A stretch of 64,000 bases of DNA, from assembly GCF_000616095.1 (NCBI RefSeq), contig NZ_BAMS01000002.1, positions 610,452 to 674,451 of the forward strand. The letters are read 5' to 3'. Source of the DNA: Sneathiella glossodoripedis JCM 23214 (lineage in GTDB: Bacteria; Pseudomonadota; Alphaproteobacteria; Sneathiellales; Sneathiellaceae). Positions 1 to 64,000 of the stretch are shown one piece after another (the stretch's first letter is position 1; the number at the start of each line of letters is the position of its first letter). Below the pieces are notes generated by a model. The model was given only the letters and a program-made list of their open reading frames with translations, made no database searches and had not been told where the DNA came from. The position numbers and the translations under genes are program-made.

Positions 1-289
1 CTGCAGACAGGGCATTGAGTTCGTCTTCCTCCCGGGCATTACTGGCAACACCAGCGTCCCCAAAGAATTTAACATAGCCACCAAAAGGAATGGCACTAAT
101 TCGCCAGCGACAGCCATTCTTGTCATACCAGCCAAACAGCTCCTTACCAAAGCCAATGGAAAACACGTCCACTTTAACGCCGCATAATCTGGCAATTTTA
201 TAATGTCCGTACTCATGCACGAACACGAGAACCGTAATAACAACGACAAAAGCCGGAAGATAAATCCAGTTTTCAGCCAGCAAGTCCAT
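1..289 (-). CDS. rseP: RIP zinc metalloprotease RseP, N-terminal part
   Basis: Site-2 protease of the inner membrane that cleaves anti-sigma factors and remnant signal peptides. Only the first 96 codons lie in the window; the rest runs off the left edge. A hydrophobic segment (about residues 10-24) leads straight into the zinc-binding HEYGH motif (H25, E26, H29), followed by the conserved ISAIPFGGYVKF stretch of the family. The ATG at 289 is preceded by AGGTGG. It is the last visible gene of the pyrH-frr-uppS-cdsA-dxr-rseP run and starts 31 nt after the dxr stop, so it is probably cotranscribed. bamA would normally follow but is outside the window. Confidence 0.93.
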   Translation of the reverse strand, partial: MDLLAENWIYLPAFVVVITVLVFVHEYGHYKIARLCGVKVDVFSIGFGKELFGWYDKNGCRWRISAIPFGGYVKFFGDAGVASNAREEDELNALSA

Positions 290-320
290 TTACTCTATTC
301 CCACCTGATTTTAATCCAAA

Positions 321-1527
321 TTAGCGTGTCAGTGACGCAAGAATTTCCCGCGCAAGAACGCGAGCTTCGGTATCTTGATCAATAACATCATCGATAGAGC
401 TAAGCTCAACAAAATCAGAGCGCTCCAAGACTGTTTCAACGACATGAATTATATCAAGAAAACCTATTTTATTCATTAAAAAGCCGCGAACCGCTTCTTC
501 ATTGGCAGCATTTAAGATCGCTGGCGCCGATTTACCAGAAGCCAATGCATCCGTTGCAATCCTGAGAGCCGGAAATCTCTCGTGATCCGGGGCTTCAAAA
601 GTAAACTGGCCCAGTTTGGCGAAATCCAGCCGCTCAGACGAAAATGGATGCCGTTCCGGCCAACCCAACGCATATGAGATAGGAATTCGCATGTCGCAGA
701 GCCAGCTGCGCCAAAATGGAGCCGTCTTTATATTCGACCATACTGTGAATAATCGACTGTGGATGCACCAGTATCTCAATCTGCTCAGCCTCAACAGGAA
801 AAAGATGAAACGCTTCGATAAATTCGAGGCCCTTATTCATCATTGTCGCGCTGTCAATGGAGATTTTTGCGCCCATATCCCAATTTGGGTGCGCCAGTGC
901 CTGCTCTCTCGTTACTGATCGCATCTTTTGGACAGAAAAATCACGAAACGGCCCACCTGATGCTGTCAGGATAATGCGCTCAACTTTTTCGACTTGTCGT
1001 GTGTCCAACACCTGAAAAATTGCGTTATGTTCGCTATCTACTGGAAGCAAAGTCGCGCCATGTTCCTTGACTTGCCTCATCATCAAGTCACCTGCACATA
1101 CAAGAGCTTCCTTGTTTGCAAGCGCGACAGTCGCACCCGACTGAATTGCGGCAAGGGCAGGCTTGAGCCCTGCAGCACCGATAATGGACGCCATCACCCA
1201 GTCAACGGGACGCTCAGCCGCCTGAATGAGGCCGTCATCACCGGCTGAGGCTTCGATTTGAGTTCCAGCCAAAAGAGCTTTCAGTTCAGAATACTTCTGT
1301 TCGTCCGCAATGACTGCATGCGCTGCATTCAACCGAATGGCCTGCGCTGCCAGTTCCTGCACATTTGTATTGGCGGTAAGGGTATCAACAACAAAATGAG
1401 AGAGGTTTTGCTCAATCAATGAAACCGTATTACACCCGACAGATCCGGTTGAGCCAAATATACTGACTTTCCTTGGGACCATAAGTGGCAAGCTGACTTT
1501 TTTCTGAACTCCCATCTGACTGGACAT
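321..1527 (-). CDS. dxr: 1-deoxy-D-xylulose 5-phosphate reductoisomerase (frame interrupted)
   Basis: Converts DXP to 2-C-methyl-D-erythritol 4-phosphate with NADPH, the committed step of the MEP isoprenoid pathway. The N-terminal NADPH motif GSTGSVG is at residues 25-31. ANKEALV, PVDSEHNAIFQ, LTASGGPF and ATMMNKGLE mark the catalytic and metal-binding core. The frame breaks at about 695-704: after SILAQL the reading moves to the frame giving DMRIPISYALGWPER. The expected GGC TCT GCC GAC ATG is two bases longer than what is present, one G and one C missing. Joined, it is about 402 aa, normal for DXR. The start at 1527 has GAGGG upstream and lies 1 nt beyond the cdsA stop. As the gene is essential where MEP is the only route, a sequence error is more likely than a pseudogene. 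Confidence 0.88.
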
Positions 1528-1528
1528 C

Positions 1529-2344
1529 TTATCCCTCAATCATTCGTAATAGAAGATATAGGGCGGGAGCCACGAACAAAACACCATCCAAACGATCAAG
1601 AACACCCCCATGTCCGGGGATCAGATTGCTCGCATCCTTCACATCAAAATATCGTTTCCAACCAGATTCAAAAAAGTCACCAATCTGAGCGAGAACAGCA
1701 AATGCCATACCCAGCATTATTGCCAATACTGGTGTGATCTGCCATGTGAGGAGCGAATGGTTCATTGCAATAAGAACCAGAGCAGCGCAGATCATTCCGC
1801 CAATCAAGCCTGCCCAGGTTTTATTAGGACTAATTGATGGCGCAATCTTAGGACCACCAATAGCACGTCCTGCAAAATAAGCCCCCGTATCAGTGGCCCA
1901 TACAATAAAAAACAATGTAAGCGTATTCAGAATACCGGCAGTTTCATCTTCGCGAATTAAAAGAAGCGAGAGAACTGGAATTCCAATATATAGCGGGCCT
2001 AAAAAGGCACCCTTCCATTCACGCTCTTCGCGACGAAACCAAGAGAGCGCAATCAGTCCACCCGCACACAAAAGCAGACTGATGAACGCATAGGCAGTAT
2101 ACCCTTCAAAATTCAGGAAAATCGCAAACAAAAGCCACAAAGCCACAAGAAAAACATAGCTTTGCTTATTATTACGAAAGGAGGTGTGACACCATTCATA
2201 AGCCATTGCTGCCGTTGCGATGGCCATAAACAGGTAAAAATATACGCCGCCTAGATAAACGGCACCAACAGCAATTGGCGCCAAAACAACAGCCGACATA
2301 ACGCGCAACTGCAAGGATGTGAATTTACTCTCAGCTTCAGACAC
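1529..2344 (-). CDS. cdsA: Phosphatidate cytidylyltransferase (CDP-diglyceride synthase)
   Basis: Integral membrane enzyme making CDP-diacylglycerol from phosphatidate and CTP, the branch point of phospholipid synthesis. The 271-aa product has about eight hydrophobic segments. It carries the family signature in its C-terminal third: SPNKTWAGLIGG, then AQIGDFFESGWKR and KDASNLIPGHGGVLDRLDG. It overlaps the end of uppS by 8 nt and abuts dxr, so translation is probably coupled. Length and order (uppS-cdsA-dxr-rseP) are typical for proteobacteria. Confidence 0.96.
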   Translation of the reverse strand: MSEAESKFTSLQLRVMSAVVLAPIAVGAVYLGGVYFYLFMAIATAAMAYEWCHTSFRNNKQSYVFLVALWLLFAIFLNFEGYTAYAFISLLLCAGGLIALSWFRREEREWKGAFLGPLYIGIPVLSLLLIREDETAGILNTLTLFFIVWATDTGAYFAGRAIGGPKIAPSISPNKTWAGLIGGMICAALVLIAMNHSLLTWQITPVLAIMLGMAFAVLAQIGDFFESGWKRYFDVKDASNLIPGHGGVLDRLDGVLFVAPALYLLLRMIEG

Positions 2345-3071
2345 TGACTGCCCCGAAACGCCGATTGCGGCTTTGATACTCTATAATCGCTTCTTCAAGA
2401 CAGGCGCGATCAAAATCGGGCCAGAGAACATCCTGAAAAATCAGTTCTGAATAGGCTGATTGCCAAAGAAGAAAATTGCTTAACCGCTTCTCACCACTGG
2501 TGCGCAATATGAAATCCGGATCAGGCAATCCATCTGTATCCAACATGGAAGCAAAGAGTTTTTCATCAATATCAGCCGGCGACAGCTCACCTGAAGCAGC
2601 CAATTTGGCCAGTTTCTGAGTTGCGCGAACGATTTCATGCTGACCGCCATAACTCAAGGCCACTGTCAGCACCAAATCAGTATTCATGGCCGTTTTCGAT
2701 TTTGCAAGCTCAGCCAATTTTTGAATATCATCTGGCAACGCATTGATATCGCCAATAAAATTGACCTTCACACCTGATGAAGCAAGGGTATCCAATTCCC
2801 TGTTAATGAAATATCGAAAAAGACCCATCAAATGATTGACTTCTTCTTCTGGGCGTTTCCAGTTTTCAGAGGAAAATGCGAATAATGTCAAAAAAGGAAT
2901 GCCAAGTTCCCCGCATCCTTTTATGGCTTCCCTCACCGCTTTTGCGCCCTGCTCATGTCCTTTGAGACGACTAAGCGAGCGCTTATTAGCCCAGCGACCA
3001 TTACCATCCATAATGATGGCAATATGCTTGAGCCCCGCAGGCGTCAGATCGTTTTTATCAACAATCCCCAT
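2337..3071 (-). CDS. uppS: Undecaprenyl diphosphate synthase (isoprenyl transferase)
   Basis: Cis-prenyltransferase that extends farnesyl diphosphate to C55-PP, the lipid carrier for peptidoglycan and other polymers. IIMDGNGRWA holds the catalytic Asp (D22). FAFSSENWKRP and the C-terminal RTSGEKRLSNFLLWQSAYSE with ELIF are conserved substrate-binding blocks. At 244 aa it has normal length. It starts 3 nt after frr and overlaps cdsA, within the same minus-strand operon. It supplies cell-wall synthesis from the isoprenoids made by the neighbouring dxr. Confidence 0.96.
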   Translation of the reverse strand: MGIVDKNDLTPAGLKHIAIIMDGNGRWANKRSLSRLKGHEQGAKAVREAIKGCGELGIPFLTLFAFSSENWKRPEEEVNHLMGLFRYFINRELDTLASSGVKVNFIGDINALPDDIQKLAELAKSKTAMNTDLVLTVALSYGGQHEIVRATQKLAKLAASGELSPADIDEKLFASMLDTDGLPDPDFILRTSGEKRLSNFLLWQSAYSELIFQDVLWPDFDRACLEEAIIEYQSRNRRFGAVSV

Positions 3072-3074
3072 TCA

Positions 3075-3632
3075 TCAAACCTGCATGATTTCCTGTTGTT
3101 TTTCCGCCAACATTTCATCAACTTTTTTAACATATGTATCTGTCAGCTTCTGAATATCATCTTCCGCTTTTTTCACGTCATCCTTGGAAAAATCACCTTC
3201 TTTTTCCGCAGCCTTGGCGTCATCAATTCCATGACGACGAACATTGCGGATCGCGATTTTCGCCTGCTCCGCATAGCCACTTGCAACCTTTGTCAAATCC
3301 ACGCGTCGCTCTTCGGTCAGTTCCGGAATAGGGACACGAACAGTCATTCCGTCCACAACGGGGTTCAGACCCAATCCAGAATTCCGAATGCCTTTCTCAA
3401 CGGCGCTAACGTTGCTTTTATCCCAAACAGCAACTGCCAGCATGCGCGGCTCAGGGGCACTAACGGTTCCGACCTGATTTAGCGGCATTTCTGCACCGTA
3501 TGAGTCAACCGTTACAGGCTCAAGCAAACTAATATGTGCGCGCCCCGTACGAAGACCACCAAATTCATGTTTCAACGCGTCAAGAGCTCCCGACATCCGC
3601 TTTTCTAGGTCTTTCAAATCTGGTGCTGGCAT
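3075..3632 (-). CDS. frr: Ribosome recycling factor
   Basis: Cytoplasmic factor that, with EF-G, splits post-termination ribosomes. The 185-aa product matches the family throughout: [41 protein letters not shown] and [11 protein letters not shown] strong AGGAGG lies 8 nt before the ATG at 3632. It sits between pyrH and uppS as in most proteobacteria. The gap of about 70 nt from the pyrH stop contains no terminator, so readthrough from pyrH is likely. Confidence 0.97.
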
Positions 3633-3703
3633 TCTTCTACCTCCTGATGGATAACTGTATCCCGATTTTTATTCACTTTTTAATGTCTATACCCGATATC
3701 GGT

Positions 3704-4420
3704 CTAGATTACTTCTGTAAAGCGGCCTTCTTTTTCAATTACACTGGCAATTGCGCCTTTTTCATGAATAGAAAACACTAAAATGGGAATGTTATTTTCA
3801 CGAGCGAGAGAAATAGCCGCTGCATCCATCACTTTCAAGTCTTTTGATATAACATCCAGATGGGTCAGTGTCTCAAAACGGGTTGCATCATCATGTTTGG
3901 CAGGGTCTTTATCATAGACACCATCAACATTGGTCCCCTTGAGCAGCGCATCACATTTCATCTCTGCAGCTCTTAACGCAGCGGCAGTGTCAGTTGTGAA
4001 AAACGGATTTCCAGTGCCCGCTGCAAAAATAACAATACGCCCTTTTTCCAAATGGCGTTCCGCACGACGGCGAATATAGGGTTCACAAACCGAAGACATG
4101 GGAATTGCCGAAAGTACGCGGCTATCCATATCTTCTTTTTCAATGGCATGCTGCAGGGCCAACGCATTCATAACAGTCGCCATCATGCCCATGTAATCAG
4201 CATTAGCCTGATCCATACCCTGTGCGGTTCCTGATACACCCCGAAAGATGTTGCCGCCGCCCACTACGATACAGACTTCCACCCCCATTTCATGCACAAC
4301 CTTGATGTCTTTCGCAATACGTGTCGCGGTTTCAACATCAATCCCGTATTGCTGATTACCCAGCAACGCTTCACCAGAACATTTCAGAAGGACACGTTTA
4401 TATTTTGGGTCAGAAGACAT
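3704..4420 (-). CDS. pyrH: UMP kinase
   Basis: Phosphorylates UMP to UDP in pyrimidine nucleotide synthesis; an allosteric hexamer of the amino-acid kinase fold. Starting at [10 protein letters not shown] (238 aa) it has the KCSGEALLG phosphate loop, [34 protein letters not shown] and [15 protein letters not shown] longer reading from 4507 is possible but adds an unconserved Cys/His-rich stretch; the ATG at 4420 has GGTGA upstream and fits the family start. A clear terminator separates it from tsf, so it probably heads the pyrH-rseP transcription unit. Confidence 0.96.
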
Positions 4421-4513
4421 TTTTTCACCGATCAAATACAAGTTGGTTTGGTCATTGTCGGGATGACAGCATACATGAATGACTGAAATTGAAAAGCCAT
4501 CGCACATCCCTCA

Positions 4514-4550
4514 TAAAAAAGAAGGCGGCCTCAATTATGAGCCGCCTTCT
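4514..4550 (-). terminator. Intrinsic terminator after tsf
   Basis: AGAAGGCGGC (4550-4541 on the minus strand) pairs with GCCGCCTTCT (4529-4520) across a short loop, and is followed by a run of six T (4520-4515). This is a textbook rho-independent terminator. It closes the rpsB-tsf unit and insulates pyrH. Confidence 0.85.
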
Positions 4551-4572
4551 GTATTTTCCAAATTCAGACTTT

Positions 4573-5499
4573 TTAGCCGCTTACCGCTGCCGCAACTTCT
4601 GCTGCAAAATCCGATTCTTCTTTTTCAATGCCTTCACCAACTGCGAAACGAGCCATTGCAGTCAGTTTGATCGGGCTACCAATTTCCTTGGCAACGAGGT
4701 CAATAGCTTTTTCAACTGTATTTTCTCCATCAACGACAAAAGTCTGCTTCAGCAAAACGACTTCCTGATAGAATTTGTTGATACGGCCTTCGACCATTTT
4801 AGCAATGATCTCTTCTGGTTTGCCAGACTCGCGAGCCTGCTCAGACAGAACAGTGCGCTCACGCTCTACAAGTTCAGGATCGAGATCTTCCACACTAATA
4901 GACTCCGGGCTGGTAGCCGCAATGTGCATTGCAATCTGCTTACCCAGTGTTTCCAGACGAGCTGCATCGCCTTCACTTTCGAGCGCGACCAGAATACCAA
5001 TTTTACCCAGACCGTCTGTCACTGAATTATGTACATAAGAAGCAACAACACCTTTCTCGACTTCCAGGCATGCAGCCCGGCGCAAGTTCATGTTCTCACC
5101 GATTGTGGCAATCGCATTTGTCAGTGTTTCTTCTACAGTCTTTTCAGAACCTGGGAAAGTTGCTGCTTTGATCGCATCAACGTCACCATTAACGTCTGCG
5201 GATACAGTGGCAATTCCGGATACAAGTTTCTGGAATTCTTCGTTACGTCCAACAAAGTCAGTTTCGGCGTTTACCTCAACCAGTGCACCTTTGTTTCCAG
5301 TTGCTGTCACAGCAACAAGACCTTCTGCGGCGACACGACCTGATTTTTTAGAAGCAGTTGCCAGACCTTTTGTCCGAAGCCAATCAACGGCAGCGTCCAA
5401 ATCACCGTCTGTTTCAGTCAGGGCTTTTTTACAATCCATCATGCCCGCGCCGGACTTTTCACGGAGTTCCTTGACCAATGAAGCTGTAATTGCAGGCAT
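4573..5499 (-). CDS. tsf: Elongation factor Ts
   Basis: Nucleotide exchange factor that regenerates EF-Tu-GTP. The 308-aa product opens with the EF-Tu-binding N-terminal domain ([16 protein letters not shown]) and continues with [12 protein letters not shown] of the core and the dimerisation domain with its coiled coil. Length is typical for alphaproteobacteria. It follows rpsB by about 80 nt, a gap that holds a 9-bp hairpin, and ends at a strong terminator. Confidence 0.97.
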
Positions 5500-5538
5500 A
5501 GCCTATCCTCACGTCTTTAGAATGTTATAAAACAAGCA

Positions 5539-5567
5539 TGTCACATGCCTGTGAAAGACATGTGACA
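5539..5567 (-). terminator. Hairpin between rpsB and tsf (attenuator-like)
   Basis: Perfect 9-bp inverted repeat, TGTCACATG and CATGTGACA, with an 11-nt loop, 14 nt after the rpsB stop. On the minus strand it is followed by a U-rich but interrupted stretch (TTGTTTTATAAC). It may lower tsf transcription relative to rpsB or stabilise the rpsB 3' end. The T-run is too weak to call a full terminator. Confidence 0.5.
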
Positions 5568-5580
5568 GCAATTTTTCAAA

Positions 5581-6390
5581 TTATTCGCTGGCAGCAGCTT
5601 CTTCTGCTGGTGCATCCTGAGCGGCAACTTCTTCAGCCGCAGGAAGCTCTTCTTCCAGCACAGGTTCTGCAGCGGCACCAAGATCCGCGCCCTGATCTGC
5701 CATTTCCTGTGAAATACCGTCAAGAACGGCCTGCTTGAACAGATCACAGTAAAGGTTGATCGCACGCAGGGCATCATCGTTACCTGGAATTGGGAAATCA
5801 ATTCCATCAGGATCAGAGTTACTGTCGAGAATTGCAACAACCGGAATGCCGAGTTTGTTTGCTTCTTTAACAGCGAGTTCTTCTTTGTTGGTATCGATCA
5901 CAACAATAATGTTTGGAAGACCGCCCATATCCTTAATACCGCCAAGCGCCAATTCAAGCTTGTCACGCTCACGTGTCAGTTTCAGGACTTCTTTCTTGGT
6001 CAGACCCATGTCGTCTGAAGCAAGAGTTTCTTCTGCTTCACGAAGACGTTTGATGGATTCAGAAACTGTTTTCCAGTTTGTCAGCATACCGCCGAGCCAG
6101 CGATGGTTCACGTAGAACTGAGCACATTGCTTGGCTGTGTCAGCAACCACTTCGGATGCCTGACGTTTTGTGCCAACAAACAGAACACGACCACCACCAG
6201 AGACAGTGTCGCTCACAGCTTTCAATGCATGGTGAAGCATTGGTACAGTCTGCTGCAGGTCAATGATGTGGATATTGTTGCGTTTGCCGAAAATATATGG
6301 ACCCATTTTAGGGTTCCAACGACGGGCCTGGTGGCCAAAATGTACACCAGCTTCCAGAAGCTGACGCATAGTAAAGGTTGGCAGTGACAT
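5581..6390 (-). CDS. rpsB: 30S ribosomal protein S2
   Basis: Ribosomal protein S2 of the small subunit. The 269-aa product contains [37 protein letters not shown] and the [18 protein letters not shown] block. The last 40 residues form an Ala/Glu-rich acidic tail, common in alphaproteobacterial S2. It heads the rpsB-tsf unit, with about 180 nt of non-coding leader up to dnaE. That leader could carry a ribosomal-protein regulatory element, but no known motif was recognised. Confidence 0.97.
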
Positions 6391-6554
6391 CCTGCTATAA
6401 CTCCTTTTCCGGTTGAACCTCCGTGGGGTGTGGCCTGACGAGCAGACACCGGATGGGTATTGTCAACACAACGACACCCGAACCCACGTGTGAATTTACA
6501 AGCGCGTAACTAACGCCGAACGCATCCGGATGCAAGCTAAAAATAAACTTTTTC

Positions 6555-6574
6555 CTGATTTCCCGGCAAATCAG
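6555..6574 (-). terminator. Hairpin at the end of dnaE
   Basis: A 7-bp stem, CTGATTT and AAATCAG, with a 6-nt loop overlaps the dnaE stop codon. On the minus strand it is followed by GGAAAAAGTTTATTTTT. It may act as a weak terminator between dnaE and rpsB, but the T tract is delayed. Confidence 0.4.
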
Positions 6575-9500
6575 ATGTCATGCACGTCCTGAACGCCTTG
6601 TACATATTTCAAAGCCTGTCGAATTTCAGGCGAGATCGAATAGGTATTGGCCAGATCAAGTTCCACTTCGCGTTGCTCATCTTCAAGATTGACAACAAAA
6701 GCAACTCTCCCCCGGCCAGGACCACCTTTTTCCAAAATTCCGGCGATTTGCTCAAGCGGTCCCTCATTTTCCATAAAAATGCGCACACCGTCACCTGTTT
6801 GCGCAGCCACACTTTCAAGACGTTGCACGGATTGTGCAGTCACACGTGGCTGTTCATTTTCCACATCCAGATGGCCAGTCACGCTGACTACAAGGGAGGC
6901 CCCTACTTCCAGAATTTCCCGGCATTGCATCAATGTTTCTTCAAACATTGTCACTTCAAATGCGCCACTTGCATCGGATAGCTGCACGAAAGCGAGCGCT
7001 TTGCCTTTTTTCGTCTTTATCTGACGCTTGCCCATAACGGTACCAGCAAGCTTGGCCGCCGTGTCAGCCGCACTCAGTCCAGCAAGAAAGGACGCTGAGC
7101 TGCGAACACCCGCTTTATCGAGCGTCTTTGCATAGGCATCGAGCGGATGGCCGGACAGATAAAAGCCAATGGCGTCAAATTCCTGCTTCAACTGCTCCAT
7201 CGATGTCCAGCGTTGAGCTTTCACCATAACCGGTGCAACGGCAGCGCTGCTATCCGCCCCTCCAAACAAGTTGACCTGGCCGGAGCCACGTTCTTCTTCC
7301 ATGGTTTGAGCGTGACGCAGAATATTCTCAAGAGAGGCGAAAACCTGTGCACGATCATCGCTCAGGACATCGAAAGCCCCTGCACGTGTAAGGTTCTCCG
7401 CCTGTCGTTTGTTGAGAAATTTGGGATTAAGGCGAGATGCAAAATCCGCAATATTCTTAAACGGACCATTTTCACTGCGTTCCTGTACAATTCCGGCCAT
7501 CGCATCCCGTCCCACATTTTTAATTGCGGCAAGTGCATAACGAACAGCGCCTTTATCATTGTCAAATTCCACATCGAACTCAACCTGAGATCTGTTGATG
7601 CACGGTGGCTCCAACGGAATTTGCATCCGTTCCAGATCCTGACGGAAAATATTCAGTTTATCGGTATTATTGATGTCAAGGCTCATGGAGGCAGCCATGA
7701 ATTCCACCGGGTAATTCGCTTTTAAATAGGCTGTATGGTATGAGACAAGCGCATAGGCAGCAGCATGGGATTTGTTAAATCCGTAACTGGCAAATTTCGC
7801 AACAAGATCAAAAATATGACTGGCGTCTTTGGGATCAACTCCTTGCGCTTCCGCTCCTTCGCAGAAACGCGCCCGTTGCTTGTCCATTTCTTCCTTGATC
7901 TTTTTACCCATGGCGCGCCGCAGCAAGTCGGCTTCACCCAGACTATATCCAGCAAGAACCTTGGCAATCTCCATCACCTGTTCCTGATAGATAATTACGC
8001 CATAAGTCTCTTCCAGAATATCGTGGAGTTTCTCATGAAGCAGATCAGGCTCTTCCTCTCCATGCTTACAGCGAATATACCGCGGAATATTCTCCATTGG
8101 GCCCGGACGATAAAGCGCCACGATCGCGATAATATCCTCAAATGCGTCTGGGCGCATTTTGCGCAACATGTCCCGCATGCCCGAACTTTCAAGCTGGAAG
8201 ACGCCAACCGTATCCCCTCGCGACAACAACTCAAAAGTCGCAGGATCATCAAGCGGAATTTTCGGAAAGTCGATCTGAATGCCTCTTTTGGCGATCAGGT
8301 CCTTTGCCCGATCCAGAACAGTTAAAGTCTTAAGTCCCAGAAAGTCGAACTTCACAAGGCCGGCCGTCTCCACATATTTCATGGAATATTGAGTAACCGG
8401 CATATCCGATTTGGGGTCTCGATAAAGCGGTACCAGCTCATCCAGTTCCCGGTCACCGATCACGACACCCGCAGCATGTGTGGAGGCATGGCGATACAAG
8501 CCTTCCAACTGCAGGGCAATTTCGATCAATCTGGCAACTTCAGGATCGTTTCGCTGGGCTTCGCGCAAGGGAACCTCACTGTCGAGCGCTTCTTGCAAGC
8601 TCATCGGGTTCGCCGGATTGGACGGAATGAGCTTGCTTATACGATCCACCTGCCCGTAAGGCATCTGCAATACACGGCCGACATCGCGAATGGCAGCTTT
8701 CGCTTGCAACTTTCCAAATGTAATGATCTGGGCGACCTGATCATGGCCATATTTATTCTGAACATAGCGAATAACACGCTCGCGCTTATCCTGACAGAAG
8801 TCGATATCGAAGTCGGGCATGCTCACACGTTCAGGGTTCAAAAACCTTTCAAACAGCAAACCGAACCGGAGCGGGTCCAGATCAGTAATGGTAAGCGCCC
8901 ATGCCACTACAGAACCGGCACCAGAGCCACGTCCCGGCCCCACCGGAATATTATGCTCTTTCGACCATTGAATAAAATCCGAGACGATCAGGAAATAGCC
9001 GGGAAAGCCCATTTGGTTGATGATGCCGATTTCAAAATCAAGGCGGTCCCGATATTCTGCGGCCTTTTTTTCCCGCTCGGCGTCATCCATGTCATCGTTA
9101 AAGACTTCTTCGCGCAGTCGTTTCTCAAGCCCGTCTTTAGCCAGATTGGCCAGTTGGTCTGACTCAGCCAGTCCTTGCCCATCCCCAAATGCCGGCAAAA
9201 TAGGATCCCGCGTAGGAGACGTAAAAGCGCAGCGCTTTGCAATAACGAGCGTATTGTCAATTGCTTCCGGGACATCAGAGAACAACTGCTGCATTTCGTC
9301 AGCCGTTTTAAAATAATGCTCTGGTGTGCGTCTGGGTCTATCCATATCCCCGACATATTTGCCCGCTGCGATACAAAGAAGTGCATCATGGGCTTCATAC
9401 ATCTCCCGCTTGGGAAAGAAACATTCATTGGTGGCAACAAGCGGAATATCCAGCTCGTAAGCAAAATCCAGAAAATGTGGCTCTGTCAGTTTTTCCTGCT

Positions 9501-10080
9501 CCAGATCATGCCGCTGAATTTCCATATACAGCCGTTCAGGAAAGGTCTGCTTTAGCTGTTTCAGGCACTCTTTCGCCTCTTCAGGCTTTTCAGCAAGTAT
9601 CCGCTTACCGATTGGTCCCTCGGCCCCGCCGGTCAAACAGATCAGCCCGCCAGAGTGATTTTTCAGAATTTCGAAAGGAACCTGCGCAATCTCACCTGCT
9701 TCGGTTTTCAAAAATGCATGAGAGGTCAATTTGAGAAGATTATAATAGCCGGTTTCATTCTGAGCGAGCAGAACAACAGGATCCGGATCTGGTCGACGCC
9801 CGTTTCGCTCAACCTCGCCATCATTTGAAATGGCAATCTGACATCCCATAATAGGCTGCACACCTTTTGAAGGGGCTGAGAGAGAAAATTCCAGACTGCC
9901 AAACATGTTGCTGGTATCGGTAATGGCAACCGCAGGCATTCGGTATTCAGCACATAAAGAGACCAGATCCTTTACAGGGATCGCCCCTTCAGAGAGTGAA
10001 TAGGCGCTATGCACACGCAAATGAACAAATCCGGCATGGGACAAGGCAGTTTCCTCATAAACAAACTTTACCCTTCCCAT
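6571..10080 (-). CDS. dnaE: DNA polymerase III alpha subunit
   Basis: Replicative polymerase subunit of the DnaE1 type. The 1169-aa product starts with a PHP domain (FVHLRVHSAYSLSEGA, about residues 18-35). The C-family polymerase core has GPGRGSGAGSVVAWAL and the catalytic SMPDFDIDF motif near residue 420. The thumb and finger region includes HAAGVVIGD and GFNKSHAAAYALVSYHTAYLK. An OB-fold follows near the C-terminus (KLAGTVMGKRQIKTKKGKAL). The frame is intact, unlike several neighbours. Upstream (10200-10307) is a tiny membrane-peptide gene with an SOS-like promoter; whether its transcript runs into dnaE is unknown. Confidence 0.97.
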   Translation of the reverse strand: MGRVKFVYEETALSHAGFVHLRVHSAYSLSEGAIPVKDLVSLCAEYRMPAVAITDTSNMFGSLEFSLSAPSKGVQPIMGCQIAISNDGEVERNGRRPDPDPVVLLAQNETGYYNLLKLTSHAFLKTEAGEIAQVPFEILKNHSGGLICLTGGAEGPIGKRILAEKPEEAKECLKQLKQTFPERLYMEIQRHDLEQEKLTEPHFLDFAYELDIPLVATNECFFPKREMYEAHDALLCIAAGKYVGDMDRPRRTPEHYFKTADEMQQLFSDVPEAIDNTLVIAKRCAFTSPTRDPILPAFGDGQGLAESDQLANLAKDGLEKRLREEVFNDDMDDAEREKKAAEYRDRLDFEIGIINQMGFPGYFLIVSDFIQWSKEHNIPVGPGRGSGAGSVVAWALTITDLDPLRFGLLFERFLNPERVSMPDFDIDFCQDKRERVIRYVQNKYGHDQVAQIITFGKLQAKAAIRDVGRVLQMPYGQVDRISKLIPSNPANPMSLQEALDSEVPLREAQRNDPEVARLIEIALQLEGLYRHASTHAAGVVIGDRELDELVPLYRDPKSDMPVTQYSMKYVETAGLVKFDFLGLKTLTVLDRAKDLIAKRGIQIDFPKIPLDDPATFELLSRGDTVGVFQLESSGMRDMLRKMRPDAFEDIIAIVALYRPGPMENIPRYIRCKHGEEEPDLLHEKLHDILEETYGVIIYQEQVMEIAKVLAGYSLGEADLLRRAMGKKIKEEMDKQRARFCEGAEAQGVDPKDASHIFDLVAKFASYGFNKSHAAAYALVSYHTAYLKANYPVEFMAASMSLDINNTDKLNIFRQDLERMQIPLEPPCINRSQVEFDVEFDNDKGAVRYALAAIKNVGRDAMAGIVQERSENGPFKNIADFASRLNPKFLNKRQAENLTRAGAFDVLSDDRAQVFASLENILRHAQTMEEERGSGQVNLFGGADSSAAVAPVMVKAQRWTSMEQLKQEFDAIGFYLSGHPLDAYAKTLDKAGVRSSASFLAGLSAADTAAKLAGTVMGKRQIKTKKGKALAFVQLSDASGAFEVTMFEETLMQCREILEVGASLVVSVTGHLDVENEQPRVTAQSVQRLESVAAQTGDGVRIFMENEGPLEQIAGILEKGGPGRGRVAFVVNLEDEQREVELDLANTYSISPEIRQALKYVQGVQDVHDI

Positions 10081-10199
10081 TACACCACATCCCTATTCAA
10101 AGATCAGGCCTTGACAATATTCCTTTTGACATTTTCTTGTGGATAACTTCTGGCGCCGGCCGGATTTCAACCCGGCAGCAGCGCCCAGGCCCATATCAG

Positions 10200-10307
10200 T
10201 CAACCGGTGAAGCTATGCACAATCTCGGCCCAGAAAACCATGGTTGCAAGAACCCCTGAGAACACAAGCAACTCAAAACCACTTTTAATGATGTTTTTTC
10301 CAGTCAT
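10200..10307 (-). CDS. Small membrane peptide, 35 aa, candidate SOS-induced
   Basis: An ATG at 10307 with a near-perfect GGAGG 6 nt upstream opens a 35-codon frame ending in TGA at 10202-10200. It begins MTGKNIIKSGFELLVFSG; after about 10 polar or basic residues comes one hydrophobic helix (about residues 11-29), then a short tail, VHSFTG. This is the layout of single-span inner-membrane peptides. Upstream is a -35/-10 pair with a LexA-type box in the spacer. The SOS-induced division inhibitor SidA of Caulobacter (29 aa, inner membrane) is a functional analogue in size and control. No sequence homology is claimed. Function is inferred only from size, topology and promoter. Confidence 0.7.
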   Translation of the reverse strand: MTGKNIIKSGFELLVFSGVLATMVFWAEIVHSFTG

Positions 10308-10334
10308 TTTGATCCTCCGTCATGTTGGAGATAC

Positions 10335-10378
10335 TTTATGTTCTCTTTTTGTTCCACAGTCAAACAAAAAGAGAACAT
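10335..10378 (-). promoter_or_regulatory. SOS-type promoter with LexA boxes inside a 16-bp inverted repeat
   Basis: On the minus strand, TTGACT (10363-10358), a 17-nt spacer and CATAAA (10340-10335) form a sigma-70-type promoter whose start would lie about 20 nt before the small peptide ATG. The spacer holds GAACAAAAAGAGAAC (10354-10340), a perfect match to the alphaproteobacterial LexA box GAAC-N7-GAAC. A second, one-mismatch box (GTTC-N7-GTTT, 10376-10362) lies on the other arm. Together they form a perfect 16-bp inverted repeat with a 9-nt centre. A LexA repressor bound there would block RNA polymerase. Confidence 0.7.
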
Positions 10379-10494
10379 TTAAAATATGACTTGTTTTTCA
10401 GATATTTAAAAATCACACAAAAAGTGTAATCTGGATTTTATTGGAATAAATATCGAATCAACGCACCGAATCGCAAGGCGTTGCAAGAATCATC
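10379..10494. other. Intergenic, no recognised feature
   Basis: AT-rich spacer between the SOS-like operator and the end of lolD. No ORF with a ribosome binding site, no tRNA and no convincing terminator was seen. The lolD transcript must end here or read through into the small peptide gene. Confidence 0.5.
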
Positions 10495-11172
10495 TTACTG
10501 AATTAGTTGGTGATCCCTCACCTGCACGATCCGATCCATCCGAGCGGCCAGTTCGGTATTATGCGTTGCGACAAGCGCAGCAACATTTCGGGATTTGAGC
10601 GAGGATACAAAATTTTCAAACACTAGATCTGATGTCTGTTCGTCCAGATTTCCTGTCGGCTCATCGGCCAACAACAAAGACGGATCATTGGCAAGTGCCC
10701 TAGCAATGGCAACGCGTTGCTGCTCCCCACCAGACAGTTTCGCAGGTCGATGGGTGACGCGATGTGACAATCCCATCATATCCAGTAATATAGTTGCCTT
10801 TTCTTGTGCCTGCTTTCTGGAAATACCTGAAATCAGATTTGGCATCATCACATTTTCCAGAGCCGAAAACTCCGGCAGCAGATGATGAAATTGATACACA
10901 AAGCCAATTTCATCCCGCCTCATTTCAGTCCGCTTGCGATCACTTGATCCAGTGCAGTCAACGGAATTTACAATAACCTTTCCGGAACTGGGTGGTTCAA
11001 GTAGTCCGGCGATCTGTAGCAGAGTGGATTTACCAGCACCGGACTGCCCAAGAAGCGCGACTACTTCCCCAGCTTTAATTTGCAAATTCACATTTTTAAG
11101 AATTTCCAGAGGTTGCGACCCTTGCTCGAACACGCGACCGACATTTTCCAAACTTAGAACGATATCACTCAT
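10495..11172 (-). CDS. lolD: Lipoprotein-releasing system ATP-binding protein LolD
   Basis: ATPase of the LolCDE-type ABC transporter that extracts outer-membrane lipoproteins from the inner membrane and hands them to LolA. From the ATG at 11172 it is 225 aa with Walker A GQSGAGKST, Q-loop region YQFHHLLPEFSALENV, signature LSGGEQQRVAIARALA, Walker B LLLADEPTGNLD and a switch His in VATHN. A longer reading starting at 11262 is an artefact of overlap with lolE; the true start overlaps the lolE stop by 8 nt. Confidence 0.95.
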   Translation of the reverse strand: MSDIVLSLENVGRVFEQGSQPLEILKNVNLQIKAGEVVALLGQSGAGKSTLLQIAGLLEPPSSGKVIVNSVDCTGSSDRKRTEMRRDEIGFVYQFHHLLPEFSALENVMMPNLISGISRKQAQEKATILLDMMGLSHRVTHRPAKLSGGEQQRVAIARALANDPSLLLADEPTGNLDEQTSDLVFENFVSSLKSRNVAALVATHNTELAARMDRIVQVRDHQLIQ

Positions 11173-12411
11173 ACCGGAGCGCCTCAATCGGATCGAGCCT
11201 TGCAGCTCGCCAGGATGGGTAAATTGTCGCCGCCAGAGAAATGACAAGCGCCATGATAACAACCGCGGTGACTTCGGATGGATCTACCTTTGCCGGCAGG
11301 TTCGACAGGAAGTAAATTTCCGCCGAAAATAATTCAGCGCCTGTGAGCCCCTCAATGGCATTTTTGATCCGGTCAATATTGGCGCAGAATCCCAACCCCA
11401 AGATAAAGCCAAACAATGTGCCCACAACACCAATGCTGGCGCCGGCGATAAAGAAAACCCGCATGATCATACCGCGGGTTGCCCCCATCGTTCTCAGGAT
11501 TGCGACATCGCGCCCCTTGTCTTTCACGAGCATTATCAGACTTGAAATAATGTTAAATGCAGCCACCAGAATGATCAGCGTCAAAATTAGAAACATCACA
11601 TTTCTCTCGACTTCGAGGGCATTAAAAAACGACGCCCTTGACTGCTGCCAGTCATAAATGAATGCCCGAATTGGAACAGCATTGATAATCTGCTGGCGGA
11701 TGGCCAAAGCACGATCTGGATCTGTTGCGAAAATCTCTAGTGCTGTAACACCTTCACCCAATTTGAAATACTTTTGCGCCGCCTGCAAAGACATATAAAT
11801 ATACCCACTGTCATATTCATACATTCCTGTATTGAACAGTCCCGCAATGACATAGGTTTTCACACGAGGGAGCGCCCCAACCACTGTCGAAGTGGTTTTT
11901 GGCGAGATCAGCTTGATACGGTCTCCACTTCGCAAGCCCAAAGACTGAGCCAATCTATAGCCGACAAGAACACTGCGGCCTTCCTCAAACCCTTCCCGGT
12001 TTCCATCAACAATATTCTGTGACAGGACAGTCAGCTTATCGAGTTCATCGGATGCCATTCCCCGAACGAGAGCTCCACTTGCGTTGGAGCCTGCCGCTGC
12101 CATCACCTGCCCTTGAATAAGCGGAGAGACACGGACCACTCCGTCAACATTCATAAGACTGTCAATTACGGTTGGTAATCAGTTAAGGGCTGGTTCTGCG
12201 GAGCCTTGATTTCATAATGACCGTTCATGCCAAGAATTCGATCTAGCAATTCAGCCCGAAAACCGTTCATGACTGACATAACAATAATCAGTGTGGCAAC
12301 GCCAAGACCAATTCCCAGAAATGAAAAAAGAGCAATGACAGAAATAAATCCTTCCTGTCGACGGGCGCGCAAATATCGTAGCGCCATAGTCCATTCAAAT
12401 CTGGAAAACAC
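11165..12411 (-). CDS. lolE: Lipoprotein-releasing system permease LolC/LolE (frame interrupted)
   Basis: Membrane subunit of the lipoprotein-release transporter. The first 80 residues (12411-12166) contain FSRFEWTMALRYLRARRQEG and the first transmembrane segment. The remainder (from about 12165 to 11165) has the periplasmic domain, three C-terminal membrane segments and the final SWRAARLDPIEALRYE. The frame breaks at about 12172: adding one A to CAACC (CAA ACC GTA ATT) gives the continuous reading TDYQTVIDSLMNVDGVV. Joined length is 415 aa, normal for the family. It overlaps lolD and starts 5 nt after proS. As in most alphaproteobacteria a single permease gene is present, so LolC and LolE cannot be told apart. 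Confidence 0.88.
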
Positions 12412-12416
12412 CTGTA

Positions 12417-13730
12417 TCAGCCCACCAATTTCTGCAACGCCGCTTCTGCCGAGAGTTCTTCTTTTTCTCCGCTGGCCCGATTTTTGACTTCAAAAACGCC
12501 ATTTTTAAGACCACGCGGCCCAACCGTCACCTGCCAAGGCAGTCCAATCAGGTCCATTGTTGCGAACTTACCGCCTGCCCGCTCACGCGTGTCATCATAG
12601 AGAACTTCGACACCCGCATTTTGCAGCTTGCCATAGAAATCTTCGCAGGCTGCATCACAGGCATCATCACCAGATTTAAGATTAATAAGCCCGACCTTGA
12701 AGGGAGCTACAGCCTCTGGCCAGATAATCCCGTTTTCATCATGGCAAGCTTCGATAATACCGCCGGCCAATCGTGACACACCAATTCCGTAAGAGCCCAT
12801 GGAAACAAGTGTTTCCTTGCCATCTGGCCCTGCGACCGAGGCACCGAATGGTTCGGAATATTTCTGGCCAAAATGGAAAATATGCCCAACCTCAATTCCT
12901 CTGCGGCTGACAAGATCCTCTTTGGCAATGGGACAGTTATCCGGATCATGCATCTCATCCGCAGCGGCATAATATCCTGTCCATTTATCTACGATCGCCT
13001 GCAATTCATCGGCTGAGTAGTCTTTATCTTCTGGTGTTTCCAGTGACAGGATATCCTTGTGATAGAAGACTTCGCTCTCCCCGGTATCTGCAAGAATAAT
13101 AAATTCATGCGAAAGATCACCGCCAATCGGGCCAGTATCGGCACGCAACGGAATGGCTTTGAGACCCATGCGAGCATATGTCTTCAAATAGGCCACAAAC
13201 ATCCGATTATAGGCAATTTTCGCACCTTCATAATCCAGATCGAACGAATAGGCGTCTTTCATCAAGAATTCGCGGCCGCGCATAACCCCAAATCTGGGGC
13301 GAACTTCATCACGGAATTTCCACTGAATATGATAGAGGTTCAAGGGCAAATCCTTGTAACTTTTCACATGAGAGCGAAAAATGTCTGTTACAAGTTCCTC
13401 GTTAGTGGGACCATACAGCATATCCCTGCCATGCCGATCTTCGATGCGAAGCATTTCCTTGCCATAATCATCGTATCGATTGGATTCACGCCACAAATCT
13501 GCCGACTGGATCGTTGGCATCAAAATTTCAATGGCACCCGCCTTGTCCTGTTCTTCACGAACGATCTGTTCGATCTTTTTAAGAACCCTGTGCCCTAGTG
13601 GCAACCAAGAATAAATACCCGCAGATGATTGCTGGATCATACCAGAACGTAGCATCAGGCGGTGAGACGCAATCTGGGCCTCTTTCGGATCTTCCTTGAG
13701 GGTTGGCATAAAATATCGGGAAAGACGCAT
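12417..13730 (-). CDS. proS: Prolyl-tRNA synthetase
   Basis: Class II aminoacyl-tRNA synthetase charging tRNA-Pro. The 437-aa product has motif 1 around [19 protein letters not shown], motif 2 in [25 protein letters not shown], motif 3 in [19 protein letters not shown], and a C-terminal anticodon-binding domain ([22 protein letters not shown]). It lacks the editing insertion domain of the 570-aa E. coli enzyme, as is usual in alphaproteobacteria. The gene sits 5 nt upstream of lolE in the same orientation. Confidence 0.96.
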
Positions 13731-13847
13731 GAAATCCTCAGTCAGGTTATAAATTTATCTGTCGGCACATGTGAGCCTAAAAGAAAGTATTTTCCAGTTT
13801 TTTATATTGAAATGGAAAGATTGCAAGGACTATCCATGGTGAAAGCC

Positions 13848-14294
13848 TTAATCTTCCTGCGAATAAACCTCATAACATTTATCACCCACTTCGACCAAGG
13901 CCTCTGTGGAGAGTTCCTGCCCGTTAAATGTTAGCCGGCCACTTGAAATCTGATATTCCAGCTTTCCAACTGCAACTTCGGCATTTTGCAGCTTTTCCGG
14001 GGGTGGATTGTCGTCCGAAAAAAGATCGGATAGCGGCAGTGAGAGGTCCAGAATGATTGTATCAGCGAGTTTCAGTTGGCTTCCCTCAATGTCAGCAGGG
14101 ACAACTTTATTGCCTCTGACATCAACACCAGGTTTATACGTGACGTCATTGCGTGCCAGATGACGATGAACCTGTCTGCAGCTTTTCTCATCCACCTCGA
14201 TGCGAACAGTCTCAGCACGGGCAAAATCCAATGAGCCCAGTTGCATAATGCTGGTAATCGCAGTAACTGCCAGAGGTATCCTGTAATTGCTCAC
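13848..14294 (-). CDS. Exported protein of unknown function
   Basis: A 148-aa product with a signal peptide: hydrophobic stretch in residues 7-25 and a likely cleavage after FARA (about residue 27). The mature part is mostly polar and predicted beta-rich, with two cysteines (one near its N-terminus in EKSCRQV, one near the C-terminus in GDKCYEV) that could form a disulfide. No known domain is recognised. It lies between proS and the DUF1467 gene, in the same orientation. Confidence 0.72.
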   Translation of the reverse strand: MSNYRIPLAVTAITSIMQLGSLDFARAETVRIEVDEKSCRQVHRHLARNDVTYKPGVDVRGNKVVPADIEGSQLKLADTIILDLSLPLSDLFSDDNPPPEKLQNAEVAVGKLEYQISSGRLTFNGQELSTEALVEVGDKCYEVYSQED

Positions 14295-14336
14295 TCGTCC
14301 CTCCCTTCCTGCACCAGCGGTATTATGCTTTGCCTG

Positions 14337-14591
14337 CTATTGCGCGATTAAAGACCGGTAATCCACCAGATCATATTCTATGCTGGCCCAGAACATTCCA
14401 AACAGAATACTGGTCACGATAGTCGTTGCGAGAAACTTCTTCCAGATTGCCGGATTTACCGGTGCACTTTCTGTCGTTCCGGGCACTACATCTCCGTCTT
14501 CATCCTGCGTTTTCACCCCCCAAGGCAGCACCGTAAAGAGGACAATAAACCAGGTAATACTGAAGACAACAAAACCAGTGACAATATTCAT
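14337..14591 (-). CDS. DUF1467 family membrane protein
   Basis: An 84-aa protein with two predicted membrane helices (about residues 5-25 and 54-72) joined by a polar loop rich in Asp/Glu. The LPWGVKTQDEDGDVVPGTTESAP pattern is characteristic of DUF1467, a small alphaproteobacterial family almost always found next to methylmalonyl-CoA epimerase and proS, as here. Function is unknown. Confidence 0.85.
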   Translation of the reverse strand: MNIVTGFVVFSITWFIVLFTVLPWGVKTQDEDGDVVPGTTESAPVNPAIWKKFLATTIVTSILFGMFWASIEYDLVDYRSLIAQ

Positions 14592-14603
14592 TCAAATACC
14601 TAT

Positions 14604-15008
14604 TTATACTTGTTCAAGTTCCACAAGTGTTCCGTCAAAATCCTTGGGGTGCAAAAAGAGGACCGGCTTACCATGTGCGCCAATTTTTGGCTCCCCGCTT
14701 CCCAATATCCGGGCACCTTCACTGACAAGTTTGTCCCGCGCAGCCAGAATATCATCCACTTCATAACAGATGTGATGAATTCCGCCGCTTTTGTTCTTCT
14801 CCAGAAATCCGGCAATAGGAGAATTTTCACCCAAAGGGTGGAGCAGTTCAATTTTAGTATTGTCCAATTCGACAAATACGACTGTTACACCATGATCAGG
14901 CTCATCCTGAGGCGCGCGAACTGTTGCCCCCAAAACATCCCGGTAGGTTTTGGAAGCAGCCTCCAGATCCGGGACTGCAATTGCAACATGATTTAAGCGA
15001 CCAATCAT
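14604..15008 (-). CDS. mce: Methylmalonyl-CoA epimerase
   Basis: Interconverts (2R)- and (2S)-methylmalonyl-CoA in propionyl-CoA catabolism. From the ATG at 15008 the product is 134 aa with the VOC (glyoxalase) fold. H7 in LNHVAIAV, the second metal His in GGIHHICYEVDD and Glu in the terminal LVELEQV match the metal ligands of the family. GARILGSGEPKIGAHGKPVLFLHPKDFDGTLVE is typical of the epimerase. A reading from 15056 is longer, but the ATG at 15008 has AAGGAT upstream and fits the fold start. It lies 22 nt after rnj. Confidence 0.93.
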   Translation of the reverse strand: MIGRLNHVAIAVPDLEAASKTYRDVLGATVRAPQDEPDHGVTVVFVELDNTKIELLHPLGENSPIAGFLEKNKSGGIHHICYEVDDILAARDKLVSEGARILGSGEPKIGAHGKPVLFLHPKDFDGTLVELEQV

Positions 15009-15030
15009 CAACTTATCCTTTTCTCTAACT

Positions 15031-16712
15031 TCAACCCTCTTGCGGGGCTTCTTCATCGTCTATGCGAACTACATATACATCGGTAATTGGCCTGCGACCA
15101 GATAACTTTCTAAAAAAACGCCGAATTGCTTGACTTGCTGCGGTTTCGACAGCGTCATCTCGCAAACGCTCCGAGCGGGATAATTCGTAATGAGAGCGGA
15201 TGATGGCGTCTTTTATTTCTTCGTGCAATTTAGGAAAGTTTGCCTCTTCCACTACACCGCGCAGACGGACAACCGGATCTTCGCTGATACGCCCTTTCTC
15301 ATCAACACCAGAAGTGCGCTGGCAGCTCCATTAAATACGAGCTTGCGCCGGGTCGACAGAAATTCACCATCAAGTGCCGTAAGGCCACCTGCATCCACGG
15401 CAAACCGTCCAGAGGGAACTGTGCCGATAATATTCGGCCCATCCGGTGCCAATTGTAAAACATCACCATTATTAATGGCGACAGCATGTTTTACTCCCAA
15501 AGAAAGCGCCAGTTCACAATGCTCTGCCAGATGACGGGCTTCCCCATGCACAGGTACCGCAATTTGCGGTTTCACAGTCTCATACATTTTTTCCAGCTCA
15601 TCGCGCGCAGGATGACCGGATACATGCACGAACTCATCCGCTTCCGTGATCACATTGATATTCTGCTCACTCAGCTCGTTATGCAATGCATAAAGGGTTT
15701 TCTCATTTCCCGGAATAACTTTAGATGAAAAAATCACCGTATCGCCTGCGCTGAGCGACACTTGGGGATGGTTTCCGCTCGCGATACGAGCCATGGCCCC
15801 TCTGGGCTCCCCCTGACTGCCAGTACACAGAAGGAGTACTTTTTCACGCGGCAGATATCCATAATCCTTTTCAGTTAAAAACTGAGGGAGATCAGAGAGA
15901 TAACCGGACTTTTTAGCAGCTTCCGTCATCTTATGAAGGGATCTGCCAACCAGCACAACATGCCGGTCATGGCGCTCAGCGATTTTGGCAATTGTACAGA
16001 CACGGGCGATATTGGACGCAAACGTGGTAACCGCCACACGCCCCTCTTTAATACGCCCCAGCAACTCATCAAGGCTGTCCTGAACATCACCTTCTGATCC
16101 AGATAAACCAGACTTGAAGACATTCGTAGAGTCACATATCATCGCCAGGACATCACCGTCAGCCATATCAGACATACGATCCATATCGCTAACCGGACCA
16201 ATGACGGGATCAGGATCCAGTTTCCAGTCACCACTATGCATCACCCGGCCATATGGCGTGGAGATCATCAGTGCCTGCATTTCGGGAATGGAATGGGTAA
16301 GACCGATAAAATCCATCTTGAAATCACCCAAAACCAGTGAACTGCCCGGGGATATGACATTCACATCCACCAGATCGGCAATCCCCTCTTCCGTCAGTTT
16401 GTTATGCAGAATTTCGGAAGTGAACGGACTGCAATATACAGGACACAAAAAGTCTGGCCAAAGCCGTGCGACAGCCCCCACGTGATCTTCGTGAGCGTGC
16501 GTGATGACAAGCCCCAAAAGATCGTCTTTTCTTTCTGCAATAAAGGAAGCGTCAGGGACAATTACATCAATACCGGGCGCGCGATCATCAGCGAAGGAAA
16601 TACCGCAATCGACCATCAACCATTTGCCATTGCAGCAATACAGGTTGAGGTTCATGCCAATTTCACCGCTCCCACCCAAGGGGAGAAAAACCAGTTTGTC
16701 GTTAAAATCCAT
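15031..16712 (-). CDS. rnj: Ribonuclease J (frame interrupted)
   Basis: Metallo-beta-lactamase/beta-CASP nuclease with 5'-exo and endonuclease activity in rRNA and mRNA processing. The first part (16712-15252) has the zinc motif THAHEDHVGA, HSGDWKLDPDP, the beta-CASP domain and VHGEARHLAEH. The frame breaks at about 15303: restoring one G (TTG GAT GAG for TTGATGAG) joins LLVLDEKGRISEDP to the C-terminal domain ending in SGRRPITDVYVVRID. Joined length is 560 aa, as expected. It is followed closely by mce. Restoring the G and translating would reproduce the family C-terminus. Confidence 0.88.
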
Positions 16713-16797
16713 GATGTGCCTTTATATAATAAGCCATTCATCTAGCAGTAATTACCACCAGAAGAAAGTTCATTATCGGTTTTAACTGGCACTGTAA

Positions 16798-17261
16798 TCA
16801 GGGTTTGATGAAATCTGGAAACTCAAAATCATCTGCAAGCCCCAGCCAGGCTCGCACTTTTTGCTCCAAATCCTGCTCTGTATCCAGAAATGTCCTGTAG
16901 GTAACAGAGAAATCACTCATGGATGCGATTAACAGACGCATTGATCGGTGCTCTAGATTATCGTTAAGTAGCATCGCCTGCCTGAAACTGCCAATTCGCT
17001 CCACCCGGCGGTGCAGCGTACTTGCAATTTGAGCAATATCTTCAGCCGAAATATTGCAACGGCACCCACGCATATCAACGAGCCGATTAAGATTTGGCCT
17101 ATGCGGGAATCTTCAATTATAACGCCCTGCCTTGCGATGATTTCCGCGGGCGTTACCGACCCATAATGCTTTACGAAGACACAAGCCACCTCGTCAGAGA
17201 TTTCGTATCTAAAGTCTTGCGCCAACGATCTTTCAATTTTCGAGGTTAAGGATTTCCACAT
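16798..17261 (-). CDS. Hypothetical protein (frame interrupted)
   Basis: Unrecognised alpha/beta-looking protein of about 154 aa. The 5' part starts at ATG 17261 (GGTGGA upstream) with WKSLTSKIERSL, and a GSVTPAEIIARQGVIIED segment. At about 17083 the frame shifts: inserting one base (ATC GGG CTC GTT GAT) continues as GLVDMRGCRCNISAEDIAQIAS. The C-terminal part has RRVERIGSFRQAMLLNDN and ends at 16798. The LxDxRG pattern recalls STAS- or SpoIIAA-like single-domain proteins, but this is only a resemblance. It is separated from coaX and rnj by AT-rich gaps. Confidence 0.6.
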
Positions 17262-17423
17262 GATATCCACCCACGTACTGTTCTTCTGAAAGATTCTTCC
17301 ACTATTATATTATAGTAATAAATATATTACAAAACATTGAAAATTGTATATAAAGTGATGAAAAACACAAAATTTTACGCACCTGATTTTTAAATCAGAC
17401 CACAAGCATTTGATTTTATTAAG

Positions 17424-18191
17424 TTATGTGTTTTTATAAAAAATCTCAACAAGGCCGCTTAATGTAAGATCTTTGTCAATATGATCAATACTATCGGTCC
17501 CTTTTGCAAACAAACTGGCAAGCCCGCCGGTTGCAATTGTTTTTAAGTCGGATCCATATTCCACCTTCATTCTGGTGATTAACCCTTCGATCATGGAAAT
17601 ATAACCCCAGAAAATTCCAGACTGCATACAGGCGACAGTATTTTTACCAATTACCCGTTCCGGTCTTTCAACCGCAATTCTGGGTAATTTTGCTGCAGCA
17701 GCGTGAAGCGCATCCAGGCTTAGATTTACACCCGGTGCTATGATGCCACCTGCATAATTTCCATCTGCATCGACGACATCAAGCGTAGTCGCTGTTCCAA
17801 AATCAATGACAATCAAAGGCCCGCCATATTTGGAATGGGCTGCAACCGCATCAACCAGTCTGTCAGCGCCTGCTTCTTTCGGGTTATCAATTTGTGGGAC
17901 CATACCAAGATCTACATCTGGATCACCGATCACCAGCGGAGTACAGGAGAAATACCGTTTACATAACCCGACAAGGTTAAAAAGCGCACCCGGTACAACA
18001 GTCCCAATAATGACGTTCTTGATGTCGCTGGTTTTCAGATCATCGATGGCCATCGCCTGAGTCAGCCAAACACCATATTCCTCGGCAGTGCGTGAAGCTG
18101 AGGTTGCAATTCGCCACTCCTTCACCAGGCTTTTTCCAGAAAAGGCCGCAAAAGTTATATTCGTATTTCCAACGTCAACTGCCAGTAACAT
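17424..18191 (-). CDS. coaX: Type III pantothenate kinase
   Basis: First step of coenzyme A synthesis, phosphorylating pantothenate. The 255-aa product has the ASKHA-fold motifs AVDVGNTN near the start, KEAGADRLVDAVAAH in the middle and VIDFGTATTLDVVDADG, then GGIIAPGVNLSLDALH and the adenine-side ATGGLASLF. It lies between birA and the gene at 16798-17261, the usual alphaproteobacterial nuoN-birA-coaX-rnj order. Confidence 0.96.
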   Translation of the reverse strand: MLLAVDVGNTNITFAAFSGKSLVKEWRIATSASRTAEEYGVWLTQAMAIDDLKTSDIKNVIIGTVVPGALFNLVGLCKRYFSCTPLVIGDPDVDLGMVPQIDNPKEAGADRLVDAVAAHSKYGGPLIVIDFGTATTLDVVDADGNYAGGIIAPGVNLSLDALHAAAAKLPRIAVERPERVIGKNTVACMQSGIFWGYISMIEGLITRMKVEYGSDLKTIATGGLASLFAKGTDSIDHIDKDLTLSGLVEIFYKNT

Positions 18192-18241
18192 AATCGCACC
18201 CCACTCAGATCTGTCTTTATTTTTATTCTTTTAAACTCGCG

Positions 18242-19009
18242 TCAGGAAAAGAACACCTCTCCTGCAGTCACCAATCTTGTGGACCCATCGGGCATTGTCA
18301 AGACCAGAGCACCGCTTTCATCCAGATCCTTAAAAATACCATTGAAACTTTCGTTTGCGAGTTTGACAATCACTGGATCGCCAATGCCGCCTGCCCGCTT
18401 AAGCCATTCATGCCGTATAAAATTAAAACCGCTGGCGCGCCAGTTATCATAAAGATCCAGCAGATTGGTGCAGTATCTCTCCAATACGCTTTCAAGCTTG
18501 GCTGTCCCCCCTTCATTCTTGATGGAAGTTGCCGGCAAACCGTCGGTTTTTGTAGGGTATGTGGCAATATTGACGCCAGTTCCAATTATTAGCCAATCGA
18601 CGCGATTATGGGTATTGCTTTTACTTTCCAGCAATATACCAGCCGTTTTCTTGCCGTTGAGCAAAATGTCATTGGGCCATTTTAGTGTGGCCCTGCAGGA
18701 AGGAGGAAGACAAGGCGTAATAGCCTCATACAAGGCCACCGCAACCATAAAAGAAAGCTTGGCCCCCTCAACAGCGGACACATTTGGCCTCAGTAATACC
18801 GAGCAATACAGATTACCAGCAGGACTGGACCAGTCGCGCCCTCGCCTGCCAACACCATTTTCCTGCTTTAATGACCAGACGAGCTGCCCTTCATTCGCAC
18901 CCAGATCAGCAAGGCGTCTTGCCTCGATATTGGTGCTGTCAATTGTCTGAAAGGCAGAGAGTGTAAAAAAGGGCGACAGATTAATGTCGCCCTGATTTGA
19001 AATAATCAC
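18242..19009 (-). CDS. birA: Biotin--[acetyl-CoA-carboxylase] ligase
   Basis: Makes biotinyl-AMP and transfers biotin to carrier proteins. The 255-aa product is the catalytic and C-terminal domain only: [19 protein letters not shown] biotin/AMP loop, [18 protein letters not shown] with the catalytic lysine, and IGTGVNI. It lacks the N-terminal winged helix of E. coli BirA, so it is not expected to act as a repressor. The start overlaps the nuoN stop by 4 nt, tying it to the nuo operon. Confidence 0.95.
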
Positions 19010-20439
19010 TGGAACAATATACTTGCTGCTGCACCAGCTTCTTCGGTCAATGGCGTTGGGTACGCCACAAAGAAAACAGTGAAGATGGTGGCGACAATCA
19101 TGATCACCCGAAGCGGTTTGGTGATTGGCTCAAAGGCCTCTTTTGCTTCATCGAAATACATGATTTTAACAATACGAATATAGTAGAAGGCGCCAACGAC
19201 TGATGTAAGCAGGCCAATGATTGCCAGCGGATACAATCCTGCATCGATCGCGGCAACAAACACATAGAACTTGCCAAAGAAACCAGCCAGCGGCGGAATA
19301 CCTGCGAGCGAGAACATGAACATCATTAGCGCAAAGGCCATCAGGGGGTGGTTTTTCCCAAGTCCCGCCAGTTCGGAAATATCCTCAACCATTCCATCCT
19401 TGTGACGCATGGACAGGATGATTGCGAAAGTTCCCAAATTCATGACAAGATAAATGGTCAAATAAACCAGAACACCACTCACACCTGCTTCGGTACCCGC
19501 GGCCAGGCCAACAAGTGCATAACCGATATGACCGATTGAGGAATAAGCCATCAATCGCTTGATATTTTTCTGGTTAATAGCCGCAAATGCGCCAAGACCC
19601 ATAGAGGCGATGGAGACAAAGACAATAATCTGTTGCCATTGATCCACCAGCTCACCAAAGGGCATAATGAAGGCCCTAATGAACAAGGCCATACCCGCAA
19701 TTTTTGGCGCCGCTGCAAAGAACGCCGTCACAGGTGTTGGAACACCTTCGTAAACATCAGGCGTCCACATGTGGAACGGAACCGCAGAAACCTTAAAGGC
19801 AAGTCCTGCGATCAGGAAGACAATTCCGACAAGCAGGCCAAGGCCAGCTTCTGATCCGGTAACCGCATTGGCGATTCCAGCAAAACTTGTTGTTCCGGTA
19901 AAACCGTAGATCAGCGAACAGCCATACAGCAGCATGCCCGATGAAAGGGCGCCCAGCACAAAATATTTCAGGCCAGCCTCAGTTGCACGGGTGCTATCAC
20001 GGCGGAAAGCCGCTGTCACATAAAGCGACAGGCTCATAAGCTCGATACCCAGATACAGGCTCATCAGGTCGCTGGCGGAAATCATCACCATCATACCCAA
20101 TGTGGCAATCACAATGAGTACGGGAAATTCAAACCGATCCATCTTTTCGCGGAGATTGAAGTCCATGCACATGATGATTGCAATTGCCGATGCGCCTAGC
20201 GCAAGAACCTTCATAAAGACGGCAAAGCTGTCCACAATAAAGATGTTGGAGAATGTGACCTGACTGCCGCCCTCACCCATCAGAACAAGGATCAGTGCTA
20301 CAACCAGGGAAATTACCGCAAGCCACGATACCGGGACGAAGGCATCTTTCTTTTTGTAGACACCGAACATGAGCAGTGCCATGGCGGCAATCGCGAGAAA
20401 AATTTCCGCTGAAGCGATTGAAAATTCAGGCATAACCAT
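19006..20439 (-). CDS. nuoN: NADH-quinone oxidoreductase subunit N
   Basis: Antiporter-like proton-pumping subunit of complex I in the inner membrane. The 477-aa product has about 14 membrane helices and the [40 protein letters not shown] and [16 protein letters not shown] blocks that carry the conserved charged residues. It is the last nuo gene, starting 15 nt after nuoM and overlapping birA. Confidence 0.97.
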
Positions 20440-20453
20440 TTTTCAAAACCTAC

Positions 20454-21964
20454 CTATTTTGCCGCATGCATTGAAGATTTAACCAATTCCATTGATGCCT
20501 GATGCTGTTCCATCAGATTTGTGACAGAAGCATGCATGACATCAAGGAATGGATCGGGATAAACACCTATCCAGAGGGCAACGAGAATGAGAGGCACGAA
20601 AATCGCGATTTCTCTTTTATTGACATCGAGCATCGCTTTGACGTCTTCCTTCTCGAGCTCACCGAAAACCACACGCCTGTATAGCCAAAGACTGTAGCTG
20701 CACCAAGGATCACACCGGTTGTGGCAAGAGCCGCTGTCCAGGTGCTGACCTGATAGGCGCCGACCAGGATCAGAAACTCACCAACGAAACCACTGGTTCC
20801 GGGCAGTCCGATTGTCGCCATTGTAAAGAACATGAAAATCACAGCATATTTAGGCATGTTATGCACAAGGCCACCATAGCGTGAAATCTCGCGGGTGTGC
20901 AGGCGGTCATAAACAACGCCAACACACAGGAACAAAGCGCCGGAGACGATACCGTGACTGATCATTTGCAGGATACTGCCTTCAAGACCTTGCTGGCTGA
21001 ATGTAAAGATACCTATGGTAATAAAGCCCATATGCGCGACAGATGAATAGGCAATCAGCTTTTTCATGTCTTTTTGCACCAAGGCAACCAGTGAAGTGTA
21101 GATAATTGCAATCACACTTAAGGCGAAGACGAGCGGTGTGAAATATTCAGAGGCTTCCGGGAACATGGGAAGCGAGAAACGTAACAGACCATATCCGCCC
21201 ATTTTCAACAGAACACCCGCAAGAATAACAGAACCTGCTGTTGGTGCCTGCACGTGAGCATCAGGAAGCCATGTGTGAACCGGCCACATGGGGACCTTCA
21301 CAGCAAATGATGCGAAAAACGCGAGCCATAACCAAAGCTGAAGATTACTGTCAAACTCTGTCTGCATCAGAGTTGGAATGTCAGTGGTGCCCGCAATGTT
21401 ATACATTGTAATCATGGCGACCAGCATCAAAACCGATCCGATCAGAGTGTAGAGGAAGAATTTAAAGCTTGCATAGACGCGGTTCGCACCACCCCAGATC
21501 CCGATAATAAGAAACATTGGGATAAGTCCTGCTTCGAAGAACAGATAGAACAGAACCATATCAAGTGCGCAAAACACACCGATCATCAATGTTTCCATAA
21601 ACAGGAAGGCAATCATATATTCGCGAACGCGCGTTGTAATCGCATTCCAGCTTGCCAAAATGCAAAGTGGCATCAGGAAAGTTGTCAGAATGATGAACAG
21701 CATGGAAATGCCATCAACACCCATGTGGTAATTGATACCGCCACCGAGCCATTCTGTTTTCTCTACAAATTGGAAACCAGCCTGGGAATTGTCAAAGCCG
21801 ATCCAGATCAGCAGCGAAAATGCAAAGGTCGCCAATGTGGTCCAAAGAGCGACATGTTTCGCATTACGCGCTGCCACTTCTTCTTTTCCGCCTGTCACAA
21901 GGATCAGTAAAGCCCCGACTAACGGCAGGAACGTCACATATGAAAGAATATTCCAATCAAGCAT
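20454..21964 (-). CDS. nuoM: NADH-quinone oxidoreductase subunit M (frame interrupted)
   Basis: Antiporter-like membrane subunit of complex I. The first part (21964 to about 20698) has [28 protein letters not shown] and [18 protein letters not shown]. The frame breaks at about 20697: one C is missing from GCAGCCTACAG, so LGAA is followed by out-of-frame residues. The correct frame gives [20 protein letters not shown] and continues to 20454. Joined length is 503 aa, normal. It shares one nucleotide with nuoL. Confidence 0.9.
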
Positions 21965-23901
21965 CAGTGGCCCCCACCAGTGAGGAAGAAGAAGGAAACA
22001 AAAATAGCGACACCTATCAGCATGACAAAGGCATAGTGGTATACATACCCGCTTTGTAACAATGAAGCCCGTTTGGCAATATCAACGACACGCGCCGCAA
22101 TACCGTTCGGCCCCAAACCATCGATGATTTTTCCATCACCAATTGTCCACAATTTAGACCCGATCCATTTGGATGGGCGGACAAAGAAGAAGTCGTAGAT
22201 TTCGTCGAAATACCATTTATTGAGCAAGAACTGGTACAAAGCAGAATGTGTTTTGGCCAGTTGAACAGGAATGTCCGGACGACGAATATACATCTTCCAA
22301 GCTACGACAAACCCAATAAACATCGCACCCATAGGCATCCAGAAGACCCAAGCAGGATAGTTTTTGAAATCCTGCATGATGGTATTTCCTTCACGGAAGA
22401 AAATGGCACCATTCCAAAATTCCTGATGGTTCTCACCAATGAAATATGGCGCAAAGACAGCACCCGCTAATAGCGCCCCGATTGCCAACACATATAGCGG
22501 GAACAGCATGACAAATGGGCTTTCATGTACATGTGACATGACTTCCTCATCTGCGCGTGGCTCCCCATGGAATGTCATAAAGACCAAACGCCAGCTATAG
22601 AAAGACGTCAAGACTGCCGCACCGACACCGCACCAGAAGGCATATTCACCAACGCCCGGTCCGAACGCATAAGCTGCTTCAATAATGGCATCTTTTGAAA
22701 AGAACCCAGAAAGGCCCGGAAATCCTATTAGCGCAAGCGTTCCGATACCCATCATGACATAGGTGATTTTGATATGCTTCCAAAGACCACCCATTTTGCG
22801 CATATCCTGTTCATCAGAGACCGCATGAATTACGGAGCCGGATCCAAGGAACAAGAGGGCTTTAAAGAAGGCGTGCGTGAACAGGTGGAAAATAGCGATT
22901 GGATAGGCACCAACACCAATTGCAAAGAACATGTATCCAAGCTGGGAGCAGGTAGAATAAGCAATCACCCGTTTGATGTCATTCTGTACCAGACCGACGG
23001 TCGCCGCAAACAGGGCTGTTGACGCACCAATAACAGTGACAAAAGCCAAGGCTGTAGGAGAGAATTCGAAAATAGGTGAACAGCGTGCCACCATGAAGAC
23101 ACCCGCAGTCACCATTGTAGCCGCATGAATAAGCGCGGATACCGGTGTGGGGCCCTCCATCGCATCTGGCAACCATGTGTGCAGACCAAGCTGAGCTGAT
23201 TTACCCATAGCTCCCAAGAACAGAAGCAGACAGATTGTTGTCAGGATATCGAACTCATATCCCAGAAATTCGAATGTTTGCCCGACCTGATCACCTGCAG
23301 CCGCAAAAACGGTGTCGAAGGAAATGGAGTCAAAGACCAGATAGATTGCCATGATCCCCAATGCAAATCCGAAGTCACCAACCCGGTTTACAACGAAAGC
23401 TTTGATCGATGCAGCATTTGCAGATGGTTTTTTGAACCAGAAGCCGATCAGAAGATAACTGGCAAGCCCCACGCCTTCCCAACCAAAATACATCTGCAGG
23501 AAGTTGTCAGAAGTAACCAGCATCAACATTGCGAATGTAAACAGGGACAGATACGCCATAAATCTGGGTTTATGGGGATCATGTGACATGTAGCCGATTG
23601 AATAGATATGAACCAATGCTGAGACTGTATTCACAACGACCAGCATTACAGCCGTGAGACTATCAATCCGCAAGCTCCAGGAAACTTCGAAGCTTCCTGA
23701 TGAAATCCATGTCAGCAGTTCAACAGTTTGAGTCTGACCACCAAAGGTGACCTGGAAAAAGGCAACCCATGACAGGATCGCACTGATGGAGACAGCACCA
23801 GATGTGACGATCTGACTTCCACGATCTTTTAACTGCTTTTGTCCAAGACCTGCAAGCAGAGCTGCAAGAAGTGGGAGAAATACAATGAGGACGTACATCA
23901 T
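21964..23901 (-). CDS. nuoL: NADH-quinone oxidoreductase subunit L
   Basis: Distal antiporter-like subunit of complex I with the long lateral helix. The 645-aa product has the [17 protein letters not shown] and [20 protein letters not shown] segments, [29 protein letters not shown] with the pumping lysine/glutamate region, and [16 protein letters not shown]. Length is typical. It starts 11 nt downstream of nuoK within the operon. Confidence 0.97.
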
Positions 23902-23912
23902 AACCCTTAGCC

Positions 23913-24221
23913 TTAGCCTTTCATGTGATGGATGTCCTCAACCGCAATCGTTCCGCGGTTTCGGAAATAGACAACGAGGATCGCAAGCCCAATGGCCGCT
24001 TCACCGGCAGCAACTGTCAGAATGAACAGCGCAAATACCTGCCCCACCAAATCATTCAGAAATGTGGAAAATGCTACCAGATTAATATTTACCGCAAGCA
24101 GCATGAGTTCCACTGACATCAGAATAACGATGACATTTTTACGGTTCAGAAAAATTCCGAATATACCCAGCGTCAGCAAGATTGCTGAAAGTGTCAGGTA
24201 ATGTCCCAATCCAATTTCCAT
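23913..24221 (-). CDS. nuoK: NADH-quinone oxidoreductase subunit K
   Basis: Small three-helix membrane subunit of complex I. From the ATG at 24221 (strong AAGGAG upstream) it is 102 aa. [12 protein letters not shown] carries the conserved membrane Glu, and [22 protein letters not shown] the second one. An upstream TTG at 24227 is possible but lacks support. It lies between nuoJ and nuoL. Confidence 0.97.
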
Positions 24222-24232
24222 CTGCAATCTCC

Positions 24233-24847
24233 TTATACGCCCTGGCCAGGTTCAACTTTACGAACCTGCATGGCATCTTCTGGCCTGCGATAGACCTGTT
24301 CTGCGATTACCTGTTTCTTGACACCCGGACGCTGACGGTGGGTGAGTACAATCGCACCAATCATGGCCACCAGCAGGATCATGCCTGCCGCCTGAAACAG
24401 ATAGACATATTTGGTGTAAAGTAATCCGCCCAATTGTTCCGTATTCGTCTTATCGCTCATTTCAGCGACAGGGGCTGCTGAAAGCTCCAAAGCTTCAGGA
24501 GAGAGGGTCCAGCCACCAACGACAAGGATCAGCTCTACCATTAGGATAAGACCGATCAGGGCGCCAATTGGCAAATACTGTAAAAAGCCCTGCCGCAGTT
24601 CGGAGAAGTTGATGTCCAGCATCATCACCACGAACAGGAACAGAACAGCGACCGCGCCCACATAGACCACGACTAGGATCATGGCCAGGAATTCTGCTCC
24701 TAAAAGAACAAACAGAGCCGCGGAATTGAAAAAAGCCAAAATAAGGAAAAGAACCGAATGCACCGGATTCTTTGACGCAATCACCATAAAAGCTGATGCG
24801 ACGGTAATGGCGGCAAATAGATAGAAAGCAAGCGATGCGATAATCAT
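24233..24847 (-). CDS. nuoJ: NADH-quinone oxidoreductase subunit J
   Basis: Five-helix membrane subunit of complex I. The 204-aa product has the conserved [27 protein letters not shown] segment of helix 3, which takes part in coupling. A hydrophilic insert rich in Ala/Glu precedes the last helix ([15 protein letters not shown]). It lies between nuoI and nuoK with short gaps. Confidence 0.96.
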
Positions 24848-24912
24848 TACTTTCCTCCCCCCTTTGATGCTGTTGTCGAGATGATCACAGGATCCACAAT
24901 TCTCATCCTATC

Positions 24913-25401
24913 TTAACGGTACTGCGTATCGATGTTCAGGTTCTGAGCAATTTCCTGCTCCCACCGGTCACCGTTCGCCAGAAGTTTATGTTTATCGTAA
25001 AAGAGCTCTTCACGAGTTTCTGTTGCAAACTCAAAGTTCGGCCCTTCAACAATTGCGTCAACCGGGCAGGCTTCCTGACAAAAACCACAATAAATACACT
25101 TGGTCATGTCAATGTCGTATCGGGTTGTCCGACGACTGCCGTCCTCTCGCGGTTCTGCATCAATTGTAATGGCTAGTGCCGGACACGCGGCTTCACACAA
25201 TTTACAAGCAATACAGCGTTCCTCGCCATTTGCGTATCTGCGAAGGGCATGTTCACCACGGAAACGCGGGCTCAACGGACCTTTTTCATAAGGGTAGTTG
25301 ATCGTCGCCTTGTTTTTAAACATGTAGCTAAAGGTTTTCGCCATGCCGGAGACGATTTCCCCCAACAATAAGCTACGTGCCTGTTTGTCAATAAAGCCCA
25401 T
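24913..25401 (-). CDS. nuoI: NADH-quinone oxidoreductase subunit I
   Basis: Peripheral-arm ferredoxin-like subunit holding clusters N6a and N6b. From ATG 25401 it is 162 aa with two 4Fe-4S motifs, [13 protein letters not shown] and [13 protein letters not shown]. The [18 protein letters not shown] region before the first is typical of alphaproteobacterial NuoI. A 13-residue longer reading from 25440 is not conserved. Confidence 0.96.
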
Positions 25402-25483
25402 AACGATATAGCCTTTTTTTACTTCGAGTTTGGCTCGCATCCAGTCAATCGGATGGAGCCGTTATTTCAAACTGCAAGCTGCC

Positions 25484-26502
25484 TTATGGCACCATGTCGA
25501 ACGCAACAAGAAATCCTGCGGTTGCCACAACCCAGAACAGAGATAATGGCAAAAACACTTTCCAGCCCAGTCGCATCAATTGGTCATACCGATAGCGCGG
25601 CAATGTTGCCCGCACCCAGATAAAGACGAACAGCAACAAGGCAACTTTCAAAGCGAACCAGATAATCCCGGGCACCATATTGAATGGTGCAATATCCACA
25701 GGAGGCAGCCAGCCGCCAAGGAACAGAATGGCGCAAATGCCGCTCATCAGGATCATGTTCATGTATTCGCCCAGGAAGAACAGTGCGAATGCCATGGATG
25801 AATATTCTGTCTGATAACCAGCAACCAGTTCAGCTTCTGATTCCGGCAGGTCAAACGGATGCCTGTTAGTTTCCGCCAGAATGGAGACAAAAAAGATGAT
25901 GAACATCGGGAAATGAGGAAGGAAGTACCAACCCAGTATTCCGCCGCCTTCCTGCGCTTTCACCACATCTGACAGATTGAGTGAACCAACACACAACAGC
26001 ACCGTGATAATCACAAACCCGATGGAAACTTCATAGGAAACCATTTGCGCAGCTGAGCGCAAAGCGCCCAAAAACGGGTAACGGGAGTTGGATGCCCAGC
26101 CGGAGACGATAATGCCATAAACACCCAAAGATGAAATGGCAAACAGATACAGAACCCCAACATTAATGTCAGAAAGAACCATGCCTTCATCAAAGGGAAT
26201 TACTGCCCATGCAATGAGTGCCAGCAAAAATGTGATCATTGGCGCAAGCAGGAAGAGGAACTTGTTAGCCCCTGTGGGGATAACCGTTTCCTTGAAGAAC
26301 AGCTTCGCCCCGTCAGCAAATGGCTGCAAAAGTCCCATGAACCGACAACGTTCGGCCCACGGCGCAACTGCATTGCTCCCATAACTTTGCGTTCATACAA
26401 AGTCAGGTACGCCATGGCGACCAGCATCGGCACCACGATCAGCAAAATTTTACCAACTATGATAAGTGTTGGCAGAAGATATTGATCCCAGAACTCAACC
26501 AT
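25484..26502 (-). CDS. nuoH: NADH-quinone oxidoreductase subunit H (frame interrupted)
   Basis: Membrane subunit that forms part of the quinone site. The 5' part (26502 to about 26337) has [22 protein letters not shown]. The frame breaks at 26334-26336, where TGGGG appears as TGGG. Restoring one G gives [15 protein letters not shown] and the main body down to 25484, including [20 protein letters not shown] and [19 protein letters not shown]. Joined length is 339 aa, normal. The start overlaps the nuoG stop by 8 nt. Confidence 0.9.
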
Positions 26503-28557
26503 TTGTACCGGTCCCTTCTTCGCCATTTGCCACAAATGCAGCGCTGCATTCAGCCATAATGCCGCTGGCACGCGAAATGATATTGGTCAGGTAATTATCT
26601 TTTATCGGATTGACGAAAGGTGCATCACCCGCTGGTGCGGCCGAGCCAAACTCACCCCATTCAGCAACAGTGACTTCATCAATACTCGCAAAACTCGGTG
26701 CGACTTCAACCATTTTGTCCCGCAATTGACCGATCGTATCGTATGGCAGTGTTTTACCGCACTTATCAGATAGTGCCCTGATGATAGCCCAGTCTTCGCG
26801 GGCATCTCCCGGAGCATGAACGGCTTTAAAACCTTGCTGGACACGCCCTTCAGTATTGACCCAAAGAGCATCCTTTTCCGTGTAGGCAGCGCCTGGCAGA
26901 ATAACATCCGCTACATGAGCGCCGGCTTCACCGTGACTGCCTTGATAAATGACAAATGTTTTTTCCAGCTTCGCGGTGTCAATCTCATCAGCACCTAGCA
27001 GGTAGACAACTTCCACCTCGCCAGATTGCGCAGCATTCAATATACCCGCAACGTCCCGGCCCCCCTCGCCTGGGATAAGTCCCAGATCAAGCCCGCAACA
27101 CGTGCCGCTGCCGTATGAAGAATATTAAAGCCGTTCCAGCCGTCACCGACCATGCCAAAATCATCAGCAATTTTTTTGCACAGTCCCAGAACTGCCTCAC
27201 CGTCTTCGCGGGCAAGAGCTCCCTGCCCGACGATAATCATTGGGCGTTTGGCAGCTTTCAAAGTTTTTGCAAAAGAATGACTACCGGAAGCGACTTCACC
27301 AAGAGTTGCCGGCCCAGCCCCGAGATATTCGTGAGCATAAGACAGATCAGCCTCTTCACCGATCAACGCGATTGGGAAATTCCCGCGCTTCCACCGCTTG
27401 CGAATGCGAGCGTTAAGGAGTGCGGCTTCAACGCGTGGGTTTGATCCAACGATCAAAAGCGCGTCAGCGTCATCAATTCCAGCAATTGTACTGTTAAACA
27501 GATAAGACGCACGTGGAGCCGCTGGCAATTTTGCGCCATCCTGACGACAATCGACACTGGTAACTTCCAGTGAGTCCATAAGATCTTTCAGCGCTTTCAT
27601 GCTCTCGCTACAGGCCAGATCACCTGAAATCGCGCCAATTTTTGATGCTTCTGTTTCAGTAAGCTTCTTTGCAACCACTTCAAGGGCTTCATCCCAGCCA
27701 ACAGGCTGCAGCTTACCGTCTTTTCTGACATATGGTGTGTCGAGACGCTGGCGTTTCAGTCCGTCATATGAGAAACGGGATCGGTCTGACAGCCACTCTT
27801 CGTTCACATCTTCGTTCAGGCGTGGCAGAATTCTCATCACCTCAGCGCCTTTGGAATCAATGCGAATATTCGCACCGACCGCATCCAGCACATCGACACT
27901 TTCCGTCTTGCGCAGCTCCCAAGGGCGCGCCGTAAATGCATATGGTTTGGACGTCAATGCGCCGACCGGACACAGATCAATAATATTACCTGAAAGTTCG
28001 GAATTCAGAGACTGTTCCAGATAGGTCACAATTTCCGTATTCTCGCCCCTGTTCAGTGCACCAAGCTCATCAACACCAGCAACTTCAGTCGCAAAACGCA
28101 CGCATCGGGTACAATGGATGCACCGGGTCATGGTCGTCTTGATCAGCGGGCCCATATTCTTTTCTTTAACGGCGCGCTTGGTTTCAAGATATCTGCTGTT
28201 CCCGGAACCATAAGCCATCGACTGGTCCTGCAAATCGCATTCACCACCCTGATCGCAAATCGGGCAATCAAGCGGATGGTTGATCAGCAGGAATTCCATA
28301 GCCCCTTCACGGCCATTTTTAACTTTTTCCGTGTTGGTGTGGATAACCATACCATCACCCGCTGGCATCGCGCAGGAAGCCACCAGTTTTGGTGCTTTTT
28401 CCATTTCAACAAGGCACATGCGACAGTTACCCGCAATGGATAACCGTTCATGATAACAAAAGCGTGGAATTTCAGCCCCGGCTTCTTCACAAGCCTGAAG
28501 AACTGTTGCTCCATCTTCTACAGTGACTTCAACACCATCAACCGTAAGTGTCGGCAT
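26495..28557 (-). CDS. nuoG: NADH-quinone oxidoreductase subunit G (frame interrupted)
   Basis: Large peripheral subunit with several Fe-S clusters. The first part (28557 to about 27089) has the 2Fe-2S motif region ([19 protein letters not shown], then SCAMP), [18 protein letters not shown] and [17 protein letters not shown], then the molybdopterin-oxidoreductase-like fold. At about 27088 one G of TTGGATC is missing. The correct frame reads [17 protein letters not shown] and continues through [10 protein letters not shown] to 26495. Joined length is 687 aa, as expected. Confidence 0.9.
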
Positions 28558-28585
28558 ATTTCGCTCCTTATAAGTCGCGTGCCAA

Positions 28586-29866
28586 TCAGGCCGCTTTCAC
28601 GGCTTTTCTATTCTTAATCCGCTCTTCGATCACTGGACGGAAGTGACGGACCAACCCTTGAATTGGCCATGCAGCCGCGTCTCCAAGAGCGCAGATAGTA
28701 TGACCTTCGATGCGTTTGGAAACATCGATCAACATATCGATTTCTTCCAAATCTGCCTCACCTGAGACAAGTCGCTGCATCACGCGCCACATCCAGCCGG
28801 TTCCCTCCCGGCATGGTGTACACTGACCGCAACTTTCGTGTTTGTAAAAGTGTGACAGGCGTTCAATCGCAGCGATCACATCTGTGGATTTATCCATAAC
28901 AATCACCGCAGCAGTCCCCAGACCACTTTGCACGTCGCGCAAACTGTCAAAATCCATCAACACAGTGTCGCAAATTTCTTTGGGCAGTAACGGTACTGAA
29001 GACCCGCCGGGAATAATGGCCAAGAGATTGTCCCAGCCTCCGCGAACACCACCTGCGTGTTTTTCAATGAGTTCCTTCAGCGGAATTCCCATTTCTTCTT
29101 CAACATTGCAGGGTTTATTCACATGCCCGGAAATACAGAACAGCTTGGTGCCGGTGTTATTGGGTCGTCCCAGACCTGCAAACCAGTCCGCGCCCCTGCG
29201 CAGAATTTCAGGTCCAACGGCAATACTTTCAACGTTATTCACAGTGGATGGGCAACCCCAAGCACCGACGTTCGCAGGAAATGGAGGTTTCAGTCTTGGC
29301 TGACCTTTATTTCCTTCAAGGCTTTCAATGAGGGCTGTTTCTTCACCGCAAATATACGCGCCGGCCCCACGATGAACATAGATATCGAAATCATATCCAC
29401 TACCGCAGGCATTCTTGCCAAGAAGACCATCAGCGTAAGCTTCCTGAATGGCTTCGTTCAAATGAATGGCTTCATTCACAAACTCGCCGCGAATATAGAT
29501 ATAGGCAGCAATGGCCCGCATGGCGAAACCGGCTACCAAGCATCCTTCAAGCAGGCGATGCGGATCAAAGCGCATAATTTCCCGGTCCTTGCAGGTACCC
29601 GGCTCAGATTCATCGGCATTCACAATCAGGTAGTTTGGACGACCATCTGATTCTTTGGGCATAAAAGACCATTTCAAACCGGTCGGGAAACCCGCACCAC
29701 CGCGGCCACGAAGACCACTTGATTTGATCTGCTCAATAATTTCGTCCTGTCCAATTTCCAACAGCTTTTTGGTATTGTCCCAAACGCCGCGTTTCTTGGC
29801 ACCCGCCAGACGCCAGTCATGCTGACCATAGAGATTGGTAAAAATACGATCCTGATCCTGCAGCAT
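28586..29866 (-). CDS. nuoF: NADH-quinone oxidoreductase subunit F
   Basis: NADH- and FMN-binding subunit of complex I. The 426-aa product has [18 protein letters not shown] and [16 protein letters not shown] (nucleotide and FMN binding), then [16 protein letters not shown], and the N3 4Fe-4S cluster motif [12 protein letters not shown] with the distant fourth Cys in [13 protein letters not shown]. It shares one base with the nuoE stop. Confidence 0.97.
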
Positions 29867-30468
29867 TACGCATCCCCTCCCTTTTCGAGCAACGTTGTCT
29901 GACCGCCTTCTGGTGCAGAGTTCAGACGCTCGATCTGTGGGCCGTGAGGTGGAACCTCATCCTTGGCCAGTTTATCCAGTAACGCTTCAAAATTATCCGC
30001 ATTGAGGTCTTCATAAAAATCGTCGTTCACCTGAACTACTGGCGCATTTACACAAGCCCCAAGGCATTCAACTTCCAACAAGGTGAACTTGCCATCTTCA
30101 GAAGTTTCACCGTTATGAATACCCAGTTTGCTCTCACATACCTTGACCAGATCGTCGCAACCGCGAAGCCAGCAAGGTGTCGTACGACAGAGCTGAAGGA
30201 AATATTTTCCAACAGGCTTCAAATTGTACATTGTATAGAAGCTGGCCACCTCAAGCACACGCATGTAAGGTACGTCCAGAAACTTCCCTACATATTCAAT
30301 GGCTTCTTTTGACAACCAGTTTTCATTTTGACGCTGGGCGAGATCCAACAAAGGCATCACCGCACTTTGCTGGCGACCTTCGGGATATTTGGCAATAAAG
30401 ACTTTCGCCTTTTCCACATTTTCAGGCGTGAATTCGAATGCCTTGCCTGTCGCAATTACCTGACTCAT
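29866..30468 (-). CDS. nuoE: NADH-quinone oxidoreductase subunit E
   Basis: Thioredoxin-like subunit with the N1a 2Fe-2S cluster. The 200-aa product has [10 protein letters not shown] and [16 protein letters not shown], which supply the four cysteines. The first half is helical ([23 protein letters not shown]). It overlaps nuoD by 4 nt and nuoF by 1 nt. Confidence 0.96.
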
Positions 30469-31643
30469 CGGTCTACCTCACCGAACACAATATCCAAACT
30501 TCCCAGGATGGCTGACGCATCGGCCAACATATGACCCCTTGTCAGGAAATCCATTCCCTGCAAATGGGCAAACCCGGGCGCGCGAATTTTACAGCGATAT
30601 GGTTTACTGGTTCCATCGGAAACCAGATACACACCAAATTCACCTTTTGGTGCCTCAACCGCTGTGTATGTTTCTCCTTCCGGAACCCGAACACCTTCAG
30701 TGTAATGCTTGAAGTGGTTAATCAAGGCTTCCATAGAGGTTTTCATATCGGCGCGACGCGGCGGCGCAATTTTTGGATCTTCCGACAAAACAGGCCCCTC
30801 AGGCATCTTGTCCAGACATTGCTCCATAATTTTCAGCGACTGACGCATCTCTTCCATGCGCATCAGATACCGATCATAACAATCGCCGTTCAATCCAACA
30901 GGAACATCAAAATCCAGCTCTGCATAGACATCATAAGGCTGCGCTTTACGCAAATCCCATGGCAGTCCGGTAGAGCGCAACATGACGCCGGAGAATCCCC
31001 AGGCCATCGCCTCTTCCTGAGTTACAACTCCAATATCCACGTTCCGCTGTTTAAAGATCCGGTTTTCAGTCAGCAGTGTTGAGATATCCTCAAGAACCTT
31101 GGGAAATTCCGAAATAAATTTCCGAATATCATCCGCAAGTCCTGCTGGCAGATCCTGATGCACACCACCAACACGGAAATAGGCCGCATGCATGCGTGCA
31201 CCACTAACCCGTTCGTAAAACTCCATCAGAGTTTCACGTTCAACGAATCCCCATAGCATCGGTGTCGTAGCACCAACGTCCATGGCTTGCGCACATACAT
31301 TCATCAAGTGATTCATCAATCGTGAAATTTCAGAATACAGAACCCTGATGAATTGTGCGCGACGAGGAACTTCACATCCCAAAAGCCGTTCAGCCGCCAA
31401 TACAAACGCATGCTCTTGCGCCATTGGTGCAGAATAATCAAGCCGATCAAAATAAGGCATTGCCTGCATATAAGTCTTGTGCTCGATCAGCTTTTCCGTA
31501 CCACGATGCAGAAGGCCGATGTGCGGATCAACGCGCTCAACCAACTCACCGTCAAGCTCCAGCACCATACGAAGCACACCATGAGCCGCAGGATGCTGCG
31601 GGCCAAAGTTAAGCGTATAGTTTTTGATTTGAACTTCGGCCAT
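30465..31643 (-). CDS. nuoD: NADH-quinone oxidoreductase subunit D
   Basis: 49-kDa-type subunit lining the quinone-binding cavity. The 392-aa product has [21 protein letters not shown] near the start, [16 protein letters not shown] and [17 protein letters not shown], and ends with the family-typical DIVFGEVDR. It is a separate gene, not fused to nuoC. It overlaps nuoC by one base. Confidence 0.97.
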
Positions 31644-32251
31644 TAACTTTGCTCCGTCGCTTTTTCATCGCCGGGCAGAACATATTCTGTTCCCTCCCAA
31701 GGGCTCTGAAAGTCAAATTTGCGAAATTCCTGAACCAGTGAGACCGGCTCATAAACGACCCGTTTTTCATCTTCGCTATAGCGCATTTCCACATGCCCCG
31801 TCAGCGGGAAGTCTTTGCGCAAAGGATGCCCATCGAAACCGTAATCGGTCAGCATCCGGCGAAGGTCCGGGTGGCCTGAGAACATAATGCCGTACATATC
31901 CCAAGCTTCCCGCTCAAACCAGTTTGCAGTTGGGAATAAAGAGACAACGCTAGGCACAGGCGTGCGCGCATCTGTCTTCAGTTTAACCGTCACTCGCTGA
32001 TTATGCTTCAGGCTAAGCAGGTTATACACGACGTCAAAGCGCTGTGGGCGTTCCGGATAATCGACACCACACACATCACATAGCACCTGAAACTTGCACG
32101 ATGAATCATCGCGCAAAAAGACTAGAACCTTTTCAATCGCATCCGCACGAACTTCCACGAAAAGTTCACCATGCGCGATCTTGGTCTCTATCACCTCGGT
32201 TGAGAGCTCGCCCTCAATATGTGATGCGAGTTCACTTAATGCGTTTTCCAT
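31643..32251 (-). CDS. nuoC: NADH-quinone oxidoreductase subunit C
   Basis: 30-kDa-type subunit of the peripheral arm. From the ATG at 32251 (GGAAGG 4 nt upstream) it is 202 aa. The family signature [20 protein letters not shown] and [20 protein letters not shown] is complete. A GTG at 32266 would add five residues. It lies between nuoB and nuoD. Confidence 0.96.
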
Positions 32252-32272
32252 AAGCCTTCCGATCACCGTTCG

Positions 32273-32821
32273 TTATCTGACAAAAGTGCCTGTACGGCGG
32301 ATTTTTTTCTGCAACTGGAAAATCCCATATACAAGCGCTTCGGCAGTTGGAGGACATCCGGGGACATAAATATCAACCGGAACAATCCGGTCGCATCCAC
32401 GAACAACAGAATATGAATAGTGATAGTAACCACCACCGTTAGCACAGGACCCCATGGAGATCACATAGCGCGGCTCTGCCATCTGGTCATAAACCTTGCG
32501 AAGTGCCGGAGCCATTTTGTTTGTAAGCGTACCAGCAACGATCATCACATCGGATTGCCGAGGGCTACCGCGCGGAACAACACCCAGACGCTCCATATCA
32601 TAACGGGGTTGCCAAGCGTGCATCATTTCAACCGCACAGCAGGCAAGACCGAAAGTCATGGGCCATAATGAGCCTGTACGCGCCCAGTTGACCAGCTTGT
32701 CAACCTGCGTCACGACAAAACCCTTATCGTCCAGCTCGCTCGCTATACCTTTGAAAAATTCGTCCTGTTCACCGCCCAAAACAGTTTCTGCGGGAACATT
32801 TTCAGCAGAAGTTACTCCCAT
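32273..32821 (-). CDS. nuoB: NADH-quinone oxidoreductase subunit B
   Basis: Carries the terminal N2 4Fe-4S cluster next to quinone. The 182-aa product starts at ATG 32821 (AAGGGAG upstream). [12 protein letters not shown] holds the adjacent cysteines; [19 protein letters not shown] and [15 protein letters not shown] provide the others. The start overlaps the nuoA stop by 10 nt. Confidence 0.97.
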
Positions 32822-33177
32822 TCCAGAGCTCCCTTCTTCCATTCATAAATAAAGCCGACCGTCAGGATCCCAAGAAACACCATCATGGACCAGAAGCCGA
32901 ACAATCCAATATCACCCAGCGACACGGCCCATGGGAAAAGGAAGGCAACCTCAAGGTCAAAAATAATGAACAGGATGGCAACCAGATAGAAACGGACATC
33001 AAACTGGTTACGTGCGTCATCAAATGGCTCGAACCCACATTCGTATGGAGAGAGCTTTTCGGCATCCGGATGCTGTTTGGCTACAATCATGGAGGCAAAC
33101 ACAATTACCCCTGAAAGACCGATTGCAATGCCCAGAAAAATAAGAATGGGCAAGTATTCTAAAAGTAATGCTTCCAT
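32812..33177 (-). CDS. nuoA: NADH-quinone oxidoreductase subunit A
   Basis: First gene of the nuo operon: a three-helix membrane subunit of 121 aa. [31 protein letters not shown] is diagnostic for NuoA. The ATG at 33177 ([14 protein letters not shown]) fits the family start. A TTG at 33186 would add three residues. No clear Shine-Dalgarno sequence precedes either. Confidence 0.95.
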
Positions 33178-33253
33178 TATCGACAATAACCGCGCCTCAG
33201 TCTTAAATCAGTCTGACCAGATTGCGGCACTCCCTCTAGCTCTGTTTGTGCGC

Positions 33254-33259
33254 ATTATA
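33254..33259 (-). promoter_or_regulatory. Candidate -10 of the nuo operon promoter
   Basis: A perfect TATAAT lies on the minus strand about 77 nt before nuoA. The -35 region 17 nt upstream is only a T-rich stretch, so the promoter call rests mainly on the -10 and on its position between tRNA-Asp and nuoA. Confidence 0.4.
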
Positions 33260-33395
33260 GTGTGGGTTATAAGGAAAAAAAGGCATTTAGCAACAAAATT
33301 TCGCCAAATTCTTTCACCTGTTTAAACCAAGCAACAGCTTTAGTTCGATCACGTTAAGTTATTGTTAATTATACGGAGAATTTCAGCGGGGAAAG

Positions 33396-33472
<77 letters not shown>

Positions 33473-33474
33473 GC

Positions 33475-33960
33475 TGTGAGGCCGTGTTTTATTGAAGGAG
33501 GCCTCACCTGTCAAGCAACATAAATGCAAAAATGAAATAATTTTTACAGTCATTTTCGTTTTCGCTGAAAACTGCCATTTTCCGACGTAAATTCTTGTCG
33601 TTATTTTTCAAAATCATCCCAAATTCTGGCACTTCGACAAACGAAAATTAAAAATTTAGATTTGGTTCGGGTCAAATCACCGAAAAAATTTTGAATCAAA
33701 CAAGATGACTGCTCACGTATCCAACATTCGATTCAGAAATTCATACGCCAGAATTCAGTTTCTATAAATTAAATTAAATTAATAAATTCAATAAGATAGT
33801 CGAATCAATTTGAACAGGGATTCAGAATCAATTGTTTGATATCGCCGGTAATTCGAAACCAAAACACGAAGTCGGATTTATGCCTAACGCCTGATCCGGC
33901 CGTTTGGAGTATTTCGCGCGGAAAGCAGGTTCGGTGTTTTTTTAAGGAATACCCCTTAAA
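33475..33960. other. AT-rich spacer between two tRNA genes
   Basis: About 490 nt with no credible ORF. An 8-bp inverted repeat (GTGAGGCC at 33476-33483 and GGCCTCAC at 33500-33507) sits directly 5' of tRNA-Asp and may shape the precursor leader. The rest is AT-rich, with scattered short repeats of GATTCAGAAT type and no recognised element. Confidence 0.5.
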
Positions 33961-33997
33961 CAGCAAAAGGCCCGCAAATTGCGAGCCTTTTGTGCTG
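33961..33997 (-). terminator. Terminator after tRNA-Val
   Basis: On the minus strand AAAAGGCTCGC and GCGGGCCTTTT pair around an AATT loop (one bulge or mismatch), directly after the tRNA-Val CCA end. The stem ends in a T-rich stretch (CCTTTTGCTGTTT). Confidence 0.7.
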
Positions 33998-34000
33998 TAA

Positions 34001-34077
34001 TGGTGGGTGATGAGAGATTCGAACTCCCGACCCCCTCGGTGTAAACGAGGTGCTCTAACCAGCTGAGCTAATCACCC
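34001..34077 (-). tRNA. tRNA-Val (TAC)
   Basis: A 77-nt cloverleaf on the minus strand: acceptor GGGTGAT/ATCACCC, D arm GCTCAGCTGGTTAGAGC, anticodon stem CCTCG/CGAGG with loop TTTACAC (anticodon TAC), T arm GGGAGTTCGAATCTCTC, discriminator A and encoded CCA. It lies between hup and tRNA-Asp. Confidence 0.97.
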
Positions 34078-34130
34078 GTAGCGTTGTGCGAGGCAGTGTA
34101 TAACAGGCCAAAACACTAAAGGGAAGACAA

Positions 34131-34171
34131 AAAAAGAGGCCAGACCAATTTTTTTTGATCTGACCTCTTTT
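34131..34171 (-). terminator. Terminator after hup
   Basis: AAAAGAGGTCAGA pairs with TCTGGCCTCTTTT (one G-U) around an A-rich loop and runs into seven T on the minus strand, 22 nt after the hup stop. A strong intrinsic terminator. Confidence 0.85.
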
Positions 34172-34193
34172 GTAACAAGTAAACGCCTTGAAA

Positions 34194-34469
34194 TTAGCCG
34201 TTTACAGCGTCCTTAAGACCTTTACCGGCCTTGAATTTTGGCTGTTTTGACGCAGCGATCTGGATAGTTTCGCCAGTCCGTGGGTTACGGCCTTCGGAGG
34301 CTTTTCTTTCAGCTACGCTGAAAGTACCAAATCCTACCAGGCGAACATCATCACCTTTGGCAAGTGCAGAAGTTACCGCATCCAGAACAGCATCCACGCT
34401 CTTAGCTGCTTCAGCTTTACCAAGTCCGGAAGTTTCAGCCACTGCGGCAATGAGATCGTTCTTATTCAC
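34194..34469 (-). CDS. hup: HU family DNA-binding protein
   Basis: Nucleoid-associated histone-like protein, 91 aa, acting as a dimer that bends DNA. MNKNDLIAAVAETSGLGKAEA and GFGTFSVAERKASEGRNPRTG, the latter with the DNA-contacting arm and its Pro, are typical of HU-beta. It starts with GTG after AAGGGGG. It has its own promoter and terminator, downstream of lon as in many proteobacteria. Confidence 0.96.
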   Translation of the reverse strand: MNKNDLIAAVAETSGLGKAEAAKSVDAVLDAVTSALAKGDDVRLVGFGTFSVAERKASEGRNPRTGETIQIAASKQPKFKAGKGLKDAVNG

Positions 34470-34536
34470 TATAAGCCCCCTTCAAGTTTTCAAAATACAT
34501 TATGTTGTTCAATTCATATCAACAAAAGACGCTAGA

Positions 34537-34565
34537 ATACTAGAAGCGACCGATCACATGGTCAA
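34537..34565 (-). promoter_or_regulatory. Promoter of hup
   Basis: TTGACC (34565-34560), a 17-nt spacer and TAGTAT (34542-34537) on the minus strand give a sigma-70-type promoter about 68 nt before the GTG start, in the gap after lon. Confidence 0.6.
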
Positions 34566-34624
34566 AGGGAAATTTCAATTTATCCCCAGTTTTCTGCGCA
34601 TTCAGGCGGCCTTTTGCTAAAATT

Positions 34625-37036
34625 TTAGTGAGTTGTCACACCATCAGTGGATTTTTGCGCTGATGCTGCACTTGCGAGCTCCTGCGCGAGGCGCTCCTCA
34701 CTCCAATCGAGAGGTTCTAGGGGTTTTGTCAATGCAACCTCTAACACCTCCGAAACTTCAGATACTGGAATAATTTTCAATCCCTCTTTCACATTGTCGG
34801 GAATCTCTTCCAGATCCTTTTCGTTATCTTTCGGAATCAGGACAGTGCGAATGCCGCCCCGCAATGCGGCAAGCAGTTTTTCCTTCAATCCGCCAATTGG
34901 CAGAACCCGACCGCGTAAAGTCACTTCACCTGTCATGGCAACATCCTTGTGAACCGGGATATTCGTCAGCACAGAAATGATTGACGTCACCATCGCGGTA
35001 CCAGCAGACGGACCGTCTTTGGGTGTCGCGCCTTCGGGAACATGCACATGAATATCATGACGATCAAAGTCTGTTGGTTTCACACCCATTTCAAGGCAGC
35101 GTGACTGCACGAAGCTTTTTGCCGCCTGTACAGATTCCTGCATGACGTCGCCAAGCTTGCCAGTGATTTGCATCCGACCTTTACCGTAAAGTTTCACGGC
35201 TTCAATTGTCAGCAACTCACCACCAACTTCCGTCCAAGCCAGACCTGTTACAAGCCCAACCCTGTCTTCTTCTTCGATTTCGCCAAAGCGGAATTTACGC
35301 ACACCAGCGAACTCTTTCAGGTTTTCTGGAGTGACATGAATTTCAGTTTGCTCGCCAGATACCAGAAGTTTCACAGCTTTACGCGCAAGCTTCGCCAGTT
35401 CACGCTCGAGACTACGAACACCAGCTTCGCGGCAGTAATAGCGGATCAGGTCCCGAATGGCATCATCAGTGATAGACCATTCTTTAGCCTTCAAACCATG
35501 ATTTTTCATCTGTTTTTTGACCAGATGACGTTTGGCGATTTCGACTTTTTCATCTTCGGTATAACCGGAAAGCTGAATGATTTCCATGCGATCACGAAGA
35601 GGACCAGGCATATTGAGTGAGTTTGCCGTGCAGATAAACATGACTTCTGACAGGTCATACTCGACTTCAAGATAATGGTCCGCAAAATGCGTGTTCTGCT
35701 CTGGATCGAGCACCTCCAGCAATGCAGAAGATGGGTCACCGCGGAAATCGTTCCCCAGCTTGTCAATCTCATCAAACAGGAACAGAGGATTTATGGATTT
35801 TGCCTTCTTCATGGACTGAACGACCTTGCCCGGCATGGATCCGATATAGGTCCGTCTGTGTCCTCGAATTTCAGCTTCATCCCTGACACCACCGAGGGCA
35901 ACGCGAACAAAGTTGCGGCCCGTTGCTTTGGCAACAGATTGCCCAAGTGACGTTTTACCAACACCAGGAGGGCCAACCAGACAAAGGATTGAACCCTGAT
36001 TTTTGCGTACCCGCTGTTGGACAGCCAGATATTCAAGGATCCGTTCTTTCACTTTTTCAAGTCCGTAATGATCATCATTGAGGACTTTTTCAGCAAGCTT
36101 GAGGTCTTTTTTCACACGTGTGCGTTTACCCCAAGGAATTGACAGCAGCCAATCCAGATAATTCCGTACAACGGTTGCCTCTGCTGACATTGGGCTCATA
36201 TTGCGCAGCTTTTTCATTTCCTGCTGGCATTTTTCAAGCGCTTCTTTTGTCAGTTTGGTTTTCGAGATCCGCTCTTCAAGCTCACTCAGCTCATCGCGGC
36301 CATCTTCCCCCTCACCCAACTCTTTCTGAATGGCTTTCATCTGCTCATTCAGATAATATTCGCGTTGGGTTTTCTCCATCTGGCGCTTGACCCGGCTGCG
36401 GATTTTCTTTTCAACCTGCAGTACACCGATCTCTTCTTCCATCAGGCTGTAAACGCGCTCCAACCTTTCGGCTGCGTTATCAATCTCAAGAAGTTCCTGT
36501 TTCTCAGCAATCTTGAGAGCCATGTGGGACGCCATTGTATCAGCAAGCTTGGATGGCTCATCGATCTGATTGAGGGAGACCAGAACTTCAGGTGGCACCT
36601 TCCGGTTCAGCTTCACATACTGCTCAAACTGGGCGATAACAGAACGAGCGAGCGCTTCCAGCTCTGCATTATCCTCATCATCTTCGGAGATGATTTCAGC
36701 ATGAGCCTGGAAAAATTCTTCATTCGGAATAAAGCTGTTGATCTTCGCGCGTTCAACACCCTCAACCAGCACCTTGACTGTACCGTCAGGCAATTTCAAC
36801 AACTGCAATACTGACGCAACGGTACCAACTTTGTGGATGTCTTCCTCACCCGGGTCATCCTTGCTGGCATCTTTTTGTGCAACCAGAAGAATTTGCTTGT
36901 CATCATTCATGACATCTTCCAACGCACGAACTGATTTATCACGCCCAACGAAGAGCGGAACAATCATGTGCGGGAAAACCACAATGTCGCGTAAGGGAAG
37001 AACTGGAAAAATTTGAGACTGTGATGTTTCGTTCAT
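34625..37036 (-). CDS. lon: ATP-dependent protease Lon
   Basis: Cytosolic AAA+ serine protease degrading misfolded and regulatory proteins. From the ATG at 37036 it is 803 aa: the N-terminal substrate domain (FPVLPLRDIVVFPHMIVPLFVGR), coiled coil, AAA+ module with Walker A GPPGVGKTSLGQ and Walker B LFLFDEIDKL, and protease domain with the Ser in DGPSAGTAM and the Lys in GGLKEKLLAALRGG. A reading 11 residues longer from 37069 is less likely. Confidence 0.97.
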   Translation of the reverse strand: MNETSQSQIFPVLPLRDIVVFPHMIVPLFVGRDKSVRALEDVMNDDKQILLVAQKDASKDDPGEEDIHKVGTVASVLQLLKLPDGTVKVLVEGVERAKINSFIPNEEFFQAHAEIISEDDEDNAELEALARSVIAQFEQYVKLNRKVPPEVLVSLNQIDEPSKLADTMASHMALKIAEKQELLEIDNAAERLERVYSLMEEEIGVLQVEKKIRSRVKRQMEKTQREYYLNEQMKAIQKELGEGEDGRDELSELEERISKTKLTKEALEKCQQEMKKLRNMSPMSAEATVVRNYLDWLLSIPWGKRTRVKKDLKLAEKVLNDDHYGLEKVKERILEYLAVQQRVRKNQGSILCLVGPPGVGKTSLGQSVAKATGRNFVRVALGGVRDEAEIRGHRRTYIGSMPGKVVQSMKKAKSINPLFLFDEIDKLGNDFRGDPSSALLEVLDPEQNTHFADHYLEVEYDLSEVMFICTANSLNMPGPLRDRMEIIQLSGYTEDEKVEIAKRHLVKKQMKNHGLKAKEWSITDDAIRDLIRYYCREAGVRSLERELAKLARKAVKLLVSGEQTEIHVTPENLKEFAGVRKFRFGEIEEEDRVGLVTGLAWTEVGGELLTIEAVKLYGKGRMQITGKLGDVMQESVQAAKSFVQSRCLEMGVKPTDFDRHDIHVHVPEGATPKDGPSAGTAMVTSIISVLTNIPVHKDVAMTGEVTLRGRVLPIGGLKEKLLAALRGGIRTVLIPKDNEKDLEEIPDNVKEGLKIIPVSEVSEVLEVALTKPLEPLDWSEERLAQELASAASAQKSTDGVTTH

Positions 37037-37106
37037 CTTGTTGCCTTCTCGGCCGATTCCCACAAGCATGACTTGGCTATGGCGAAACCGGTCCTCATGG
37101 AAAACT

Positions 37107-37128
37107 GCCGGAGGAGGAACCTCCTCCG
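37107..37128 (-). terminator. Perfect 10-bp hairpin between clpX and lon
   Basis: CCGGAGGAGG and CCTCCTCCGG are separated by only two bases, so a GC-rich stem with a tight loop forms on either strand. It lies 13 nt after the clpX stop and is followed by CAGTTTTCC. It may be a partial terminator between clpX and lon. The stem itself contains AGGAGG. Confidence 0.5.
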
Positions 37129-37140
37129 GGAAATTATTAT

Positions 37141-38403
37141 TTACGCACTGCTGCTCGCATCCTTGCGATCAGCATAGATATAGAGCGGCTGGCCCTCGCC
37201 GGCGACAACATCGCCATTGATGACAATTTCCTCAACCGCTTCTACAGTCGGTAAATCATACATAGGTTCAAGAAGAATACCTTCAAGTATTGACCGCAGG
37301 CCACGAGCACCTGTTTTACGCTCAATTGCTTTTTTCGCAATGGCTGACAAGGCATCTTCAGTGAAAGTGAGTTTCACATCTTCCATGTCGAACAGACGCT
37401 GATATTGCTTCACCAACGCATTTTTCGGGCTGGTCAGGATTTCAATGAGAGCATCCTCATCCAGATCTTCAAGCGTTGCGATTACCGGCAAGCGACCAAC
37501 AAATTCTGGAATCATACCAAATTTAGTCAGATCATCAGGTTCGACGTCTTTCAACAACTCACCTGTCTTGCGATCATCCTCACTTTTGACTTCGGCACCA
37601 AAACCAATTGTTGTATCACGCCCGCGGGAGCTGATGATTTTATCAAGCCCGGCAAACGCACCACCACAAATAAACAGGATGTTGGTCGTATCCACCTGCA
37701 GGAATTCCTGCTGTGGATGCTTGCGTCCACCTTGCGGTGGAACTGAGGCAACCGTACCTTCCATAATTTTCAGCAACGCCTGCTGAACACCTTCACCGGA
37801 TACATCTCGAGTAATGGATGGATTATCCGATTTGCGGCTAATCTTATCGACCTCGTCAATATAGACAATACCCCGCTGGGCACGTTCAACATTGTAGTCT
37901 GCAGACTGCAGCAATTTGAGAATGATATTCTCAACATCCTCACCCACATACCCTGCTTCGGTCAATGTGGTCGCATCTGCCATGGTAAATGGAACATCCA
38001 GGATACGTGCCAGCGTCTGGGCCAGCAATGTCTTACCGCACCCGGTAGGTCCCACCAGCAAAATATTTGATTTTGCCAGCTCGACATCATCGGATTTGGA
38101 GCTGTGATGCAGACGCTTGTAGTGGTTGTGAACAGCTACAGACAATACCTTCTTGGCATGTTTTTGCCCGATCACGTAATCATCAAGAACCTTGTTTATT
38201 TCAGCAGGCGTTGGAACGCCATCACTGGATTTCACCAGTGTGCTCTTGTGTTCTTCGCGAATAATATCCATGCAGAGTTCTACGCATTCATCACAGATGA
38301 ACACTGTCGGGCCGGCAATCAGTTTGCGCACTTCATGCTGGCTCTTGCCACAGAATGAGCAATACAGGGTATTTTTCGAATCTCCGCCACTCAGTTTGGT
38401 CAT
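37141..38403 (-). CDS. clpX: ATP-dependent Clp protease ATP-binding subunit ClpX
   Basis: AAA+ unfoldase that feeds ClpP and acts alone as a disaggregase. From the ATG at 38403 (GGAG upstream) it is 420 aa: N-terminal zinc-binding domain ([12 protein letters not shown], then CDECVELC), Walker [16 protein letters not shown], Walker [10 protein letters not shown], and the sensor region [15 protein letters not shown]. It lies about 210 nt downstream of clpP; a TTTCAC/GTGAAA hairpin at 38586-38603 follows clpP. Confidence 0.97.
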
Positions 38404-38615
38404 AGACACTCCAATATTTCGTTGGACTTTCCATATTAGCCATCGAATTCGGCCTGAACAACAAGAATGTTAATTTCTTGTCCGTTTACCTTAAACAGGC
38501 CTTGGCTAACAAGCCCCTTGAGACCAATTCTAGTCGAATTAGCCTCAACAATCCGTTAACAGTCATCACCTTTAATGACCATAAATTTCACAGTTTGGTG
38601 AAATCAGTACGCAGC

Positions 38616-39257
38616 CTAGCTTTTCTTTGTCTTGCCATCATCCGTATCCGGACGTTTGGAGACAACCTCGTCAATCAGGCCAAACTCTTTTGCTTCTTCA
38701 GCGGTCATGAAGTTATCACGTTCCATAGACCGCTCGATGACTTCCAGTTTCTGCCCGGTATGCTGAACATACAGATCATTCAGACGCGCACGGACTTTCA
38801 GAATTTCCCGTGCCTGAATTTCGATATCTGTCGCCTGCCCCTGTGCACCGCCAGAAGGTTGATGGATCATCACTCGTGCATTTGGAAGCGCAAAACGCTG
38901 CCCTTTTGTTCCGGCGGTCAGCAAAAACGACCCCATTGACGCCGCCTGACCAATACAAACTGTTGAAATTTCAGGCTTGATGTATTGCATGGTGTCATAC
39001 ATTGCAAGGCCCGAGGTTACAACACCGCCCGGCGAGTTAATATACATATTGATTGGCTTGTTTGGATTTTCCGCTTCCAGAAACAGGAGCTGCGCGGTTA
39101 TCAGACTGGCCATGCCGTCATGCACCTGTCCAGTGACAAAGATAATCCGTTCTTTCAACAAACGTGAGTAAATGTCATATGAACGCTCACCCCGCGCGGT
39201 TTGCTCCACGACCATGGGAATAAGGGTGTTCATATACGTATCAATCACATCAGCCAT
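38616..39257 (-). CDS. clpP: ATP-dependent Clp protease proteolytic subunit
   Basis: Serine peptidase forming the tetradecameric chamber of ClpXP. The 213-aa product has the catalytic Ser in [13 protein letters not shown], His in [15 protein letters not shown] and Asp following in [19 protein letters not shown]. The N-terminal [20 protein letters not shown] is typical. Order tig-clpP-clpX-lon is standard. Confidence 0.97.
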
Positions 39258-39356
39258 TATGCGTTTTCCTCAAAAAAAATAGGTGGTCATTTCAATGTGC
39301 ACATTGCCGCTGAAATTTCCACCTATTAAACTGAAAAATTTTATTTTTTTGAAGAA

Positions 39357-40832
39357 TTAATCGTCTGACTTCTTCGCTGCCGCCTTTTTTGGAGCTGCTT
39401 TTTTCTTCGCAGCAGGCTTCTTCTCAGCATCATCCTCTTTTTTGGCAGCTGCCTTCTTCTTCGGTGCAGCTTTCTTTTTAGCTGCAGCCTTTTTCTTAGG
39501 CTTGGCTTCCGCTTCTTCAGGATCAGCAGTCAGTTCTTCGAAAGAGACTTTCTTTTCTGTCACTGTCGCCAGCTCAGCAATAAAGTCGACAACCTTGTCT
39601 TCAAAGATAGGTGCGCGCAATGAATTCTGCATTTCCGGGTTCTGCTGGAACATCTGGAATACCTGCTGTTCCTGCCCCGGATAGTTACGAGCCTGTGCAA
39701 GCATTGCCTGCTGCACTTCTTCGTTCGTGACATCAATGTTGTTCAGACGACCAACTTCGGCAAGAACAAGCCCCAAACGAACACGACGTTCGGCAATCGC
39801 CTGATATTCAGCCCGTAGTTCTTCTTCAGACTGATCCTGGTCTTCCAGTTTTTCACCGGTGCGTTCCAGTTCTTTTTCGAACTGTTCCCAAATGCTGTTG
39901 AATTCTGCTTCAGCCATTCCAGGAGGCACTTCAAAATCATGCATATCAGCAAGCGCATCAAGCATGCTCCGCTTCAATGTCTGACGTGACAACTGGTTGT
40001 AATCTTCCTGAATACGGTTTTTGATATTTTCTTTCAGCGCATCCAGACTTTCCAAACCAAGCTTGGTAGCAAACTCGTCGTTGATTTCAACATCGGCCGC
40101 TTCCTGCACTTCATGAATGGTGACAGTAAAGACAGCTTCTTTACCGGCCAGATGCTCAGCACCATAATTTTCGGGGAACGTTACGGTTACATCAACTTCT
40201 TCGCCGCCTTTATGACCGATAAGCTGCTCTTCAAAACCAGGAATAAACTGACCAGAGCCAAGCTCGAGCTGGTGACCTTCGGCACTACCGCCTTCAAAAG
40301 CTTCACCATCAACTTTACCCACAAAGTCAATCAGAAGGGCATCACCTTCTTTGGCTTTACGGTTACGAGCAACTTTCTTGAAGTTTTTCTGAGATCCGGC
40401 AATCTGCTCAAGCGCTTCGTCAACCTTTGAATCTTCAACTTCTGCAACCTGCTTTTCAAGCTTCAGCTTGGAAAAGTCACCTGGCTCAAAGTCTGGCATG
40501 ACTTCAACTTCAATGGTGAACTCAAGGTCTTGGCCTTCATCGAATTTGGTAATTTCGATTTTGGGCTGCTGGGCTGGACGAAGGTCATTGTCGTTCAGGA
40601 CAGATTGACTGGCTTCGTTCACTGTACCTTCCAGGATTTCACCCATAACATTACGGCCAAAACGCTGGCGCAGAATGTTCATTGGAACTTTACCTGGACG
40701 AAAACCCGGCAGGCGAACCTGTGCGCCAACCTCAACCAGCTTTTCTGTAACTTTGCCTTCAATTTCTGCCGCTTCTACAACGACTGTGAAATCACGTTTC
40801 AGCCCTTCAGAGCTTGTTTGAGTAACCTGCAT
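39357..40832 (-). CDS. tig: Trigger factor with a lysine/alanine-rich C-terminal tail
   Basis: Ribosome-associated chaperone and peptidyl-prolyl isomerase. From ATG 40832 it is 491 aa: the ribosome-binding domain with the GFRPGKVP signature, the FKBP-like PPIase domain (GDALLIDFVGKVDGEAFEGG, FIPGFEEQLIGHKGGEEVDV) and the C-terminal chaperone arms. The last 60 or so residues are unusual: repeats of PKKKAAAKK and KKKAAPKK type, histone-H1-like, interrupted by an acidic EDDAE. E. coli trigger factor (432 aa) has no such tail. A reading from 40901 runs back toward the tRNA and is not supported. Confidence 0.95.
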   Translation of the reverse strand: MQVTQTSSEGLKRDFTVVVEAAEIEGKVTEKLVEVGAQVRLPGFRPGKVPMNILRQRFGRNVMGEILEGTVNEASQSVLNDNDLRPAQQPKIEITKFDEGQDLEFTIEVEVMPDFEPGDFSKLKLEKQVAEVEDSKVDEALEQIAGSQKNFKKVARNRKAKEGDALLIDFVGKVDGEAFEGGSAEGHQLELGSGQFIPGFEEQLIGHKGGEEVDVTVTFPENYGAEHLAGKEAVFTVTIHEVQEAADVEINDEFATKLGLESLDALKENIKNRIQEDYNQLSRQTLKRSMLDALADMHDFEVPPGMAEAEFNSIWEQFEKELERTGEKLEDQDQSEEELRAEYQAIAERRVRLGLVLAEVGRLNNIDVTNEEVQQAMLAQARNYPGQEQQVFQMFQQNPEMQNSLRAPIFEDKVVDFIAELATVTEKKVSFEELTADPEEAEAKPKKKAAAKKKAAPKKKAAAKKEDDAEKKPAAKKKAAPKKAAAKKSDD

Positions 40833-40906
40833 GAACGAGTGCCCGTCAGTTTCGTTTATATTAACCTGTAACAGCGAGAGGCCTTCCACAGCCTGTCGCA
40901 AAAATT

Positions 40907-40990
40907 TGGTGCGGGTAGAGGGAGTCGAACCCCCACACCAAAGGTACTGGTACCTAAAACCAGCGCGTCTACCAATTCCGCCATACCCGC
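40907..40990 (-). tRNA. tRNA-Leu (TAG)
   Basis: An 84-nt class II tRNA on the minus strand: acceptor GCGGGTA/TACCCGC, anticodon stem CTGGT/ACCAG with loop TTTAGGT (anticodon TAG), a variable arm (TACCTTTGGTG), T arm GGGGGTTCGACTCCCTC, discriminator A and encoded CCA. It lies about 75 nt before tig. Confidence 0.96.
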
Positions 40991-41198
40991 ATATATCCGA
41001 TCACTTCACTAAAGCGATCATTTCCCAGTGCCGATTTTCACCGCTTCACACTAGGAGCGGCGTTCTATAGCACAACAATTCCGGCTGTGCATAGGGTAAT
41101 TCTCATCATTCGGGAAAGAAATATCAAAATCTTTGAAAAAACAGTAGTTTTATGCGGGTTTCACAACACCAGAATGCTGTTGAAAATACGCAAAAAAC

Positions 41199-41228
41199 AA
41201 AAAAGCGATCCAAAATGACCGCTTTTTA
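41199..41228 (-). terminator. Terminator after the 76-aa gene
   Basis: AAAAAGCG and CGCTTTTT pair on the minus strand, extended past one mismatch by GTC/GAT bases, and are followed by a T-rich run (TTTTTTGTTTTTT). It lies 23 nt after the stop of the gene at 41251-41484. Confidence 0.75.
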
Positions 41229-41250
41229 GAACATTCCGCCCCCCAGCGGA

Positions 41251-41484
41251 TTAATTTACACGAAAATCTTTCGCAAAAGTATCCATGGCCAGAACTCTCA
41301 CCCCTTGCGGCTCTTTATAACAAGAGCCAATAACAGTTCTTTCATAATGAACGTGCGAAATCCCCTGATCGTCTTCTGAAATGTAAAGGACTTTTGCTTC
41401 TTCCTGTGCATTGACCATCATATTCCGATGGAACACGGAACCTCGCGATATTTTGTCCTTTAAATCTATTTTCCTGAACAGCAT
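41251..41484 (-). CDS. Conserved small hypothetical protein, 77 aa
   Basis: Starts at the ATG at 41484 (MLFRKIDLKDKIS). FHRNMMVNAQEEAKVLYISEDDQGISHVHYER is a block I have seen in short hypothetical proteins of alphaproteobacteria, of unknown role. No signal peptide or membrane segment is visible. It has its own terminator; the next gene upstream (nnr) is about 80 nt away. Confidence 0.7.
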   Translation of the reverse strand: MLFRKIDLKDKISRGSVFHRNMMVNAQEEAKVLYISEDDQGISHVHYERTVIGSCYKEPQGVRVLAMDTFAKDFRVN

Positions 41485-41564
41485 TTTGTACCCAACCAAT
41501 CAAAAAAATCCTCTATACCCTTCATTCATATAGGAAAAAAGTAAACAAACCCTTTACAGTTGAA

Positions 41565-43066
41565 TTACCGGTTAAGAGATACAAACTCGCTAAAATTTGA
41601 TGTTAATTCTCCCATTATCCGAGGAAGGACAACTTCGATATCTTCTGCGATCATTCCCGGCCCCAATCGAAGCCCAGCATCCCCGTGTATCCAGACCGAA
41701 CTGGCTGCGGCTTCAAACGAACTTTTCAGGCAAGCTAGCAAGCCGCAAACAATACCCGCCAGCGCATCTCCAGATCCAGCAGTCGCCAGCCAAGGGGAAG
41801 AATGAGTGTTGAGAATAACGCGGCCATCGGGTGAGGCCACAACGGTAGTGGCCCCTTTTAGGATAATAACGGCACCGCTACTTTGCGCTGCGGCACGCGC
41901 GCGCTCAAGCGCGTTTCCCTCAAAATCAAACACTCTTTTGTATTCTGCCTCGTGGGGCGTCATGATTACGGCCCCACCCTTTTTAGCCCGAATTAAAGTA
42001 AACAACTCCTCTGGGTCATTTTGAAACACTGTGATGGCATCCGCATCCAAGACGACACAGGCATCCGTCTTTAACGCTTCAACAACAAATGCTCTAGTTC
42101 TGTCAGTAACTCCATTGGCAGGCCCGATCAGGATCGAATGAATGCGTTTTTTTTCTATGAACTCTTTCAAATCATCCGCAGAATCCAGTGCACTCACCAT
42201 CACGGCTTCCAATGCTTGCGCATATACAAGCAGCGAAGAGGGCGCACACAGCAAAGTCGCAGCACCCGCCCCGGCTCTCAAAGCCGTTCTGGCGGCAATA
42301 CGCGCAGCACCTGTCTGAGAAATCCCACCTCCGACAATGGTGCAATGCCCTCGGTCATACTTATGCCCGGTAATTGCGGGAGCGTTGAAGTAATCCCCCC
42401 AAAGCTCTGGGCTGTTCTCAAAAATATGAACGTCCAGAGCTTCCAGAACGTGATCCGATATCCCAATATCTGCAACCACTAAACGTCCACAATGCAATCT
42501 TCCCGGATAAAGCAAATGTCCCGGTTTTGCTTTAAAAAATGTTACTGTCATGGCCGCACGTGGTGCACCAGCTGCAATCTCCCAGTAGTACCATTGACAC
42601 CGCTTGGTACATCAACAGACACAATCGGAATATCCTGCTGTGCCGCTTCTTCAAAAAAAGCGGCCAGTTCATCGGGCAAAACTCCTTTAAAACCAGCACC
42701 AAAGACTGCATCCACAATCAGTGCAAAATCTTTCACGCCTTCCCTCGGCAGTGAAGCAAGCGCAGGCAAGCTCGAGCATTTGTCGCGCATCAGGCTGGCA
42801 TCTGGCCCCAGTTTCTCATTTCCGCAAACTTCTACTATTGTTACAGGCCAGCCATCTTCAAAAAGTTGGCGGGCGATAACATATCCATCTCCACCATTAT
42901 TGCCGGGCCCACACAGGATCAATACAGGGCATTTATCCCAATGCTCGCAAATATGTGCAGTTACAGCACTTCCAGCATTCTCCATAAGCTGGGCACCACT
43001 AATCCCGGCTGCCATCGCACACCTGTCCGCTTCATACATTTGCTCCGTCGTGAGAATGGCACTCAC
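41565..43066 (-). CDS. nnr: Bifunctional NAD(P)HX epimerase/dehydratase (frame interrupted)
   Basis: Repairs hydrated NAD(P)H. The N-terminal epimerase half (43066 to about 42584) has LILCGPGNNGGDGYVIARQL and DAVFGAGFKGVLP. The C-terminal ADP/ATP-dependent dehydratase half has GHKYDRGHCTIVGG, MTPHEAEYKRVF and ATAGSGDALAGIVCGLL. The frame breaks at 42581-42583, where GGGG appears as GGG; restoring one G gives GTTGEIAAGAPRAAMTVTFF and a joined protein of 500 aa, the normal length. Two separate proteins would be unusual, as the break falls inside the family's inter-domain link. Confidence 0.88.
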
Positions 43067-43075
43067 CAGTTCCTC

Positions 43076-44493
43076 CTATCCCAGAAGATCAAGATTTGGT
43101 CTTATTTGACTTGCTGAACATGCGTTTTCAAATGCAAGTGCTGCAGATAACACTTTCGTATCTTCATGCATGGGCCCAACGATTTGCAAACCAACCGGCA
43201 AGCCATTGCTAGCTACTCCGCAAGGTATGGAGCAGGCTGGCTGCTGTGTCAGATTGAACGGGTAGCTAAAGGGTGTCCAATCGACCCAGTCATCTGCTTC
43301 AGCGGCACCTTTCACTTCAGGCCCAAGACGGCCTGCTTCGAAAGCTGTAACAGCAACAGAAGGGGTTAAAAGCAGATCATAAGTCTGATGGAACTCTCTC
43401 ATAAGCCCCCCAAGTTCTGCGCGGGCAACTGTGGCGTCAAAATAATCAGCCATAGAAATCCTTGATCCACGCTCCACGACTTTGCGAAGCCCCGGATCCA
43501 ATAAGGACAGCGCTTCATCTGACGCATCTTTAAGCGCAAACCAGGCACCACTATGCCAGAGAGTTGCAAAGGTCTGTAGCGGACTTTCAAAACCGGGATC
43601 CACTTCTTCGACCACTGCACCCAACCCCTAAAGACATCGACCGCCTGTTCAACCAGCTTAAGGACCTCACTGTCTACCTTGGCATATCCAAGCGTAGCGC
43701 TATAAGCAATCTTTCTACCTTTTAAATCGGCCGGCGTTATTTCCCGATATTTGTCATCCGTATTAGGCAAGGCGTACCAGTCCCTGCTGTCATAGCCTTT
43801 CATCACATCCATCATCAGGCAGGCGTCGGATACTGTTCTTGTCATTGGCCCCACATGTGAAACGGTCCCAAACGCAGATGCGGGCCAAACGGGCACGCGA
43901 CCGAAACTGGCTTTATAGCCAAATATTCCGGTCAGTGCCGCGGGGATGCGAATGGATCCCCCTCCGTCAGACCCAGTATGGAGCACACCCATACCCGCCG
44001 CACAGGCTGCAGAAGCACCCCCACTTGACCCACCGGGCGTTTTATCCGAATCCCAAGGATTTCGCGTAATGCCGCTTAATGGGCTGTCTGTTACCCCTTT
44101 CCAGCCAAACTCTGGCGTTGTCGTTTTGCCAATGAAAACACACCCATGCTCCCGCAATCTTGCAACAGCCGGGGAATCACTTTCCCATTGCCCCGCAGGG
44201 TCAACCAAGCGGGATCCTTTTAAGGTTGGATAGCCTTTCATGAGCATGATGTCTTTTACTGTTGTTGGAACACCATCCAATAATCCCAAAGGCTCCCCTC
44301 GCCGCCACCTGTCTTCCGACTGTCTGGCAGAAGCCAGTGCGGCGTCAGGATCGGTAAAGACAAATGCATTTAGAATGTGATCGTATTTTTCAATTTGATC
44401 GAGCGCCGCGCGTGTTGCCTCCACCGGCGAGATTTTCCCTTTTTTATACCCCTCAAGAAGATCCACCGCTGAAATGAATGCTAGATCGGTCAT
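43076..44493 (-). CDS. Amidase signature family amidase (frame interrupted)
   Basis: Amide hydrolase with the Ser-cisSer-Lys triad; the substrate cannot be read from sequence. The 5' part (44493 to about 43625) has VPTTVKDIMLMKGYPTLKGS (catalytic Lys), TPGGSSGGASAACAAG and GSDGGGSIRIPAALTG. At 43623-43624 one T is missing from GGTTTGG; the correct frame reads DVFRGLGAVVEEVDPGF and ends at 43076. Joined length is 472 aa. The start at 44493 has AAGGGGG upstream. It may belong to aspartyl/glutamyl-tRNA amidotransferase-like or 6-aminohexanoate-hydrolase-like subgroups; gatA is less likely without gatB/C nearby. Confidence 0.82.
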
Positions 44494-44626
44494 AATTCCC
44501 CCTTGTTTTTGTTGTTGAGAAAACTCTAGCCCCCTGATACCCATGTTTCAAGAAATGCCTTTATTCTGCCATCAGTAATTACCATGTTGCAGAGTTATCT
44601 GTGGAACAGTCGGAACGAAATTTTTC

Positions 44627-44923
44627 ATGTCGCTTAGAAAAAAGATCGAAAATCTTCGGGACAACGTCAAAATTCCCGAAAGCAAGACACAGCGTTTCTT
44701 TCTTGGATGGGGGCTTGTGTTTGGTGGAATTTTTGGCTTCCTGCCGGTTGTTGGCTTCTGGATGTTACCACTGGGCATCATGATCCTGGCTGTCGACTAT
44801 TCATTCGCCCGTCGCCTTAAACGCAAAACAAAAGTCTGGTTGGGACGTATGAGCCAGGAAAAGGGTGACGATAACGGTGACAGTCCAGCTAAAACTGGCA
44901 AAGGCGAGCTCAAAAACCACTAA
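44627..44923 (+). CDS. PGPGW-like small membrane protein
   Basis: A 98-aa plus-strand protein with a basic N-terminus, two close membrane helices (about residues 27-58: GWGLVFGGIFGFLPVVG and MLPLGIMILAVDYSF), then a basic stretch RRLKRKTK and a hydrophilic tail. The layout matches the PGPGW transmembrane family, though the name-giving motif is degenerate. It is the last host gene before the prophage and ends at a bidirectional terminator. Confidence 0.68.
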   Translation: MSLRKKIENLRDNVKIPESKTQRFFLGWGLVFGGIFGFLPVVGFWMLPLGIMILAVDYSFARRLKRKTKVWLGRMSQEKGDDNGDSPAKTGKGELKNH

Positions 44924-44935
44924 ATTTTGACAACA

Positions 44936-44962
44936 AAAAACCCCGCACAAGGCGGGGTTTTT
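44936..44962. terminator. Bidirectional terminator at the prophage edge
   Basis: AAAACCCCGC (44937-44946) pairs with GCGGGGTTTT (44952-44961) around a 5-nt loop, with A and T runs on both sides. It can end the plus-strand membrane-protein gene and any minus-strand transcript of the tRNA site. Confidence 0.85.
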
Positions 44963-44964
44963 GA

Positions 44965-45014
44965 TGGGGCGAATGACCGGGATCGAACCGGCGACCTCCT
45001 GAGTCACAGTCAGA
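44965..45014 (-). other. attachment site: 3' half of a tRNA-His gene
   Basis: From the anticodon arm to CCA a tRNA is intact: loop CTGTGAC (GTG anticodon at 45007-45005), 3' anticodon strand TCAGG, variable loop AGGTC, T arm GCCGGTTCGATCCCGGT, acceptor strand CATTCGC, discriminator C and CCA. Discriminator C with a GTG anticodon points to tRNA-His. The 5' half (acceptor strand GCGAATG, D arm) is absent and phage-like sequence takes its place. The intact tRNA should lie beyond the right edge, at the other end of the element. Confidence 0.8.
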
Positions 45015-45025
45015 AAGTAATCCTT

Positions 45026-45083
45026 TAGAATCAATGAGGTTTTACAGGTTTCACGGTTTGTTCACGGTCAATAGAATCAATGA
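45026..45083. repeat. Direct repeats next to the attachment site
   Basis: TAGAATCAATGA occurs at 45026-45037 and 45072-45083; between them TTCACGGT occurs at 45050-45057 and 45061-45068. Paired short direct repeats within 70 nt of an att core are what integrase arm-type or excisionase sites look like. Binding is inferred. Confidence 0.5.
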
Positions 45084-45132
45084 CTTACGAGCCTAGTGTA
45101 AAACCTTTTCCGCATGATATAGTGGCAGAATC

Positions 45133-45342
45133 ATGAAGGATCAAGACATTCAATACCTCATAGACGGAGGGTTTATTTTAAGGCCGCTGTGTAATGCTTG
45201 TGGGCATTCAGGAGTGATTGATCCGCTTGAATTAGGTGTGCCTCCAGAGACAAAGCTTAGCAGGTTAAAGTGCTCTAAATGCGGGTCTCGTGATATTTAT
45301 AGCGTTATTGGGACTAGATATGCTTATGAGACTTTTAGATAA
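45133..45342 (+). CDS. Small zinc-ribbon protein
   Basis: A 69-aa plus-strand product with CNACGHSG and, 20 residues on, CSKCGSRD, a two-CxxC zinc ribbon. The rest is hydrophilic, and it ends TRYAYETFR. Such small ribbons are common in prophages and often bind nucleic acid or partner proteins; the exact role is unknown. It lies between the att repeats and a terminator whose T-run favours the minus strand. Confidence 0.7.
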   Translation: MKDQDIQYLIDGGFILRPLCNACGHSGVIDPLELGVPPETKLSRLKCSKCGSRDIYSVIGTRYAYETFR

Positions 45343-45390
45343 AAAACCCCTCGGTTTGCACATCGTTTGAGAGGTGTGAGGGGTGTTGTT
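45341..45390 (-). ncRNA. Candidate hairpin RNA of about 50 nt with its own promoter
   Basis: A perfect minus-strand promoter (-35 TTGTTA 45425-45420, 17-nt spacer, -10 TATAAT 45402-45397) would start RNA near 45390. Only 50 nt later ACCCCTC (45384-45378) pairs with GAGGGGT (45352-45346) and is followed by six T, an intrinsic terminator. An inner CACA/TGTG pair extends the stem. No ORF fits. The transcript would be essentially one hairpin, ending at the stop codon of the convergent zinc-ribbon gene. It could instead be read only as a terminator. Confidence 0.55.
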
Positions 45391-45396
45391 AATCGC

Positions 45397-45444
45397 ATTA
45401 TACCCCAATAAAGGCTTGTTAACAATACATTATTTTTATATAAT
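45397..45444. promoter_or_regulatory. Divergent promoters sharing the palindrome TTGTTAACAA
   Basis: Rightward: TTGTTA 45416-45421, 17-nt spacer, TATAAT 45439-45444. Leftward: TTGTTA 45425-45420, 17-nt spacer, TATAAT 45402-45397. The two -35 hexamers overlap in the 10-bp palindrome at 45416-45425, so only one polymerase can bind at a time. Both hexamer pairs and both spacers are identical. Confidence 0.75.
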
Positions 45445-45450
45445 GGAGGG

Positions 45451-45660
45451 GTAAGGTAGCAAGCGCTTGGGATGAAGGCATCCGACTGTAGGTATTCGAA
45501 GTCCTACCGCCTCGCAAGGGTTAGAAAGAGTATCGACACTCCAAGGCAGCCGGGGTAGCGTCCGGCCCTTACATTTAGGGGTGTGAGCCGAAATCACGGT
45601 TGGTACCGTGCCGCACTTTGCTGTCGGATGTCTTTTAGACTAGGCTCACGCTTCCCTTAA
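45451..45660 (+). ncRNA. Structured RNA with pseudoknot, candidate riboswitch-like leader
   Basis: Starts at the predicted rightward start site. Outer stem: TAAGG 45452-45456 with CCTTA 45655-45659, and AAGCG 45461-45465 with CGCTT 45649-45653. P1: 12 bp, 45475-45486 with 45623-45634. Inside P1 are hairpins GTAGG/CCTAC (45488-45507), GAGT/ACTC (45528-45541), AAGG-GCCGG/CCGGC-CCTT (45543-45570) and CACGGT/ACCGTG (45595-45610). GTGAGCC 45583-45589 pairs with GGCTCAC 45643-45649, crossing P1 as a pseudoknot. CCTTAA 45655-45660 can alternatively pair with TTAAGG 45669-45674, hiding the ribosome binding site of the next gene. No known RNA family was recognised. Confidence 0.7.
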
Positions 45661-45682
45661 TTACTTTCTTAAGGAAACAGAT

Positions 45683-45979
45683 ATGAGACCTAGAGGCGAT
45701 GAATTGATTGAAGGTTGGGGCGGTATTGATGGTGGTAGTAGTTTCATCACCCCACACTCAAGCACATGAAAGATTGGTGAGCCTGAGCGTCAACCAAACG
45801 GAAGCATCTTCCAGTTAATCGAGACCTCAGACGGGTCTATGGTTTTAGGTGTGAGGATTATTTCTGGGGATGGCGGGTATGACCTTATGATCAACCGAAG
45901 CATCACGGAAAATGATATTATGTGGGCTGAAAAGATTTACCGAGAGGCTAACACAGGACAACGAGCGGCAAGTAAATGA
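45683..45979 (+). CDS. Phage small protein with an in-frame TGA at codon 29
   Basis: ATG at 45683 with AAGGA 7 nt upstream. The frame is open for 98 codons except one TGA at 45767-45769, inside PHSST-stop-KIGEPERQPNG. It ends with TGA overlapping the next ATG (ATGA), so coupling to the downstream gene only makes sense if the whole frame is used. TGG (Trp) would restore it by one base. Whether this is a true nonsense mutation, readthrough or a sequence error is open. The downstream part (SIFQLIETSDGSMVLGVRI) has no recognised family. It is led by the structured RNA. Confidence 0.55.
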
Positions 45980-46170
45980 CAGAAGCCGAATATGAAGCGC
46001 TCTTACTTGAGGCAGAAAAATTAATGTTTAGAGACAGGACAGTCGAAGAGGACATTAAGCTAGGGTTAATCATCGAGCGCATTGAGCCGCATGAGAATAA
46101 AATTTACCCAATACCTAGCCCAAAACCTCAACAATCCGATCCATTGAATGCCCCCGGCTCTCAAGAGTAA
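45976..46170 (+). CDS. HigA-N-terminus-like small protein, no HTH
   Basis: 64 aa, translationally coupled (ATGA) to the gene before it. The TEAEYEALLLEAEKLM and DIKLGLIIERIEPHENKIYPI segments resemble the first 50 residues of HigA-family antitoxins (pattern TEEEYEAALAEIERLM, YEEKHYPI), but the protein stops where the Xre helix-turn-helix would begin, ending in a Pro/Gln/Ser tail. It overlaps the 3' end of the convergent lipase gene by 56 nt. A role as a toxin-binding or decoy antitoxin fragment is inference. Confidence 0.6.
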   Translation: MTEAEYEALLLEAEKLMFRDRTVEEDIKLGLIIERIEPHENKIYPIPSPKPQQSDPLNAPGSQE

Positions 46171-46702
46171 TCTTTCTGCCTACATGTTGCCATTCTTTAG
46201 TATCTGAGGGGTATGACTGAGCAAAGTCTCCATGAGATACAAAACGGAAAACAGGGACAGGATATTGCTTAGCAAAGTCGGAATCTCCAGACTTGGGAGC
46301 ATTAAACGTATAAATATAATCAGGCTTTAATATCGACCCTGCCTGTATAGCAATTGCTCCCCCCATAGAGTGTCCGGTAAAGTAGACAGTACCCCGCAAT
46401 AAGCTCTTTATATTGGGTAACAGTTTCCAAGCCGCATTATGATAGCCTTGATGCACCATGCCGGCACCCGCTTTGTTATATATCTGCCTAGCATTTATAT
46501 TCGTAATTATATCGCGCCATCTGGGAAACTCTGTCCCCCTGAATGCAACAACAGACAAATCATTTTTGCAACCAACAACACATTGATGCGAGCCAACTGT
46601 AAACAGGACAAAAGAAAAGCCGCGCTTGGCGGCGAACTCCTGTCCTGTCTTTTCATCCTCGTAAGCTATATTAGCCCACTCAGCAGCCTCAAGTGGCGTC
46701 AT
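46115..46702 (-). CDS. Class 3 (GHSMGG) lipase in the lysis cassette
   Basis: A 195-aa alpha/beta-hydrolase. FTGHSMGGAIAIQAG has the nucleophile Ser, VSHGDFAQSYP offers the Asp and SRGHSMDRIVEV the His. SVVAFRGTEFPRWRDIITN supplies the oxyanion region seen in fungal-type lipases. No signal peptide. It is the last gene of the late minus-strand series, after the holin-like gene whose end it overlaps by 14 nt. It may degrade host membrane lipid at lysis, or be cargo. Confidence 0.85.
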   Translation of the reverse strand: MTPLEAAEWANIAYEDEKTGQEFAAKRGFSFVLFTVGSHQCVVGCKNDLSVVAFRGTEFPRWRDIITNINARQIYNKAGAGMVHQGYHNAAWKLLPNIKSLLRGTVYFTGHSMGGAIAIQAGSILKPDYIYTFNAPKSGDSDFAKQYPVPVFRFVSHGDFAQSYPSDTKEWQHVGRKITLESRGHSMDRIVEVLG

Positions 46703-46868
46703 CGGCGTTTTTGTTTTTACCGATATTGATAGACAGAATATTCAACACTTTTAAAATAGCATTCAATATCTGGTTGTCATGATTTGTAGGTGTTGCGGCT
46801 GTAATGATATTTGCAATAGTTACGACTGATGCAATGATACCCGCAATCTCTGCTGTGTCTAAATCCAT
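46689..46868 (-). CDS. Holin-like small membrane protein, 59 aa
   Basis: Starts at ATG 46868 with MDLDTAEIAGIIASVVTIAN. One hydrophobic helix (about residues 7-24), a polar TPTNHDNQ linker, a second amphipathic stretch (ILNAILKVLNILSINIG) and a charged tail KNKNADD. It lies between the lysozyme and lipase genes, overlapping the lipase start. Size, topology and position suggest a holin or an accessory lysis protein. Confidence 0.65.
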   Translation of the reverse strand: MDLDTAEIAGIIASVVTIANIITAATPTNHDNQILNAILKVLNILSINIGKNKNADDAT

Positions 46869-46871
46869 ATC

Positions 46872-47285
46872 TCATCCATTCCTAATAAGTTCTGAAATTC
46901 GCTGGCTGCGTTTGCCAACATCTTTAGCCCACTTACTGTCTAGGGCTTCATCTGCCGCCTTCTTGAAGTTTCTGTCCTTCAATGCAGCGAGCATTTTTTT
47001 AAATCCCGATAGTCTGGGCCATCCAAGGTTGAAGCACATATTCGCGAGTGCGACCCTTGGGCCATCGGGTAAGTCAGCCCACCAAGGGATGTTTTTATCG
47101 AGTTCCCGGAAGACTGTGTTTACGTCATTGGTAAGCAGGATAATTGCTTCCGCCTTAGTTATCCCGTTATCCTCTATATTGCGACCCACCCCTATTGTGA
47201 GCTTTCCGGCTGTACAACGGTATGGCTTGAGCCTTAATCCTTCATCCCTGACCAATGAGTCTATTAAATCCGCCTTAATGGTCAC
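46872..47285 (-). CDS. T4-type lysozyme (endolysin), GH24
   Basis: A 137-aa muramidase cleaving peptidoglycan. The catalytic Glu is in VRDEGLRLKPYRC and the Thr in KLTIGVGRN. The usual Asp between them is Cys (E-x8-C-x5-T), a known active variant of this family. ANMCFNLGWPRLSGFKKM matches the C-terminal lobe. No signal peptide or SAR helix is present, so release depends on a holin. It belongs to the late lysis cassette. Confidence 0.92.
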   Translation of the reverse strand: MTIKADLIDSLVRDEGLRLKPYRCTAGKLTIGVGRNIEDNGITKAEAIILLTNDVNTVFRELDKNIPWWADLPDGPRVALANMCFNLGWPRLSGFKKMLAALKDRNFKKAADEALDSKWAKDVGKRSQRISELIRNG

Positions 47286-47333
47286 CTAGCTACCTCCTGA
47301 GCCGATTACTGAATTATTCGGCTCACATGTTCA

Positions 47334-47513
47334 TCAAACTATTTTTTCGTTGAGCAAAATATCCCTCAACCGGGTCTCTTCTGCATATATCTGTACTGAG
47401 CTGGTCATCAGCCGTCGCAATGCCTCATAACTCACAGGGATTTGCATATCTTTTGAAACCTGCATAACCACCTTTTGAGAGGGTCCGGCCTGTACGAGGT
47501 AGGGGTAGATCAT
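47334..47513 (-). CDS. Phage hypothetical protein, 59 aa
   Basis: Starts at ATG 47513 (MIYPYLVQAGPSQKVVMQVS), overlapping the stop of the preceding phosphoesterase gene as ATGA. Mostly hydrophilic, with a helical C-terminal half (VQIYAEETRLRDIL). No recognised domain. A 90-aa reading from 47606 runs inside the upstream gene and is not favoured. Confidence 0.55.
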   Translation of the reverse strand: MIYPYLVQAGPSQKVVMQVSKDMQIPVSYEALRRLMTSSVQIYAEETRLRDILLNEKIV

Positions 47514-48673
47514 GCGGCTAACATTGCGGGGTTCACGGTCAGTCTTGACACTTCCCCGTATTCTGCGTGGTAAATAATGGCCTTCATGCTCTGCATAGAG
47601 CGCCAAGGTCCACCCGCGCCATGAGCATCAGGCGGAATTAATATTTGATGCCCCTCCAAGGTAACCCCCGGCACTTCCTTTATTCTGTTGTGGTGGTCGT
47701 GGCAGGAGTGAACTACCCTATATTTCGACCTTGCCCACTCTTCAGGGAAATCTGTTGCTAGAATTAATGCCTGAGCATTTTCTTTAAGCTTATCGTTATG
47801 AGTGGTGGCTATTAAATTTGCTCCAAAAAGCAAAACATGGATATTTCTAGGGCTAGGGTCTATCGTGCAACGGGGTTCATTTTCATACATCCCTACAAAC
47901 ATTTCACGCAAGAAGAGAGCGGAATATTCATCATGATTACCCGGCTCTATCAGTACTGTTACATGCTGGTGTTTCTTAAGCGCACATTCGATTAAATACT
48001 TTAAAACCCGCCGTCCCGCTCTCACCATTTCTCCCGCTCTATTAGCGGTATCAAGATGGTGCTTGTTCTTTGGGGTAACGCTTTTCATGGAGTCGTAATG
48101 AAGAAAGTCACCAAGGATTAATATAGCCGCCTGTTGGCTATCAGGTGACCTTTCAACAAGGTTAGACATTGCCGCCATTAGCAACTGTTCGCCACGCTGC
48201 AAATCGTGGTCTTCCGCTCCTGTTTCCTCTCCCCATGCATACATACCTAGATGGTGGTCGCCTACTATGTAAGTGCTTATTAAATGTTCTATTTGAGTGT
48301 CGGGCGACTCAATTGGGGCAACCCTTTCAATCTGACTCTTTGCTTCATCGAGAAAAGCCCTGAAAGCTGCCTCTCTCTGCTCTTCATCGGCAGTTGTTTT
48401 GATCCACTGGATTTTAGCCTCGCCAGAGGTTTTATCATAAAGGGTGCTTGTCCCTTTAATTTTGAATCCCGGCGCGACAGGATGTGTCATATCATGATCA
48501 GGGGCATATCCATGCTTAGCCGCTTTTAGTAACAGGGCGCTTCGCCGTCTCGATACCGCTGAATGGTCAATTCCAAGCTTGCGAGCCGCCGCTATGACCG
48601 AGCCACACTCATGGATTGCGACCATTGCCTCCCATTGCTTTTGGGTGGCATATTGTTTAAGGTTTGGATCCAT
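47510..48673 (-). CDS. Phage metallophosphoesterase with N-terminal helix-turn-helix
   Basis: 387 aa from ATG 48673. Residues about 10-50 form an HTH (KQWEAMVAIHECGSVIAAAR, KLGIDHSAVSRRRSAL), followed by a linker (STLYDKTSGEAKIQWIKT) also seen in many phage homologues. The calcineurin-like domain has VGDHHLGM, LILGDFLHYDS, PGNHDE and late His residues (SCHDHHNR). Its position between tail and lysis genes is common in podoviruses. The natural substrate (nucleic acid or nucleotide) is not known. Confidence 0.85.
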   Translation of the reverse strand: MDPNLKQYATQKQWEAMVAIHECGSVIAAARKLGIDHSAVSRRRSALLLKAAKHGYAPDHDMTHPVAPGFKIKGTSTLYDKTSGEAKIQWIKTTADEEQREAAFRAFLDEAKSQIERVAPIESPDTQIEHLISTYIVGDHHLGMYAWGEETGAEDHDLQRGEQLLMAAMSNLVERSPDSQQAAILILGDFLHYDSMKSVTPKNKHHLDTANRAGEMVRAGRRVLKYLIECALKKHQHVTVLIEPGNHDEYSALFLREMFVGMYENEPRCTIDPSPRNIHVLLFGANLIATTHNDKLKENAQALILATDFPEEWARSKYRVVHSCHDHHNRIKEVPGVTLEGHQILIPPDAHGAGGPWRSMQSMKAIIYHAEYGEVSRLTVNPAMLAA

Positions 48674-49120
48674 TACCGCACCGTAAACCACACGGCCTGC
48701 TGCCTGACTATTGCGGTTCCATTCTCACAATCATATAATAGAAGGGCTTGCCAACCCCATTCCCCGGTGGGTAGGTTGCCGGGAACCTCTACCACCACAA
48801 CAACGGTTTTGCGGCCTAATCCTTGCCTGCCGCCCCGCGTTGTCTTATCAAATATCTCTTCACCTTTTCTGTTGATCCAGAAGGTATCCACTTAATGCGC
48901 AATCTCTAACCTTTGTTCTGTCAATGGAAATGGTGACTGCTTGCCCCGGTCTTACTACCTTTGTTTTCGAATAAATATCGTGAATTGTTATTGGGGGTCT
49001 TCGGTCTTCAAAAAGAGGTTCAATATAGAACCATGTAAGCTGACCAATTAGAACGGAAAAGAAAAGAACGACTGACCACCGCATCCAAGGTGTGCACTCT
49101 ATACGCTGCATTAAACTCAT
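48673..49120 (-). CDS. Phage membrane protein (frame interrupted)
   Basis: The 5' part has one membrane helix (about residues 13-32: RWSVVLFFSVLIGQLTWFYI) and the ectodomain start VTISIDRTKVRDC. Near 48892 the frame changes (two bases missing or one extra): VDTFWINRKGEEIFDKTTRG follows, then VVVVVEVPGNLPTGEWGW and YDCENG to 48673. Joined, about 149 aa with an N-in, C-out single-span topology, a likely envelope or lysis-accessory protein. The stop overlaps the phosphoesterase start by one base. Confidence 0.6.
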
Positions 49121-49269
49121 GCCAAACCTACCACTTTAAGGATATATTGAACGGCGATATAAGCCGCTCCACCAATTGCTGAGAGCATCCCTATCTCAAC
49201 CCTTGCCAGTCGTCTTTCCATTGCCTGTGTGCGCTCGTCTATGCGAGCAAGCAATGCGCTGTCATTCAT
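49117..49269 (-). CDS. Small coiled-coil membrane protein, XhlA-like
   Basis: 50 aa from ATG 49269: NDSALLARIDERTQAMERRL is a charged helix, followed by one hydrophobic helix (IGMLSAIGGAAYIAVQYIL). This is the layout of XhlA-type hemolysin/holin-associated proteins. It overlaps both neighbours by 4 nt. A reading from 49341 would add 24 residues within the preceding gene. Confidence 0.6.
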   Translation of the reverse strand: MNDSALLARIDERTQAMERRLARVEIGMLSAIGGAAYIAVQYILKVVGLA

Positions 49270-49550
49270 GTCCCGACCTCTCTGTGACCGCCACTGGAAA
49301 TGACGCAGGTAATCTCTGCAAACGTGCCTAACTGAACCCACATGCCATTGGATAGATTTTGGAAGACAATCATTTCACCGCCGCCGCTATGTGTCTTTCT
49401 CCACACCTCCTGCATCCCATCTTTTTTAATCTTGGCATACAGGTCAGCAGGGTTTTCGGTACATGCTATTCGAAGCGGTGCCGGGAACATCTGAGCACTG
49501 GCAGTAGACATAAAAAAAGCCGCGAAAATCGCAGCTAGCAAAATCCTCAT
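49266..49550 (-). CDS. Exported phage protein, 94 aa
   Basis: Clear signal peptide (MRILLAAIFAAFFMSTASA, cleavage before QMF). The mature part is about 75 aa with two Cys and a GGGEMIVFQNLSNGMWVQLG segment. No known domain. Its place among lysis and tail genes and its export suggest an envelope-directed role. Confidence 0.65.
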   Translation of the reverse strand: MRILLAAIFAAFFMSTASAQMFPAPLRIACTENPADLYAKIKKDGMQEVWRKTHSGGGEMIVFQNLSNGMWVQLGTFAEITCVISSGGHREVGT

Positions 49551-49559
49551 AACAACCTC

Positions 49560-49899
49560 CTACGGTTTGGGATAACGGGCTTTAATCGTGTTTATTTTGG
49601 TCAGTAATGGACCTAAATCGGGGTCTTCTGCCGTACCCGTTGGATCTTTTCGTGCAAGGTATTTTAAAATGGCATCGAAAGCATCACCGCTGGTCTCTTC
49701 AAAGGCACCTTCTGCTAATCTCTGCAATGTAATCAGCTTTTCTTTTTTCTCGGTAGCCGCGCGTATCAGGAACTTCACTCCACTCTGATCCATTCCAAGT
49801 CTGACGCGCATCTACGGGAGCCGTGGGAACCGCTATCCCTCCCTCTGGCGGGGTTGAAAAGCTCCCTAAATAATTACCCTCAGCATCAACATAAATCAT
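49560..49899 (-). CDS. Phage hypothetical protein after the tail fibre (frame interrupted)
   Basis: Begins MIYVDAEGNYLGSFSTPPEG, with a QTWNGSEWSEV segment, like short proteins that follow tail fibre genes. Near 49714 the frame changes (two bases missing from GCGC, or one extra): SAEGAFEETSGDAFDAILKY continues to 49560. Joined, about 113 aa. It may assist fibre assembly; no family is assigned. Confidence 0.55.
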
Positions 49900-51053
49900 G
49901 ATGGTATCCTTGCGTAAATCTTGACATTCCAGTTTGCATTTGTGGCCTGTTGAAGCGTACCCGTTGTCTTGTCATAAACGTTGTAGACGTTTGTTACGTT
50001 ACCAAATCGCAGGTAGATATTTGTGCTATCCGCATAGAGCGCTGAACCTTTTGAGCTAGACCCTGTACCCCCATCACCGGGCGTAATCGCCGCCACTGTC
50101 TCGTCATTCACCGCCCAATTATGTTCCGTTGTTTGACAGACAAGCGCTACCGTAATATCTGAGAGTTGGGGAGTTTCAGAAAGGCCATGAGCCAAGGTTA
50201 ACAACCCTGCTGATGTAATGCTTTGCAAATCGCTTTCAAACACATCACCAACAGAGTTAATCAGATTACCACTGCCATCGGTCATAACCTGATCTATCTT
50301 GAGATAGTAGGTATACCCACTTGGGATACTGGCTGCTGTTGATGATGTGTCAAAACCGTAATCTACAGAGTTATCACTATCTTTGACGATAGCGAACTTG
50401 TAATACCTTGTATTTGGCGCCACCGTCCCAGAGAACAGACCCCCCGCATTATTGCCAGCCACCCAAGTAGCGTCCAGTTGTTTGGTCATTGCACTACCGA
50501 CAATATCAACAGTATCTGTACTATCGCGCGCGTATCCCGCCGTAATATCTACGTCATGGTCTGGGTCTGTTGCATTGATGGAGACGGTAAATCCTGAGCG
50601 ATATCCGGGTGGGTATGGCAGTTTAGTCCACTCGGGCTCTGCGCTTGCGCCTTTGGTTGTCAGCACATAACCGTCTTGCCCATAGGCTAATTCTGTAGGC
50701 CGGTCACTCGCACCGCCCACAATAAGACTCCCTTGTGTCAAGTCGGCCATCTTAGCGAGCGTTATCGAACCATCCGCTACCGCCCTGCCGTCTACGTTAT
50801 CCTGTGTCCATATCGTAGTATCAGAGCTATCCTTCAAAACCACTTTATAATTTAAAGACTGCAGGTAAATGGTCGCAAATTTTCCCTCACTATCAGCAAC
50901 AACAGGGTTGGCGTGAGCTACTGAAAGGGCTGCATCTGTGTACGTGTCCTCTGGCGTTGACGTCCCTGCCTGATAGAAGTACAGTTTAGCGCCAGAGAGT
51001 GGATCGCCAGCACTATCGAGTGCCCTTACTCGTGGGCTTTGAAATATTGCCAT
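49896..51053 (-). CDS. Tail fibre or tailspike-like protein
   Basis: 385 aa from ATG 51053 (GAGGAAA upstream). The N-terminal LDSAGDPLSGAKLYFYQAGT and LQSLNYKVVLKDSSDTTIWT region is the head-binding part found in many podovirus fibres. The rest is Gly/Ser/Thr/Asp-rich and beta-structured, with a GDGGTGSSSKG segment near the end. It is probably the host-range protein. It starts just after a strong terminator and shares 4 nt with the next small gene. Confidence 0.75.
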   Translation of the reverse strand: MAIFQSPRVRALDSAGDPLSGAKLYFYQAGTSTPEDTYTDAALSVAHANPVVADSEGKFATIYLQSLNYKVVLKDSSDTTIWTQDNVDGRAVADGSITLAKMADLTQGSLIVGGASDRPTELAYGQDGYVLTTKGASAEPEWTKLPYPPGYRSGFTVSINATDPDHDVDITAGYARDSTDTVDIVGSAMTKQLDATWVAGNNAGGLFSGTVAPNTRYYKFAIVKDSDNSVDYGFDTSSTAASIPSGYTYYLKIDQVMTDGSGNLINSVGDVFESDLQSITSAGLLTLAHGLSETPQLSDITVALVCQTTEHNWAVNDETVAAITPGDGGTGSSSKGSALYADSTNIYLRFGNVTNVYNVYDKTTGTLQQATNANWNVKIYARIPS

Positions 51054-51063
51054 ATTTTCCTCA

Positions 51064-51089
51064 TAAAAAAAGACGGTCAAAAACCGCCT
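51064..51089 (-). terminator. Terminator before the tail fibre gene
   Basis: AGGCGGT pairs with ACCGTCT (one G-U) around a 5-nt loop and runs into seven T on the minus strand. It would end transcripts from the ejection-protein genes, so the fibre and lysis genes may depend on antitermination or a separate promoter. Confidence 0.8.
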
Positions 51090-51135
51090 GCAAATTCCAC
51101 ATGATTTTCCCCCCATAATCCCCTATATTAGGAAT

Positions 51136-51327
51136 ATGAGAGAACCCGCTTATTATATTGCCTGCCTACTCCTGCTTGGAATGATCTGGCTGCTTGGTGT
51201 CTGGTCCATAATCGTTGTATTCTTTGGTTTTCTAACCTATTTTATCTATTTCCGCGTTCGTTACGGTTATTGGCAGACGGTTGAGGAGATAGAGAACGGT
51301 GACCCTCCACGCCCCCCGCTGCCATAA
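51136..51327 (+). CDS. Small two-helix membrane protein on the opposite strand
   Basis: 63 aa, opposite to the late genes. Two hydrophobic helices (about residues 7-24 and 26-42), then RVRYGYWQTVEEIENGD and a Pro-rich end. It overlaps the 3' end of the ejection gene by 86 nt. AGGA lies close to the ATG. Possibly a lysogenically expressed moron. Confidence 0.55.
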   Translation: MREPAYYIACLLLLGMIWLLGVWSIIVVFFGFLTYFIYFRVRYGYWQTVEEIENGDPPRPPLP

Positions 51328-53399
51328 GCGCGGACGCAAATGAGGATTGAGGCAACGCAGGCTTAACCCCTTTGGAATATGTCCTCCCTGCCCCCTTGGT
51401 CGCCTTGGATGCGCTGTTAATTAAGATATAGCTGGTAACATCACCGCTAAGCCCCATCGCCAAAGCAAACTTTTGGAAAGCCTCTTGCGCTATCTTTGAA
51501 ATTGCCACTGCAGTTCCCGGATGATTTACGGTCCCTTCTGGCCTATGTGTCGCCCGGTTAATCGCACTTCTGAGAGAGGAAAGCTTAGGTAAATCGTTTC
51601 CGAAAATCTCTTTCATCAGTTTAGGATTATCTTTCATCGCAGTATCAAAGTTGTTTACAAAAGCCTGTCCATTAAAGGACTTTTTGCCATTATTCTCTTT
51701 GACAACATTCTTGAACAATCTTGTAAATGCTGTCTCTTTGAATGCCGCCCATTCAGCTATTAGGCCCTAAAATTTCTCGAACACGAACAGCCACTTTAGT
51801 CGCATTGTCCTTGCCGCCCAATCTCCCTTTACCAAAGAGATAACTAAGAGCCTGATTTTCATCTGCATCAAACTTGATAATTTTCTCAATCTCTGCGCCA
51901 GCTACATCATTGCCCTGTTTCGTATATAAATCACTATACCGCTTGCGAGCGCTCCTTGCTTCTTTCAGTACAGATAAAGCTTGCTCATCACCTTCAAAAA
52001 GGGCTTTATCAAAAGCATCATCCAGCCAGCTATCAAGCTCATATTTAACAACAAGAACATTTCTCTTGTCGGTTGGGTTTTTTGCCGCGTCTGCCATAGC
52101 GCCAAGTTTACGGCGTGTAGCCTCCAGCCTTTTAAGGGATACAGCCGTAATATTTTTCCCTTTGGCGATTGACTTGATTTCTTTAATGGCCCGAATTGTG
52201 GCGGGGGTCATTTCTTTATCAACAAAGGTCGTTCCTTCTTTAAATCGTTCCCCAACCCGCTTGGAAAGCTCACCAAGGCTTTCAACACTCAAACGGGCGT
52301 CATATTCTGCAGCCTGTTCATATGCTTGGTTAATAGCTGATTTTTGCGCGTTGGATCGGTTCTTTATCCCTTCCGTTACAATACCAGCTCCGTCAACCTC
52401 GCGAGTCACACTTGGGGCACCTCCAGCAAGGTCACTTTGCATTACATCTTTGGCTTCGAGCATTTCGGTTGTTTTTGCTTCATCGAAACGCTGCATATCC
52501 TTCTGTGCTCTATCCCCAAAACCGCCTTTTCTTGCAAGGTCTTCTTTCTGAATAAGCCCAAAGTCCTGCGTTGCCTCACCTTTTGAGGTGCGAATACCCC
52601 ATCGCTTATTTTCAGCTACCGCAGCCGCAACTTTTGGATCCACACTTCCGTCAATCATGCGTGAGAACTCTTTAGCCGCAGCCTCATTAAATACAGCCGG
52701 GTCAAAGCCCAACTCTTTAACGAATTCCTTGCCTCGCTCTGTAAGCCCCTTTCCGGCGTGATATAGTTTACTGCTTGAGAAAAGGCGTTTAACCCCTTGC
52801 ATAATAAATGGAGTTACCGCCTCTGCAGCACCACCAAATACAGCGGAAACACCAGCCTTAATAGGATCAATGCCCTGCTTAGAGCCTAACGCATTTGCCC
52901 CTAGATCGGAAGCTGCTGAGGTAGTCCCGTAAGCGGCTGCGCCAATACCAAAACGTGCTAATGCGCTTGCTCCCATTGACGCGACCTTGGAAGCAGGCAA
53001 AAATTTAGCGATTTCCGCTATTAAAGTGGAAAAATCACTTCCAGAGACCCCCGGTTTATTGATGTAGTATTTGTTTCCTTCATATGTAACAAAAGGATTT
53101 CCTTCATCGTCAAAATCACTCTCTACACCCGGAACATATTCCTTTAGAATATTGATTTGTGACTCCGGTCTGGAGTCTAGAGCTAAACCACCAAGGAGTT
53201 TGACAGCATCCCCGACTCCAGTATAAGGCACTTTCAAATCATAAATATCTTTTTCGGAATCATAATCAACAGGCGGCGGGGGGGCGTTTAATTCTGCTTT
53301 TCGCTTGGCAATCTTATCTTTTAAGGTCACTTCTGGCTGAACCGGGGCAGGCTGATTCATTTCTGCCTTACGGGCGGCTATCTTCTCCCTCAAACTCAT
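51242..53399 (-). CDS. DNA ejection (injection) protein, large (frame interrupted)
   Basis: The first 548 residues (53399-51753) start with two copies of a short motif (LREKIAARKAEMN, LKDKIAKRKAELN), a Gly/Ala-rich central segment (ASALARFGIGAAAYG) and long helices, like P22 gp20/gp16-type internal proteins. Near 51763 the frame changes (one extra or two missing bases) and IAEWAAFKETAFTRLFKNVV continues to 51242. Joined, about 719 aa. It should be a virion protein expelled into the cell with the DNA. Confidence 0.7.
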
Positions 53400-54670
53400 T
53401 CGCTGTAACCCTCTTCGATTAGCCGATCGATTGCCGCTGTTTCGTCAAACCCCTGCTCTTGAAGCTCTGCAAGGCGGGTTTCCCCATCGTCATCGTGACC
53501 ATTCAGATACAGGCGGTCCATTGCATCACCGAATTCTCTGGACCCTACGGAAATACCCTCACGCAACAAGCGCCGCTTAATCCGCATTGCTCGTAAAAGC
53601 TCTTCCTTATAGACCTCCATGTTAGCCTCAAACTGTGCCGGGCTTTGGTCTTCCGCGATTGTCGCTTTCTTTAAAGATTCCAATTCCTGAACAGATGCAG
53701 CAGCCCCCGTGATTTCCTTACGATAAGCGTTGAAGTCTCGATTAACCATTGTGCGAAACTTGGTAAAATCTTTTAAGAACTTCCGCTCATCGTCCGACAT
53801 ATCCATTGCCGCTTTATCTTTTAACTCAGAGAGATAGGCCCCTAACTTCCCCTGAAATGTCATAAAACTAGGATTGTACCTCTGGTCAATATCCATCACA
53901 CGAGAGAACGTTTCCTCAAGCCCTGCTATCTCCTTCTGAATGCCGGTTGTCACAGACTTGGTAAGAGGTACATTTTCCGGCTGTCCATTAGTTGAAATAA
54001 CCGTTCCGTCCGGCCCAGTGCGAACAAATAACCCTTGCTGCTTTTCGGGGGGCCTGAACCCATCAACAGACTGCAGTTGACCATTTGGCCCCTGCTGAAC
54101 AAATACAGGGTTTCCGTTTTCATCAATCGCTTCGAAGGGTTTAGTATATTTATGCTCTTTAGGATTATTCCGGTCCAAAATCTGTTGAATGGTTGAGGCT
54201 TCATTAACCTGCTGCTGCAGCCATGCTCTTTTCTCTTCAATAGACGCATTCATGGGCGGGGCGTCATCTACAGCTCCCGGATACTGTTTAGCAGCCTGCA
54301 TCAAAGAGGTTTGGTATACTTGGTCAAACTGTTCGTCTGGTGTTGCTAATACAGTTGCTGCAAGCTTTCCCGCCTGCTGTGTTATATCCTCTAATTGCTT
54401 TCGCTTATCCGCCTCCATCCCCTGAATGCTTTTTTCCATCTGCATTGCCATCTGGGGATCAACTGAATACATCTCTTTAGCAACCTGTTTACGGTTGGCA
54501 ATATCCCCGCCAAACTGACCAGCTAACGCATTGCGCTGTTTTTCCTGCGCCATTTTATAATCGTTATGGGCAAGGGCCTGCTCTCCCCGCTTCAAGGAAA
54601 GGGCGTTCATTTTTTGCTGCTGGCGGTGGTTCTGGATAGCCGCCATGTTAATTCCATATTCGTTAGCCAT
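53396..54670 (-). CDS. DNA ejection-associated protein
   Basis: 424 aa from ATG 54670, overlapping both neighbours. It is almost entirely helical and Gln-rich (IQNHRQQQKMNALSLKRGEQ), with coiled-coil stretches. Position between the gp7-like and the large ejection gene matches the P22 gp7-gp20-gp16 set. Family assignment is by context and composition. Confidence 0.65.
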   Translation of the reverse strand: MANEYGINMAAIQNHRQQQKMNALSLKRGEQALAHNDYKMAQEKQRNALAGQFGGDIANRKQVAKEMYSVDPQMAMQMEKSIQGMEADKRKQLEDITQQAGKLAATVLATPDEQFDQVYQTSLMQAAKQYPGAVDDAPPMNASIEEKRAWLQQQVNEASTIQQILDRNNPKEHKYTKPFEAIDENGNPVFVQQGPNGQLQSVDGFRPPEKQQGLFVRTGPDGTVISTNGQPENVPLTKSVTTGIQKEIAGLEETFSRVMDIDQRYNPSFMTFQGKLGAYLSELKDKAAMDMSDDERKFLKDFTKFRTMVNRDFNAYRKEITGAAASVQELESLKKATIAEDQSPAQFEANMEVYKEELLRAMRIKRRLLREGISVGSREFGDAMDRLYLNGHDDDGETRLAELQEQGFDETAAIDRLIEEGYSE

Positions 54671-55280
54671 TATATGCCAGCAGAGCGTTCTGCAGTCCCT
54701 GATTGATAATTCTTGCGTTGTTGGTGTAGCCGGATGCTCTCGCATTACCGTTATTCACTGCCAGATTAGCCTGAGCTGTCGCATTTTGAGCCCCTAGCGC
54801 TGCCGTGTTTGCTGTTGCCTGCTGACCAATACCAGCAAGAGCATTTAATCGATTTACATAATTCCCATATTCAGCCGAAGCCATCCCGTCACCAAATCGA
54901 ACAAGAGCCTTTTCATGTGCACCACTTCGCAAGCGTCCTCTTGCAGCCGCTGATTTATCCAGTGCGTTAATACCCTCTGCCAATCTGAACTGATAGCCGG
55001 GAGACGCTTTGAAATTACCTACAGCCGCGTTATAGATTTCCTGATTTTGGGGCGCCGACATACCGGGAATACTGACGCCCGATAGGGCTGAGGTAGCGTA
55101 TAGAGCATTTCGCCCGATATCTCTCCAAGGTGCGTAATCTTCTCTGTTCTGCCTATACTGCGCATCGAGAGTCTTGGACGCCTTACTGTTTCCTGAACTC
55201 TGTGCATTAGTAGCGCTTTTGTTTGACAGAAAGCTGGCACCTGTACTAACGACCGATGCAGCAAAATCCCATAATCCCAT
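54663..55280 (-). CDS. DNA transfer protein, gp7-like
   Basis: 205 aa. MGLWDFAASVVSTGASFLSN followed by Ser/Ala/Asn-rich helical sequence, DYAPWRDIGRNAL and GYQFRLAEGINALDKSAAAR, which are typical of small podovirus ejection proteins. The start lies 5 nt after the gene before it. Confidence 0.72.
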   Translation of the reverse strand: MGLWDFAASVVSTGASFLSNKSATNAQSSGNSKASKTLDAQYRQNREDYAPWRDIGRNALYATSALSGVSIPGMSAPQNQEIYNAAVGNFKASPGYQFRLAEGINALDKSAAARGRLRSGAHEKALVRFGDGMASAEYGNYVNRLNALAGIGQQATANTAALGAQNATAQANLAVNNGNARASGYTNNARIINQGLQNALLAYNG

Positions 55281-55284
55281 GCTA

Positions 55285-55707
55285 TTACTCCAACATTTCC
55301 GCCGCTCTCATGGCGGTCAATAACTCATCAATTTTGTTGCTGGCATCCTCAACAGCGGCTGCTATAGCCGTTACCTCAGATTGGTCGTAACTCGCCCCTA
55401 CGGTCAGAGAGGAAAGGCTTAGATCAGCTATACTAGGCAGCTTTTTCACGGTGCCGCCCTTGGCTGTGGTTGCGTAATCTTCTGCCCCAACCAAATCCCC
55501 TGTAGCCCCGTGACTTTCAGTTGCATTGATGTGATTGGTCAGGAGTTCAGTATTATCCAAATCCTCTATCGCAGAGCCGGCTTTTGCTACCTGCGCCCAG
55601 CTTAGTTGGGCCTCTTTTGTTATGCGTGGGACAACCACCTGCACCAGCCACCGTTCTAATCCTGGAGGTAATCCTCTAGGAGGTGGGGGTAGTTTGTTAT
55701 CAGCCAT
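55285..55707 (-). CDS. Phage structural protein, 140 aa
   Basis: From ATG 55707 (GGAGATTAAGA upstream), overlapping the gp10-like stop by 8 nt. A Pro-rich start (NKLPPPPRGLPPGLERW) is followed by helical segments. The position corresponds to the tail needle/head completion (gp26, gp14) slot in P22. The product is not recognised from sequence. Confidence 0.55.
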   Translation of the reverse strand: MADNKLPPPPRGLPPGLERWLVQVVVPRITKEAQLSWAQVAKAGSAIEDLDNTELLTNHINATESHGATGDLVGAEDYATTAKGGTVKKLPSIADLSLSSLTVGASYDQSEVTAIAAAVEDASNKIDELLTAMRAAEMLE

Positions 55708-57069
55708 TCTTAATCTCCGCAAAACCGCCCATAATTGCTCGTTTAACCGGATCGGATATTGTGACCTCAATCATCCGTTGGCGGAATGAGCCAAGTCGCC
55801 ACCAGACCGCACGAGCTGAATATTCACCCAAGGCTCCGAAATCTTCCCAAAGCTCATTTGACCAGTTACGACCGCCATCATCTGAAAATCTCAACATTGC
55901 CTGCGGGGTTTGCCCCTGCCCTGTCGTAGCGCCAACGCCTGTTTCAATATCAAGTTGAAAGCGAGGCATGACGATTGTTTGGTCTGTATTATCTCCGTAA
56001 GGAACAGAAATAACTTTCGACACGAGGGGGTTCGATTTATCTGCATACACATCCAGAGAGAGGGAATTGATTGTATCTGCCCCGACTAAATGCTTGTTAT
56101 AAGCCCTGCAGTAGGTAGTCGCTGCCCATCCAAGTTGCCCGTAGGTCTCCCGCTCATGCCATTCGCCCATAGCGGCGTCATAAACAAATGTTGCTTTACC
56201 CGGAAAAGTTAGAACGTAAAAAGCATGGCCTGAATCCGTATAAGCCACCCAATTGCCTCTGATGCGGTAAAGTCCTTTATCTCATCCTCAATAGGAGGCG
56301 TGGAGATAACTACCGGGTTGTATCCGTCTGCTCGTCTAACCGTTAGATCGCTTGCTAGCCAAAAGACGGTATTGTCCATTTTTGCAACTGTTAGCGCAGC
56401 TGCGCAGCCCACTTCTAAAGATACGTTTGAAATACGTTCAAAAGGGAAATCTGCATCCCCTGAGTTAAACCAGACTTCCGTTGTGTCTGTTCCAAATATC
56501 CAGAGCTCACGATGGTCTGAAAACACTCTTATTGAATTATCTGCAGCCATTTCCGCTGTTGCATATTCCAAAGCGTCATACTCTGTGCCATCCAGCAGGG
56601 CCGAAATAAAAAACTCTCCCGTATTTGGTCGGGTAAAAATAAAATACCCATCCTGATAAGTTACGCTTGAAGCGCCGGGAAAATCGGGGTCTGCTATCTG
56701 CGAAAGACCGTCTGCAACCGTGTAAACATATCCTCTAGGATTCTGAACAATAACAAGCTGTGTGCCGTTGGTTGCCATAAACACATAGTCGCCGCCCGTA
56801 ATTGTTCCCAGACTTTCAGTAGTGCCATCCTGTAAAACCTTGTAGAGTGTCTTTCCGGATACAGCATATAGAAAGCTTCCCATCATCAACATGCCGCGAA
56901 TATCCACCAGACTGCTAAAAAGCACCTGTCCGGGCGTTCCCATAAGCACAACATCACTCTTGGCTGTTGGCGGGGCTTTTTCAGCATAAAGGTTTACCAA
57001 TCTCTGACTTGAAAGCGGCTTTGACCGGCTTTTATAAGAGTTGGTTGCAAAAGGTATTCGTCTAAGCAT
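55700..57069 (-). CDS. Packaged DNA stabilisation protein, gp10-like (frame interrupted)
   Basis: The first part (57069 to about 56251) has LVNLYAEKAPPTAKSDVVLM and TPGQVLFSSL, typical of the family, and a beta-propeller-like middle (SVTYQDGYFIFTRPNTGEFF). At 56248-56250 one G of GGGG is missing; the correct frame is AIGVAYTDSGHAFYVLTFPG and ends MIEVTISDPVKRAIMGGF. Joined, 456 aa, close to P22 gp10. It seals the head after packaging. Confidence 0.78.
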
Positions 57070-57127
57070 GTAAAATTGCTTTCACTTTCCACAAGACAAA
57101 TGAAATATTCACGACTATGGTGTGAGA

Positions 57128-57502
57128 ATGAAAAAACTACTTCTCGTATTACTATTGGGTGGCTGTGCTACTAATTATGAGACAGCGGATAAGCCTGTAT
57201 GGATTGATGAACAGGCTGCAATTGTTGCGGCTTACCGCTCGGATAAAACCCAACATTATAAAGTTGAAATCTATCCAACTGACGGTGAAAAAAAACTCCT
57301 GCAAGCCGGGGCTCACAAACCGACGCTGTGGCGACTAATTCGAAGCCTTGACAAAACCTGCAAGTTACCTACTGCTCAACAAGACCTTGCTAAAGGCTGG
57401 AAGTATGAATATGAACTTTTTAGCGATGTGACAGGGAAGCTTGTTTCAAGAATCTTTTACACCGCCAAAGAGTGCGACATAGAGCTTGACCAAGTGAGTT
57501 GA
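57128..57502 (+). CDS. Prophage lipoprotein
   Basis: From ATG 57128, 124 aa. Signal MKKLLLVLLLGGC with lipobox LLGGC (Cys about residue 13), then polar sequence with two more Cys. Opposite in strand to the late genes and overlapping the end of the gene at 57446 by 57 nt. Likely made in the lysogen and placed in the envelope; superinfection exclusion or serum-type functions are guesses. Confidence 0.7.
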   Translation: MKKLLLVLLLGGCATNYETADKPVWIDEQAAIVAAYRSDKTQHYKVEIYPTDGEKKLLQAGAHKPTLWRLIRSLDKTCKLPTAQQDLAKGWKYEYELFSDVTGKLVSRIFYTAKECDIELDQVS

Positions 57503-58366
57503 TAACCTTCCCAAAAAGCTATCTTTTTTAACCACGCCCATCTCATAAGCCATATGTTGCGCCCAAGGTTCTGCAAATAGTCTTGTAAACTGTGTTGCCA
57601 GTCTTGACCGCCTCATAACACGCACCCAAGGCACGCCCCACATTAAATACCCTGCCCTTACCTCAGAATTGACAGTAATGGCATAGGCTTGATCTGCTTC
57701 CCAAATATCATCTGGAATAAACCCCTGCCCGCGAAGTTCTGTACATATGACCTTTGCCCCAGCCCCATCCGATCCACCCGTACTGTTTCCCGCTTGTTCA
57801 CCTGTACTATGTTCAGAAGCCGCTGGTGAACCGCTAAAACTCATAGAGCCATCATCAACGGACGACCCCGTAGCTCCCGGCCCTGCTGCTTCACTATTAT
57901 TCCCGTTATCGTTAACCCCAAGGCCCATAGAGGCTGCTGCTGCGGCTCCTGCGTCAAGGCCCATAGAAGCGTTCTCTGCACCTGCGGCGACGTCCGCCGC
58001 GCCAATACCAGTTCCCGGGCCTACCGCGCCACCATAATCCAAACCTAAATCGCTAATGTCATTTTCTAGGTTATGCTCTATTGCGGCCTTGGTGGCTTGC
58101 ATTGTCAAAGATATAGGGGTAGGCATCGCAAATTGCATTGTATCTAACTGACCAATAGCTGCCATCTGCTGTGCAATACTCATATCCTCGACATTTGGCG
58201 TATTAATATCAGCCGGGTCGTTGTCCACATCCCCGTAGGCTGTTGCCCCTAAAGAATTTTGAGAAGCCGCATTCCCCAGATTGGCAGGAACGGCTGCACT
58301 AGCTGCTAAATTGTTTGGGGTGCTTATCCATTTCATTTTGGATTCAAAGGGAATTAAGTTGTTCAA
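57446..58366 (-). CDS. Phage protein with a Gly/Ala/Asn-rich centre
   Basis: 306 aa. Residues about 20-205 are low-complexity (many Ala, Gly, Asn, Ser; for example GPGTGIGAADVAAGAENASM). The C-terminal 100 residues are ordered: CTELRGQGFIPDDIWEADQA, then GYLMWGVPWVRVMRRS and AEPWAQHMAYEMG. That C-terminal domain occurs in other phage proteins, with unknown role. It overlaps the previous gene by 4 nt. Confidence 0.65.
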   Translation of the reverse strand: MNNLIPFESKMKWISTPNNLAASAAVPANLGNAASQNSLGATAYGDVDNDPADINTPNVEDMSIAQQMAAIGQLDTMQFAMPTPISLTMQATKAAIEHNLENDISDLGLDYGGAVGPGTGIGAADVAAGAENASMGLDAGAAAAASMGLGVNDNGNNSEAAGPGATGSSVDDGSMSFSGSPAASEHSTGEQAGNSTGGSDGAGAKVICTELRGQGFIPDDIWEADQAYAITVNSEVRAGYLMWGVPWVRVMRRSRLATQFTRLFAEPWAQHMAYEMGVVKKDSFLGRLSTHLVKLYVALFGGVKDS

Positions 58367-58701
58367 TAGTACAAAGCCTCGTTAGGCTCCCCCTCGTAAT
58401 TTACTGCATTCAGGGCGGCGATTTCAGTCATGGCAATAGCGGCCTTTCTCTCTAATTCAGGCGAGGCTAGGCCAAATTCATCACCGCACTCATTCGCAAT
58501 CACCATAACCCATGCGTTAACTGCCTCGTCAGGCGTATCATTAACTGACCAATAGATTTTACCCCGGTTAAACAGGTTCGCGTGTGTCTGCGTGATAAAC
58601 TCTTCAACTAACGTAGCGTCTGAGTTAGAGGCTGTTTGCCCCCGACCCAGCACACCTAGCTTACGCAAGACTTTTTGCCTGATTTCAGATTTTGTAGCCA
58701 T
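58363..58701 (-). CDS. Head completion (adaptor) protein
   Basis: 112 aa: ATKSEIRQKVLRKLGVLG at the start and a helical body (EAVNAWVMVIANECGDEFGL). Size, helicity and position between the coat cluster and gp10-like gene match gp4-type adaptors that bind the portal. It shares one base with the small gene before it. Confidence 0.65.
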   Translation of the reverse strand: MATKSEIRQKVLRKLGVLGRGQTASNSDATLVEEFITQTHANLFNRGKIYWSVNDTPDEAVNAWVMVIANECGDEFGLASPELERKAAIAMTEIAALNAVNYEGEPNEALYY

Positions 58702-58895
58702 TATGCCGCTTCAAAATGTGAATTCTTTTCAAGTTTTAGAATAAACTTTTCATTCAACTCTGAGCAATCAACTGGCTTATTGAGCGGAAAGACAAGTCCA
58801 AACATTTCGCAGTATTTTGGATCATTGTCACCAGATCCAATAAACTTGAATTTCAATTCATCTACTGGTTCGGCAACAAGTTTCTTTTTCGTCAT
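58701..58895 (-). CDS. Small phage protein, 64 aa
   Basis: From ATG 58895 with GGAG upstream: TKKKLVAEPVDELKFKFIGS, then YCEMFGLVFPLNKPVDCSEL. Hydrophilic, with two Cys. No family recognised. It lies between the decoration and adaptor genes. Confidence 0.6.
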   Translation of the reverse strand: MTKKKLVAEPVDELKFKFIGSGDNDPKYCEMFGLVFPLNKPVDCSELNEKFILKLEKNSHFEAA

Positions 58896-58934
58896 CTGTA
58901 TCTCCATAAACAAGGGGGCCGAAGCCCCCAATCA

Positions 58935-59358
58935 TTAGTACGCTACGTAATAAACACACAGGCTGACTGTGCCTGTAGTGCCTGTTGCCGGGGCCGTGTC
59001 GACATGAATATCAATAGTGTCCTCAGCACTCAAAGTAAGCGGGTGGGCAGTAGATGCGGCTGAACGAGCCACTCCACCGGCCTGTGCAACGGTTGAGGCA
59101 GCAATGAAATAATCATCATCCCCGCCATAACCCACATCGAGCGTAAGTTGGTGTGCCGTTACTATCAAGATCGTCGGTCACAAGAACAACATCCAGAACG
59201 ACAGCGTTCTTGGGGAGGCGAACCATTTGAATGATATCGTCAACCACCAAGGCCGCTGTAAGTTCATAGGTTGCTTTTGCGCAGGCAACGCCGTCACCCA
59301 TTGGCTGATAAACAGGAGCCGTTGCGGCTGCTGCAGTTGATGTAAATGTGCTAGCCAT
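58935..59358 (-). CDS. Head decoration-type protein (frame interrupted)
   Basis: The 5' part has ALVVDDIIQMVRLPKNAVVL and DVVLVTDDLDSNGTP. Near 59147 the frame changes (two C missing, or one extra base) and LTLDVGYGGDDDYFIAASTV continues, ending VSLCVYYVAY. Joined, about 141 aa. Proteins of this kind directly follow N4-gp56-type coat genes in many prophages and are thought to be capsid-associated. Confidence 0.65.
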
Positions 59359-59369
59359 TATCTAACTCC

Positions 59370-60452
59370 TTATGCGTCTGCGACTGCTGAGAAGAACCCG
59401 GTCAAAACGCCGTGGTCTTTCAAGTCGTCTGTGTCACCATCGCCTGAACCAAAGGTCAGCTTTTCGATGCCTCGGAATTCGCCCACAGCAACGCCTTTTT
59501 TATCGCCATAATCGAAGTCCTTATCTTTGGTAAAGGTACGTTTTGCCCAACCAATACCAAGCGCCTGCGCACCACAGAAGTAGTTAGGAGCAACATCGAT
59601 AGAGCTTGCGCCAACGCCAGAGAGAACGCCGATGTCTTCAATCTCCTTGATGATAACGCCATCCCACATCAAATCACCGCCAGTGAAGAGCTTGTTTTTA
59701 GCTCCTCGTGCCAGTGCCTCACGCTGCGCCTGTGTCATTGTCGCGTTTTCTTTCAAATCACGGAAACAATAGGAGTTTGCAAACAACACAAACCAACGCT
59801 CATCTTCGGTTGTCCGAATTGGGCGAATTTTTGGGTTGGCCTGCAAAGCCATACGCTTCATGAGTGAAATTGCTTCTGGCGTCAGCTTATCGTTGGTGCT
59901 GTCAATGTTAGCAAGGGATGCTGAGTGGTCATTAGAAGAGTTATTACTCTTCGCCGCACCAAACAGAACCCTGTCTGCATTATCAACCAGCCAAGCGTCC
60001 TTTTGTGTCTCGGTTGCTGATGCATACGCCACACCGTTAATTGAACCAAACGCTGCGATAATATCATCGCGCGTTTTTTCCATCATCCAGTCCTTAAGAA
60101 CTGATTTAGCCGCATCACGCAACGGAATTGCAGAAAACTGCTCATCTGTTGAAGCGACACGAACCGCATGACGAATTTGCTCAACTGTCAGCTTGTGGCT
60201 TCGGGAGGCCATATCCTCTTCGTTGCCTTCAAGCGTGTTGGATCCGGTTACACCATCACCTGCCAGCTTATTGACAAGAGCAAAGGTAATACTGTCACCG
60301 TTTTTCTTTGTCAGATCATCTTTGACTTGGATAATTGAGTTTTCGCTTGTGCCCATAAAGGGTTTAAAGCGGTTTTGTGAGAGGTACTCCTTGAAGAACT
60401 TGGAGTCCCACTGTTGCACGGTCAAGCCCGTGGCTACTGTAGTGTCTGCCAT
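59370..60452 (-). CDS. Major capsid protein, N4-gp56 family
   Basis: 360 aa HK97-fold coat protein. VQQWDSKFFKEYLSQNRFKP, DSITFALVNKLAGDGVTGSN and VEQIRHAVRVASTDEQFSAI match the N4-gp56 coat family, and the C-terminal half has FCGAQALGIGWAKR. It lies after the scaffold gene. This coat class in a P22-like gene order is a mosaic seen in some prophages. Confidence 0.85.
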   Translation of the reverse strand: MADTTVATGLTVQQWDSKFFKEYLSQNRFKPFMGTSENSIIQVKDDLTKKNGDSITFALVNKLAGDGVTGSNTLEGNEEDMASRSHKLTVEQIRHAVRVASTDEQFSAIPLRDAAKSVLKDWMMEKTRDDIIAAFGSINGVAYASATETQKDAWLVDNADRVLFGAAKSNNSSNDHSASLANIDSTNDKLTPEAISLMKRMALQANPKIRPIRTTEDERWFVLFANSYCFRDLKENATMTQAQREALARGAKNKLFTGGDLMWDGVIIKEIEDIGVLSGVGASSIDVAPNYFCGAQALGIGWAKRTFTKDKDFDYGDKKGVAVGEFRGIEKLTFGSGDGDTDDLKDHGVLTGFFSAVADA

Positions 60453-60505
60453 TTAAAAAAATCCATCTAAGGGAACTGGACTGCCTCACGGCGTTCAATT
60501 CGGGT

Positions 60506-61204
60506 TTAGTTCAGAATTTCATCTAGGGATTCCGGGCCGCTCCACTCTGGAGCTTTACTTTTCGCCGTTGGAATATCCGCCAGATTTTCGGGTAAATTTT
60601 TGAGCGCGGCTTCTTTTTCCATCTCTGCCTTCAACTCTGCTCGGATTTCGGCGGAAAGACGGTCTTTGTATGTCTTTGGATCACCAATTTCCTGCAAGGC
60701 CTTGTAGTTTTGACATTGCTGGTAAGCGAAAAGAGCCGGATTTGAAGCTTGTCCGCATTGCAAGGCAAGAGCGGGATTTTCTTTTGTCAGCTTTTCCCAA
60801 GTGCCATCATGAACAACATCAGTATAATCCGAATGAATCACTTTCACGATTTCCTCAGACATACTGACCTTCATGTTCAATATGCTTTGTTCAGTATCAA
60901 TTTTCTGACTTTCGAGTGCACCCTCCGGATCATCATAAAAATCCGGTTTCTTGTCCTGCTTTGCTTCAAGCTCTTGTCTAGCTCTTTCGGCCTCCTGTCG
61001 CTTGTCGCGCTCAGCCATGAGGGCAGCGATCGGAACCATTTCCTCTTTAGGCTCCGGCGGCGAGTCCTCTTCTTTTACGCCCGTTGGCTCTTCCTCTGCT
61101 GCTTGCGGTTCTGGCTCTACAGCCTGTTGGTCAGGTTCAACCACTGTTTCCGCTTCCTGAGCAGGCTCTGGTCCTTCAAAGAATGTTTCTAGTTCATCTT
61201 CCAT
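60506..61204 (-). CDS. Scaffolding protein
   Basis: 232 aa, highly charged. The first 60 residues are Glu/Pro/Ala-rich (EPEPQAAEEEPTGVKEEDSP), then a coiled coil (MAERDKRQEAERARQELEA), a helical middle and a basic-acidic C-terminal helix (SAEIRAELKAEMEKEAALK). This profile plus the position between portal and coat is that of a procapsid scaffold. Confidence 0.78.
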   Translation of the reverse strand: MEDELETFFEGPEPAQEAETVVEPDQQAVEPEPQAAEEEPTGVKEEDSPPEPKEEMVPIAALMAERDKRQEAERARQELEAKQDKKPDFYDDPEGALESQKIDTEQSILNMKVSMSEEIVKVIHSDYTDVVHDGTWEKLTKENPALALQCGQASNPALFAYQQCQNYKALQEIGDPKTYKDRLSAEIRAELKAEMEKEAALKNLPENLADIPTAKSKAPEWSGPESLDEILN

Positions 61205-61266
61205 ATTACCCTCGTATTCGCCCGTAAGTCGGCGTCACTTTTATCGCCCGTTGCCCGGCGGCGGCA

Positions 61267-63020
61267 TTACCCCGCTTCTGGGTGTAATAGGTTGTTCTCT
61301 TTTTCCGCTGCTTCCGCGTTTGTCTTGCGGATTTCCGCACCTTTTTGCTGGAAATCGAGAGTTATTGCTGTGTCTTCTATTTCTCTGGCGCGCTCTTCTT
61401 CTGCTTGACGCTGCGCCTGCGCCTCCTCGTCACCGCCATTAAGCTGTTCGATAAGGCGTTGCTTATTTCTAAGCTGAGAGGCTTCGATCAGGAGTGTTGG
61501 CGGGAACTGAACCCCTGCCTGAACAAGACCGACGAGCTCCTGGAATTGTTCATGCTGTATTGTGATTGTGTCCGGCGCATCTTCTATAATGATGTCCACG
61601 TCAATCTCAGCAACCTTGTTTCGTATTTCCCCGGACGGCTGCTGGAGCATAGGATATTGCTCTATAACTTCCTTTGGATAACCTTGAAGCTCACCAATAG
61701 GAATGGGCTGGTTGAGACCTACAAACTTGACGTTGTTCTCGTCATCCGTAACCCGGACCCATTTCTCCTTAGTCCAGAACTGCTGCACAAGATGCCAGAT
61801 CATCTCATAGACTTCCTGCTTCCACATCCGGTAGCCGTCCAGAAGTGTCGCAAGCTCTATGTAACCACCCTGCTGCTGCGCTATGATAGCCCGACCAGAC
61901 TCCGCGCCTTTATCTCCCTTACCCATCATGGAGGCGTTAGGCCCCATCAGGTCTATTTCCTGCTTAGCCTCCTGCAGGAGATTGAATTGACCGACAACCT
62001 GATCATCATTCTTAAGCACTTCAAAGCGCATATTGGGATTAATGACAACGTGCCCGTCCGGCTTGGCTAGTTCTGACTTAGCCTTGCGAACGTCAACCGC
62101 TCCCTCGTCGCCCATCGTTTGACGCTGGTTAAGGAAGTGAAGCAGTTTAGAACGGCGTTTGTTAATTTCATCCTGCGGGGAAATCATCTCCCTCACAACG
62201 CCATAACGGTTATTATCTCTGTCCACATAGGCGGAACGTAGTTTCATGCCGCACAGGCTTTCACCGTCCTGTGTTCGGTAAGGAGATGGGCCCTCGCTAA
62301 TAACACCGCCCTTGGTAAATAAGCTGTGGTGCCATTCATCCCCGATTTTATACCAAATCTTGACGATTTTTACGCGCTTGCGCTTCTTATCCCCCACATC
62401 GTATGTTTGGGTTTATCGTCATATGTATCCGCTGTTGACGCCTCGCTAACTGTTAGCTCAATAGCATCTTTCGCGTGGCTCCATCTTGTAACGGCTTGGT
62501 CAGCATCCATCCAAATCATGCCGCCTAAAAACCGCGCATCTGAAAAATCTTTCTTTGAACTGTATGGATCATAAAACAGCCTATCCCAAGCCCACCCTGT
62601 TATTATAATTTCAGGGTCATCGCCTTTCATGCGGATGCCAACCTCACACCCGCACACACCCTCCACAAGCAGGTTCTCCCAACCATCAGAGGCGATTGAG
62701 TCAAAGTTATTTTTTTGCTCCACAAAACGCAGGGCATCACTAGCTGCAATAGCGCCCTCTTCATCCTTTGGCGTCCTTGGGTATGCTTTTGGATCGGTCC
62801 TCTGCTGCTTTTCAATGCCTGTAAGAAAATCAATCTTCCGCTTAATTCGGTTAATGGTAATGATAGGCTGCTTGCGCTTTTTAAGCTCTGCCTGCTCTTC
62901 TGCTGTCCATTGAATATTGTCGTAATAGTCACGGTCTCTCTCAGCCTGCTTGCGCGCACCTGTAGTGCTTTCTTCCGCTGCTTCTGCCCATTCAATGAGT
63001 TGTGCTAAACTGTTTTCCAT
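61267..63020 (-). CDS. Portal protein, P22-like (frame interrupted)
   Basis: The 5' part (63020 to about 62396) has ERDRDYYDNIQWTAEEQAEL and KIDFLTGIEKQQRTDPKAYP. The frame breaks at 62391-62395, where six G appear as five: restoring one gives TMWGDKKRKRVKIVKIWYKI. The remainder, ending in a Glu/Gln-rich helix, reaches 61267. Joined, 584 aa. It forms the dodecameric DNA gate of the head and overlaps the terminase stop by 16 nt. Confidence 0.82.
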
Positions 63021-64000
63021 GACTCCTCGACTTCATCCTCAAACACATCCGCCCAAGCGTCTTTAACCTTCGGTTTCTCAATTGTTCTTACCCACGGCCT
63101 TGACATGCAGGCGTATCGCCACTCATCAGCCGCGTGGTCTTCTGAACTTGTATCTAAATCTTCTGGTTTGTTTTCATCGTGCTGCAGAGCCGGGATGGTT
63201 CGAATACTGTCAACACAGGTTGAAAAGCAGTAAATCATAGGCTGATCTTCACCTATCATCCGGTCTCTCATTTGAGACCAACCTGCCAACCTCTGCTTGT
63301 CTGCAGGCTTAAAAAATACTTTCTTGGCTGAGAACCGCTCCGCCTGAGACGGTCCGCCATCCTCCGCAAAGATTGAGGTGTCAGCCACCCCATATGAGAT
63401 TTTATCTCCCGCTTCCCGCTCTTTAATGCCATCCGCGACCTGCTCAACTGTGAGCTTTAACCCAACATCTGGCGACTTCTTTCCGTACCATTCGCGATAA
63501 CGAACCATCGCCCCGCGCGGTATGATTTGACCGTCTGGCGTCCTGAATTGTTCGTTTGCAATTGCCCACCAACCAACAGAGAAAGGCTTTGCTGAACCCC
63601 AGTCAAAAGACCGAAAGCGCAACCAGTCTTTAGGTATTTCAAAAGGCCTCAAAACATGTGTCTGAGCGTTCCAGCAATCAAAGTATGCGCCCTCAACAAC
63701 ATTCCAGTCACCCCAACGCATCGCGTCAACAAGTGCTTTTGACCCTAACCCCTCTAGGCGTTTCTCATAATCCGGATCATCCCGAGCCATTGATGGATTG
63801 TCTTCAAGCCGGGCGGGAATAAATTGCCGCAACATTCCGCCCTCACTCGGAGGCATTCGCCTTACTTCCATCGGCTCAACATCATCCACAAATGTTGTCT
63901 TTACGAACTGATGACCAACACCACCCGGATTTGCCCCGCTGATTATTCGAGGGAATATGCCTTTATATTCCTCCTTTAAATCAATACCGACCATGCGAAC
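63005..64000 (-). CDS. Terminase large subunit (partial)
   Basis: Only the C-terminal 331 residues or so are in the window; the ATPase motifs lie beyond 64000. IISGANPGGVGHQFVKTTFV is the end of the ATPase domain. FRSFDWGSAKPFSVGWW starts the RNase H-like nuclease domain with its first Asp, and YGVADTSIFAEDGGPS and HAADEWRYACMSRPW the later acidic residues. It packages DNA into the head. Confidence 0.85.
   Translation of the reverse strand, partial: VRMVGIDLKEEYKGIFPRIISGANPGGVGHQFVKTTFVDDVEPMEVRRMPPSEGGMLRQFIPARLEDNPSMARDDPDYEKRLEGLGSKALVDAMRWGDWNVVEGAYFDCWNAQTHVLRPFEIPKDWLRFRSFDWGSAKPFSVGWWAIANEQFRTPDGQIIPRGAMVRYREWYGKKSPDVGLKLTVEQVADGIKEREAGDKISYGVADTSIFAEDGGPSQAERFSAKKVFFKPADKQRLAGWSQMRDRMIGEDQPMIYCFSTCVDSIRTIPALQHDENKPEDLDTSSEDHAADEWRYACMSRPWVRTIEKPKVKDAWADVFEDEVEESWKTV

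What the first reader, a model, noticed from the sequence alone, without database searches (positions are those of the whole stretch)
45397..45444. Mirror-image divergent promoters built on one TTGTTAACAA palindrome
Both strands carry TTGTTA-N17-TATAAT and the two -35 hexamers overlap in a 10-bp palindrome. The hexamers and spacers are identical, so the two directions would compete for one polymerase. One direction makes a short hairpin RNA, the other the structured leader. Such symmetry is unlikely by chance and suggests a built-in either/or choice near the prophage edge.
Basis: partly seen in the sequence, partly recalled or inferred. Interest (0 to 1): 0.66.

Follow-up and report, generated by a model that had tools for sequence, protein, structure and literature searches.

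The report
Phage twin promoters for two RNAs
A bacterial virus lying dormant in a chromosome carries two back-to-back promoters for two small structured RNAs, one of which looks like the antidote RNA of an anti-virus toxin system whose toxin gene is missing, which suggests the virus carries the antidote to disarm such defences.

Summary
The mirror-image promoter pair is real and beyond chance: TTGTTA-N17-TATAAT on both strands around one TTGTTAACAA (45416-45425). The minus RNA (45383-45346, then U6) is an abiF RNA (Rfam RF03085, 38.2 bits, cut-off 37). Its relatives are antitoxin RNAs encoded just upstream of the HEPN RNase toxin AbiF, yet this genome has no Abi_2 gene. The locus lies about 330 bp inside attL of a 38.9-kb prophage in tRNA-His. 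In viral contigs 66 of 120 sit 11-17 nt 5' of a same-strand tRNA; 0 of 120 bacterial copies do. Best reading: a phage-borne AbiF antitoxin mimic; untested. The plus RNA shares a hairpin (45549-45566) and closing stem with a second, covariation-supported phage RNA family unmatched in Rfam where tested; it lacks one hairpin of that family. An 'either/or' switch is not supported: no repeated operator, no relative with the pair; two constitutive back-to-back promoters explain the anatomy.

The parts
45416..45425 (.). TTGTTAACAA palindrome shared by both -35 hexamers (2-bp overlap)
   Evidence: unique in 104 kb
45416..45421 (+). -35 of plus promoter (TTGTTA)
45439..45444 (+). -10 of plus promoter (TATAAT); predicted start about 45451
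   Evidence: start inferred
45420..45425 (-). -35 of minus promoter (TTGTTA on the minus strand)
45397..45402 (-). -10 of minus promoter (TATAAT on the minus strand); predicted start about 45390
   Evidence: start inferred
45346..45383 (-). orphan abiF RNA (RF03085): P1 CCCCUC/GAGGGG, P2 CAC/GUG, loop CUCUCAAACGAU, 3' CAAACC
   Evidence: 38.2 bits against cut-off 37; E 4.6e-5 in 1.3 kb, 3.0e-5 genome-wide
45341..45346 (-). U6 tail after the abiF hairpin, terminator-like
   Evidence: hairpin z -2.56; the pattern scanner did not list it, whose loop limit is 8
45451..45572 (+). RNA2-like module at the 5' end of the plus transcript: P1 GUAAGG (45451-45456) / CCUUAC (45567-45572) directly after hairpin P3
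   Evidence: minimum-energy fold contains P1 and P3
45549..45566 (+). P3 hairpin GCCGGGGUAGCGUCCGGC shared with phage RNA2 family
45133..45342 (+). 69-aa ORF, zinc-ribbon-like (all hits below Pfam cut-offs), convergent with the abiF RNA
44961..45013 (-). attL: copy of the tRNA-His 3' region; attR copy lies inside the intact tRNA-His about 38.9 kb to the right, next to an integrase-like ORF (assigned by eye)

Best explanation
The locus is a compact two-RNA accessory ('moron') locus at the attL end of a tRNA-His prophage. Shown by sequence: one palindrome supplies overlapping -35 elements for two identical divergent promoters; leftward is an abiF-family RNA ending in U6; rightward an RNA whose first 122 nt have the P1/P3 frame of a second phage RNA family. 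Inferred: the prophage makes the abiF RNA from its own promoter as a trans-acting antitoxin mimic. It would bind the AbiF HEPN RNase of a host or competing element in the way the cognate antitoxin does and keep it inactive while the phage establishes, resides or is induced. The two promoters probably exclude each other for one polymerase at a time and so yield both RNAs in a ratio rather than as a regulated switch. The role of the plus RNA is unknown; being phage-associated, it may also act on the host.
For: abiF RNA above the Rfam cut-off with loop letters kept and both stems changed yet paired relative to the consensus. No Abi_2 in the 100%-complete genome. Same loop pattern in viral contigs: 120 (capped), P1 at least 5 of 6 pairs in 105 of 120, P2 fully paired in 118 of 120, Abi_2 in 0 of 50 and 1 of 50 whole records and in 0 of 10 complete phage records. 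Bacterial copies of the same pattern: Abi_2 directly next to the RNA in 47 of 120; of 49 genomes behind 50 of the 52 loci without adjacent Abi_2, 25 hold one elsewhere. Two related Aeromonas T7-like phages keep the RNA at the same place, between connector and scaffold genes, with two compensated stem changes and the CCTCTCAACGATGCAC stretch unchanged. Viral copies lie 11-17 nt 5' of a same-strand tRNA in 66 of 120, bacterial 0 of 120. The C. difficile antitoxin RCd22 with abiF motifs neutralises AbiF in trans and needs its stems (PMC12373285, abstract and sections 11 and 13). AbiF occurs in the same genus (G012, 192 bits; matches PbAbiF 8vz6).
Against: No transcription or activity data. The window copy scores only 1.2 bits above the cut-off and has an extra A in the loop. 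The one same-genus AbiF found has no Rfam-level abiF RNA beside it; the hairpin in front of it differs, so the phage RNA might not fit that toxin. The window copy is not tRNA-linked, unlike most viral copies. Many bacterial genomes also carry abiF RNAs without an adjacent Abi_2 (52 of 120 by a home-made HMM), so solitary copies are not unique to phages. 26 of 120 viral copies overlap an ORF of at least 80 aa. The viral sample is capped, not random, consists largely of fragments, and is phylogenetically redundant (103 distinct contexts among 120).
Confidence: 0.55

Rival explanations
1. Decayed type III toxin-antitoxin locus: the phage once carried abiF RNA plus AbiF and lost the toxin gene; the RNA and promoter are leftovers.
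For: Genuine RNA-AbiF pairs exist on viral contigs (L100) and prophages (PMC12373285). Broken Abi_2 pieces (frames with stops) occur in some genomes with solitary abiF RNAs.
Against: No Abi_2 remnant found in this genome; the promoter is near-consensus and the hairpin intact; orphan copies recur in unrelated lytic phages with compensated stems, which decay does not predict.
Confidence: 0.2
2. Regulatory either/or switch: mutual exclusion at the shared -35 sets two alternative prophage states.
For: Exact symmetry beyond chance; overlapping -35s imply exclusion of polymerases.
Against: No repeated operator, the palindrome occurs once in 104 kb; no relative with the pair; neither RNA is a known regulator of the other; equal promoters without feedback are not bistable.
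Confidence: 0.1
3. The abiF-like hairpin is mainly an intrinsic terminator for its own short transcript or the convergent ORF, and the match to abiF RNA is fortuitous.
For: GC-rich stem with U6; score only just above the cut-off.
Against: The conserved loop and the CAAA strand play no part in termination; E 3.0e-5 over the genome; the hairpin begins 7 nt after the predicted start of its own promoter.
Confidence: 0.1

Closest known systems
abiF RNA (Rfam RF03085) / RCd22 and AbiFr antitoxin RNAs of AbiF (type III toxin-antitoxin-like)
   Same: Two-stem hairpin with CCUCUCA..ACGAUG..CAAA; score above the Rfam cut-off
   Different: No AbiF gene next to it or in the genome; one copy, not an array; own promoter shared divergently with another RNA
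abiF sRNA of lytic cyanophage S-CREM1 (PMC9964418; passages seen)
   Same: Solitary abiF RNA in a phage without Abi_2
   Different: S-CREM1's copy lies in a tRNA/ncRNA cluster 5' of a tRNA; the window's is a stand-alone unit with promoter and U6. The passages seen propose no AbiF-inhibitor role
Phage counter-defence RNAs: RNA anti-CRISPRs and ToxI mimics (recalled, no call)
   Same: A phage RNA copying the RNA part of a defence system
   Different: Here the presumed target is AbiF, held to be an ancestor of Cas13 (PMC12373285 discussion; PMC12737573 passages); inhibition not shown
Phage tRNAs as counter-defence (PMC11555353, start of abstract in search listing only)
   Same: Most viral orphan abiF RNAs sit directly 5' of phage tRNAs
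   Different: A presumed protein-binding hairpin rather than a tRNA; the window copy is not in a tRNA cluster

Membership tests
abiF RNA family RF03085 | covariance-model score at or above gathering cut-off (37 bits) | tested here: met
   38.2 bits
abiF RNA family RF03085 | P1 and P2 stems with conserved loop CUCUCA-ACGAU and 3' CAAA | tested here: met
   alignment: no non-standard pair marked; loop has one extra A
Type III toxin-antitoxin system AbiF/abiF RNA | AbiF/Abi_2 toxin gene encoded just downstream | tested here: not met
   PF07751: 0 matches in the whole genome at E 1
Type III toxin-antitoxin system AbiF/abiF RNA | RNA neutralises the toxin by direct binding | not testable with these tools
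   needs co-expression or binding assay
Type III toxin-antitoxin system AbiF/abiF RNA | repeated antitoxin motifs in an array (ToxI-like, RCd22 has two) | tested here: not met
   one abiF RNA in the genome
RNA2 (phage RNA family described here) | P3 hairpin GCCGGGGUAGCGUCCGGC | tested here: met
   exact at 45549-45566
RNA2 (phage RNA family described here) | P1 closing stem, 3' strand directly after P3 | tested here: met
   GUAAGG 45451-45456 with CCUUAC 45567-45572, in the minimum-energy fold; only 6 bp. The script scored another, longer pairing (9 with G-U pairs) further upstream, so the assignment is by fold and position
RNA2 (phage RNA family described here) | P2 hairpin with GAAAGCAGA loop | tested here: not met
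   absent in the 260 nt upstream of the hairpin; present in the second copy of the same prophage
Regulated divergent-promoter switch | operator for a dedicated regulator between or over the promoters | tested here: inconclusive
   palindrome unique in 104 kb; no regulator assigned
Regulated divergent-promoter switch | both promoters conserved in relatives | tested here: inconclusive
   no homologous locus in 24 other family genomes, phages or plasmids

The most novel reading that the evidence does not exclude
Phages broadly deploy stand-alone copies of the AbiF antitoxin RNA as trans-acting RNA inhibitors of the AbiF/Cas13-lineage HEPN RNase. In tRNA-rich phages the RNA lies 3-9 nt 5' of a tRNA, often Arg(UCU), so that RNase P cleavage would free it, pairing an RNase inhibitor with a replacement tRNA; in this prophage the same RNA instead has its own promoter and U6 tail and shares its -35 palindrome with a second phage RNA. 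RNA2 would be a further, still unassigned phage effector RNA.
Probability: 0.4. Interest if true: 0.87.

Novelty: new variant of a known kind. Interest (0 to 1): 0.68.

Why it matters
If orphan abiF RNAs inhibit AbiF, phages carry a minimal (about 40-nt) RNA counter-defence against the toxin family from which Cas13 is thought to have evolved, parallel to RNA anti-CRISPRs. That would make directly testable why abiF RNA turns up in phages without its toxin (reported for S-CREM1 without an assigned role), and why it sits next to phage tRNAs. The covariation-supported RNA2 family, unmatched in Rfam 15 in the 13 loci tested, is an open question in its own right.

Tried and rejected
Relatives of the whole locus: no match by distant blastn in phages or plasmids, none in 24 family genomes; the nearest-gene protein found only the same prophage in IMG/VR; the 69-aa ORF found one distant relative (33% identity), not followed. 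Promoter conservation could therefore not be tested.

Palindrome as a repeated phage operator: rejected, one exact copy in 104 kb; LexA-like spacings were also looked for, none near.

Lactococcus phage sk1, whose region was reported to protect phage 712 from AbiF (title seen in a reference list; paper not read): no abiF RNA at the Rfam cut-off; not pursued with a looser model. A possible crossing pair in the plus RNA (GTGAGCC 45583-45589 with GGCTCAC 45643-45649, seen by eye) has no homologues to test it.

Home-made AbiF HMM (one seed) is narrow; one search showed that 25 of 49 genomes behind its negatives do hold Abi_2 somewhere, some perhaps adjacent (position relative to the RNA not checked). 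RNA covariance models were not built. PF07751 was tested on 100 of the 120 viral records (L103-L122 not searched); my HMM covered all 120 loci and found the one Abi_2 already known. Of 52 phage records, 10 were fetched and tested; several of the remainder are short partial matches (for example Propionibacterium, Cornie) and probably chance. The downstream ORFs listed were not scanned. Of the 35 RNA2 copies listed, 22 were aligned; the prophage's own copy and 12 longer or near-duplicate ones were left out. Weinberg 2017 (gkx699) is not held, so what it says about phage copies is unknown to me. Statements that something was not found in print rest, an open-access library only.

Full report
OBSERVATION. 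Both strands carry TTGTTA-N17-TATAAT about one TTGTTAACAA (45416-45425). The -35s overlap by 2 bp. A pair of this quality is absent from 40 shuffles of the window and appears in 4 of 20000 shuffles of the local 65 bases. An exact mirror pattern is rare in viral contigs (6) and not tied to the RNAs found here, so the symmetry is probably local.

SETTING. Window bases 44961-45013 repeat inside an intact tRNA-His about 38.9 kb to the right, beside an integrase-like ORF (named by eye, not by a profile). The locus is thus about 330 bp inside attL of a complete-looking prophage; the nearest gene inward with a profile match is a class-3 lipase-like ORF, then a phage lysozyme. IMG/VR holds the same prophage, trimmed at 45976.

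MINUS RNA. The hairpin at 45383-45346 is an abiF RNA: 38.2 bits against a cut-off of 37, the only one found in the genome. Relative to the Rfam consensus both stems have changed and still pair, while CUCUCA, ACGAU and CAAA in the loop and 3' strand are kept. It ends in U6. PF07751 (Abi_2) has no match in the 100%-complete genome at E 1. In 385 genomes of the class, two have an abiF RNA over the cut-off, this one and G218; the G218 RNA and the weaker G433 and G156 hits have Abi_2 directly next to them, while the weak G294 hit has none in its locus. Genus-mate G012 has an AbiF of 192 bits that matches solved PbAbiF 8vz6 (E 5.9e-37), but the sequence before it has no Rfam-level abiF RNA.

ORPHANS IN PHAGES. 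A loop pattern found at least 120 viral contigs (capped). With fixed spacing 105 of 120 have at least 5 of 6 P1 pairs; mean 5.24 against 4.37 (maximum 4.53) when 3' arms are dealt out anew 500 times. Abi_2 is in 0 of 50 and 1 of 50 of these whole records; the one exception (L100) is a true RNA-AbiF pair. Ten complete phage records with the RNA (S-CREM1, S-SRM01, S-SZBM1, Optimus, Redno2, T7-Ah, PZL-Ah8, PZL-Ah152, CGphi29, Mimi) have no Abi_2. Rfam confirms the RNA over its cut-off in the three of them that were scanned (S-CREM1, T7-Ah, Optimus); the other seven rest on the loop pattern and sequence. In T7-Ah and PZL-Ah8 the RNA lies at the same place between connector and scaffold genes, with GCCCGAC/GTCGGGC in one and ACCCGCC/GGCGGGT in the other: two compensated changes, the CCTCTCAACGATGCAC stretch unchanged. 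The same pattern in bacterial genomes (120, capped) has Abi_2 next to the RNA in 47, no adjacent hit in 52, and too little downstream DNA in 21; 25 of 49 genomes behind 50 of the 52 hold Abi_2 somewhere. 28 of these 120 bacterial matches lack a good P1 and may be chance.

tRNA LINK. In 77 of 120 viral loci the RNA is within 300 nt of a tRNA (24.3 expected at random positions); 66 lie 11-17 nt 5' of a same-strand tRNA, and Arg(UCU) is the nearest tRNA in 46 of the 77; 0 of 120 bacterial copies are within 300 nt of a tRNA. The distance is measured from the CAAA, so the hairpin ends about 3-9 nt before the tRNA. Inference: RNase P would free the RNA. Redundancy among related phages inflates these counts (103 distinct contexts).

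PLUS RNA. Blastn searches with the plus RNA returned one recurring hairpin, CCGGGGTAGCGTCCGG, in otherwise unlike phage intergenic RNAs, then in 101 viral stretches. Of 35 copies with a clear 5' hairpin, 22 were aligned: P1, P2 (GAAAGCAGA loop), P3; 96.2% of cells paired, 80 double-change cells against 19.2 (sd 4.2) in shuffles, P1 changed on both sides at 8 of 9 pairs. Thirteen loci with the hairpin gave no Rfam match other than tRNA. With at most one mismatch the hairpin is in 2 of 385 genomes of the class. This prophage has a canonical copy about 35 kb away. The window's plus RNA keeps P3 exactly, and the six bases after it pair with GUAAGG at the predicted start 45451 in the minimum-energy fold; the GAAAGCAGA hairpin is missing. 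It is a partial, divergent relative.

MECHANISM. RCd22, with two abiF motifs, neutralises AbiF-Cd in cis and in trans by direct binding and needs intact stems (PMC12373285: abstract, sections 11 and 13 read). A phage RNA with the same fold and loop, made in excess of any toxin, should act likewise. That step is inference. The shared palindrome most simply gives two constitutive RNAs from one short stretch of DNA; exclusion of polymerases is likely, a switch is not shown.

PRIOR WORK. PMC9964418 (passages) reports the abiF sRNA of S-CREM1, notes three phages in Rfam, and thinks it likely functional; a review repeats this with its role unconfirmed (PMC12197685, passage). I found no proposal of an AbiF-inhibiting phage RNA in the listings (open-access library only; Weinberg 2017 not held).

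Noticed in passing
L126:15985-16100 (+), about 80.0 kb in window-extended coordinates, same prophage; 22 further members aligned in A1: Canonical member of a phage RNA family (P1, GAAAGCAGA hairpin, CCGGGGTAGCGTCCGG hairpin) with strong covariation and no Rfam match in the 13 loci tested; 10 of 94 distinct contexts lie within 300 nt of a tRNA (2.6 expected).
   Followed up: partly
viral loci L003-L122: abiF RNA lies 11-17 nt 5' of a same-strand phage tRNA, mostly Arg(UCU), in 66 of 120.
   Followed up: partly
bacterial loci L243, L244, L265, L299, L316 and others: Near-identical abiF RNAs recur in Prevotella-like genomes without an adjacent Abi_2 hit.
   Followed up: no
L361:2165-2260 (-): Same-genus AbiF gene preceded by a hairpin unlike RF03085, perhaps a second antitoxin RNA type.
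   Followed up: no
window 45683-45979 (+): After the plus RNA a 28-codon ORF (ATG near 45683, by eye) stops early and a further small ORF follows (45839-45979); possibly a broken gene.
   Followed up: no
L124:27380-28000 (Lactococcus phage sk1): Long non-coding stretch with two tRNA-like genes; sk1 DNA was reported to protect against AbiF (title only), but no canonical abiF RNA was found.
   Followed up: partly

Follow-up and report, generated by a model that had tools for sequence, protein, structure and literature searches.

A structured RNA at the edge of a Sneathiella prophage is related to an unlisted family of phage RNAs that may act as transcript leaders

The nut and qut antitermination sites of phage lambda require the phage proteins N or Q, and GOLLD, ROOL and the T4 RNAs C and D are structured phage RNAs, some of which lie beside tRNA genes. 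In phage HK022, the put RNA binds the zinc domain of the beta-prime subunit of RNA polymerase and suppresses termination. The put sites (putL and putR) are cis-acting RNAs of about 70 nt that fold into two stem-loops, lie near the early promoters in two copies per phage, and need no phage protein (PMC9378689). Here, we compare these systems with an RNA encoded in a 64,000-nt stretch of the Sneathiella glossodoripedis genome (the window) and with the family of phage RNAs to which we found it to be related.

The RNA lies in a prophage of about 39 kb and thus shares the phage or prophage location of the family. The prophage is bounded by a 50-bp tRNA-His attachment repeat, of which one copy is at window positions 44964-45013 and the second, beside the intact tRNA-His, at 694354-694403 of the contig (C11). 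To the left of the prophage, an amidase-like gene (43076-44544, minus strand) is represented by two overlapping open reading frames in different frames and is apparently frameshifted. A consensus scan identified a sigma-70-type promoter, TTGTTA-17-TATAAT, at 45416-45444 on the plus strand with a predicted start near 45451. A sequence-only reading of the window had placed a perfect promoter at the 5' edge of the RNA; the start at about 45451 stands, whereas the promoter carries 10 of the 12 consensus letters and hence is not perfect. The same reading had described a structured RNA with its own promoter and of no known family, and our search of Rfam 15 bore this out, returning no matching family for the window copy.

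A sensitive blastn search produced one 23-nt identity, between window positions 45546-45568 and Ochrobactrum phage POI1126, and the core 20-mer of this match, GCCGGGGTAGCGTCCGGCCC, is present in 51 IMG/VR contigs. Reading outward from the 20-mer in the contigs that carry it, we obtained a canonical scaffold in which the 5' strand of a closing helix (P1) is followed by a hairpin, HP-A (GCGtgGAAAGCAGAcaCGC), a hypervariable arm of 44-198 nt, a second hairpin, HP-B, and directly the 3' strand of P1. HP-A has the consensus C-G-GCGTG-GAAAGCAGA-CACGC; HP-B is a 5-bp stem around NGTAGCGN, with an A before it and the P1 strand at once after it. A second scan that used the HP-A pattern alone returned at least 120 stretches, nearly all with HP-B and P1 made of other stem sequences, and about 140 members were parsed.

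The helices covary strongly. Among 62 trimmed members, 98.8% of cells pair, and the covariation score is 0.674, whereas shuffles give 0.135 and slid partners no more than 0.10. Both partners vary in 15 of the 18 scaffold pairs; the remaining three pairs are invariant. For P1, the strands were fixed by HP-A and HP-B alone, that is, without selecting for pairing. Across 139 loci, 810 of the 834 cells in its pairs 1-6 are Watson-Crick, 13 are G-U and two are A-C; that G-U outnumbers A-C speaks for RNA rather than DNA as the molecule that pairs. Together, these data make it virtually certain that the phage RNA family is real. The arms, by contrast with this scaffold, are hypervariable: 117 of 140 lack a similar partner, and seven of 140 contain a perfect tRNA T-arm, where 0.08 would be expected. 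These T-arm hairpins lie inside the variable arms of L264, L265, L144, L048, L110, L146 and L154, and the arm of L144 was called as a degenerate tRNA-Ser. We considered an attachment site (the 3' ends of tRNAs) within the variable arm of such members and rejected it, since two Thalassospira contigs keep the RNA whole.

In the window, the signature hairpin HP-B is formed at 45549-45566 as GCCGG-GGTAGCGT-CCGGC. It belongs to the exact 20-mer, has the 5-bp stem, the family loop and the preceding A, and scores 21.9 bits against the family model (E 6e-5 over 501 bases searched). P1 is formed by GTAAGG (45451-45456) and CCTTAC (45567-45572), the latter directly 3' of HP-B as in the family. All six of its pairs form (the family's usual length is 7-12), and it sits exactly where promoter spacing and HP-B predict it, with six exact pairs arising about once in 4,000. 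The -10 hexamer begins 12 nt upstream of P1, an offset found in 7% of members against a background of about 1%. The arm between the two strands (45457-45548) is 92 nt long, which is normal for the family, and is predicted to form the hairpins GGATG/CATCC and GTAGG/CCTAC. The sequence-only reading had instead paired the 5' end with CCTTA at 45655-45659. We revise this assignment, as GTAAGG more likely pairs with CCTTAC, like P1 in about 140 relatives; indeed, the first 120 nt of the RNA, folded unconstrained, yield P1 and HP-B.

Against kinship stands the absence of HP-A, the best-conserved hairpin of the family. Directly after P1, where its GAAAGCAGA loop would be expected, the window has TAGCAAGCGCTTGG, and the model aligns no HP-A; the window RNA is therefore a diverged relative and not a full member. 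In favor are the model match of HP-B, the six of six P1 pairs, the promoter spacing, and a canonical copy with all three helices in the same prophage, 34.5 kb away (contig 690438-690550; L172 1414-1526), after the SSB gene in a recombination operon. In addition, a search of 24 further genomes of the genus found the loop dodecamer, though never with the HP-B stem. We conclude that the structured RNA of the window is real and kin to the unlisted family, and that the stretch 45451-45572 probably derived from it. The 3' extension (45573-45682) is unique to the window RNA, with no homologue in the relatives or class genomes searched. Homologues of the whole RNA were found neither in 41 relatives, 289 genomes of the class and phages, nor in viral contigs searched for HP-B plus CCTTA.

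No Rfam 15 family matches the members at gathering score, and two members searched at permissive E-values gave no credible Rfam 15 match. The matched stretches of POI1126, Persinger, PotUPM1, D14H and Synechococcus phages carry no RNA annotation, and those of the Orimi01/Orisa phages are annotated as 'hypothetical protein'. We found no description of the family in the literature searched; large catalogues of candidate viral RNAs lay outside that search, and a prior listing is possible. Most of the named hosts in which a member is convincing belong to the Proteobacteria (Pseudomonas, Brucella, Thalassospira, Comamonas, Pusillimonas, Methylovulum, Albimonas and others), and cyanophages and a small number of metagenome bins have the family as well. 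The RNA is present in isolated phages of Pseudomonas, Ochrobactrum and Synechococcus, and its function is therefore testable. At the sensitivity used, none of 5,426 E. coli genomes contains the family, and it is rare in genomes of the class; the 61-column model used for whole-genome searches is insensitive because of the long arm. About 55 of 80 pattern matches in genome contigs, including most of those from other phyla, lacked HP-B and P1 and were discarded as chance, and matches in plasmids were chance hits in coding sequence only. An RNA that covaries almost perfectly across considerably more than a hundred unrelated phages, yet carries no annotation in the phage records examined and has no Rfam 15 entry, points to an annotation blind spot.

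The genomic placement of the members offers insight into what the RNA may do. In 82 of 109 members, the nearest gene downstream shares the strand of the RNA, and in the other 27 it does not; members stand before early, terminase, tRNA or moron genes. Behind the RNA come unrelated genes (Erf, exonuclease, RusA, BstA, helicase, integrase, terminase, sometimes a tRNA). A leader so indifferent to its genes would more plausibly affect transcription or the stability of the message than switch a single pathway in response to a ligand. In Orimi01, copy 1 opens the early leftward operon, and copy 2 has NinG on one side and, on the other, a strong terminator ahead of the terminase genes. D14H has the RNA at the head of an exonuclease/RecT operon, with a terminator behind it. 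These placements match the layout of HK022 put (PMC9378689). Against a put-like role, terminators show only a weak enrichment downstream of members (within 500 nt, 14 on the RNA's strand versus four on the opposite one), and the copy in phage Persinger leads no operon. The first 150 nt show no excess of terminators, and on this ground we rejected a standalone small RNA with its own terminator as the general form. We likewise rejected tRNA adjacency as the main association, as it is modest (11% versus 5%). Two copies per phage, the arrangement of the present prophage, are also seen in Orimi01 and a small number of viral contigs, L095 and L109 among them.

Like put, then, the family is placed in early operons and before a terminator ahead of late genes. 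It differs from put in its build, a closing helix around two conserved hairpins and a hypervariable arm (100-250 nt), which is not the two-stem-loop form; within the HK022 early region, we detected no shared motif or sequence match with the family. Members resemble lambda nut and qut in standing at the head of early and late operons, and one of them (L037) has a Q-like gene beside it, so a protein partner is possible. The window copy, a 5' leader with two predicted, nearly equal folds around a ribosome binding site, would in this resemble a translational riboswitch, whereas the family shows no ligand-binding core conserved in front of a single type of gene: its members precede unrelated genes, not a common gene family behind a conserved aptamer. 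GOLLD, ROOL and T4 RNAs C and D differ from the family in size and sequence, and no Rfam model matches it.

Our best single guess for the family, a tentative one drawn from these placements, is a leader that acts on transcription. The RNA would form the beginning or an internal part of phage transcripts and would most likely act in cis on the very polymerase that transcribed it, so that pausing or termination would be suppressed for whatever genes follow, as with HK022 put RNA. In this prophage, the canonical copy sits in the early operon and the window copy would head a short transcript beside the attachment site; that this transcript would serve small genes only is a point against the reading. 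The window's private 3' extension could also hide or expose a ribosome binding site by refolding. We infer the cis action on transcription, the antitermination and any effect on translation. As a whole, the explanation that fits best, to which we assign a probability of about 0.38, is that the window RNA is a diverged relative, the family a cis-acting transcript leader and the extension a possible switch. If the put-like action is true, protein-free antitermination is far commoner than the few HK022-like phages suggest.

The same scaffold could instead display its hypervariable arm in trans, binding a host or rival factor as a decoy, in some members by tRNA mimicry. The 117 arms without a similar partner and the seven with a perfect T-arm agree with such a role, as do members beside phage tRNAs on the same strand and the copy in phage Persinger, which lies after the integrase gene, faces opposite genes and therefore leads no operon there. 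We nevertheless consider it unlikely: a T-arm is missing from 95% of arms, and members mostly sit in runs of genes on one strand and as a rule lack a terminator of their own. If the variable arm were the active part, the family would amount to a modular RNA display in phage-host conflict. The terminase large subunit is among the nearest genes above the one-per-genome expectation, and the RNA is flanked by terminase and the next large gene in Synechococcus phage Ssp-JY40; both observations would suit a packaging RNA akin in role to phi29 pRNA. That role is very unlikely given the many members in recombination operons or by integrase genes, the two copies in some phages, and the position of the window RNA away from structural genes. 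For the window copy alone, the missing HP-A, a P1 of only 6 bp and the broken downstream gene could mark a chance or decayed RNA, a functionless relic; this is improbable, as its consensus promoter is intact, HP-B and P1 are exact, and a long-range helix is significant. A more speculative picture, and a doubtful one, joins several of these elements: a large unlisted class of phage RNAs with a strict three-helix scaffold and an interchangeable hypervariable head, sometimes a T-arm mimic, serving as an anti-host device or a polymerase-modifying leader, of which the window copy gained a ribosome-site switch.

That switch was first proposed in the sequence-only reading, in which the folded domain frees the ribosome binding site and the unfolded one hides it. 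The pairings TAAGG/CCTTA, AAGCG/CGCTT, GTGAGCC/GGCTCAC and CCTTAA/TTAAGG on which it drew are exact, as a letter-by-letter check confirmed; those of 5 to 7 bp are each expected by chance within 230 nt. Only the 12-bp helix between 45475-45486 and 45623-45634 is clearly above chance: it is present with one G-U pair, and the inner arm scores 11.6 against the 3' flank, compared with a shuffled mean of 7.4 and a score reached by none of 300 shuffles. The strands of the proposed 7-bp pseudoknot (45583-45589 with 45643-45649) are indeed complementary, while in an alternative fold they form part of a nested 12-bp helix (45578-45589 with 45643-45654, three G-U pairs) that closes a hairpin at 45595-45610. 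This extension helix is predicted to be either an alternative to the long-range helix or pseudoknotted with it. The whole stretch folds with an energy z of -2.4 relative to shuffles; its reverse strand has a z of -2.8 and thus also folds better than shuffles, so that energy alone is no proof of an RNA.

In such a switch, a closed fold would free TTAAGG and an open fold would hide it with CCTTAA in a hairpin (45655-45674) that would cover the ribosome binding site, under control of a ligand, a protein or folding kinetics. Two computed folds place the site in opposite states within 1 kcal/mol. At -81.5 kcal/mol, CCTTA pairs with the 5' end, leaving the site free of it; at -80.5 kcal/mol, P1, HP-B, the nested 12-bp helix and the CCTTAA/TTAAGG hairpin form together. 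The short transcript, which is predicted to fold first into P1 and HP-B, and the long-range helix beyond chance likewise fit a switch. As the account of this RNA it is nonetheless unlikely. Two near-equal folds are common in RNAs of 230 nt, the case rests on a single sequence whose switching part has no homologue, and pairing of the variable arm with downstream sequence was rejected as a family trait (mean z 0.07 over 118 relatives). Neither the 3' extension nor the downstream gene has a homologue that we found, so that comparison lends the switch no support. With the helices revised as above, the folding models leave it physically possible and unproven.

The gene it would control has 28 codons unless a TGA is read through. 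The open frame at 45683-45979 (plus strand) spans 98 codons, is interrupted by the in-frame TGA at 45767-45769, and overlaps the next open reading frame at its end (ATGA). The TGA may be a nonsense change, an error or a site of read-through; a search with the interrupted frame found no homologues, and three weak matches to the next one were discarded because they lie across another reading frame.

On the opposite strand upstream, an abiF RNA (RF03085) is present at 45346-45383, with 38.2 bits against a gathering score of 37, its own consensus promoter (TTGTTA at 45425-45420, TATAAT at 45402-45397) and a T run after the RNA. It is the sole copy in the genome, in which no Abi_2 (PF07751) protein was found, and it has the appearance of an orphan RNA of the type III antitoxin kind that may serve the phage as a decoy against AbiF; an RNA antitoxin related to abiF RNA has been described (PMC12373285). 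The palindrome TTGTTAACAA at 45416-45425 provides the -35 boxes of the two divergent promoters, of the abiF RNA and the window RNA, and is possibly their shared operator. Just past the predicted start of the window RNA, a 10-nt palindrome, CAAGCGCTTG, occupies the place of HP-A (45460-45469) and could be an operator or a dimer contact.
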